Virus record (IMG/VR): IMGVR_UViG_3300031746_000094
Location: 1-33,483 of that record
DNA: 33,483 bases
Strand: one strand, 5' to 3'
Origin: a virus
The notes under the pieces were generated by a model, which had not been told where the DNA came from, searched no databases, and saw nothing but the letters and a program-made list of their open reading frames with translations. The position numbers and the translations under genes were made by a program. Positions 1 to 33,483 of the stretch are shown piece by piece (the first letter of the stretch is position 1; the number at the start of each line of letters is the position of its first letter).

Positions 1-2
1 CC

Positions 3-944
3 CCTACCTGGGAGGTCAATCCTACAGTTCCAGCGTCCTACTACAAACAGAAGTACCACTCTGACCCGGTGGTCTTTTCAGTAGAGCACGGGGCACAGTT
101 CTCCGACCAGGTGTCCGGTTGGATTGAGCGTGAGACTGACCTGATTGCTTGTATCGATCCCAACTTACGTCCCAAGGATGCGGGGCCAGCCAGGGCTCCC
201 CACCAGATGGGCATCGACGTTGGGTTAGTAGACGACGGGACAGCCATAGCCATCACTCACCTTGAGGGTGACACGGTGGTGCTTGACTACCACGAGATTT
301 GGTACGCTGGCATGGACTGGCGGGAGGCTAACCCTCATCTGGACGGTGCTTACTCGGTTCCTTATGCCAGGACCATTGCCAACGTAGAGAGACTGGACTT
401 TGATGAGATCGCTCTCTGGATCGAGGCACTCACCAAGAAATTCCACATCACTGACGGCCTGTTTGACCGGTGGAACGGCATCCCCCTTGAGCAGGCGCTT
501 CACAAGAGGGGGTTGAAGCAGTTCAAGACCGAGTTCTTCACTCGGGATCAGTCGAGCAAGATTTACCAGTCGGCCAAGATGTTCATCTTCGATGAGAAGA
601 TCCGGCTGTACGACTGGCCCCGTGAGGACAAGAAGCACAGTCCCCTGATCTCTGAGATTCTGACCCTACAGGCCAGGCAGATCAGCAAGAACCAGGTGAT
701 GGTGGAGAAGCCCAAGAAGGCTGGGGCCAAGGACGACCAGTCCGATGCTCTGGTGAGAGCTATCTGGCTCTCCACTGAGCTTCTCCTCAACCAGAAGCAT
801 GTGAGCCATGGTTATGGCACCTACCGTCCCCACGTGGCTCCCAACGTCACTGTGGGGCACTACCAAGCCAGCAGGGCACGACAACACGGAGGCTTCTCGG
901 ACAGGACCGTTCCCCGTAGGATTGGCCTGAGGGGAGCCCGGTGA
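3..944 (+). CDS. terL: Terminase large subunit, C-terminal part (5' end outside window)
   Basis: The frame is open from the left edge, so the gene starts upstream and only about 313 residues are visible. It is the nuclease half of the phage DNA-packaging motor, which cuts concatemeric DNA while the missing ATPase half drives it into the prohead. The visible part starts with a TWEVNP segment typical of the linker after the ATPase domain. An RNase H-like nuclease core follows: GIDVG with the first catalytic Asp at codon 216, GLFDRWNG with Asp at codon 465, and KDDQSDAL with the third acidic cluster at codons 732-744. Order and spacing fit terminase nucleases. The stop TGA (942-944) overlaps the ATG of the next gene. 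An internal GTG at 69 could be mistaken for a start, but the homologous sequence continues upstream of it. Identity is firm; the subfamily is not resolved. Confidence 0.92.
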   Translation, partial: PTWEVNPTVPASYYKQKYHSDPVVFSVEHGAQFSDQVSGWIERETDLIACIDPNLRPKDAGPARAPHQMGIDVGLVDDGTAIAITHLEGDTVVLDYHEIWYAGMDWREANPHLDGAYSVPYARTIANVERLDFDEIALWIEALTKKFHITDGLFDRWNGIPLEQALHKRGLKQFKTEFFTRDQSSKIYQSAKMFIFDEKIRLYDWPREDKKHSPLISEILTLQARQISKNQVMVEKPKKAGAKDDQSDALVRAIWLSTELLLNQKHVSHGYGTYRPHVAPNVTVGHYQASRARQHGGFSDRTVPRRIGLRGAR

Positions 945-1192
945 TGGACGACCCTGAGAAGACCCCTCTGTTCTTCGCCAACAAGGTAATTCACAAATTT
1001 GTGGACAACCTGCTAGGTCGGAGCATAGATAGCAAGCAATGTCAGGCTATCCGTGTGGTGTTCCGCAAGCTGGGTGGCCAATGGGCTCAGGTTGTCGCTG
1101 GCGACCCCGTTCACGTTGGTCTCTTGATTCGTATCATCAAGGGGTGGGGCAAGTCGCAGCAGAAGCCCGAGCAGCAGGAAGAGTGGGAGTAG
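944..1192 (+). CDS. Small hypothetical protein between terminase and portal
   Basis: This 82-residue protein begins at the ATG overlapping the terminase stop (TGATG). A GTG three bases earlier is in frame but less likely, because translational coupling favours the ATG. The N-terminal half holds an amphipathic stretch (FFANKVIHKFVDNLLG) and the C-terminus is a charged Gln/Glu/Lys tail. No signal peptide or membrane segment is seen and I recognise no family. Its position suggests a packaging or head-assembly accessory, but that rests on context only. Confidence 0.7.
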   Translation: MDDPEKTPLFFANKVIHKFVDNLLGRSIDSKQCQAIRVVFRKLGGQWAQVVAGDPVHVGLLIRIIKGWGKSQQKPEQQEEWE

Positions 1193-1196
1193 CCTG

Positions 1197-1673
1197 ATGC
1201 CTGAAGTAGCACAGCAACTCTCCAACGGCCTGATCCGCACCATCCGCATCCAAGAGGAGGAGCGGGTTGAGCGGCATGCAAAAGAGGCCAAGACCCTCAT
1301 CGCTGGGATGGATGAGGCCCGAAAGACCATCGAGCAAGAGACAGTTCGGTTAGCGGACCTCTCTCAGAGGCTACGCACCCATGCTCTACGTCAGAAGGAC
1401 GATATGACCCCGGGGTACCTAGCGTACTCCAACGCTTACATGCGGATCTGTGGGGCTTTGAATCAGGGCCTACGTCGGACTGCGTCGATGGGGCGGGTCT
1501 TGGATGCGGCCAAGGCCAACCAAGAGGAGTCCAAATTGCGGGAAGCCCGTGAGGAGGAGGGGCGTCGTATGCGGGCTCAGAACCGTGAAATTCAGAAGCT
1601 ATCGCTACCTACCAATGACGATTTCGACCTTGTCTATGGGGACGGCAGCGGAGAGGTGACCCATGCCGAGTGA
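1197..1673 (+). CDS. Helical charged hypothetical protein, likely head-associated
   Basis: The 158-residue product is rich in Glu, Arg, Lys and Ala and has long runs free of Pro and Gly, for example around residues 15-60 and 110-140. This predicts an extended helical or coiled-coil protein. The start ATG lies four bases after the previous stop, with a GGAG-like site at 1186-1189. The 3' end overlaps the portal start by 11 bases, so it is probably translated in series with the portal. No catalytic motif is visible and I do not recognise the family. A packaging or portal cofactor would fit the position, but nothing in the sequence proves it. Confidence 0.75.
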   Translation: MPEVAQQLSNGLIRTIRIQEEERVERHAKEAKTLIAGMDEARKTIEQETVRLADLSQRLRTHALRQKDDMTPGYLAYSNAYMRICGALNQGLRRTASMGRVLDAAKANQEESKLREAREEEGRRMRAQNREIQKLSLPTNDDFDLVYGDGSGEVTHAE

Positions 1674-4600
1674 TAGATTTACCAACAGCAATGGGGGCTA
1701 CCTCGTTAAGACGACCTCCAGGGTGCCTGCCCAGAGGCCCTACGTTGCTAACCATAACAATTCAGGTCTGACCGAGAAGGAGAAGATCGCTCGTCAGATC
1801 AAGAGGACGGCTGCGGGTAATGATCGCATGGCCGGAGCCTTTGGGGGCGGGGGTGGTGGGGGAGGCTTCGGTAACACCACTCTATCCAATCAGGGCAGCT
1901 TTTACAGTGCCCAACTCTCTACCGACTTTCTGGAATTACCTCAAAGCCTCCGTGAGAGGCGAGAGGTCTATCGGCACTTCTACAATGCTGATGAGATCGT
2001 AGGTCAGGCCATTGACCTGCATACCGAACTTCCTCTGTCGAAGCTTCGTCTGACGACTCCTAAGCCGACCACGATGCCTGACGGCTTCGATAGTCCAGAG
2101 GACTATGGGAAGTACATCCTCGACTTCTTCCAGGGGATGTGCAAGCGGATCAAGCTCTTTCAGCGGCTCATCACCGCAAGCCATCACTACTGGCTGGACG
2201 GGACTAGCTGCGTCTTTGCCGAGGACAGCTCGGTTGACGTTCCTCCGGATGTGGGACACCAGAGGGTACAGATCAAGCAGGCCGTACTACTGGAGGACGG
2301 GTCCGCTACCGAGACGGTCCAGGAATCTTGGCAAGAATCCCCTGACCGTGAACAGCAGGAGCTAACCCACTACGCTCAGAACTACCAAGGGTGGTCTCGG
2401 CTCATCATCCTACCTATCGACAAGGTGAAGATTTCGACCTTCTCCTTTACGGACAAGGTGAGGGTTGAGCTGATCCCCGCTGACAGGGACAGGGCGCTCA
2501 TCCAGAAGGCCCTCAACGGTGACCCCGTTGCCGAGGAGATGGTCGAGGAAATACCCGAGGAAGTTCGCCAGCACATGGTGGATGGTAAATTGATTCCCTT
2601 GGGCACGGATCCTGATGAGGGGTCTTTCGTGTACCTCCTGATGGGCCGCAAAGGTGCCGACCAAGAAGTAGGATCCAGCATCCTGGATAGGTGTCACCTT
2701 CCAGGCACATCTGTACTCGCCAAGCGTCAGGGCGAAATTTGTCAGGTGGCTATTGAAGACCTGGACCCTGACACGGACCTGGTGCTCAGCCACACCGGGG
2801 CATGGCGTGAGTTTGAGGTAGGTGTTCGAGCTATCTCAGAGGACATCTCTTTGCTTGACGTGGCTAAACTCCCTCCTATCGGATGCACCACAGACCACCG
2901 GTACCCTGTGCTGCGGGATGGGTCTGTCATCGAGATGTTAGCTGGAGCCATTCAGCCTGGGGACTACCTCCGTGTAGCTCAGGCTCCTCTCACAGAAACC
3001 CTACATAGTTTCGACTTGTCCGAGTTCATGCATGGGCATGAAGAGACGTACCGGGCTCGGAAGTCAGGGGGAGAGACTTCCCTGCACCTGGAGGTTGTAG
3101 ATAAGTCCAGGGATACCTTCACGGTCAGCTACAAGAAGGAACAGACGAATCCGAAGACGGTTGGTCGCAAGAAGGATGTGAACGCTATCCTGGAATGGGC
3201 TGCAACTCTTACCGAGCCCGTCAAGATGCGTTCCGCTGAGGTCTGTGAGCGTTTTGACCTGCATCCCGTTACCTTGAAGGAGATTCGCCATCAGCTCGTT
3301 GAGCTTGGCTACGGGGTGACTGTCACGAAGGGGAAGTCCATTGTATTCCCCCCAAACGTGAGTGGCCTTCTCGCACCAACCAGTGTGGATCACGTTAAGA
3401 GTTTCCCCCGTCAGCTTGACCTGACCGCAGACTTCGGGTACTTCCTGGGATATTGGCTCGGGGACGGCTGGATCTCCAAGCAGGCTGGCCTTGACTACGG
3501 GACTTTAGGGTTCTGTTATGGCCCTCACGAAGCCCTGTCTGTTCTTTCAATGGAGCAGAAGATCAAGCCTATGCTGAACAAGCTAGGGGTGGCTTGGTCA
3601 GAGAGTCCCTACGATTCAAGCGCAGACCTCATGAATACAGGTGCCCTCCTCTCTGGCTACCAGGACGCCCTGGTCCGCTGGATGGCTTCCAACTTTGGGC
3701 ATACTTGTGAGGATAAGCACCTGCCTGGGTGGATCTTCGATACCCCCAAAGAATTCTTGTTTGGAGTCCTCCGTGGCCTCGTAGACTCCGATGGTGACGT
3801 CACCACCAGGAAATGGGGCACATTAGGAGTACGGTTCAGCAACACAAACAGAATTCTTGCGGACCAGGTTTTCCTTCTAGGTTCATCCCTCGGCCTTCCG
3901 GTATCGAAGACCAAGCCCACCAAAGAACGCTGGGTCAAGCAGCCGCACGGAGGAATGTCCTGGGCAAAGCCCATGTACGCTGTCCACTTCTCTCATGGTC
4001 CCTCAGTCAAGGTATTCTTTGAGACGGGGTTCTTGGCCAAGCGCAAAGACCCAGAGGTCTGGAAGGACGGCCGTTCTGGTTCTCGCCACATCGAGCACGA
4101 GGGTAAACTCTACTACCGTGTTCAGGGCGTTGGGACAGCACGGCACACGGGGCCAGTGTACAGTCTCAATGTCCACGAGGATCACACGTTCTTCGCCGGA
4201 AACCTCAGTACTTTCAATTGCATACGCACTCTCCAGTATCGCGACAAGCTCCGGCAGGCTCAGACACAGATTGCTTCCAGGGCCATGACCCCGAAGCGTA
4301 TCGTGTGGGCTGAGGGCCTCTCCGACTCCGACGTGGAGATGCTACGGGAGCAGGTGGACCTGGCTCTTGTGGATCCTGACTACTCCATCGTGGCCAACTA
4401 TGAGGTCCACTGGGAGGAAATGGGGTCCAGGGACCGCCTCTTAGACCTCTCCTCGGAGTACGAACAGACGGAGCGAAGGCTCTTAACCGGCCTTGGGGTG
4501 ACGGAGAGCCTGATGTCAGGTGAGGCTCTCTACTCGGGTGACCGCCTCAAGCTGGAGGTTATCAACAACCGGTATCTACTGTACCGTGAGGTTCTTCAGG

Positions 4601-5013
4601 AATACGTGGAGGAGTACCTGTTCAAGCCGGTGGCCCGTCGAAAGGGGTTCATCGAGAAGAACAAATGGGGTGGAGAAGTGGTCCTCTATCCCAAGCTCAG
4701 CTTCACCCGGCTACCTCTCAGGGACAGCCAGGACACGTTCGACGCGATGTACAACCTCTACCAGAAGGGGTCGCTGTCCATCGACGTCATCTTGGAGATG
4801 CTCAACATTGACCCTAGTGACACCAGGCTCAAGATTGAGCGGGATGTTCTCACGGTCTCTGACGCAACCTTTAACGAGGTTCTCCGGTCCCTGTACTCCG
4901 AGGTTGGCCGTGTTCTGGCCGAGAAGACTGACGTCATGGAGAGGATTGCCAAGTACCTCAAGCTGGAACTGAAGCCCGAGGAAGGTGCTCCCGCCCCCGA
5001 GGGACGCTTCTAA
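1663..5013 (+). CDS. Portal protein precursor with in-frame intein
   Basis: The 1116-residue precursor is a portal protein of the T4 gp20-like or large-phage type, interrupted by a 509-residue intein. Removing the intein (codons 2692-4218) leaves 607 residues, 343 before and 264 after. The portal forms the dodecameric ring at one capsid vertex through which DNA is packaged. Support comes from its place directly after terL, an N-terminal region with a Gly-rich run and YRHFYNADEIVGQAIDLHT, and a C-terminal extein with LQYRDKLRQAQTQIASR and RLLTGLGVTESLMSG, the stem and crown region of this family. Ligation at the junctions would give LDR-CIRTLQYRDKL, which reads as a continuous portal helix. 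The start overlaps the upstream gene; no better start exists before the first portal-like residues. Splicing is inferred, not observed. Confidence 0.92.
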   Translation: MPSDRFTNSNGGYLVKTTSRVPAQRPYVANHNNSGLTEKEKIARQIKRTAAGNDRMAGAFGGGGGGGGFGNTTLSNQGSFYSAQLSTDFLELPQSLRERREVYRHFYNADEIVGQAIDLHTELPLSKLRLTTPKPTTMPDGFDSPEDYGKYILDFFQGMCKRIKLFQRLITASHHYWLDGTSCVFAEDSSVDVPPDVGHQRVQIKQAVLLEDGSATETVQESWQESPDREQQELTHYAQNYQGWSRLIILPIDKVKISTFSFTDKVRVELIPADRDRALIQKALNGDPVAEEMVEEIPEEVRQHMVDGKLIPLGTDPDEGSFVYLLMGRKGADQEVGSSILDRCHLPGTSVLAKRQGEICQVAIEDLDPDTDLVLSHTGAWREFEVGVRAISEDISLLDVAKLPPIGCTTDHRYPVLRDGSVIEMLAGAIQPGDYLRVAQAPLTETLHSFDLSEFMHGHEETYRARKSGGETSLHLEVVDKSRDTFTVSYKKEQTNPKTVGRKKDVNAILEWAATLTEPVKMRSAEVCERFDLHPVTLKEIRHQLVELGYGVTVTKGKSIVFPPNVSGLLAPTSVDHVKSFPRQLDLTADFGYFLGYWLGDGWISKQAGLDYGTLGFCYGPHEALSVLSMEQKIKPMLNKLGVAWSESPYDSSADLMNTGALLSGYQDALVRWMASNFGHTCEDKHLPGWIFDTPKEFLFGVLRGLVDSDGDVTTRKWGTLGVRFSNTNRILADQVFLLGSSLGLPVSKTKPTKERWVKQPHGGMSWAKPMYAVHFSHGPSVKVFFETGFLAKRKDPEVWKDGRSGSRHIEHEGKLYYRVQGVGTARHTGPVYSLNVHEDHTFFAGNLSTFNCIRTLQYRDKLRQAQTQIASRAMTPKRIVWAEGLSDSDVEMLREQVDLALVDPDYSIVANYEVHWEEMGSRDRLLDLSSEYEQTERRLLTGLGVTESLMSGEALYSGDRLKLEVINNRYLLYREVLQEYVEEYLFKPVARRKGFIEKNKWGGEVVLYPKLSFTRLPLRDSQDTFDAMYNLYQKGSLSIDVILEMLNIDPSDTRLKIERDVLTVSDATFNEVLRSLYSEVGRVLAEKTDVMERIAKYLKLELKPEEGAPAPEGRF
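2692..4218 (+). other. Intein with LAGLIDADG homing endonuclease inside the portal gene
   Basis: The insert begins at a Cys codon (2692-2694, motif CHLPGTSV) and ends at Asn (4216-4218), followed by Cys as the +1 extein residue. Block A is the CHLPGTSVLA start. Block B is TTDH at intein residues 66-69. Block F is VYSLNVHEDHTFFAG near the end. Two LAGLIDADG-type motifs form the endonuclease: LGYWLGDG with Asp258 and LRGLVDSDG with Asp365/Asp367. Between block B and the first endonuclease motif is a helix-turn-helix-like stretch (VCERFDLHPVTLKEIR) that could aid DNA binding. The penultimate residue is Phe (LSTFN-C) where most inteins have His; active inteins with other residues here are known. 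The element excises from the protein and can spread into intein-free portal alleles. Confidence 0.93.
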
Positions 5014-5080
5014 AAGTCGAGCCTCAGAAGATTGCTCGGTTAGCCGAGACTAATCCTTGTATCTCCCAGCTATGTAGTAA
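5014..5080 (+). other. Short intergenic gap with a weak hairpin
   Basis: The 67 bases between portal and the next gene hold no ORF of note. A 5-bp stem (CTCGG 5035-5039, CCGAG 5044-5048, TTAG loop) is present but has no following T run, so it is not a convincing terminator. No clear Shine-Dalgarno sequence precedes the ATG at 5081. Confidence 0.3.
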
Positions 5081-6025
5081 ATGGATCGTCAGTCCACAAA
5101 GACCCGAGAGGAGCTGGAACAAGAGGAGGCTGCCCGCCTTGTCCGTCCAGCCCCCAAGTACAAGCCCCCACGCCGTGACCTAAGGCGGGAGCGGGACGAT
5201 TCTGACCAGGAAGTGGACCCCGATGAGGCTGCCGACCGTAAAGATAGGTCGGACAACTACAAGGACGTAGGGGGTTCAACCGGGCCTAAAGGGCGGATTT
5301 CGCCGCTGGTCGAGTCTATCTTGGCCCGGTATGCCATTTCTTCTTATTCCACCCCCAGTTTGATGACCTCCGTGTCTGAGAAGGCAGCCGTTTATCATGG
5401 CGTGGCCCCCTACAATGGGACTCCTGGGTACGCCCATTGGACACAGCCCCATCAGCGGGACCTTGGGGATGGGGACTTAGAGGTCATCCTCAAGTCCGCC
5501 AAGGACTGGCTCAAGACGCCGGTTCTGTCGGTTCCTCTGGTGGATGCTAACCGGGATGTCCAGCTCCGGGCGGCTCTGGATTTGGCAATCTTTGATGGAC
5601 CCTACAACGGGGCTATCCAGCCCAACGTCTACAACAAGCTCCTGGCCAAGCTAGCTGGGGTGGATGCGGACGAGACACTTTTGACACAGCGTAAGGCAAC
5701 TGACTCAACGAAGGTGGCAATCCCCATGAAGGCATCGAACGAAATCCGCAAGTTGGCAGCCAAGTACGCTGCACAGGACGCTCCACTGGCATACGACCTC
5801 ATGGATCTGGCGTCCAAGGTGGCACAGGAAGAGGGCCAGGACGACGACCAGGGCCAGCAGAAGCAGGCTCAGGACGACCAGGAGGGCCAACAGGATCAAG
5901 GCCAGAAGCAGGCGAACAAGTACGCTGGCCTCCGTTCGGCAGTGATCAAGGCGGCCTCAGATAACCCCGCTGCACGGGCAGCATTCATCCCAGTTCTTCA
6001 GGCTATCAAGAGCCTGGACGTCTGA
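5081..6025 (+). CDS. Head-region protein with Gln/Asp-rich linker
   Basis: This 314-residue protein begins right after an in-frame TAA, so ATG 5081 is the first possible start, though without an obvious ribosome site. The N-terminus is very charged. The middle (about residues 80-240) is a mixed, probably globular region. Residues about 250-278 form a low-complexity Gln/Asp/Gly linker (QDQGQKQ type). The last 30 residues form a helix, LRSAVIKAASDNPAARAAF, resembling short C-terminal helices seen on several virion proteins of large environmental phages (recalled, not searched). The same Q/D-rich style recurs in the scaffold candidate at 8733-9935. A head-assembly role is inferred from position between portal and protease. 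Confidence 0.7.
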   Translation: MDRQSTKTREELEQEEAARLVRPAPKYKPPRRDLRRERDDSDQEVDPDEAADRKDRSDNYKDVGGSTGPKGRISPLVESILARYAISSYSTPSLMTSVSEKAAVYHGVAPYNGTPGYAHWTQPHQRDLGDGDLEVILKSAKDWLKTPVLSVPLVDANRDVQLRAALDLAIFDGPYNGAIQPNVYNKLLAKLAGVDADETLLTQRKATDSTKVAIPMKASNEIRKLAAKYAAQDAPLAYDLMDLASKVAQEEGQDDDQGQQKQAQDDQEGQQDQGQKQANKYAGLRSAVIKAASDNPAARAAFIPVLQAIKSLDV

Positions 6026-6046
6026 ATCGAAGGAGACAGGTAGAAA

Positions 6047-6436
6047 ATGGCTATGTCAAAGCAAGCAAAGGCCAAGGTGGATTCCATCCTCGGTCGTCTC
6101 GACAAGATGGCTGGTTTCATCCAGGAGAACCGCGAGAAGCTCGGAATGGACTTCTCGACGGCCAAGGAACTGGTCAACGGCCTCGATGTCGTTGCCGATG
6201 AGATCGAGAAGATGGCCTACGGGCCGGAGTCTCTTTCCCGTCGTCAGGTCGAGGTTCTGAAGACCGCAGAGGTCATCCAGAGGGATGCCGATGAGTCCTA
6301 CATGGACACCTTCAAGAACCCGATGCAGCCGATCCAGACCAACGGGGACGAGCCGTACATGTCGGCCTACGGGGATGACCAGTCCTCTGCGGTCAACCAC
6401 GGCAAGTCCACGTCAGGTCGTCCTCTGGCTCCTTGA
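6047..6436 (+). CDS. Small head-region structural protein
   Basis: The 129-residue product starts at ATG 6047, with AGGAG at 6031-6035; a second in-frame ATG at 6053 is possible. The first 85 residues are helical and charged (KVDSILGRLDKMAGFIQENREK). The tail is polar and likely disordered, ending in SGRPLAP. There are no enzymatic motifs. It sits in a run of four genes between portal and protease and is probably made as part of the head operon. The function is unknown; an internal head or core protein is a reasonable guess from context. Confidence 0.7.
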   Translation: MAMSKQAKAKVDSILGRLDKMAGFIQENREKLGMDFSTAKELVNGLDVVADEIEKMAYGPESLSRRQVEVLKTAEVIQRDADESYMDTFKNPMQPIQTNGDEPYMSAYGDDQSSAVNHGKSTSGRPLAP

Positions 6437-6448
6437 GGTTACGGATCC

Positions 6449-7192
6449 ATGCCTGCCACCAAAACGGCTTTTATCGATTACTGGCGACTCTCCCGTGACT
6501 TTGGTCCGGGGGACGTGGTCCAGAAATTTATCCCTGGCTTCTCCGAGGTCTCTCCCTTCTACGGCCGTGTAACAGCGGTCCTGAAGGGCATTGGGTTCGT
6601 CGATGTCATGTGGCCGTTTGGTGTCGAGCGTGTCTCGCCTGAAGAGCTGGTAAGGATCAACCCTGAGTTCGCCTACTACCTGCCTCCGACTCTGGACTCC
6701 TCCTACTATCCAGGCTGGGATGTGGAGAAGTCCAGGCGGTCGTCCGCCAGAAGCCACCTCTGGCGGACGACTGAGCTTCCTCAAGGCTTCCACAAGGAGC
6801 TAGCGAGGATGTGGTCCAAGGGAGCTGGTGAGGTCTCAGCTTACGATGGGCTGTGGAACCGTTATGCCTCACATTCGGTGAACGATGAGGCACTCAGGGA
6901 TGAGGTACAGAAGTGGTACCGGTTCGCCCGGAACACTGTGGACGTGTACCTCTCGGAGTTTGCCCGGAAGGCTGCCACCTATTGGGCTGCACAGAATCGT
7001 CAGCATCGGGCTACGAGGGCAGAGGTTGAGGCCAAGAAGCCCAACTGCCCCAAGTGTGGCAACACCATGAGAAAGACCCTCTACAAGATGGCCGAGGGCG
7101 AGAAGATTCATCTCTTCGCTTGCCCGAAAGACCTCTTCATCATCCGTCGGGACGACATCATGGGTCCAGGCGGGGAACCGGTGGGCTGGTGA
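6449..7192 (+). CDS. Unknown protein with SH3-like N-terminus and C-terminal zinc ribbon
   Basis: The 247-residue protein starts at ATG 6449 with GAGG at 6435-6438. Residues about 10-70 (GDVVQKFIPGFSEVSPFYGR, then FVDVMWPFGVERV) have the alternating pattern of a small beta-barrel such as an SH3 or KOW fold. A helical middle follows. Near the C-terminus is CPKCGNT with Cys200 and Cys203, then Cys225 in ACPKD, a partial zinc ribbon in which the fourth ligand is unclear. I recall similar barrel sequences in other environmental phage head clusters but know of no assigned function. Position in the head operon suggests a virion or assembly factor. Confidence 0.7.
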   Translation: MPATKTAFIDYWRLSRDFGPGDVVQKFIPGFSEVSPFYGRVTAVLKGIGFVDVMWPFGVERVSPEELVRINPEFAYYLPPTLDSSYYPGWDVEKSRRSSARSHLWRTTELPQGFHKELARMWSKGAGEVSAYDGLWNRYASHSVNDEALRDEVQKWYRFARNTVDVYLSEFARKAATYWAAQNRQHRATRAEVEAKKPNCPKCGNTMRKTLYKMAEGEKIHLFACPKDLFIIRRDDIMGPGGEPVGW

Positions 7193-7219
7193 ACGGCTCC
7201 TCGGCTTCGTAGGATAATA

Positions 7220-8689
7220 ATGGCCTTCCTCAAGTACGCCAACGCCGCTGTAGTCAAGCCCAACGTCTCGATGCCCGCCTGGGACGAGGTTCGTCATCGG
7301 GCTGTGCAGTTGGGTACCGCGTTCGACAAGAGGAAAGCTTCTCAGGTTGTGCTGAAGGAGTACGACCCGAACAAGTTTCTTTTGAGTCACTGCACTATCA
7401 TCGCCTCGGTTGATACCGAGAATGGTCCTGGGCAGCTAGGGAAGCACTTCGAGGGCGGCTTCACGGTCAACCGAAGGTACGCGGACTACTACATCACCCC
7501 CAACACTTCCATCTACGTCAACAACAACCAGGATAGCTGGGAGCGGAAGATGCTCTTATCCTGCTTCAAGACGTTCGTTGGCGGGGAGAACTACGTCGAG
7601 CACCTTCAGATCCCGGAGCTGAGCAAGGGCAAGATCATTGATGCCGCTGCCAGGGACATTGGGGATTCGATCTACGTAGACATCCTTGTCGCCACTGATC
7701 GGAAGCACAAGCCTCTCATTGATGCGATTGCTTCTGGGCAGCTTGCAACTCTCTCTATGGGTTGTTCCGTCAGTCACACGACTTGTTCCAAGTGCGGGAA
7801 CGTCTCAGAGGATGAAACCCAGATGTGTTCCCACATCAGGTATTCGAAGGGCAACACCTTCGTAGACTCCTTAGGAAAGACTCGAAAGATTGCCGAGCTG
7901 TGTGGTCACGTCACTGACCCAACCTCGGTTAAATTTATCGAGGCGTCTTGGGTGGCTAACCCAGCGTTCACTGGAGCAGTGCTTCGGAATATCCTCTCCC
8001 CGGCTGAGATTGCGGGGCTTACCCCCAAGATGCAGTTGGCTTTCTCACAGCCCACTCGGGTTTCAGATCCAAGCATGCTTCAGAAGGCTGCCCGTAGGAT
8101 CTCACAGGATCAAAACCCTACCCAGGGGGATGTTCCTGCTGAGGGTGAAGTCCCTCCCGACCCGATGGAAACGGCTGTCAGTGAGGTGGCCGATCAGATC
8201 CGTCAGAAGGCTATAGAAAAAGTTCGGGGGGAGATGAGCCCTCAGAAGGCCGCTCCTGCTCCAGGCCCTAGCGGGTCTGAGAACATGAATGACACCCTGA
8301 TCAAGTCGGCTTTAGCGAGAAATCCGGCACTTCGTAGGGCTGCGGTAACAATCGCCAAGAGCGTTAAAGATCCGCTTATAGCCCGGAGAATCATAGATGG
8401 TCTGATTTACCACCAACGCGGTGGTTGGCAGGCAGTCCAGGCTCAGAAGTTCTCCAGTAGGGAGATTCTGGCCGTCTCCAGGTACGTAGACCTCATGAAC
8501 AACTACAGTCCAAGAATGGCGGGGGACAACCGAGTCTACCGTACAGTCGTGGCTGTTGGGGGTGCGGCGGCCTATTCAGATGTAGAGAGTTACCTGTACG
8601 CCTGTCATAGGGTTATGGGCAGGGACATGACACAGGCCGAAAAAGAGTCTTTAGTCGTAAAAGGACGCCTGTTCGACCTCGGACAGTAA
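7220..8689 (+). CDS. Prohead maturation protease with embedded zinc knuckle and C-terminal extension
   Basis: The 489-residue protein looks like a serine prohead protease that digests scaffold and capsid tails during head maturation. The key pair is His57 in LLSHCTIIASVD and Ser179 in LATLSMGCSV. These match the His strand and the (L/I)SxG Ser strand of the herpesvirus-assemblin-like prohead protease fold used by T4 gp21 and HK97-type proteases. The EASWVANPAFTGAVLRNIL segment near residues 240-260 is typical of the C-terminal edge of that domain. Right after the Ser strand sits a Cys189-x2-Cys192-x10-Cys203-x-His205 knuckle, an insertion not found in the smaller proteases. Residues beyond about 290 add a Pro-rich linker and a helical domain (LIKSALARNPALRRAAVTIA). 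The place just before scaffold and capsid genes is the expected one. Third catalytic residue not assigned. Confidence 0.78.
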   Translation: MAFLKYANAAVVKPNVSMPAWDEVRHRAVQLGTAFDKRKASQVVLKEYDPNKFLLSHCTIIASVDTENGPGQLGKHFEGGFTVNRRYADYYITPNTSIYVNNNQDSWERKMLLSCFKTFVGGENYVEHLQIPELSKGKIIDAAARDIGDSIYVDILVATDRKHKPLIDAIASGQLATLSMGCSVSHTTCSKCGNVSEDETQMCSHIRYSKGNTFVDSLGKTRKIAELCGHVTDPTSVKFIEASWVANPAFTGAVLRNILSPAEIAGLTPKMQLAFSQPTRVSDPSMLQKAARRISQDQNPTQGDVPAEGEVPPDPMETAVSEVADQIRQKAIEKVRGEMSPQKAAPAPGPSGSENMNDTLIKSALARNPALRRAAVTIAKSVKDPLIARRIIDGLIYHQRGGWQAVQAQKFSSREILAVSRYVDLMNNYSPRMAGDNRVYRTVVAVGGAAAYSDVESYLYACHRVMGRDMTQAEKESLVVKGRLFDLGQ

Positions 8690-8732
8690 TTCCTTTTATA
8701 CACCCCAATTTAGCAGGAAAGGCTGATCCACC

Positions 8733-9935
8733 ATGCGTGAGCGTACCACTTGGAACCGTACTGACATCCAGAAGCAAGCAGCTTCGTCAAGGCGTGCAGA
8801 AGACCCCCGGGCGATGAACCAGGACCACCTGTCGCAGCAGCCCAAGGCTGATGCCTACATTACGGGTGACCCCTCGACGTTCGCTGAGGACATTCACCCG
8901 AATGACTGGAGCGTCGAATACAGTGGTGGCCAGACCTCCCGCAACGAGATCGGCATGCCCGAGATGCGGAAGGACACCTTCAACCACCCAGAGAAGACAG
9001 CCGCTCTGGATGAGGAGACCCTCGTCAAGAAGGCAGACCTCTGCTGCAAGGTGGCCCGTCAGATTCTCGGTTCCAGGGCGGTTGAGGCCGCTGTCGAGGA
9101 TCAGGCCCTTGCACTCATGAACCTTTCCGACTCCGACCTGATCGCCACGGTCAACCGCATGGCTCAGGATCAGGATCAGGATCAGGATCAGGGTCAGAAG
9201 CAGGCTCAGGACCAGGACCAGGACCAGGCCAAGTCTGAGGACCAGGCCAAGGCCAAGCAGGCTCAGGATCAGCAGGGTCAAGATCAGGACCAGTCCAAGC
9301 AGGCCAAAGACCTTCCGCCCGAGTTCCTTGAGCAGATCCAGAAGAAGAAGGATGAGGCCAAGGACAAGGACGACAAGAAGGAAGCTGGTCGCAAGGTTGG
9401 ACAGCTAGAGCAGATGGCTCAGCAGATCCAGATGTTGTCCCAGCAGATCCAGCAGATGATGCAGTCTCAGCAGCAGGGTCAGGGTCAGGGTCAGCAGGTT
9501 ATGGAGCAGGCTCCACAGCAGCAGGTTGAGCAGTCGAACGATCAGATGATCGATCAGATGCTTTCTCAGCAACAGGCTCCAATGCAGGACCAGGCCAACG
9601 ACTTCGGTATCCAGATGGATTCCCCCCAGATGGACATCGGAGAGGTCGGCATGGGTCCGGAGGACGACGTTCTCACAACCCTCTTTGCCAACAACACTGA
9701 GGTACAGAACGCCCAGCAGGCCCATACCCTACAGCACGGGGCTCCGGCTTCGATGCAGTTCCAGGCCAGTGGCCCAATGGCCCGTACAGCCTCGACCCGC
9801 ACGGTCGGGACTCGCCCCACGGGTGGAGTTGCATCCATCGGTGGCCTCGGCTCTTCCCAGTCGGGTGGGGACGTAGAAAAGCTCTCCAATCTCTGGAACT
9901 CGGCACCGGACGTTTCTGACGTTTTCCGGTCCTGA
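8733..9935 (+). CDS. Gln/Asp-rich protein, candidate scaffolding or core protein
   Basis: The 400-residue protein lies between the protease and the decoration and capsid genes, the usual place of the scaffold. It starts at ATG 8733 with AGGAAAGG at 8715-8722. Residues 1-140 contain polar N-terminal sequence and a helical segment (LCCKVARQILGSRAVEAAV). From about residue 145 to 290 it is dominated by Gln, Asp, Lys and Met in QDQDQ, QIQMLSQQIQQM and similar repeats, predicting a long helical or coiled-coil stretch. The tail is polar, with LSNLWNSAPDVSDVF at the end as a possible capsid-binding helix. Abundant helix, low complexity and position fit a scaffold, but there is no diagnostic motif, so this is an inference. 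Confidence 0.62.
   Translation: MRERTTWNRTDIQKQAASSRRAEDPRAMNQDHLSQQPKADAYITGDPSTFAEDIHPNDWSVEYSGGQTSRNEIGMPEMRKDTFNHPEKTAALDEETLVKKADLCCKVARQILGSRAVEAAVEDQALALMNLSDSDLIATVNRMAQDQDQDQDQGQKQAQDQDQDQAKSEDQAKAKQAQDQQGQDQDQSKQAKDLPPEFLEQIQKKKDEAKDKDDKKEAGRKVGQLEQMAQQIQMLSQQIQQMMQSQQQGQGQGQQVMEQAPQQQVEQSNDQMIDQMLSQQQAPMQDQANDFGIQMDSPQMDIGEVGMGPEDDVLTTLFANNTEVQNAQQAHTLQHGAPASMQFQASGPMARTASTRTVGTRPTGGVASIGGLGSSQSGGDVEKLSNLWNSAPDVSDVFRS
9165..9230 (+). repeat. Hexanucleotide CAGGAT/CAGGAC tandem repeat
   Basis: Four CAGGAT units in a row (9165-9188) are followed by CAGGGT and, a little later, three CAGGAC units. They encode Gln-Asp repeats in the scaffold candidate. The period of six keeps the reading frame when copies are gained or lost, so length variation between relatives would be expected. 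Confidence 0.85.
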
Positions 9936-10001
9936 ACAACAGAGCAAATATAGATGTACACCGTAACCCCAGCAATTCACTGACACCAAAGGACAACCAA
10001 A

Positions 10002-10616
10002 ATGGCAAATCCGCTAGGTGGACAGGGCTCGGGTGACTTCCGGGAGACCTCTGGCCGCGTTCAACTCTTCCACATGGGCACCCGCAACAGCGTTGGTGTT
10101 CTGACGGCAGATGCGTTCACGCAAGCCAACCCTCCCATTGTCACTGCCGGTGCCAATGTGTCCTCCACTCTCTCAGGCATCACGAAGAAGGGCGTCTTAG
10201 GCAGCACTGTTGCCTTCACCCGCCCGGACGCAGGCAACGGCTTTCACGGTGGACCTGTCCTCGTGACGGCCGCATACCAGACGGGCCAGAAGCCCCTCGG
10301 TATCTTCATCAACGACTCGCTGGGTAACCCCTTCGAGAACACCCCCGGTGTGGCTTCCGGTCGTGGCCCCTACATCTGTGGGATGGCAACGGTTGGCCTC
10401 TCGCTCTACGAGACTCGCCACCAGAAGACCGGCTCGGCCGCAATCACCTACGCGGTGGGTGACAAGGTCTACGGCGGTGTCAACGGACTCGTAACGAACG
10501 TCGTTGAAGACGGTTACGAGGATAACGCCTCCGCAACAACCAACACGGTACTCGGTATCGTCAAGGTCGCCCCGGATGCCAACAACTCTCTCCTGGTCAT
10601 TGACCTGCGAGTCTGA
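10002..10616 (+). CDS. Capsid decoration (head-stabilising) protein candidate
   Basis: The 204-residue product starts at ATG 10002 with AAAGGA at 9988-9993. It is rich in Gly, Val, Thr and Ala and poor in Lys and in long helices, as expected for a beta-rich surface protein. Segments such as GRGPYICGMATVGLSLYET and YAVGDKVYGGVNGLVT resemble the phage decoration proteins encoded directly before the major capsid gene, as in lambda gpD arrangements. Position right before the capsid gene and a strong ribosome site fit a high-copy virion part. The assignment rests on position and composition and could also be another minor head protein. Confidence 0.62.
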   Translation: MANPLGGQGSGDFRETSGRVQLFHMGTRNSVGVLTADAFTQANPPIVTAGANVSSTLSGITKKGVLGSTVAFTRPDAGNGFHGGPVLVTAAYQTGQKPLGIFINDSLGNPFENTPGVASGRGPYICGMATVGLSLYETRHQKTGSAAITYAVGDKVYGGVNGLVTNVVEDGYEDNASATTNTVLGIVKVAPDANNSLLVIDLRV

Positions 10617-10628
10617 GGAGAAGCAGCC

Positions 10629-11507
10629 ATGAACCAGGTATCAAACGAAGTCAAGCAGCAGATCATCTCGGAGTACATCCGTACTGCCGCAGGCCGGGCC
10701 AAGCTCGCAGCCTCGATGATTCAGCCCCTCCGTCTCCGTCGGGACTACACGGCGGTTGGTCGTAAGACCTTCCTCGTGGAGCAGCTCCCGGACGGAGCCC
10801 TTCCGATCTACGACAAGGATCCGGAAGTCACGGCATTCGTGGTTGGCGAAGAGGGTGAAAACATCCTTGCCATCCAGAAGCCACGCCGGGTGATTTTCCC
10901 GCTGTTCGAGATTGCCTCGAACCCGGAAATCCCCCTCACCCAGATCAAGGAGCGTCGCTTCGACCTCATCGAGCGTAGCCAGGATCTCGCCAAGGCGCAG
11001 ATTCAGGCTGCGGAAGATGAGCGTGTGTTTGCGGTCCTGGACAGCATCGCTGTCTCGGGCTTCGACACGCTCCCCGGTCAGACCAACCCGGACATCGCCG
11101 TGGTTGCTCCAATCAGCCCAAGCGTCCTTGCGGATGCCTTCGCTGAGGTAGAGCGTCACGACCTGCGTGTTGCCCGCATCTACATGAATGCGGTTGACTA
11201 CGCTGACATCCGGAAGTTCGGCAGGGACATCCTGGACATCGAGTCCCAGGCCACCCTGCTCAAGACCGGTCTCCAGGCCACCCTCTGGGGTGCTCAGATC
11301 ATCACGAGCCGTCTGGTTCCAGCCGGATTCGTGTACGTCTGTGCAGAGCCGGAGAACTTCGGTCGGTTCCCGGTTCGTACCGAGCTGACGGTCCTCTCTG
11401 CGGATGACCCCAAGGCCCGGACGATTGGTTTTTCCTGCTTTGAAAATGTGGGTATCGGTGCGTTCAATCCGCGTGGATTGACCCGCCTCGTGATCACCCG
11501 CTTCTGA
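10629..11507 (+). CDS. Major capsid protein, HK97-like fold
   Basis: The 292-residue protein is the likely main shell subunit. It follows the decoration gene by 12 bases with a GAGGAG ribosome site at 10615-10620. The N-terminal helix (QQIISEYIRTAAGRAKLAAS) is followed by a long central helix with RRFDLIERSQDLAKAQIQAA, matching the spine helix of HK97-type capsids. ARIYMNAVDYADIRKFGRD and LWGAQIITSRLVPAGFVYV match the A-domain and the usual late 'ix S xxvp g' strand. It ends with NPRGLTRLVITRF. The coding sequence uses mostly C-ending codons, consistent with high expression, and a strong terminator follows. No long cleavable N-terminal delta domain is evident, so the separate scaffold candidate upstream makes sense. 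Confidence 0.85.
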   Translation: MNQVSNEVKQQIISEYIRTAAGRAKLAASMIQPLRLRRDYTAVGRKTFLVEQLPDGALPIYDKDPEVTAFVVGEEGENILAIQKPRRVIFPLFEIASNPEIPLTQIKERRFDLIERSQDLAKAQIQAAEDERVFAVLDSIAVSGFDTLPGQTNPDIAVVAPISPSVLADAFAEVERHDLRVARIYMNAVDYADIRKFGRDILDIESQATLLKTGLQATLWGAQIITSRLVPAGFVYVCAEPENFGRFPVRTELTVLSADDPKARTIGFSCFENVGIGAFNPRGLTRLVITRF

Positions 11508-11530
11508 TAACTGCTGAGTTATCGGGCACT

Positions 11531-11574
11531 TTGAGCCCCCAGAGCCAAAAGGTTCTGGGGGCTCAAGTGTTTTT
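11531..11574 (+). terminator. Strong intrinsic terminator after the major capsid gene
   Basis: A 16-bp stem pairs 11531-11546 (TTGAGCCCCCAGAGCC) with 11551-11566 around an AAAA loop, with one G-T wobble. CAC/GTG extends it beyond a bulged T, and five T residues follow at 11570-11574. This is a textbook Rho-independent terminator on the + strand. It closes the head transcription unit and separates it from the nuclease-methyltransferase gene. Confidence 0.95.
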
Positions 11575-11585
11575 ACAACCCCTGG

Positions 11586-11614
11586 TTGACCTTCTCGAAA
11601 CGCGAGAGTACGAT
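11586..11614 (+). promoter_or_regulatory. Candidate sigma-70-type promoter with internal palindrome, possibly leaderless
   Basis: TTGACC (11586-11591) and TACGAT (11609-11614) are 17 bases apart, four to five matches each to the sigma-70 boxes. Transcription would begin near 11620-11622, which is the GTG start of the next gene, so the mRNA would be leaderless. The spacer holds a palindrome, TCTCG-AAACG-CGAGA (11593-11607), which could be a repressor or operator site or a small hairpin. No Shine-Dalgarno sequence precedes the GTG, which agrees with leaderless use. Promoter calls by eye are uncertain. Confidence 0.4.
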
Positions 11615-11619
11615 TCTCC

Positions 11620-13908
11620 GTGCCCTTGGAGAAGTGTTGCGGCTACCGCTTGTGTGGCAAGACTTTCCTTGATGCCTCTCTGAAGCATTCCCAGAAGTTC
11701 TGCTGTCCTGAGCATGGCCGAAGGGAGAAGGCTTTCAGGACGGGTAAAGCCAAGGACGAGAGCTACTTCAGAGCTGAGAAGACGACGGGATGGAGAATCT
11801 GCCACCAGTGCCGACTGAAGTTCTTGAGGGGGCCTGGGAGTAAGACTATCCGGTGTCCCTCTTGTCTGTCCTCGAATAGGGACAAGTCTTGTCGAGCTTG
11901 TGAGGGATCCTACCGAGACGAGTCGTTGAAGAACACTCAGAGGTACTGCCCGGCCTGTCAGTCCAAGACTCCCCAAAGACCAACGGTATCTAACAGAACC
12001 CAATCAGCTCGTCGATCTCAGGTGAGGTCCGGTCAAGGGAGACTTGACTATCTGAGCACGATGACACGGTTCACCCAAACGTGGTGGGGCAGAGTGGGGG
12101 AATTGTTGTTCCTTACCCTCTACCCTGATGCCTCGGATGCTATCTGTGAGTACGGGAATCGGAGCCCCTTCGATGCCCAACACAGGACACTTGGAAGGGT
12201 CAGTGTCAAAACTACCCACACCAAGCAGAGTAAGCGTCAGAAAGCCCTTTGGAACTTTCAGCTAGGGGACTCCTCCCATAGTGACTCCACATTCCTTGTG
12301 GGCTTCTCCGAGGACTTCTTGCATGTCGAACGTGCGTGGCTGTTCCCGTCAAAGGACTTGCCTAGAAGTACCAGGGTACTGTGCCCAGGGAGTTCCGAGT
12401 ACAAGGCTCAAGGGGAGATTCCAGCAGAGCAAGTAGCCGTCCTCGAACGTCAGCTCCAGGTCATCCTGAGTGCTCCTGAAGTCCCCTCTGGGGAGGCTGA
12501 GGCCAGAGTGGAGTACGACAGGATCACTCTTGGGAACATCGGTGAGGCCATCTATCAGATTCTCTACCCCACGTCTCTGCATGTGGCTAAGACAGACCCG
12601 TTGTTTCCTTGGGACTTCACAGATTCAGACGGAAGTCGCGTCAATGTCAGGGTACGTCGCAAAGGTCCACGGGACAGGTGGACGTTCTTTCGCTCCCAAT
12701 CCAAAGAGACGGACGCCTACTTTTTCATCGGCCTTGGAGACGACTCTAGAGCAGTTGAAGTAGCCCTGAGGGTTCCAGCGTCCGAAATGCCACCTCATGG
12801 ATTCTCCTTTAGGGAAGGCGGGAGTAAATGGAGCTTGTTCAAGGTGGGCATCGGGGACCGTAGGATGGTTTCCGAATTCGTTCAACTACCTGACCTGGAA
12901 GCCACTCATATCCAGATCACGTCTTTGACTCCGGCCACCAAGAACAACCTGTCCCAAGAGGGAGCTGTGGGGCTACTTCATAGGGCCTTTGAGTACCACC
13001 GTACTCTAGGATTCCCATTCCCGGCACCCCCTTCAGACAAACGACTGGCTTCTTGGGTGGACGGTGTACGTAGGTACTCAGCGCAAGGCAAGGACTTGCC
13101 AGTGAATAATGACGTTCTAGGGCTCTGCTCCGCTTTCATGCCTCACCGCTTTAGTGCTCGGAATGCGGATGCTGACTTCTCAGCCCTCACCGCATTCCAT
13201 GATGATGTTCGCTTGAACAGGGCTCTTGAGTTTTGCCTTGGTAGTGGTCGGTTGACCCGACCAGCTCTACGGTCTGCCCTCACTTCTCTGAATCGTACTC
13301 CTACGCAATTTAGGCCAGCGGTAGCCAAAGCTCTGGTGGACAGCTATGCTCCTTCCGGGGGAGTTGTCTTTGACCCTTGTGCTGGATGGGGTGGTCGTTT
13401 GGCTGGAACCCTGATAGCTGGGAGGAAGTACCTCGGTGTAGAGCCTCTCAAGCTCACAGCAGACGCCCTGTGGAAACTTGGTATGCGGCTGTGTGAACAC
13501 CTACATCTTGATAGGGATTACGTCCGAATACTGGAGTCTCCAATTCAAGCTGTCCCCACCACGTTCTTTGCTGACTTTGCTTTGACCTCCCCTCCGTACT
13601 GGACCAAAGAGATTTACGATGGGCAGAGGAGTTCGATTACTGTAGACTCTTGGGTGACCGACTTCCTACAGCCCATGTTCTTGAAGGTGGGCGCAATCCT
13701 CCGGCCGGGGGCAGCGTTTGCCGTGAACGTAGTAGACGTCAAGGATGGGCGGAAGCTGATTCCCCTCGAACAGCTAGCGGTTGAGACCGCCGAATCCACG
13801 GGTTTTAGACTGGAAGGTTCTTGGAGGATGCTGAAGGGCTCTTTTGGAAGCCAGACAGCCGGAAGGTTTGAACCTGTTTTCGTGTTCCGTAAAGCCAAGC
13901 CGGTGTAG
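11620..13908 (+). CDS. Zinc-knuckle / tandem PD-(D/E)XK-like nuclease / amino-methyltransferase fusion
   Basis: This 762-residue protein joins three parts. Residues 1-115 hold three Cys-rich zinc knuckles: C6/C12-C28-H32, C61-x2-C64 with C79-x2-C82, and C91-x2-C94 with C110-x2-C113. Residues about 155-250 and 303-395 are two copies of one fold, each starting GxxGE...LYP. Copy 1 has Glu161, Asp185 and Lys197 (VSVK), a PD-(D/E)XK-like active site. Copy 2 aligns with the same spacing (Glu309, Asp332) but has Arg344 in place of the Lys. Residues about 560-760 form an amino-methyltransferase with motif I FDPCAGWGGR (584-593) and motif IV TSPPY (656-660), as in N4-cytosine or N6-adenine enzymes. 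GTG 11620 is needed to include the first knuckle. It may be a single-chain restriction-modification enzyme or a DNA-marking nuclease. The domain calls are firm for the methyltransferase and moderate for the nucleases. Confidence 0.82.
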   Translation: MPLEKCCGYRLCGKTFLDASLKHSQKFCCPEHGRREKAFRTGKAKDESYFRAEKTTGWRICHQCRLKFLRGPGSKTIRCPSCLSSNRDKSCRACEGSYRDESLKNTQRYCPACQSKTPQRPTVSNRTQSARRSQVRSGQGRLDYLSTMTRFTQTWWGRVGELLFLTLYPDASDAICEYGNRSPFDAQHRTLGRVSVKTTHTKQSKRQKALWNFQLGDSSHSDSTFLVGFSEDFLHVERAWLFPSKDLPRSTRVLCPGSSEYKAQGEIPAEQVAVLERQLQVILSAPEVPSGEAEARVEYDRITLGNIGEAIYQILYPTSLHVAKTDPLFPWDFTDSDGSRVNVRVRRKGPRDRWTFFRSQSKETDAYFFIGLGDDSRAVEVALRVPASEMPPHGFSFREGGSKWSLFKVGIGDRRMVSEFVQLPDLEATHIQITSLTPATKNNLSQEGAVGLLHRAFEYHRTLGFPFPAPPSDKRLASWVDGVRRYSAQGKDLPVNNDVLGLCSAFMPHRFSARNADADFSALTAFHDDVRLNRALEFCLGSGRLTRPALRSALTSLNRTPTQFRPAVAKALVDSYAPSGGVVFDPCAGWGGRLAGTLIAGRKYLGVEPLKLTADALWKLGMRLCEHLHLDRDYVRILESPIQAVPTTFFADFALTSPPYWTKEIYDGQRSSITVDSWVTDFLQPMFLKVGAILRPGAAFAVNVVDVKDGRKLIPLEQLAVETAESTGFRLEGSWRMLKGSFGSQTAGRFEPVFVFRKAKPV

Positions 13909-13917
13909 CTGTCCAGC

Positions 13918-14583
13918 ATGGACCCCCAATGGCCTTCCTGGAAGAAGGCCCTCACTGATGAGTTCAAGAAGCCGTACTGGCACCAGCTCACGGAGTTCGT
14001 GGCTGAGGAGTACAAGACCAAGGTCATCTTCCCTCCGGCCAGGGACATGTTCTTTGCCCTCAAGGCAACGCCTTTCGAGGACACCAACGTCCTGATCCTG
14101 GGTCAGGATCCGTATCACAACGCTGACCAGGCTCATGGGTTAGCCTTCTCGGTCCAGCATGGGATGAAGCCTCCCCCAAGCCTGGTCAACATCTTCAAGG
14201 AGCTGACCACGGATCTAGGTTGTGAGAGGCCCGGGGACGCTTGCCTGATTCGATGGGCTGAACAGGGAGTCTTACTCCTGAACACGGTCCTGACGGTCAG
14301 GTCACACGCTCCAGGCTCTCACAAGGGCAAGGGATGGGAGACCTTCACGGATGCCATTATCCGGGCTCTGAGTGCCCGTGAGAGGCCCGTGGTGTTCGTC
14401 CTCTGGGGTAAGCAGGCTCGGGACAAGAAGGCCCTGATTGACGAGACTAGGCACACGATCATCGAGTCCTCCCACCCGAGCCCCCTGACCGTCAACGATG
14501 GATTCCTCGGGTCCCGGCCGTTCTCCAGGATCAATGAGGCCCTTGTGGAGTACGGTCAGAAACCAATTGACTGGCAGCTATGA
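13918..14583 (+). CDS. ung: Uracil-DNA glycosylase, family 1
   Basis: The 221-residue enzyme removes uracil from DNA, leaving abasic sites for base-excision repair. All family 1 hallmarks are present: GQDPYH at residues 62-67 with catalytic Asp64, GLAFSV with the base-stacking Phe77, LLLNTVLTV with the uracil-reading Asn122, VVFVLWG near 158-164, and the HPSPL loop with His186. Numbering and length are close to E. coli Ung. The start ATG lies nine bases after the preceding stop, so it is probably co-transcribed with the nuclease-methyltransferase gene. A phage with uracil-containing DNA would not be expected to carry it, so the genome most likely contains ordinary thymine. It may limit uracil damage in phage DNA or attack uracil-bearing rivals; the latter is speculation. 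Confidence 0.97.
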   Translation: MDPQWPSWKKALTDEFKKPYWHQLTEFVAEEYKTKVIFPPARDMFFALKATPFEDTNVLILGQDPYHNADQAHGLAFSVQHGMKPPPSLVNIFKELTTDLGCERPGDACLIRWAEQGVLLLNTVLTVRSHAPGSHKGKGWETFTDAIIRALSARERPVVFVLWGKQARDKKALIDETRHTIIESSHPSPLTVNDGFLGSRPFSRINEALVEYGQKPIDWQL

Positions 14584-14765
14584 AATATCCTGGCAGATGG
14601 TGGTGGCTTGAGCCAGGTCACGAGAAGGCCCGTTGTAAGGGTCAGCGGAAGGACCCGTACATGCCTGGCCAGTGCAAGATGATGGCTATCCATGGGGGCT
14701 ACTGTAAGATTCACCAGAAGAACCCACGGCCACGCTGCCCTCATTGCAAGCGGCCAATGTTTTGA
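14580..14765 (+). CDS. Tiny Cys/His-rich protein, probable zinc binder
   Basis: The 61-residue protein overlaps the ung stop codon by four bases (ATGA), indicating translational coupling. Its Cys and His residues are C19, C32, H38, C42, H45, C53, H55 and C56, enough for one or two zinc sites (QCKMMAIHGGYCKIH and PRCPHCK). It opens with an aromatic run (GRWWWLEPG). I know no named family. Coupling to ung hints at a shared function in DNA handling, but a virion accessory is equally possible. Confidence 0.7.
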   Translation: MKYPGRWWWLEPGHEKARCKGQRKDPYMPGQCKMMAIHGGYCKIHQKNPRPRCPHCKRPMF

Positions 14766-14780
14766 TACCCCCGGCTAGGT

Positions 14781-15146
14781 ATGGATCTCGCACGTCGAGT
14801 AGCAGACAGGTATCGTCAGGCTGCCCACCCCCCTGGGAGATCCCCTAGGGCTCCGACCAAGTTTCAGCCTCGGGTCCATGCTCCGGATGGGGATGAGCCG
14901 GTGGACATTACCGAGGTGACCAAGCAAGCGGCTGGCAGCCTTTACCAAAAGCTGATCCAGGAGAGTGTGCGTGGGTTTGACCCAGGTGAGGTTGAGGCCA
15001 TGATGAGGGTCTATGAGAGTACCCTGGACGGTCTTTCGAGGTCAGAGTTTATTGCCCTGGCCAAGGAAGCTGCCAAGGAACTGAAGACCATGACGCCCAG
15101 TGATCGCCAGGAGCTTGCTCGTAGTTACGGTCTTCACCATAGGTGA
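14781..15146 (+). CDS. Small protein with N-terminal LARRVA motif
   Basis: The 121-residue product starts at ATG 14781. It begins MDLARRVADRYRQ, an amphipathic Arg-rich helix that reappears in the next gene. A Pro-rich polar stretch follows to about residue 45, then a helical domain (GEVEAMMRVYESTLDGLSRS and SEFIALAKEAAKELKTM). No enzyme motif is present. Small proteins with such an N-terminus occur in other environmental phage structural clusters (recalled). The shared N-terminus might act as a sorting or binding tag, as discussed in the findings. Confidence 0.7.
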   Translation: MDLARRVADRYRQAAHPPGRSPRAPTKFQPRVHAPDGDEPVDITEVTKQAAGSLYQKLIQESVRGFDPGEVEAMMRVYESTLDGLSRSEFIALAKEAAKELKTMTPSDRQELARSYGLHHR

Positions 15147-15150
15147 CCAG

Positions 15151-15327
15151 GTGGTTGACCTTGCCCGACGTGTAGCTCAACGGCACAAGGATGCCGTGAT
15201 CCGCAAGGAGAAGGGTGAGTTCTGTGTGAGGTCACCTGATAACCCTTCATGGTCGGGCGGGTGTTACCCCACAAAGTCAGAAGCAGAAGCCCGCTTGAAA
15301 GCTGTTGAATACTTCAAACACAAGTGA
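15151..15327 (+). CDS. Small protein with LARRVA start and conserved phage C-terminal motif
   Basis: I place the start at GTG 15151, five bases after the preceding stop, giving 58 residues, with AGG at 15141-15143 as a weak ribosome site. An upstream in-frame GTG at 15100 would overlap the preceding gene by 47 bases and add unrelated residues. The protein begins VVDLARRVAQRHK, matching the upstream neighbour. It ends with FCVRSPDNPSWSGGCYPTK and SEAEARLKAVEYFKHK, a short beta-beta-alpha pattern that I have seen in many phage proteins, alone or fused to larger ones. The role of this module is unknown to me. Confidence 0.65.
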   Translation: MVDLARRVAQRHKDAVIRKEKGEFCVRSPDNPSWSGGCYPTKSEAEARLKAVEYFKHK

Positions 15328-15378
15328 TGACTTTCATAGGGTACATCCAAGGGTTCCTAGCCGGTGTATCTAGGGCTC

Positions 15379-15873
15379 ATGACAAGCCCTGAGGATCTAC
15401 ATCGGAAGCCCTACAACGACACGGAATCTCTCTACCAGGCTGTCTTGTGGGCGATGGAAGCCTACGGGAAGTGCTTACACCCAAAGGCTGTCCTGAGGAC
15501 GTCCTTCATTCTCACTCCGGACATTGGGGAGTTCGGTGGCCGTCCTGGTTGGGTGCTGTCAGCCAAGCTTGAAGGTCACGGGGATATCACTCTCGACAAG
15601 GAAGCCGAGAGGGTCGAGATCAAGGACTTGGCCACGGACCCAATCTTTACTGAGCATTGGGAGGTCAAGGCGCAGACAGTCTATTTGGCGGGGGAGGAAC
15701 TCCGTAAAGAGGTGTCAGCCTCTTTGGATGCTTTCCTCACGGACAAGCGGGCCGAAGTGGTGTCGGCAGAGCAAGCTTTGACCGCTTTAAGGTCCGGTGT
15801 GGCACCGGAAGACCTCTGGGGCGACCCCACCCAATCGGAAATCCGCCTAGAAAAGGCTGTTTCTGATAGTTAG
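15379..15873 (+). CDS. Hypothetical protein, mixed alpha/beta
   Basis: The 164-residue product begins at ATG 15379, just after TAGGG; an in-frame GTG at 15364 would add five residues and is a fair alternative. It has a short N-terminal helix (TESLYQAVLWAMEAYGK), a central strand-rich part (WVLSAKLEGHGDITLDKEAE) and a helical tail. No Cys-rich motif, signal peptide or known active site is seen. I do not recognise the family. It ends the cargo-like group before a 73-base gap. Confidence 0.6.
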   Translation: MTSPEDLHRKPYNDTESLYQAVLWAMEAYGKCLHPKAVLRTSFILTPDIGEFGGRPGWVLSAKLEGHGDITLDKEAERVEIKDLATDPIFTEHWEVKAQTVYLAGEELRKEVSASLDAFLTDKRAEVVSAEQALTALRSGVAPEDLWGDPTQSEIRLEKAVSDS

Positions 15874-15910
15874 CTAATCCACTCATATTCTTCTTTTCAA
15901 TCTGTCCTTA

Positions 15911-15929
15911 GTGGAGGAGCCACCTCCAC
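15911..15929 (+). promoter_or_regulatory. Perfect 7-bp hairpin upstream of a ribosome site
   Basis: GTGGAGG (15911-15917) pairs with CCTCCAC (15923-15929) around a five-base AGCCA loop. CAGGAG (15931-15936) and the ATG at 15947 follow directly. There is no T run, so termination is unlikely. The left arm itself holds a GGAGG ribosome-site sequence masked in the stem, which makes translation control or mRNA processing possible. Confidence 0.5.
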
Positions 15930-15946
15930 ATCAGGAGTAGATTGAG

Positions 15947-17101
15947 ATGAATACCCAGATCCAATTCAAGTCAGGTCACCCACAGCCATTCATTGCCACC
16001 CGGACGTTCACTCTAGGCCAGAGCGGGGTTTCTATCCCCGCCGGTTCGGAGATAATGTTCGACGGCACGATGGTCAGTTACGGTGGTCAGAACATCAGCA
16101 TGCCTCAGTTACGAGGGGCCATGAGGATGGGTTGGCTTGTCCCAACAGCGGACTACGACCCGAACGACAACTCGGCTTCGATTCCCCAGCCGTCCGGGGT
16201 ACAGCTTCGGCACTCGACTCAGGGTGGGAACCCCCTGGACCCTGCGAACCATTCCCGTCCGGTGGCTCCCGTGGTCACGGAGGACCAGGAGCGGGAGGTG
16301 GGGAACGTTCGGCAGATGGCAGACAATGCCAAGCAGCGGAACCAGAATCGTGAGTATCGGGTCGGTGGTGACAACCGTGCCATGACCGCAGCCGAGGCCA
16401 GCAGGATCTCTGTGGAGCCGCAGGATGGGGTTCCGGTCAGGAACCTACGGACTTCGGCCAAGAATTCGACCACTCTCACGGCTGACTCCGTGGGTAGTGC
16501 TATTCGGACAGCTTCCTCGTCTGGGCAGATCCAGCCTGGCCGTGGGATGACCGAAGAGGAGATGATGGCCAGGATGACGGCCGTTCAGAGGGCCGAGTAC
16601 CTGGCCACGAAGAATGCCCACAAGGCTCAGTACGTGAACGTGGATGCTGACCATGAGCGTCAGGTTGTAGGGTCTATCCAGGCTCCTCAGACGAGGGAGA
16701 CTGAGGGTTTCACGGTCACCTCTGCGGTGGGTGGTGGAACCATGACGGCCGACCTGGGAGGCACGGGTGGAGCAGGAAAGGCACAGCAGGCAACGGTCGA
16801 GTCGGAGGGCATGGTCTTCCGGACGACCAATGGTCCCAAAAGGGATGTTCAGGCGGTCCAACCGGCAGCTTCGGTAGCCCCAGTGGACATCAGTGGGACC
16901 GAGGATGCCCGGAGGAAAATCGCCAAGGCTGTCTGCCCGGATTTCCCGGACCTGTACAACTTCAACGACCCCCTCCGTAAGAAGATCGCCCGCATTCAGG
17001 CTGACTTCGACGACCGCCCGGACATCATCCGTGCCATCTTTGCGGCCGAATCTGACGAAGTGAAGCAGCGGCTTCTGGCTGAGTTCCCTGATTGCTTCTG
17101 A
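15947..17101 (+). CDS. Probable virion structural protein, polar central region
   Basis: The 384-residue protein starts at ATG 15947 with CAGGAG at 15931-15936. Residues 1-65 look like a small beta domain (FTLGQSGVSIPAGSEIMFDG, then QLRGAMRMGWLV). A long polar, Gln/Asn/Gly-rich middle (about 80-310) is probably disordered. The last 60 residues form a compact domain (ARRKIAKAVCPDFPDLYNFN and IIRAIFAAESDEVKQRLL). Similar layouts occur in virion proteins of large phages, but I can assign no specific function. It is followed by 42 non-coding bases before the modular gene at 17144. Confidence 0.68.
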   Translation: MNTQIQFKSGHPQPFIATRTFTLGQSGVSIPAGSEIMFDGTMVSYGGQNISMPQLRGAMRMGWLVPTADYDPNDNSASIPQPSGVQLRHSTQGGNPLDPANHSRPVAPVVTEDQEREVGNVRQMADNAKQRNQNREYRVGGDNRAMTAAEASRISVEPQDGVPVRNLRTSAKNSTTLTADSVGSAIRTASSSGQIQPGRGMTEEEMMARMTAVQRAEYLATKNAHKAQYVNVDADHERQVVGSIQAPQTRETEGFTVTSAVGGGTMTADLGGTGGAGKAQQATVESEGMVFRTTNGPKRDVQAVQPAASVAPVDISGTEDARRKIAKAVCPDFPDLYNFNDPLRKKIARIQADFDDRPDIIRAIFAAESDEVKQRLLAEFPDCF

Positions 17102-17143
17102 TCGTCGATAAGGCTCTTTTCAGAGATTCCTAGTGAGTCTTTG

Positions 17144-20100
17144 ATGAGTACCCCTCCAGACGGTTGTTTGCAGCGTGCCGGGCGTCAGAAAACGGCGTCC
17201 GGCATTTCTCTCTTCTTGATCGAAGAACTGGGGGATGCCCGTCTCCATTGTGCCCAGCTTACTCATTACATCGACCTGGGCCGCCAGATTGTCGAGAAGT
17301 CGAAGGCCAAGGACCACATTTTCGAGGTCGCTGGTCATCTGATCCAGGCTATCCCGGAGCACCTCTTCAAGCTGGAGAAGTCGCTTCAGGCGGTAGCCTT
17401 GGCTGCCGACCGCATGGATTACGAGCAAATCAAGCAAGAACTGAAGCCGGAAAAGGTTGAGGAGCTGGAGAGAGTCCTCAAGCAAGTCCGTATTCGTCAT
17501 GTCCCACATCGTTCCGAGCCAAGACTACCAATGAGCCCAATGAACCCAACACAAGCAGCCGAGTCCCTCCAGAGAATTGCCACAGAGATTCGGACCACGG
17601 GGAAGCTCCCGGTAGCACGGGTCTTGGACCTGGTGGCCAGCCTGGAGGGTCAGGACCGGACGGCTAGCGACCTGAAGGCCACGGCTGACGTGTTCGAGAC
17701 GATGGGCAAGGCTCTGCTCACCCCCTCACCGGAGGCTCCCAAGAGGCTTCACCTGGCGGCAACGCTCAGGAAGGCCCTGGCTGACAACCTCGGCTGTGGG
17801 GACGTGATGGACGCCTCCTCGGCTGAGGATGCTGCCCGCCGGTCCAGGTTTGAGAAGGGCCAGCCCGCTGACCCCACCAAGAACATGGATCCTGCCGCTG
17901 CTGAGGAGTGGAAGGCCAAGAACGAGGAGTTCGGGGACAAGTTCGAGAAAAAGACTGCCTCGAATCTGACCCCTACGATTCAGGATATTTACCTCTATGC
18001 TAAGTCGCTGTTAGGGATAGACCCAGGTGAGCCAGGAAAAGAAAGCCGCGAGTTTTACTCGATGCTGGCCAACTTGTTTGGGGCAGAGATGCTGCTCTTC
18101 AAGAGGATGGGGGAGCGAGAGCTGGCTCAGAGGACCGACCGAGTTTATGACCTACTGACCGACTACCTCGGATGGCAAGACCCCCAGCAGTACGGTGATA
18201 AGGCGGCTGGGGAGCTAGACAACCCCATGTCCCGTCATGAGGAAGGCAAGCCTGCGGATCCCACGAAGGATATGAGTCCAGAGGATGCCAAGGAGTGGAA
18301 GCTGAACACTTTGAAGCACAAGGATGACTTCAAGGAAGCTTCGGCGTCACCCTCAGTTCTTCGAACTATCGCAAGATCCATGTCGATGATCACCAAGGAT
18401 CTTGCAACGTCGAGTGCGTTCACCAGATTCTCGTTCTACGTTACAGTGGGTGACCTGATCCACACAGAAGCCAATCTCCTCAGGAAGATGGGGGAGCCTG
18501 ATTTGGCTCGATTGATGTTGCGTATTGCTGATTTGCTAACTGAACGCACAGCCCCTCTTATGCAAGAGCAAGGTTGGCCCACACCGGATCCCGAGCTAGA
18601 AAGCGTCTATGCTTCCGAGGACTGGAAGAGCAAGGAGGCCATCTTCAGGGGTTCACCCGCGCTATTTCTCAATCAGGTAGAGGCAGCGAAAGGCGTTCTC
18701 CTGTCGTCCCGGATGCTGGTCCGCCAGGTCTGGGAAACTCTTGGCGAACTGGCCCGGGATGCCACCGGCACAACACCGTTCAGTGACATCTATGAGGACC
18801 CAGATATCCGTCGGGTAGAAAAGACCCTCTACAACCTCGACCATGCCATGGGTCCGGGGATCGATGGTGTGGAGTTCATTGGGCAAGCCCTCAAGAAGAA
18901 GCTGAAGTTCGCTGGGATGCTGGACAACCAGATGGCCCGTCACGAGGACTGGAAGAGCAAGGAGGCCATCTTCAGGGGTTCACCCGCGCTATTTCTCAAT
19001 CAGGTAGAGGCAGCGAAAGGCGTTCTCCTGTCGTCCCGGATGCTGGTCCGCCAGGTCTGGGAAACTCTTGGCGAACTGGCCCGGGATGCCACCGGTACAA
19101 CACAGTTCAGCGACATCTATGAAGACCCGGATATCCGTCGGGTAGAAAAGACCCTCTACAACCTCGACCATGCCATGGGTCCGGGGATCGATGGTGTGGA
19201 GTTCATCCTGAAGGTCCTCAAGAAGAAGCTGAAGTTCGCTGGGATGCTGGACAACCCCATGGCTCGTCACGAGGAAGGAAAGCCTGCGGATCCCACCGAG
19301 GACATGAGCCCAGAGGATGCGGCCGAGTGGAAGAAGAACACAGAGCAGTACGGTGACAAGTTCAAGTCGGCTGCCCTTGACCCAGGCCCGATGCCTCGGA
19401 TGGAGCTGATCAAGACGGACAGCCTGATCGCCTACCGCAAGGGGGTTTCAGGCAACTGGCGCATGTCTCTCATGATGCTGACGGGAGTCGTAGAGGCCAT
19501 CGGAGCCCTCCTGAACGAGCTGGGTGGGGGGACCGATGGGATGGGGAAGGCAACCATCCTGAATCGGGAGATCGTCAAGGTTCGTCGTGGGTTGCGTCCG
19601 TCTGACCTGGAGGAGATGGGTCTTACAGCCTCCGACGAGGACGAGCATCTCTCCCGTCATGAGGAAGGCAAGCCTGCGGATCCCACGAAGGATATGAGTC
19701 CAGAGGATGCCAAGGAGTGGAAGCTGAACACCTTGAAGCACAAGGATGACTTCAAGAAAGAAGCGTCCGACAAGGAAGCCTCGTGGAAGGTCACGGCCAA
19801 GCTCCAGAGCCGCCAGGAGAAGATCCTCAAGCAATATCTGGATTCGGCTGGGTCCAGGGCAGTGATGGACTATGATGCCTTACCATCCAACGTGAAAGAG
19901 TCCCTCCAAAAGGTCAAGGACCAAGAGACTTTACCCTCAGACGTGGATCGTTGGCTCATGGACAACAACAATCCACACCTCAAGTCGGCTTCTTGGAAGG
20001 TCGGAGCGGCTGCTCCCCTCGACATCCTCCGTGAGGTCATCACCGAAGCGAGTTCGTTGATGAGCATCGGCTCGGAGTTGAAGAAGCGCAAGATCAAGTA

Positions 20101-20242
20101 CGAGTTCTCTTTGGGTGATCCCCCGGTTGCCCCTGCCTACTACATCGTCAACATCGGCGGGGCGAGGTACGGGATTGTCAACAAGAAGTACGCTGATCAT
20201 CCGGACCTCGTTGTAGGAGATATCGCCGTCGGCAAGATGTGA
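17144..20242 (+). CDS. Large modular helical protein with recurrent linkers and a tandem domain duplication
   Basis: The start is ATG 17144; a TTG one codon earlier is not needed. The 1032-residue protein has an N-terminal helical domain (residues 1-126, with AGHLIQAIPEHLFKLEKSL) that in my memory is often a separate phage protein. After it comes a beads-on-a-string array. Linkers of the type R-x-EEGKPADPTKDMSPEDA occur near residues 232-270, 362-400, 706-745 and 836-875. Between them lie helical modules: two related ones share a KRMGERELAQR / RKMGEPDLARL motif, and two near-identical 109-residue copies lie at 492-600 and 601-709. The C-terminus (about 960-1032) is a small alpha/beta domain. 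No enzyme motif, signal peptide or membrane segment is seen. A structural or internal virion role is likely; a tape measure is unlikely because hydrophobic heptad stretches are lacking. Confidence 0.8.
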   Translation: MSTPPDGCLQRAGRQKTASGISLFLIEELGDARLHCAQLTHYIDLGRQIVEKSKAKDHIFEVAGHLIQAIPEHLFKLEKSLQAVALAADRMDYEQIKQELKPEKVEELERVLKQVRIRHVPHRSEPRLPMSPMNPTQAAESLQRIATEIRTTGKLPVARVLDLVASLEGQDRTASDLKATADVFETMGKALLTPSPEAPKRLHLAATLRKALADNLGCGDVMDASSAEDAARRSRFEKGQPADPTKNMDPAAAEEWKAKNEEFGDKFEKKTASNLTPTIQDIYLYAKSLLGIDPGEPGKESREFYSMLANLFGAEMLLFKRMGERELAQRTDRVYDLLTDYLGWQDPQQYGDKAAGELDNPMSRHEEGKPADPTKDMSPEDAKEWKLNTLKHKDDFKEASASPSVLRTIARSMSMITKDLATSSAFTRFSFYVTVGDLIHTEANLLRKMGEPDLARLMLRIADLLTERTAPLMQEQGWPTPDPELESVYASEDWKSKEAIFRGSPALFLNQVEAAKGVLLSSRMLVRQVWETLGELARDATGTTPFSDIYEDPDIRRVEKTLYNLDHAMGPGIDGVEFIGQALKKKLKFAGMLDNQMARHEDWKSKEAIFRGSPALFLNQVEAAKGVLLSSRMLVRQVWETLGELARDATGTTQFSDIYEDPDIRRVEKTLYNLDHAMGPGIDGVEFILKVLKKKLKFAGMLDNPMARHEEGKPADPTEDMSPEDAAEWKKNTEQYGDKFKSAALDPGPMPRMELIKTDSLIAYRKGVSGNWRMSLMMLTGVVEAIGALLNELGGGTDGMGKATILNREIVKVRRGLRPSDLEEMGLTASDEDEHLSRHEEGKPADPTKDMSPEDAKEWKLNTLKHKDDFKKEASDKEASWKVTAKLQSRQEKILKQYLDSAGSRAVMDYDALPSNVKESLQKVKDQETLPSDVDRWLMDNNNPHLKSASWKVGAAAPLDILREVITEASSLMSIGSELKKRKIKYEFSLGDPPVAPAYYIVNIGGARYGIVNKKYADHPDLVVGDIAVGKM
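18231..18334 (+). repeat. About 104-bp direct repeat (linker), copy 1
   Basis: This stretch encodes the RHEEGKPADPTKDMSPEDA linker and the following helix. It matches 19653-19756 with a single T/C difference by eye. The two copies lie 1422 bases apart in the same frame. Confidence 0.9.
18617..18943 (+). repeat. 327-bp tandem duplication, copy 1
   Basis: This copy encodes 109 residues from EDWKSKEAIF to MARH and is followed directly by copy 2. The first 152 bases are identical in both copies, and I count 14 mismatches by eye over the whole 327. The length is a multiple of three, so the frame is kept. Confidence 0.95.
18944..19270 (+). repeat. 327-bp tandem duplication, copy 2
   Basis: Second copy of the 109-residue unit, directly abutting copy 1. 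Differences cluster at two sites: silent and Pro-to-Gln changes at 19096-19133, and a short block where IGQAL became ILKVL. Clustering at one place suggests selection or gene conversion rather than drift. Confidence 0.95.
19653..19756 (+). repeat. About 104-bp direct repeat (linker), copy 2
   Basis: Partner of 18231-18334. Recombination between the two copies would delete 474 codons without a frameshift, removing the duplicated modules. More diverged protein-level copies of the linker lie near 17838 and 19259. Confidence 0.9.
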
Positions 20243-20246
20243 ACGG

Positions 20247-22331
20247 ATGCAACCACTCACTTCACGACCTGGCTATGGAGAGGGGCATGCCGCCCTCCCC
20301 ATAGCTACGTTCGATGAGAGGAGGGCTGTAGCCGAGCTGCCCTCAGGAGGCCCCTCGGATAGGGGCCTCTCGTTGGACAAGGACATCCCTGGTACCTCGA
20401 CCTTCAACAAGCCTGAGGATAGTATCCGTGAGTTTGACAAGGCGGATGAGGGCTCGATCTACCGAAAAGATGGGCCAGACGACCTTGCCAAACCTCAGTC
20501 TCCCCCAGGAGGCGACAATCGGAACAGGCAGAACCTAAAGCCAAGGTATCAGGCCCCCGGGCCGCAGGACAACAGCCTCACGAAATATCCTTACCGGGAC
20601 GACAAGCCCAACACGCACAATGCAATGGCTTTGCGTGTAGCCAGGCAGTTTCAAGCGGACACCAAGAATGTCCAGCGGCTTGAGGCTCTCATCCAGGGCG
20701 TGAAGGATCCATTACGTCGAATCGACGGCTGGCAGGCTCCCAAGGATGATGCTCAACGGGAAGTCCTAGTCAAGGAGCTTGGGAAAGCGGCACAGAAGCT
20801 CTATGACGAGGCGGTGTTCATCTTCGAGGATGAGGCACGGGGTAAGCTTCAAGAGAAGACCACCCACATGCGGCGGTTCAAGAACTTCCGCAAGATCGTC
20901 AAGGACTTTGCCGGGATACAGACTTGGGAGGAAGCACAGCAAGCCCTCAAGAAGCGGGCACCCGGGTACGCCTCCGCGAAATTTAATGAGTACGCTCGGG
21001 AGGCCATCGCAGTACTGAGGTACTTCGATTCTACTATCGCGGCGACCATTTCCATCGAGGATTATACGGTCACTCTGGTGGAAGCGGGGAAATCAGAATG
21101 GTCGAAGGGTGAGGTGGAAAAGCTTAGGTCGGTCTTGGAGAAGACCAACGCTCTTCTCGGCAAGGCTGGTCTAGGGGCATCCACTGGTGGGCGGGTCTTT
21201 GCGTGGACGGCAACGCAGCTCTCAGGGGCAGCTCGCGGATCGGCTGGAGCACAGGCCAGCTACCATTGGCCTTCAGATTCAGTGAAAATCGCCATCGGTG
21301 GGAGTTTCAAGGAGACTGTCCACTCAGTCGTGCATGAGCTTGGCCACAGGGTCTACTTCAAGACCTTGGGTTCCAAGGGACGTGGTGCCTGGGAGGAGTT
21401 CTTCGGGGCCAATGTCCAACCTCCCGATCTGGACGCCCTCTTTAAGAAGTGGGATGCCTGGAAAGCCTCTGGAGGTTGGGAGGCTGAGAAATACGGAGAC
21501 TGGCTGGGGTACTTCATCAGTCACCTGAAGTCCAAGGGTGAAGACGATGCGGTGATGTGGCTCAACCTGATCGCTGAAAAGGCGGGCATCCAAGAGAACA
21601 TCGATAACGTGACGGGCTCCCCTAAGAAGGGGGCTATCTCCGGGTATGATCAGCTCAAGGCCAAGGCTGGCGAGATCAAGGTATTCCTCTACCCAGTCAG
21701 TGCCTACTCTGGCAAGGATGCGGCTGAGTTGTTTGCCGAGACTCTAGGATACCTTCTGGTGGACGGACCCGGAAAGGTACCGGAGATAGTCAGGGACGCT
21801 TTTAGCAGGGCTGTCCCTCGCCTCAAGGTGGCTGAGGAAGCCGAGATCGTGGTGGGGCTCTATCTGGTGGCCTCGGCTCCGGAGATGGTCTTACCGCCGG
21901 AGTCTCGGATTGCGGCGGCCCTACCTGAGATTGAGAACAGGCTCAGCCCTGAGATTGAGGACAAGGGTAAGCAGTGTCGAGCTTCCCTCAAGCGTGCTGA
22001 CCTGAAGAACCTCCGTTGGATCTTCGCTGTGAACTGCGGGAATGGCCCCAAGGTGGTACGCCTCAAGGCTAACCGGTCTGGTAACGTGGTACAGTTCTCC
22101 AAGCTGGACCTCCAGCTTGCTTGTTCTTGCCCAGCCTGGAGATGGCAGGGGCCTGAGTACCATGCCAAGCAGCAGGATTACCAGGATCCGAACACGCCCT
22201 TACAGGGGACAGCTAGTGCTCCCAACATCCGAGATCCCAAGAGGGTCCACAAGGTGTGCAAGCACGTAGCTTCAATTTTAAGCATGACCCGCAACTGGAC
22301 ACTCCCGTCGGGCAAAATGAAGAGGAAATAA
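20247..22331 (+). CDS. HExxH metallopeptidase-like protein with C-terminal SWIM zinc finger
   Basis: The 694-residue protein starts at ATG 20247, four bases after the preceding stop. Residues 1-125 are polar and likely disordered (with TKYPYRDDKPN near the end). Residue 126 on reads MALRVARQF, a possible former start. Residues about 340-510 form a zinc metallopeptidase-like domain: VVHELGHRVYF with His363, Glu364 and His367, and AAELFAETLGYLL with Glu494 or Glu498 as the third ligand. The C-terminus has a SWIM-type finger, Cys626-x-Cys628 (ACSCPAW) and Cys671-x-His673 (VCKH), normally a DNA- or protein-binding unit. All zinc ligands are present, so activity is plausible. In a virion cluster it might digest host or capsid proteins, or be carried in the head; substrate unknown. 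Confidence 0.8.
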   Translation: MQPLTSRPGYGEGHAALPIATFDERRAVAELPSGGPSDRGLSLDKDIPGTSTFNKPEDSIREFDKADEGSIYRKDGPDDLAKPQSPPGGDNRNRQNLKPRYQAPGPQDNSLTKYPYRDDKPNTHNAMALRVARQFQADTKNVQRLEALIQGVKDPLRRIDGWQAPKDDAQREVLVKELGKAAQKLYDEAVFIFEDEARGKLQEKTTHMRRFKNFRKIVKDFAGIQTWEEAQQALKKRAPGYASAKFNEYAREAIAVLRYFDSTIAATISIEDYTVTLVEAGKSEWSKGEVEKLRSVLEKTNALLGKAGLGASTGGRVFAWTATQLSGAARGSAGAQASYHWPSDSVKIAIGGSFKETVHSVVHELGHRVYFKTLGSKGRGAWEEFFGANVQPPDLDALFKKWDAWKASGGWEAEKYGDWLGYFISHLKSKGEDDAVMWLNLIAEKAGIQENIDNVTGSPKKGAISGYDQLKAKAGEIKVFLYPVSAYSGKDAAELFAETLGYLLVDGPGKVPEIVRDAFSRAVPRLKVAEEAEIVVGLYLVASAPEMVLPPESRIAAALPEIENRLSPEIEDKGKQCRASLKRADLKNLRWIFAVNCGNGPKVVRLKANRSGNVVQFSKLDLQLACSCPAWRWQGPEYHAKQQDYQDPNTPLQGTASAPNIRDPKRVHKVCKHVASILSMTRNWTLPSGKMKRK

Positions 22332-22333
22332 AG

Positions 22334-22753
22334 ATGCCTATGTACCAATTGAAATGCCCAGCTTGTGAGAACCAATGCACCCGGCGGCTCACCTTCTCAC
22401 AGTATGACTCCGTGAAGGCTGGAGATGAAATCCTGCCTTGCACGAACTGCGACAAGGGAGGGATGCTGGAGTTCGTTTTCGCCCCAGGTGACGTTGGTTT
22501 TGTGCTGAGGGATGGGGTCTCGGGGGGCTGGATCTCCAAGGCCAACAAGGAGAGCAAGTACAGGGGCAAGCGCAAGACGGACATGATTCGGAGGGAGAAG
22601 GACCACGTGTTCAAGAACAAGCTGATCCCCAATCTTGGGGGTGCCGAGGCCCACTCCTGGAAGGATGTCCAAGATGAGGTCAGGTCCAAGAAGGGCGAGC
22701 TGGCAGCGTCCACTTACATTCCTCTTGTAGCCAAAGAAAAGAGAGCGTCATGA
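22334..22753 (+). CDS. Zinc-ribbon protein, FmdB-like N-terminus
   Basis: I start at ATG 22334, two bases after the preceding stop, with AGAGGA at 22321-22326; an earlier in-frame start at 22256 lies inside the previous gene. The 139 residues open with MPMYQLKCPAC, and a zinc ribbon uses Cys8-x2-Cys11 and Cys36-x2-Cys39, in the style of FmdB-type regulatory ribbons. The rest is basic and helical (KANKESKYRGKRKTDMIRRE). It could bind nucleic acid or bridge virion proteins. It overlaps the next gene by four bases (ATGA). Confidence 0.75.
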   Translation: MPMYQLKCPACENQCTRRLTFSQYDSVKAGDEILPCTNCDKGGMLEFVFAPGDVGFVLRDGVSGGWISKANKESKYRGKRKTDMIRREKDHVFKNKLIPNLGGAEAHSWKDVQDEVRSKKGELAASTYIPLVAKEKRAS

Positions 22754-23403
22754 GCGTCCAAAGAGAATTCTCCATCCGTCGGCGTCGGGCTGGCTTGGTG
22801 GACATGATCACTCCGAACCGTACAGGTGCGGGGATTGCGGCGTACACCATCGAGACAGCCACTAATTTTGATGGCATCTTCGCGGCCATCATCACAAACC
22901 AGCAGGGTTTCTTGGATGATGACCCCACGACGGGGATCAACCGAGCCGTCCTGGATTCGATGCCTGGGCAGAACCACAGGTTCGTGTTCAACCCCGCTAC
23001 CTTCAGCATCACCGATACAGGTCAATTCTGGCTGCGGTTGAAGCAACTGAACGCGGCTGGGGCAACGGTGGCTACCAGTCCTCCGGTCCTGGTGCTTCCT
23101 GAGAGTGAACGGCATTCCAGAAGCAGAATCATCCTCAAGGGAACGGCACCCAATGGGGCTGCCGTGGCCAACAGCTTGCACATTTACCTACCGTTTGGGT
23201 GTGCCAACTTGGTGGTGCAGAATCAGGAATCGGCGACACATCTGTTCGTGGCGACGACTGTCGGGGGCACGGAAACGGATCTGAGTCCTGATGCATTGCC
23301 CGAGTTCACAACCTATGACGGCGTGGTGGAGCAGCTTCTTGTTCGAGGTGGCGGGGCTACGGCAGTTTTCTCGGCACACTTTGTCGCGGCCTACCCGATA
23401 TGA
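22750..23403 (+). CDS. Beta-rich virion protein, hypothetical
   Basis: The 217-residue protein overlaps its neighbours by four bases at both ends, so it is translated in series. The N-terminus is very basic (REFSIRRRRAG). The remainder has short alternating strands and many Asn, Thr and Gly residues (FDGIFAAIITN and SLHIYLPFGCANLVVQNQ), typical of phage head-tail or fibre-attached proteins. No catalytic motif is visible. A structural role is inferred from composition and from its neighbours. Confidence 0.68.
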   Translation: MSVQREFSIRRRRAGLVDMITPNRTGAGIAAYTIETATNFDGIFAAIITNQQGFLDDDPTTGINRAVLDSMPGQNHRFVFNPATFSITDTGQFWLRLKQLNAAGATVATSPPVLVLPESERHSRSRIILKGTAPNGAAVANSLHIYLPFGCANLVVQNQESATHLFVATTVGGTETDLSPDALPEFTTYDGVVEQLLVRGGGATAVFSAHFVAAYPI

Positions 23404-23789
23404 AGAACCCCCTCACCCATGCCTACAGGGTCATCCAGGCCAACTTACGGGAACGTAAGAAGGCTAAGGAGCGATCCCCGAAGTGGGCAGGGGTGCGGGA
23501 CCGGTATCTCAAGAAGCACCCTGTCTGCGAGGCTTGTGGAGCCAAGAGCAAGCTACAGGTTCACCACCGGCAGCCCTTCCACCTGTTCCCTGAGCTGGAA
23601 CTGGAGGGGACCAATTTGGTGACCCTCTGCATGACCATCCGGGAATGCCACCTTGAGATTGGCCATGGGACTTTTTGGAAGTTGTTCAACGCTCGTCTGG
23701 AAGAGCATTTACAACGGTTACGGCTGAACCCGAAGGATCGCCAACAAGTCGAGAAGGAAGCTCGTTCATCCGCTTTGGCGGTTAAGTGA
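23400..23789 (+). CDS. HNH endonuclease
   Basis: The 129-residue protein has a CEAC knuckle (Cys43, Cys46), the LQVHHRQPF motif with His55-His56 and TNLVTLC with Asn72 and Cys77, then CHLEIGH. This is the beta-beta-alpha-metal fold of HNH nucleases, which nick or cut DNA with one divalent ion. The start ATG overlaps the preceding stop (ATGA). A free-standing HNH gene in a structural cluster may be a homing endonuclease or a packaging helper; the classic packaging HNH lies beside terminase, which this one does not. All key residues are present, so it should be active. Confidence 0.9.
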   Translation: MKNPLTHAYRVIQANLRERKKAKERSPKWAGVRDRYLKKHPVCEACGAKSKLQVHHRQPFHLFPELELEGTNLVTLCMTIRECHLEIGHGTFWKLFNARLEEHLQRLRLNPKDRQQVEKEARSSALAVK

Positions 23790-24196
23790 TTCTTGTTCCT
23801 CGGAACTTTGATAGACGGCCTTTGCCTGACTTCCAAGTACCCATCCGTTTGGCCATGGACCCTAATGAGGCCAAAGTGGCCTCCAGGCAGGCCCCCAAGG
23901 ATAGCCTGCAAGTTCCTTTTATGCCCCCTGCAAGGCGTAGGGACAAGATTTACCCTTCGAAAGACTCTCAGGAGAGACCAGGATGTTCCGACTCATTCAC
24001 TCACAAGTTGGCTTGGGAGCCCTTTCCGTCGATGACATCGATGATGGCCTTCCAAACAAGGAAGTCCACCGGATGGGCTCAACGGCAGACCCCAAAGCCT
24101 ACAAGCGGGATGGGTATGCCAACGAGCCGAAGCAGCCGTCGTACATCCCACGGGTCAAGGCCACAGAGCCGACCATCCCTGGGTACATCGACCTAA
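23786..24196 (+). CDS. Possible small gene overlapping the next one
   Basis: The frame opens at GTG 23786, which overlaps the HNH stop as GTGA, and would otherwise leave 193 bases without a gene. Its first 65 residues (VILVPRNFDRRPLPDFQV, LAMDPNEAKVASRQAP) look like ordinary protein. From about 23983 the frame becomes Ser/Thr/Arg-rich and lies over the clearly coding frame of the next gene, as a shadow would. Either the real product has a low-quality overlapping tail, or an older gene was truncated when its neighbour was joined. A ribosomal frameshift into the next frame is not supported, because that gene has its own strong ribosome site. Confidence 0.4.
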   Translation: MILVPRNFDRRPLPDFQVPIRLAMDPNEAKVASRQAPKDSLQVPFMPPARRRDKIYPSKDSQERPGCSDSFTHKLAWEPFPSMTSMMAFQTRKSTGWAQRQTPKPTSGMGMPTSRSSRRTSHGSRPQSRPSLGTST

Positions 24197-24573
24197 AGGA
24201 GACGGATCGGGTGATCCGTTCGGTTGGCGGCGGCAAGATTGCTGGCCTACAGCGGGCTGGTCTCATCTCGGTGGTGTCCTTCGTGCCGAGTGACCTGGCT
24301 ACCCCCACGGTAGCTACGGCCGACCTTGGTACCCCCGGGGTAGGTGACCTGACCATTACGGGAACTGGATTCTTGTCCTTGAGCCCGGATGTCACCTCGG
24401 TGATCATTACGGGTACAGGGGCACAGACCATCCCGGCGTCTCTGTTCAACTCCATCAACGCCACCACCATCGTCATCCTGGCAGCGAACGTTCCAGGCGT
24501 GGTGTTGACGGCCTCGTTGGCAAAGGTACGAGCAGACGGTGCCACCTCAACCCCAGCGGTTGCGCTGACCTGA
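23983..24573 (+). CDS. Virion protein with C-terminal Ig-like module
   Basis: The 196-residue product starts at ATG 23983 with AGGAGA at 23970-23975. The N-terminal half is polar and holds a YIDLKETDRVIRSVGGGKI helix. The C-terminal 90 residues (TADLGTPGVGDLTITGTGFL and on) form a small beta module of the IPT/TIG or bacterial-Ig type. The same module ends the protein at 24973-26103 (TADLNTPGAGDLTISGTGL). Such domains decorate phage virions and often bind carbohydrate at cell surfaces (family knowledge). Binding here is inferred. Confidence 0.75.
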   Translation: MFRLIHSQVGLGALSVDDIDDGLPNKEVHRMGSTADPKAYKRDGYANEPKQPSYIPRVKATEPTIPGYIDLKETDRVIRSVGGGKIAGLQRAGLISVVSFVPSDLATPTVATADLGTPGVGDLTITGTGFLSLSPDVTSVIITGTGAQTIPASLFNSINATTIVILAANVPGVVLTASLAKVRADGATSTPAVALT

Positions 24574-24583
24574 ACCCCGTGAC

Positions 24584-24970
24584 GTGCAGTATCTCCTACT
24601 CCCACAGCTCATCGAGCAAGAAGGTGATTCTTTCTACAGGATCACCTATCGCTGGAAGCCCAAGGGCCTCATTCCGGAGCCTTACCGCCGGAACATGCTC
24701 AAGGATGCCCAAGCGAAGTTCGAGAGGCTCTCGTTGGCCGAGCCGGAGATTCTCACGCTCATGTATGCCGACAGGTATTTCAAGATCCTCCGAGCGATGC
24801 GTCTTCAACTCAGGAAGGCTCACTTCGCCTGGAGGTCAGACGACTTGGAGCTTCTCAGCCAGCTCGGGGATTTCTACTCGGGCTATGGGATCCTCCTCAG
24901 GTACCTCAAACTAGAGCAACAACGGGGCCGGTTCGAGAAGCCTCAAACTTTGAAATCACAGGGAGTTTAG
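24584..24970 (+). CDS. Helical hypothetical protein
   Basis: The 128-residue protein begins at GTG 24584, ten bases after the preceding stop, with no strong ribosome site. It is basic and mainly helical (RRNMLKDAQAKFERLSLAE and ADRYFKILRAMRLQLRKAHF), with many Arg, Leu and Tyr residues. No known motif is seen. Another frame over the same region (24579-24914) is Ser-rich and is rejected as a shadow. It sits between the two proteins with shared Ig-like modules, so a virion assembly role is possible. Confidence 0.62.
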   Translation: MQYLLLPQLIEQEGDSFYRITYRWKPKGLIPEPYRRNMLKDAQAKFERLSLAEPEILTLMYADRYFKILRAMRLQLRKAHFAWRSDDLELLSQLGDFYSGYGILLRYLKLEQQRGRFEKPQTLKSQGV

Positions 24971-24972
24971 TC

Positions 24973-26103
24973 ATGCGAGTAGGCGTCATTCGTGGAGATA
25001 TGCCAGGTCCGGTTCTTCTTTCGGACCTTGAGCCCGTGTCCAAGTTCAATCCCCCGACTGAACCTCGTGGGCAGGAACTTTACATCAGCCGCCCGACGGT
25101 AGCTGAGGTTGAGGGAGTTCTGTCTAACGCTACAACCGGAGCTGGTGCTGTCCTGAACGGCAGCAACATCTCAGGGTCGTTCCCCCTGGCCATCACGGGA
25201 GCCAACGATGACCTCCGGCTCCGGACGAGTGCAACCCCCACGGCCTTCACGGTTGTCCTCGTTCCACAGGCAGTCTATGCCTCGCTGACCACCCTGGTAG
25301 CAGCCGTGAACGGAGCGGTTCAGGGTCTAGGGATCTTGGCCCGGACGAACGTGGCTGGGAACGGGATCGCCTTGGAGTCTCTCACGAAGGGGGTTACCTC
25401 CTTCATCGAGAATGACACCGTGGCCAACGGGTCGGTGGGTAACACTGCCCTGGGTCTTGCCAACGGCGCTATCCGGACGATGGTTCCAGCGGCAACGCTG
25501 ATCACCAACTGTCTCCCAGTGGGTGGTCCACTGGACGTGTCCACGGGCACCATCACTGGGTCTGGTGCGACAACAGCTTCCTCGGCCCTGAACCTCATCC
25601 CCACGGCTCGTGGAACCACGGCTGCTGTGGCAAACGCCATTGCCCCGCACATCTACGAGAGCACCACGGCTATCGACAGCTTCCTGGTCGGGGACATGGC
25701 CGAACTGCTGAACGCCGCCTTCAACCCAGACCCCCGCAGGGTTCCTGCTCTCACCAGCGGTGCGGCCATCACGGTAGTTCAGGATGACGGAAGCACAGCG
25801 TTCGCAGCCACGCTCCCGGTCATCACAACGGCCGACCTCAACACCCCCGGTGCGGGCGACCTAACCATCTCGGGCACCGGCCTTGGCACCCTGGAGCGGC
25901 AAGAGACGGTCATTCACCTGACCAATGCCACCACTGGGTACAGCAAGACATTGCTCCAGAAGTTCATTGAAGCGGGTGGCGGTAGTGTGTCGGCCACTGC
26001 GGTGGTTATTCCGGCAGCTCTGATCCCCGGTGCCACGCTCACCACAACCTCGGCTCAGGTCAAGGTAAGGCAGCGTGTCTCGGGCATCACTGCCCTGACC
26101 TGA
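24973..26103 (+). CDS. Large virion protein with C-terminal Ig-like module
   Basis: The 376-residue protein starts at ATG 24973, two bases after the preceding stop, with a GGGAG site at 24960-24964. The N-terminus (MRVGVIRGDMPGPVLLSDLE) is distinctive and occurs, as far as I recall, in similar environmental phage clusters. The centre is Ala/Thr/Val-rich with strand-like repeats. The last 95 residues match the Ig-like module of the protein at 23983-24573. There is no enzyme motif. It is likely a surface or tail-associated structural protein and the last gene before a strong hairpin. Confidence 0.72.
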   Translation: MRVGVIRGDMPGPVLLSDLEPVSKFNPPTEPRGQELYISRPTVAEVEGVLSNATTGAGAVLNGSNISGSFPLAITGANDDLRLRTSATPTAFTVVLVPQAVYASLTTLVAAVNGAVQGLGILARTNVAGNGIALESLTKGVTSFIENDTVANGSVGNTALGLANGAIRTMVPAATLITNCLPVGGPLDVSTGTITGSGATTASSALNLIPTARGTTAAVANAIAPHIYESTTAIDSFLVGDMAELLNAAFNPDPRRVPALTSGAAITVVQDDGSTAFAATLPVITTADLNTPGAGDLTISGTGLGTLERQETVIHLTNATTGYSKTLLQKFIEAGGGSVSATAVVIPAALIPGATLTTTSAQVKVRQRVSGITALT

Positions 26104-26126
26104 TACGGGTCCCTGTTTGGGACTTA

Positions 26127-26157
26127 CGATTCCTACCCCCGAATGGGGTAGGAATCG
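26127..26157 (+). promoter_or_regulatory. Perfect 13-bp inverted repeat without T run
   Basis: CGATTCCTACCCC (26127-26139) pairs fully with 26145-26157 around a CGAAT loop. A smaller 5-bp hairpin (GTCCC/GGGAC, 26109-26123) lies just upstream. Neither strand has the T run of an intrinsic terminator. The stem ends five bases before the GGAG ribosome site of the next gene, so it may protect or process the mRNA or attenuate it. Confidence 0.6.
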
Positions 26158-26172
26158 AGATGGAGATGACAT

Positions 26173-26418
26173 ATGAATACCCCAAATGCGAACGAGTTTC
26201 GGACGTCTGATCTGTACTTCGCTGGCTACCTTCAGGTTGCGGGAGTACAGATGCTCCGGACTGAGAGGAACGGCACCGGTAAGGTGTCCTTCATCTTCGA
26301 TATGAGCATTGCCAATATTGAGGAGCTGAAGGGGGCTTGGTTCAATCAGAGTGGGAAAGTACCGGCTCTCCCATACGCTAACGCCATAAAAACATTGAAA
26401 TCTGTGTGCCACATGTAA
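26173..26418 (+). CDS. DUF5659-like small protein
   Basis: The 81-residue protein starts at ATG 26173 with GGAG at 26162-26165. Its pattern FRTSDLYFAGYLQVAGVQML, VSFIFDMS and NQSGKVPALPYANAIKTLKS resembles the small DUF5659-type family that I recall from phages and bacteria, with a strand-strand-helix fold of unknown role. Length is close to the usual size. It stands between two non-coding gaps and may be separately controlled through the hairpin just upstream. Function unknown. Confidence 0.72.
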   Translation: MNTPNANEFRTSDLYFAGYLQVAGVQMLRTERNGTGKVSFIFDMSIANIEELKGAWFNQSGKVPALPYANAIKTLKSVCHM

Positions 26419-26509
26419 AGAAGTGTTGCGGAAAGAGTGGTCTATCTGGAGTGTTGGCAGGCTCAGTTTTCCTCTGATACCCCGTTGAAGTAGAGACAAC
26501 GAAGCCCGG
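26419..26509 (+). other. 91-base gap with no gene
   Basis: I find no ORF, hairpin or clear promoter here. A weak TTGGCA (26454-26459) and TGATAC (26475-26480) pair is only 15 bases apart and is not convincing. The gap separates the DUF5659-like gene from the fibre-type genes. Confidence 0.4.
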
Positions 26510-26899
26510 ATGGACGCAAAAACCACCTACCTAGAAAACGCTCTGCTCAATGGTGTCCTCAGGAACATCCCCTACACACCTCCTGGGACAGTCTATGCGG
26601 GCCTTTTCACGGCGGATCCAGGGGTGGCTGGTTCCCAGGCCAATGAGGTTAGTGGGGGCTCTTATGCCCGTGTGGCAGTGACCTTCGGGGCACCTTCGGG
26701 AGGTACTTGTGCAAACACAGGTGTTGTGTCCTTCCCGACAGCCTCAGCCTTGTGGGGCACTGTGACCTACGCCGCTATTCTCGACGCAGCTACCGTGGGC
26801 AACATGCTCTACAAGGGATCCTTGGCAACCAACAAGACAGTAGACATCGGGGATACTGTTTCATACGCCAACGGAGCCCTCACCGTCTCTGAGACCTGA
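26510..26899 (+). CDS. Tail-fibre-type protein, paralogue A
   Basis: The 129-residue protein belongs to a common phage family of about 125 residues found beside tail fibre genes (recalled). Marks are YLENALLNGVLRNIPYTPPG, then VYAGLFTADPG, EVSGGSYARVAVTF, ALWGTVTYAAILDA and NMLYKGSLATNKTV. It is Gly/Ala/Thr-rich with alternating strands, as for a beta-sandwich. A homologous gene lies at 27310-27693, with the same order of segments. Probable role: a fibre or baseplate surface part; the ligand is unknown. Confidence 0.75.
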   Translation: MDAKTTYLENALLNGVLRNIPYTPPGTVYAGLFTADPGVAGSQANEVSGGSYARVAVTFGAPSGGTCANTGVVSFPTASALWGTVTYAAILDAATVGNMLYKGSLATNKTVDIGDTVSYANGALTVSET

Positions 26900-26911
26900 A
26901 GTGGAGTAATT

Positions 26912-27301
26912 GTGATTGTCTACGGTCGTCTCATCCCAATCAATCGAGTGGTCTTGGACCAGGCGGACATCTTCGCCCCGGACGATTTCACTCGGGTCAC
27001 GGGCCTGACCGTAGCGGACCTCACGGCCACGCTGTTCTACAACAACGCGGCTCAGCCCTGGACATTCACCTCAGGAGCGACCGTCATGGACGCCCAGGTG
27101 GCGGCAGGATCGGTCTACTTCAACGAGATCACGGGCCAGCCAGGGTTCTACAGCGTGCGGTTCAGGCCGAACGCTGTGGGCTTCTGGAGGCTCTGCTTGG
27201 GATACGCCGCTGGGCCTAGAGCCCTGGCTTTCGGCTACGATGTGGTCCAGGAGCCCCCCTTGGTGGCCTCGGGTCTCAAGTCTTCATTTGTACCCCTGTA
27301 A
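26912..27301 (+). CDS. Beta-rich protein between two tail-fibre-type paralogues
   Basis: Translation likely begins at GTG 26912 with GGAG at 26903-26906, giving 129 residues. The sequence alternates short strands (ADLTATLFYNNAAQPWTF and FYSVRFRPNAVGFWRLCLGY), as in Ig-like beta-sandwich domains. Its overall pattern, an argument-like strand set ending in a 'GFYSVRF' and 'GFWRLCLGY' pair, faintly resembles the C-terminal part of the protein at 32454-33419. A structural fibre role is probable; I know no exact family. Confidence 0.68.
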   Translation: MIVYGRLIPINRVVLDQADIFAPDDFTRVTGLTVADLTATLFYNNAAQPWTFTSGATVMDAQVAAGSVYFNEITGQPGFYSVRFRPNAVGFWRLCLGYAAGPRALAFGYDVVQEPPLVASGLKSSFVPL

Positions 27302-27309
27302 GGTAGAGC

Positions 27310-27693
27310 ATGTCCAAGACAGACTACCTAGAGGCGAACCTCATCAATCACGTCCTGCGTGGCATTGCCTACCCTGTCCCGGTGTCCATCTGGGTGGCCC
27401 TGTTCACCACGGCTCCTGGTGAGGCGGGCGGCGGTGTTGAGGTCTCGGGGGGCAGCTACACTCGGCAGCAAGCCCTTTGGACAGCCCCGGCAGGAGGCTC
27501 CACGAACAACACGGCGGATATCATCTTCCCGGTGGCCACGGCCAACTGGGGGGTGGTTACCTCCTTCGCTCTCTTCGATGCTGTGGTAGCTGGCAATATG
27601 CTCTACTACGCCAACCTCAATGCTCCCAGGAACGTCTTGATCAATGACCTGGTCAAGTTTTCTGTGGGCCAATTGCAAGTGACCGAGGATTGA
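27310..27693 (+). CDS. Tail-fibre-type protein, paralogue B
   Basis: The 127-residue protein is homologous to the one at 26510-26899: DYLEANLINHVLRGIAYPVP, VALFTTAPGE, EVSGGSYTRQQ, ANWGVVTSFALFDA and NMLYYANLNAPRNV line up segment by segment. It has no Cys. Divergence at protein level is considerable, so the duplication is old or the copies came from different sources. Both are probably arranged around the same fibre or baseplate structure. Confidence 0.75.
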   Translation: MSKTDYLEANLINHVLRGIAYPVPVSIWVALFTTAPGEAGGGVEVSGGSYTRQQALWTAPAGGSTNNTADIIFPVATANWGVVTSFALFDAVVAGNMLYYANLNAPRNVLINDLVKFSVGQLQVTED

Positions 27694-27696
27694 GCC

Positions 27697-28104
27697 ATGG
27701 CCAACGCTTTATTTGACTACGGCCGAGAAGGCTATTTGAACGGTGGCCTCAACTGGCTATCGGATGATGTTCGCTGTATCCTGGTAGATACTGGGCTCTA
27801 CACGCCCAACTTAGCCACGGACCAGTTCCTCACGGCCATCCCTGGTGGTGCCAGGATCTCGCTCAGCGGATCCTTGACCACCAAGACAGCTACGGCCGGT
27901 GTGGCCGATGCCGATGACGTGAGCTTCACGGCTGTCACGGGAGCCACTGTCGAGGCCATCGTACTTTACAAGTACACAGGGGTTGATGCCACCTCTAGAC
28001 TGATCGCCTACATCGATACGGCCACAGGTCTTCCGTTCCTCCCGTCAGGCGGAAATGTGGCCATACAGTTCGATAATGGGGCTAACAAAATCTTCAAGCT
28101 CTGA
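27697..28104 (+). CDS. Tail-associated protein, widespread phage family
   Basis: The 135-residue protein starts at ATG 27697, three bases after the preceding stop. Its pattern (ALFDYGREGYLNGGLNW, VRCILVDTGLYTPNLATDQF, AGVADADDVSFTAVTG, TSRLIAYIDTATGLPF and FDNGANKIFKL) is one I recall as very common in tailed-phage genomes near fibre genes, always without a proven function. The whole protein is one compact beta-rich domain. Length is as usual for the family. Confidence 0.78.
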   Translation: MANALFDYGREGYLNGGLNWLSDDVRCILVDTGLYTPNLATDQFLTAIPGGARISLSGSLTTKTATAGVADADDVSFTAVTGATVEAIVLYKYTGVDATSRLIAYIDTATGLPFLPSGGNVAIQFDNGANKIFKL

Positions 28105-28117
28105 GAGGAAGTCATCA

Positions 28118-28690
28118 ATGTCCGGAGATCAAATCAAGACGACCGTAGACCTCGGCCAAGACGCTCATATCGAAGCCAACAGTGCTGAGCATCTCGGACA
28201 GAGGATCAGCCACATCTACCACGTTGAATGCTACGGCCCCGATGGGCAGCTCAAGTGGGAGGACACCTACCACAACCTCGTGACGACGGCTGGCCTCAAC
28301 AAGTATCTGGATGCGACCCTGAAGACCGGGCTCACTACCCCGACCTGGTTCGTTGGGCTCATCACCGGTCCCGGTGCCGGTAACACCTATGTTGCTGGGG
28401 ACATTATGTCCTCTCACGCTGGGTGGACTGAGAACACCACCTACTCGAACGGTACTCGTCCTGCATGGACCCCCGGAACCATCGCAGCAGGATCCGTGGA
28501 CAACTCGGCTTCCAAGGCCATCTTCAACATCAACGGTACAGCGACAGTCGCAGGTTGCTTCATGGTGGACAACTCTACCAAAGGTGGTACCACAGGGACT
28601 CTCTTAGGCGAGGGTAACTTCACGGCTGGTGACCGCCTGGTTCAGTCTGGGGACACTTTAAATGTTACGGTGACCGCTACCCAGTCATAA
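28118..28690 (+). CDS. Tail-fibre-type protein
   Basis: I choose ATG 28118, which has AGAGGAAG at 28104-28111; the in-frame start at 28055 would overlap the preceding gene. The 190-residue protein opens with polar sequence, then YHVECYGPDGQLKWEDTYHN and LVTTAGLNKYLDATLKTG, a segment typical of phage fibre-linked proteins that I recall (NLV-x-GLN-x-LLD). The C-terminal half is Gly/Thr/Asn-rich (STKGGTTGTLLGEGNF and on) with a beta-sandwich pattern. It likely belongs with the previous proteins in one fibre or baseplate assembly. Confidence 0.75.
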   Translation: MSGDQIKTTVDLGQDAHIEANSAEHLGQRISHIYHVECYGPDGQLKWEDTYHNLVTTAGLNKYLDATLKTGLTTPTWFVGLITGPGAGNTYVAGDIMSSHAGWTENTTYSNGTRPAWTPGTIAAGSVDNSASKAIFNINGTATVAGCFMVDNSTKGGTTGTLLGEGNFTAGDRLVQSGDTLNVTVTATQS

Positions 28691-28696
28691 ACCTGA

Positions 28697-28840
28697 ATGA
28701 AACCGTATATTTGCAAGCACCACGGTCCTCAAGAGCCGTACATCTATGACCGCAGTCAGCACGGCATGAACTGCAACTTCTCCCTCGGCCGGTACGGCTA
28801 CTGCCCACACAAGCGGCTCCAACTCGTAGTCTCACAGTAA
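28697..28840 (+). CDS. Small 47-residue Cys/His-rich protein
   Basis: This short frame starts at ATG 28697, six bases after the preceding stop, and its TAA (28838-28840) lies one base before the next ATG. It fills the only gap of about 150 bases in this part of the operon, which supports it as a real gene. The protein has Cys6, His8, His9, Cys26, Cys36 and His38 (ICKHHG and YCPHK), enough for a zinc site, and is rich in Tyr. No clear ribosome site is seen. Function unknown. Confidence 0.6.
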   Translation: MKPYICKHHGPQEPYIYDRSQHGMNCNFSLGRYGYCPHKRLQLVVSQ

Positions 28841-28841
28841 G

Positions 28842-29273
28842 ATGGCCTTCTACTCCTTAGCCCAACGCACAACGGCCACGGCGACCAACACGCCGTCGTG
28901 GGAGATCCGTAGTGCGTCCACGAACAAGCCCAAGATCATCGAGATGGGTTTGGTTCAGGCTTCGGCCATAGCAGGGATGTATGGGATAGGTCGTCCTGGT
29001 GCCATCGGGGTGACCCCCACCACCCCTCAGACGTTCGTGACTGAGGATGCTGCTGGAGCCCCCGCTGCTCTGACAACTGGAGCTTTGGCTTGGGGTACAG
29101 CCCCAACGCAGCCCACGTTCTTTGACCGCAAAGCCACTTTGAATGCCGTCGTTGGCCAAGCGATCATTTGGACGTGGCCCCGTGGGTTCGATATCCCAAT
29201 CAGCAGCTCTGTAATCATCTGGATTATTTCAACTGCCCCCGTCTGTGACGTCTGGGCCGTCGTGGACGAGTAA
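28842..29273 (+). CDS. Virion protein, tandem paralogue 1
   Basis: The 143-residue product starts one base after the preceding stop. Key segments are FYSLAQRTTATATNTPSWEI, KPKIIEMG, GIGRPGAIGVTPTTPQTF, WTWPRGFDIPISSSVIIWI and CDVWAVVDE. I recall this compact beta-rich family, with its W-P-R-G and I-I-W motifs, from phage tail or fibre regions. The next gene is the same length and aligns from end to end without gaps. Probable surface-exposed structural subunit. Confidence 0.75.
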   Translation: MAFYSLAQRTTATATNTPSWEIRSASTNKPKIIEMGLVQASAIAGMYGIGRPGAIGVTPTTPQTFVTEDAAGAPAALTTGALAWGTAPTQPTFFDRKATLNAVVGQAIIWTWPRGFDIPISSSVIIWIISTAPVCDVWAVVDE

Positions 29274-29281
29274 GGAAAAGC

Positions 29282-29713
29282 ATGTCACTTTATGGTCTTT
29301 CCCAGCGTACAACTGCCACGGCAGCCGCCTCAGCATCATGGGAGGTTCGTTCCGCAGCTACGAACAAGCCTCGTGTCATGGAGGTCGGGATCTCTCAGGT
29401 CGCAGCTACAGCCGGTGTCTTCGGCTTCGGTCGTCCCGCCGCCATTGGCATCACACCGACCTCACCTCAGAACTTCGTAGCTGAGAACGATGCGGCTGCT
29501 CCGACCTCGCTCTCAACGGCAGCGGTTGCTTGGGGTACAGGTCCGACCGTTCCGACCAACTTCAACCGACGTATCGCGTGTCCCGCTACAATTGGAGCCG
29601 GGGTCATCTGGACCTTCCCCCGTGGCGTGGACCTCGCAGTCAGCAATAGTGTGATCATCTGGATCATCGCCATCGCTCCGGTCTGCGATGTGTGGGCTGT
29701 TATCGACGAGTGA
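29282..29713 (+). CDS. Virion protein, tandem paralogue 2
   Basis: Also 143 residues, this is a tandem duplicate of the preceding gene. It shares LSQRTTATA, VRSAATNKPRVMEVG, GFGRPAAIGITPTSPQNF, WTFPRGVDLAVSNSVIIWI and CDVWAVIDE. The two differ most in the middle (residues about 65-105), where each has its own hydrophilic loops. A hetero- or homo-oligomeric fibre part is likely. Start ATG 29282 has a short AAGGAAA site at 29273-29279. Confidence 0.75.
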   Translation: MSLYGLSQRTTATAAASASWEVRSAATNKPRVMEVGISQVAATAGVFGFGRPAAIGITPTSPQNFVAENDAAAPTSLSTAAVAWGTGPTVPTNFNRRIACPATIGAGVIWTFPRGVDLAVSNSVIIWIIAIAPVCDVWAVIDE

Positions 29714-29724
29714 GGGTATAACCA

Positions 29725-29955
29725 ATGAAGCTGGATGGTGGAGATGGCCGACAGGTAACTGGAGTAGTGACGATCAAGCTCTGGTCAGACGGAGCTATGT
29801 CCGTCGAAGGGCCGGTCGAGGACACGGCCTTCTGCCTAGCCATCCTGGAGAACGCCAAGGACGCGGTCCGCAACCACCGTTCACACCGTGATCATCTTGT
29901 GATCCCCAGCTACGACGTTTCTATCGAGCAGCCGTTGAACAAGGTGACCGCATGA
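29725..29955 (+). CDS. Small hypothetical protein
   Basis: The 76-residue protein starts at ATG 29725, eleven bases after the preceding stop. Residues 10-30 form strands (TGVVTIKLWSDGAMSVEG), followed by a helix (AFCLAILENAKDAVRNHRS) and a polar tail. This strand-strand-helix pattern recalls small phage proteins of unknown role. The end overlaps the next gene by four bases (ATGA). Confidence 0.65.
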   Translation: MKLDGGDGRQVTGVVTIKLWSDGAMSVEGPVEDTAFCLAILENAKDAVRNHRSHRDHLVIPSYDVSIEQPLNKVTA

Positions 29956-30440
29956 GCGGTCTACTCGGAGCTGGTACAGGCCCCCAGCCCACGACGATGC
30001 TACAGGCATCTTCGGAGCAGGGATACCTTCCTTACTACCAGTGGTACGGTTGGAATGCCCAGCCGTTGGAGCCCTGGAGGGATGCTATCCTGTGGCCCTA
30101 TAGCAAGATGTCTGGCATGGATGGGACGAGCAGTCTTATCGGCCTGGATAGCAACTCTACGGGTCGGTGGGGTGTAGAGCGTGGCAATGACTCTGCTGGA
30201 GGGCAGCAACGGCTGAAACTCACAGGAACGACCAGGGATAACACAGGTGCCGTGCTGGGTAGCTGTATGGTGCTGGGCTTCCGTTCAAGTGATGAAGCTT
30301 TTGAAGGTCAGATGACCTCGGACACGGCTGGGTACTTCGAGTTCCCCTGCCAGTACACGACTGCTCACTACCTCGTTGCCTACAAGCCGGGTGGACCCGA
30401 TGTGGCCGGAACAACCGTAAACACTCTGATTCCGGTGTAA
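29952..30440 (+). CDS. Protein with transthyretin-like (carboxypeptidase regulatory) beta-sandwich
   Basis: The 162-residue product starts at the ATG overlapping the preceding stop. Residues 1-80 are Trp/Tyr/Gly-rich (YYQWYGWNAQPLEPWRD). Residues about 85-162 (LTGTTRDNTGAVLGSCMVLG, DTAGYFEFPCQYTTAHYLVA and YKPGGPDVAGTTVN) fit the carboxypeptidase-regulatory, transthyretin-like beta-sandwich: TGxVxDxxGxxLxGxxV, then a SDxxGxFxF turn. Such domains are common add-ons in phage fibre and baseplate proteins. No peptidase domain accompanies it. Confidence 0.75.
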   Translation: MSGLLGAGTGPQPTTMLQASSEQGYLPYYQWYGWNAQPLEPWRDAILWPYSKMSGMDGTSSLIGLDSNSTGRWGVERGNDSAGGQQRLKLTGTTRDNTGAVLGSCMVLGFRSSDEAFEGQMTSDTAGYFEFPCQYTTAHYLVAYKPGGPDVAGTTVNTLIPV

Positions 30441-30443
30441 CCC

Positions 30444-32441
30444 ATGGCGTTGGCCGACATCACCCTGCAACCGACGGGGTTGGATGGGCCGAACGACATC
30501 CGACTCTACGTTCCATCAGGCACGGCTCCGGCCAGGGCTCTGAGCATCATTCTGTTCAGCACAACCCCTCCATATGGGGCGAACGATGTTATCCTTGGGT
30601 CTATCCAATCGGGGACTGTTCTGTGGGAACAAACTCAAACACTAAGTCAAACAGCAGCGGGGTTCACTACAGACCAGACGCTTGATGCAGCAGGAAACCA
30701 GACCCTTCCTGTAACGGCGGGGTTCACCACAACCACCAATCTGGATGCAGTAGCATCCGAGACACTCCCCGTAACGGCTGGGTTCACCCCGACCAACGAT
30801 CTCACTGCCCTGGCTTCTCAGACGTTTGCTCAGACAGCCGCGTTCAGTGAGGTGGGGAACCTGGACATCCCGGCTTCACTGGCCACCTCACAGACGGGAG
30901 GCTTCTCGACTGATTCCCAGTTGGGTGTTGGGGTAACTCTAACGCTGCCCGCAACTACTAGCTTCACAACCACCGAGACTCTGGATGCTGTTGCATCCCA
31001 GACGCTCACTCAAACAGCAGCACTCACTCAGACCAACGACCTCACTGCTGTTGCATCCCAGACGCTCACTCAGACCGCTGCCTTAGTTCTAGTCGGAACC
31101 CTAGACATCCCGGCTTCTCTAGGAACCATATCGACTACGGCGGGGTTCACCGCTTCTAGCACAATCAGCTTCTTCCTGAGCACAACGCTCCCGACCACAA
31201 CAAGTTGGTCTACGGCCAACGATCTCACTGCCCTGGCATCCCAGACGCTCGCACAGACGGGTGTATTTGCCCCAACCAACGACCTCACTGCTGTAGCTTC
31301 CCAAACGCTCGCACAAACAGGTGCTTTTGTCCTGACAAGTTCAGTGGACATCCCTGTTTCTCAGACGATAGCGACTACCGGAGCGGGGTTCGTAGTCACC
31401 GAAACATTGGACGCCGCTGGGAATCTGATCCTAGCTGTCACACCTGTCTTCCAGCCGTCCAACGATCTCACTGCCCTGGCTTCTGAAACGCTGACCACAA
31501 CTGCTGGATTTACGTCCGACAGGGCCATCGACTACTTCTCCTCCACGGCTTTCAGTCAAACCTCGACTTGGGCTTCTTCAAACAATCTAGATGCTGCGGC
31601 TGCCAGTGCATTTGCCTCTCATCCGGATGCTGTCGAGGGGGAAACCGCCACCTACAATCTCCTCAACTCGTTCAACACGACGGCTGTCTGGTATACCGGT
31701 AACGTAATCGAAATGAATGGTACGGTTACGTTTGCGGTCACCACCATCGTGACATTGGTGGGAACCGTTGTGTCCGTAGCAGACTCGGCGTTGACCCTGA
31801 CTTCGACGGCAGGGTTCACAGGGTCCGTCAGTGTCACCATCCCCGTTGCTGTGGTTCTCCCCGCTTATCCGGGATACACGGCCTCAGAGATTCTCACTGC
31901 ACAGGCCAGCACAAACCTTCCGGCGATTGCTGGTCAGACTTTAACAAATCAGGCCGACATGGTCGGCAATGCATCTCTGAGCACCATCACGGGGTGGACT
32001 GTACAGGGGTCACTGGACATCCCTGCCAGTACGACGCTGTTCACGTTACCTACGATGGTCCTGGATGCGTCCATCGTCAAAAATCTCTTCCCTGTAGGGA
32101 TCCTGTCAGGTGAGGCATTTGGAACATCCATCCAAGAGTTCATCCCTCGGCCTACAGGAGTCTTCTCGGCTGAGGCGTTCGGCCTACCTACTCAGGAATT
32201 CCTCCTCTCTTCGAGTATCATTCAACCTCCGGGCATCCTGTCGGCCGAGGCGTTCGGGACGCCCACTCAGGCGTTTGACCTAACGGAATACAGGCACGTC
32301 GTGGCATTCCTAGGCATCTCATCTGTGGGGGCGTTCGGATCCGTCCAGGTCGTATACATCCCGGTCGTGTTCAAACCGTCCGGAATCCCGTCTGGGGAGG
32401 CTTTTGGCACCCCATCGCAGAGTCTCTTTTTGACACACTAA
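30444..32441 (+). CDS. Thr-rich repeat protein with AEAFGTP repeats at the C-terminus
   Basis: The 665-residue protein has a short N-terminal region (about 60 residues, LQPTGLDGPNDIRLYVPSG) and then an array of imperfect repeats of about 20 residues (types NDLTALASQTLAQTGxF and LDAVASETLPVTAGFT) from about residue 60 to 420. After a beta-rich middle, five AEAFGTP-type repeats occupy about residues 550-665. The protein is dominated by Thr, Ala, Ser and Val, with few charges and no Cys. This suggests an extended, repetitive beta fibre or stalk. The gene ends with a TAA that is in frame with the following gene only four codons later. It is likely a long surface fibre or adhesin. Confidence 0.78.
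   Translation: MALADITLQPTGLDGPNDIRLYVPSGTAPARALSIILFSTTPPYGANDVILGSIQSGTVLWEQTQTLSQTAAGFTTDQTLDAAGNQTLPVTAGFTTTTNLDAVASETLPVTAGFTPTNDLTALASQTFAQTAAFSEVGNLDIPASLATSQTGGFSTDSQLGVGVTLTLPATTSFTTTETLDAVASQTLTQTAALTQTNDLTAVASQTLTQTAALVLVGTLDIPASLGTISTTAGFTASSTISFFLSTTLPTTTSWSTANDLTALASQTLAQTGVFAPTNDLTAVASQTLAQTGAFVLTSSVDIPVSQTIATTGAGFVVTETLDAAGNLILAVTPVFQPSNDLTALASETLTTTAGFTSDRAIDYFSSTAFSQTSTWASSNNLDAAAASAFASHPDAVEGETATYNLLNSFNTTAVWYTGNVIEMNGTVTFAVTTIVTLVGTVVSVADSALTLTSTAGFTGSVSVTIPVAVVLPAYPGYTASEILTAQASTNLPAIAGQTLTNQADMVGNASLSTITGWTVQGSLDIPASTTLFTLPTMVLDASIVKNLFPVGILSGEAFGTSIQEFIPRPTGVFSAEAFGLPTQEFLLSSSIIQPPGILSAEAFGTPTQAFDLTEYRHVVAFLGISSVGAFGSVQVVYIPVVFKPSGIPSGEAFGTPSQSLFLTH
30650..31530 (+). 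repeat. Imperfect ~60-bp coding repeat array in the fibre gene
   Basis: Recurrent elements such as AACGATCTCACTGCC plus TCCCAGACGCTC-like blocks occur near 30796, 31040, 31217, 31279 and 31469, with diverged copies between. They encode the Thr/Ala-rich repeats. The unit is about 57-66 bases and always keeps the frame. Confidence 0.8.
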
Positions 32442-32453
32442 GAGAGAACCCTC

Positions 32454-33419
32454 GTGCCAACTACTTGGATCCCCTCAGCAGAAGCGTTCGGAACCCCGAA
32501 GCTCACCCAGACCATTGGGGCTTCGAGTATCCTGTCGGCCGAGGCGTTTGGCACTCCGATTGTCACGTTCAGCAGCGTCACGCTGATTCAGCCGACAGGG
32601 ATCCCCACCGGGGTGGCGTTCGGCACCCCAACCCAGGCTTTCCTTCCTGGGCCTGTGGGGATTCCCAGCGGGGCGGTCATCCCGAGCCCGCTGGTCAAGA
32701 CCACCTACACAACTCTGCTCTGCTCGGGTGCGGTCTATGGGACGGGGATTCTGTCTATCCCCGTCCTGTTGCTCTCAGGGACCACTGCGGGGACCGCTAC
32801 TGTCACGGGGGATGCTACCCTTGTTCTTCTCCTCCGAGGGCTCATACAGGGCGTAGGGACGTTAGGCGGGCACTTCCCGGACCCTCTCATCGGTACGTCC
32901 CTGATGGTCGGGTACCTCTGGCAGGAGCAGATGCCGGAGCCGGTCTGTGCTTGCCGGACTCCCCAGCCGGTCACCCAGACTAGGTGTTCCTGTGGTGGCA
33001 CCCTTCTGGTCCAACAGACCTCTGCCCCTTGCCCCTGTTCAGGGGGAGGGCCATATAGGTGGAACGAGTTTTTCCCCTCTGGGACGGGAGGACTTCAACT
33101 GTTCCTCCGCAACTCGGCTGGGGCTGTGATGCCCGCATCGGTCAGTTTCACGCTCTACTGGCTCAGGAACGGCATCCCCTTCCAGGCTGGGCCAGCGAAC
33201 CGTGTCCCCGCACGAGGCCCAAATGTGGGGCAGTTCTACGTTACCGGGAGGGTCGGAGAGTTTGGACAGCCAGGCGATTGGCTGGTACGCTGGACCTATC
33301 AGCAGAACTTCTTTTCACCCATCCAAGAGGTGGAGTCTCGATTCAGCGTCCAGGATGCCGTAGCGGCAGCCGATCCAAGAGACACGACCGTCAGGATCTT
33401 GAAGTACGGATGGGATTGA
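32454..33419 (+). CDS. AEAFGTP-repeat and Cys-rich protein with C-terminal Ig-like domain
   Basis: The 321-residue product starts at GTG 32454 with AGAGAG at 32441-32446. It is in the same frame as the upstream gene and begins with four more AEAFGTP-type repeats (IPSAEAFGTPKL, ILSAEAFGTPIV). Residues about 70-160 form strands of Val/Leu/Thr. A Cys cluster of three CxC motifs follows: C165/C167, C178/C180 and C193/C195. The last 120 residues (GGLQLFLRNSAGAVMPASVS, VPARGPNVGQFYVTGRVG and on) look like an Ig-like beta-sandwich. The two genes together look like one fibre split by a stop codon, or an ordinary pair after duplication. Function unknown. Confidence 0.75.
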   Translation: MPTTWIPSAEAFGTPKLTQTIGASSILSAEAFGTPIVTFSSVTLIQPTGIPTGVAFGTPTQAFLPGPVGIPSGAVIPSPLVKTTYTTLLCSGAVYGTGILSIPVLLLSGTTAGTATVTGDATLVLLLRGLIQGVGTLGGHFPDPLIGTSLMVGYLWQEQMPEPVCACRTPQPVTQTRCSCGGTLLVQQTSAPCPCSGGGPYRWNEFFPSGTGGLQLFLRNSAGAVMPASVSFTLYWLRNGIPFQAGPANRVPARGPNVGQFYVTGRVGEFGQPGDWLVRWTYQQNFFSPIQEVESRFSVQDAVAAADPRDTTVRILKYGWD

Positions 33420-33422
33420 AGC

Positions 33423-33483
33423 ATGACCTACAGCTACGACCGTGTGGGTGCTCAGGTTGTTTCGGCAACGGAGCAAACCTACT
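33423..33483 (+). CDS. Start of next gene, cut by window edge
   Basis: An ATG four bases after the preceding stop opens a frame of 20 codons (MTYSYDRVGAQVVSATEQTY) that runs to the right edge. The first residues resemble the N-termini of phage structural proteins I recall, but the fragment is too short for any assignment. Confidence 0.5.
   Translation, partial: MTYSYDRVGAQVVSATEQTY

Follow-up and report, generated by a model that had tools for sequence, protein, structure and literature searches.

The gene that directly follows the major capsid protein gene in this phage contig probably encodes a free-standing homing endonuclease, possibly a nickase, that is fused to a DNA methyltransferase. 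The virus contig is 33,483 bases long and is here called the window; L002 is a near-identical fragment of it from a second assembly. The gene product consists of zinc modules, two copies of a PD-(D/E)XK nuclease, a linker and a methyltransferase (Table 1). This architecture, and a fixed slot in which nucleases and methyltransferases are exchanged, appear to be new, while the free-standing homing endonuclease as a kind is already known. No description of a LAGLIDADG-methyltransferase or tandem PD-(D/E)XK-methyltransferase homing enzyme was found in the literature covered, a weak absence since the coverage is short of most subscription papers, and the nearest published case, from Lactobacillales, is a fusion of GIY-YIG nucleases with a methyltransferase (PMC1564403).

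Table 1. Features of the capsid gene, the slot behind it and the slot protein in the window.
Feature	Position	Strand	Remarks
Major capsid protein gene, directly upstream of slot	10629..11507	+	phrog_2522 major head protein, E 1e-52
17-bp terminator hairpin and T tract, left slot edge	11530..11567	+	between capsid gene and ORF
ORF: zinc modules, PD-(D/E)XK x2, helical linker, DNA methyltransferase	11620..13908	+	762 aa, GTG start; AlphaFold2 pLDDT 81
Zinc module A, residues ~7-50	11638..11769	+	weak zf-CGNR match
Zinc modules B and C, residues 58-115	11791..11964	+	C61-C64-C79-C82; C91-C94-C110-C113; Cys invariant or nearly so
PD-(D/E)XK copy 1, residues ~150-262	12067..12405	+	Glu161, Asp185, Ser195, Lys197
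PD-(D/E)XK copy 2, residues ~298-420	12511..12879	+	Glu309, Asp332, Asn342, Arg344
Mostly helical linker, nuclease pair to methyltransferase, residues ~425-558	12892..13293	+	full-length model
DNA methyltransferase core, residues ~559-762	13294..13905	+	motif X/I FRPAVAKALVDSYAPSGGVVFDPCAGWGGR, motif IV TSPPY; Pfam N6_N4_Mtase
Uracil-DNA glycosylase-like gene, downstream of ORF	13918..14583	+	in L034; not in L033, L036

A duplicated nuclease joined to a methyltransferase

The reading frame of 762 codons, and the residues Glu161, Asp185, Ser195, Lys197, Glu309, Asp332 and Arg344, all lie where an earlier note on this DNA had placed them. The same note had described three zinc knuckles. Three Cys4-like modules are present, but their spacing matches a zinc ribbon better than a zinc knuckle. 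Module A, the first (residues ~7-32), is missing in L004, L006, L007 and L008; module B is invariant among the relatives and module C nearly so. Module A is also found in the HTH-LAGLIDADG-methyltransferase proteins that occupy the slot in other phages, at the C-terminal end there and at the N-terminal end in the window protein. The LAGLIDADG domain itself, present in these alternative occupants, was absent from the window protein in a Pfam search.

The resemblance between the two nuclease copies reflects a true internal duplication. With hhalign they align over 101 columns (probability 99.3%, E 2e-20), and in profile searches within this protein copy 1 finds copy 2 at iE 6e-9 and copy 2 finds copy 1 at 3e-8. 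We modelled the pair (residues 141-407) with AlphaFold2 from an alignment of seven homologues, and the model (mean pLDDT 84, pTM 0.55) shows the typical PD-(D/E)XK alpha-beta core. Among solved structures Foldseek placed single-chain PvuII first, then NhoI, Eco15I, I-Ssp6803I and PvuII, and the 14 top matches were all PD-(D/E)XK enzymes (best E 3e-5). Model and structure search thus agree on the proposed fold for both copies, and an unrelated fold did not come up. The superposition of the pair on single-chain PvuII is poor, with an rmsd of 14 Å, which together with the pTM of 0.55 means that the mutual orientation of the copies is not fixed by the model. On the sequence level the nuclease has no relatives in Pfam, in solved structures or in sequenced phages. 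In divergent members copy 2 has matches to PHROG families 13389 and 28936, and a search of 31 records gave no genes of these two families beyond those already known.

The active-site residues were surveyed in 13 proteins, of which the window protein and those of L003, L004, L006, L007, L008, L009, L024 and L031 make up the window's group, and one, L029, is truncated before motif III of copy 2. The proposed catalytic residues were retained, and relatives devoid of them were not encountered: the positions of Glu161, Asp185, Glu309 and Asp332 are invariant over all 13, Lys197 is found in 11 of 13, and Arg344 in each of the nine intact members of the close group. Motif III varies more. In the window's group copy 1 has (S/N/A)-V-K and copy 2 has N-V-R, in L039 there is a Lys in both copies (D-V-K and N-V-K), and in L102 and L081 the pattern is mirrored, with E/D-V-R in copy 1 and N/D-V-K in copy 2. 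The change from Lys to Arg is thus seen in copy 2 of the window protein and eight relatives, in copy 1 of two others and in neither copy of one. Of the proteins that are readable over both copies, none has lost the Lys from both. A Lys in copy 2 is confined to L039, L081 and L102, and the window's copy 2, with Asn342 and Arg344, does not hold the full catalytic set. The description of the nuclease as half-degenerate therefore fits the window protein, with its Arg in copy 2, but is no fixed property of the family, and the mirrored pattern implies that either copy may bear the Lys. Keeping the Lys in one copy would be expected if a single active site suffices, as in a nickase, and the copy with Arg may still be active. 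A precedent for nickases derived from single-chain enzymes with two sites is cited in PMC11997821. The second acidic residue, reported as missing at Ser195, is indeed replaced by Ser, Asn or Ala throughout the close group, but the three divergent relatives L039, L081 and L102 have Asp or Glu at this position, and the classic (D/E)-x-(K/R) form therefore exists in the family.

The methyltransferase is located in the same chain, as had been claimed. It matches Pfam PF01555 (N6_N4_Mtase) in two stretches in permuted order, with 31.3 bits against a curated cut-off of 26.7 (E 2.5e-7), and PHROG methyltransferases match as well. The motif order is X-I-IV, with DPCAGWGG as motif I and a motif IV, TSPPY, that is invariant in the close group. 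By its motifs and profile score the enzyme is of the N6/N4 amino type, and the TSPPY class suggests a probable specificity for N4-cytosine. The full-length AlphaFold2 model (pLDDT 81, pTM 0.61) gave Foldseek matches to Rossmann methyltransferases, TrmN and Trm11 among them, and further down the list to methyltransferase subunits of type I and type IIG. Neither Pfam nor this model shows a recognition domain after the methyltransferase, the core of which ends the chain at residue 762. Methyltransferase domains of the window's group form one clade (99/99) in a phylogenetic tree, and those of the HTH-LAGLIDADG-methyltransferase-zinc proteins another (100/99). The methyltransferase of L039 falls within the LAGLIDADG-methyltransferase clade (100/99), and the nuclease pair has therefore been joined to a methyltransferase at least twice, independently. 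In L102 and L081 the pair has no methyltransferase in the same chain.

A changing slot behind a conserved capsid gene

The capsid protein is 92-100% identical among the best 80 of 450 matching contigs, some of which are longer than 500 kb, and the identity is 83% for LR745208.1, an uncultured phage of 485 kb; the phages concerned are of the huge-phage type. At fourfold sites the capsid genes of the window and the other phages are merely 33-63% identical, the near-identical L002 aside, which implies that the conservation is due to selection on the protein. The divergence at these sites also gives no sign that the capsid gene was recently co-converted in a homing event. Stable hairpins follow the capsid gene in most relatives. 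A promoter dedicated to the slot gene was looked for and discarded, because the candidate in the window (TTGACC-17-TACGAT at 11586-11614) is within chance expectation, as are most other candidates.

All loci that carry the nuclease pair have it adjoining the capsid gene, directly downstream. To describe the slot itself we used loci fetched by the capsid query alone, which after removal of duplicates and short ends left 54 distinct slots. Genes for LAGLIDADG, LAGLIDADG-methyltransferase or nuclease-pair proteins were found in 25 of them and none of the searched families in 29. Thirteen of the occupied slots hold LAGLIDADG alone, nine hold LAGLIDADG-methyltransferase and three hold the nuclease pair, which is joined to the methyltransferase in L039, stands alone in L102 and is followed by a separate LAGLIDADG-methyltransferase gene in L081. 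Profiles of the slot genes found no match in the remainder of the ~0.9 Mb scanned, where inteins of other lineages go uncounted because slot proteins were the source of the LAGLIDADG profile. Pfam recognised LAGLIDADG_2 in 27 and a methyltransferase in 22 of the 63 proteins encoded first downstream of the capsid gene; here the loci retrieved with the enzyme itself are counted along with those from the capsid query. In L032, L033, L057 and L107 the LAGLIDADG motifs (GDG...DDG) can be seen to be intact.

The content of the slot differs even between near relatives. The four phages nearest to the window have capsid proteins that are 99-100% identical to that of the window, and in the slot two of them carry LAGLIDADG (L033 and L036), one LAGLIDADG-methyltransferase (L032) and one no endonuclease (L034). 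The DNA alignment of the window with these four ends at 11505-11509 and resumes at 13890 in L034 or at 14572-14601 in L032, L033 and L036. Similarly, the capsid genes of L087 and L089 are 97.7% identical on the nucleotide level, and the two phages differ by ~2.56 kb that hold a LAGLIDADG-methyltransferase gene; as the downstream gene of L089 seems to be shortened, this may be a loss in L089 and not a gain in L087. Presence or absence at one site among near relatives, and a position beside a conserved essential gene, are both as seen for free-standing phage homing endonucleases. Nuclease genes of phages are known to cluster near essential genes, that of the capsid included (PMC10448857). One address with at least four kinds of occupants in many phages makes the slot a natural experiment.

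Some other genes were observed in or at the slot. The uracil-DNA glycosylase-like gene in the window is itself present or missing there among near relatives. In L117 (LR745208.1, 7080-10769) the slot protein has 1229 residues and combines two LAGLIDADG regions with a methyltransferase and zinc modules. Its first LAGLIDADG region is without the acidic residues (GNG, LDRGG), which makes it a second case of an intact and a degenerate nuclease in one chain. The slot of L055 is occupied by a small Vsr-like protein (7771-8121, E 5e-6), a fold that is used by some phage homing endonucleases too. The gene after the capsid gene of Bacillus phage G (gp28; L116, 4970-5902) has weak matches to a zinc finger (E 0.003) and to T7 endonuclease I (E 0.01), and is possibly another slot nuclease.

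Probable homing and its alternatives

Intronless homing accounts for the observations most economically. Together, the zinc modules and the two nuclease copies would probably bind a putative site at the 3' end of the capsid gene or just beyond it. The tandem PD-(D/E)XK domains would then act as a built-in pseudo-dimer, in which copy 1 would be the fully equipped site and copy 2 has Arg for Lys, and the most likely outcome would be that one strand is nicked, or that the second strand is cut slowly. Repair of the capsid locus of a co-infecting phage would copy the gene into the slot, while the methyltransferase probably modifies the same or an overlapping site and so would spare the carrier's own capsid locus. 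Free-standing homing genes that lie beside their target must avoid cutting their own genome. As the gene inserts beside and not within its target, the carrier's target would stay intact, and since the capsid protein is so constrained, escape by a change of the site would be limited; a fused methyltransferase would thus protect the carrier and be a clean answer to the problem. The slots with LAGLIDADG only imply that methylation is not the sole solution to self-protection. Methyltransferase-protected homing, if true, would unite homing endonucleases and restriction-modification in a single protein.

From its position the capsid gene is a plausible target of the nuclease pair. For the LAGLIDADG occupants it is a plausible homing target, as LAGLIDADG genes, in one case with a group I intron, are found in split capsid genes. 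In the distant L154 (2596-8101) the capsid gene is split and contains two LAGLIDADG genes as well as a group I intron (Rfam E 1e-17), and an HTH-LAGLIDADG-methyltransferase gene follows directly after it on the opposite strand; LAGLIDADG genes also lie among pieces of the capsid gene in L139 and L188. A LAGLIDADG query showed that this family is widespread and mostly found outside the slot, free-standing or inside long ORFs, and that the LAGLIDADG-methyltransferase fusions adjoin the capsid gene with L179 as the sole exception. Sliding windows with label permutation gave no signature of a target or of self-protection in the capsid sequences for slots with LAGLIDADG only or LAGLIDADG-methyltransferase, and the one signal, for slots with the nuclease pair, reflects their more divergent capsid genes. 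A recognition site of the enzyme was not found.

The protein could also mainly serve to destroy the capsid loci of co-infecting relatives, with the methyltransferase as a shield for the carrier and mobility as a secondary effect. We regard this as possible but rather unlikely. It agrees with the position beside a conserved essential gene and with a precedent from jumbo phages, where a homing endonuclease acts by nicking and harms the co-infecting phage: Phi-PA3 gp210, an HNH intron endonuclease, nicks a gene of PhiKZ, and nicking is enough for interference (PMC11620839). That protein is likewise a jumbo-phage endonuclease beside an essential gene, but it has the HNH fold, is intron-borne and lacks a methyltransferase. 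By sequence, interference is inseparable from homing, and the gene does come and go, as its turnover between closely related phages shows.

Clearly less probable is a restriction-modification cargo of the type IIG kind, a frame implied in the earlier note, in which a single chain would methylate the carrier genome and cut, at a short and frequent site, unmethylated DNA from the host or from superinfecting phages. Type IIG enzymes such as BpuSI (3s1s), which is at rank 16 of the Foldseek matches of the whole model, likewise have a nuclease, a helical part and a methyltransferase in one polypeptide, and the nearest nuclease folds, those of NhoI, Eco15I and PvuII, are restriction enzymes. The window protein differs in its tandem nuclease, and in having neither a C-terminal recognition domain nor type IIG Pfam domains such as those of the Eco57I/TaqI type. 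We rejected membership of type IIG because the recognition domain is absent and motif IV is TSPPY instead of (N/D)PPY, even though the X-I-IV order fits the gamma class. Furthermore, neither a single fixed position behind the capsid gene nor the exchange with LAGLIDADG endonucleases would be expected of restriction cargo, and forms without methyltransferase exist (L102). The slot setting implies that the gene is of the homing type and does not encode an ordinary restriction enzyme. Least probable of all is a mere cargo slot, where insertions are tolerated after the strong capsid terminator and arrive by ordinary recombination, with methylation directed against host restriction and the nuclease pair a DNA-binding remnant; the glycosylase and unknown ORFs that use the slot too, the slots without the searched families and the second catalytic acid missing in copy 1 agree with it, but the occupants of the slot show a strong bias towards endonucleases, no variation is seen at Glu161 and Asp185, a Lys persists wherever both copies are readable, and LAGLIDADG motifs are intact in several occupants.

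I-Ssp6803I (PDB 2ost; Foldseek E 2e-3, probability 0.99) is of the right subtype, a homing enzyme with the PD-(D/E)XK fold. It is a single-domain, intron-encoded protein assembled from separate subunits; the window protein has two copies per chain, zinc modules and a methyltransferase, and does not match it on the sequence level. The free-standing phage LAGLIDADG homing endonucleases (PF03161) occupy the same slot at the same capsid gene, and some share the zinc module or the kind of methyltransferase, but their nuclease fold is unrelated and their motif is lacking in the window protein. The closest folds to the nuclease pair are PvuII, the engineered single-chain PvuII (3ksk) and NhoI and Eco15I of the BisI family. 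In single-chain PvuII this tandem arrangement was made artificially, the orientation of the copies in the window protein not being established. All of these are restriction enzymes that, unlike the window protein, have no methyltransferase in the chain. Tentatively, and with some reservation, we suggest a new class of selfish enzymes, with homing endonuclease and methyltransferase in a single chain. Their nuclease module, tandem PD-(D/E)XK or LAGLIDADG, would be exchangeable and their address fixed after the capsid gene, methylation would replace the interruption of the target as a means of self-protection, and in the tandem version reciprocal loss of Lys would give natural strand-specific nickases. 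The reciprocal change between Lys and Arg would allow a natural tandem PD-(D/E)XK protein to be tested as a nickase, and the strand cut by each copy to be identified.

Other interrupted genes

Interrupted genes were also seen away from the slot. The homologue of the window gene at 5081-6025 is split by ~1.9 kb in L033 (~540-2411), and in the same way in L034, between residues 66 and 80. A 330-aa ORF with no function assigned sits in this split, where a search for a group I intron was negative. The window itself encodes a portal protein of 1116 aa (1663-5013) with an apparent intein (LAGLIDADG_3 and intein splicing domain) at residues ~397-852, which is missing in several relatives. In L039 (3449-4420) an intein-like ORF interrupts the homologue of the prohead protease, and those of L102 and L106 are likewise split, which suggests an abundance of homing elements in the head gene cluster.
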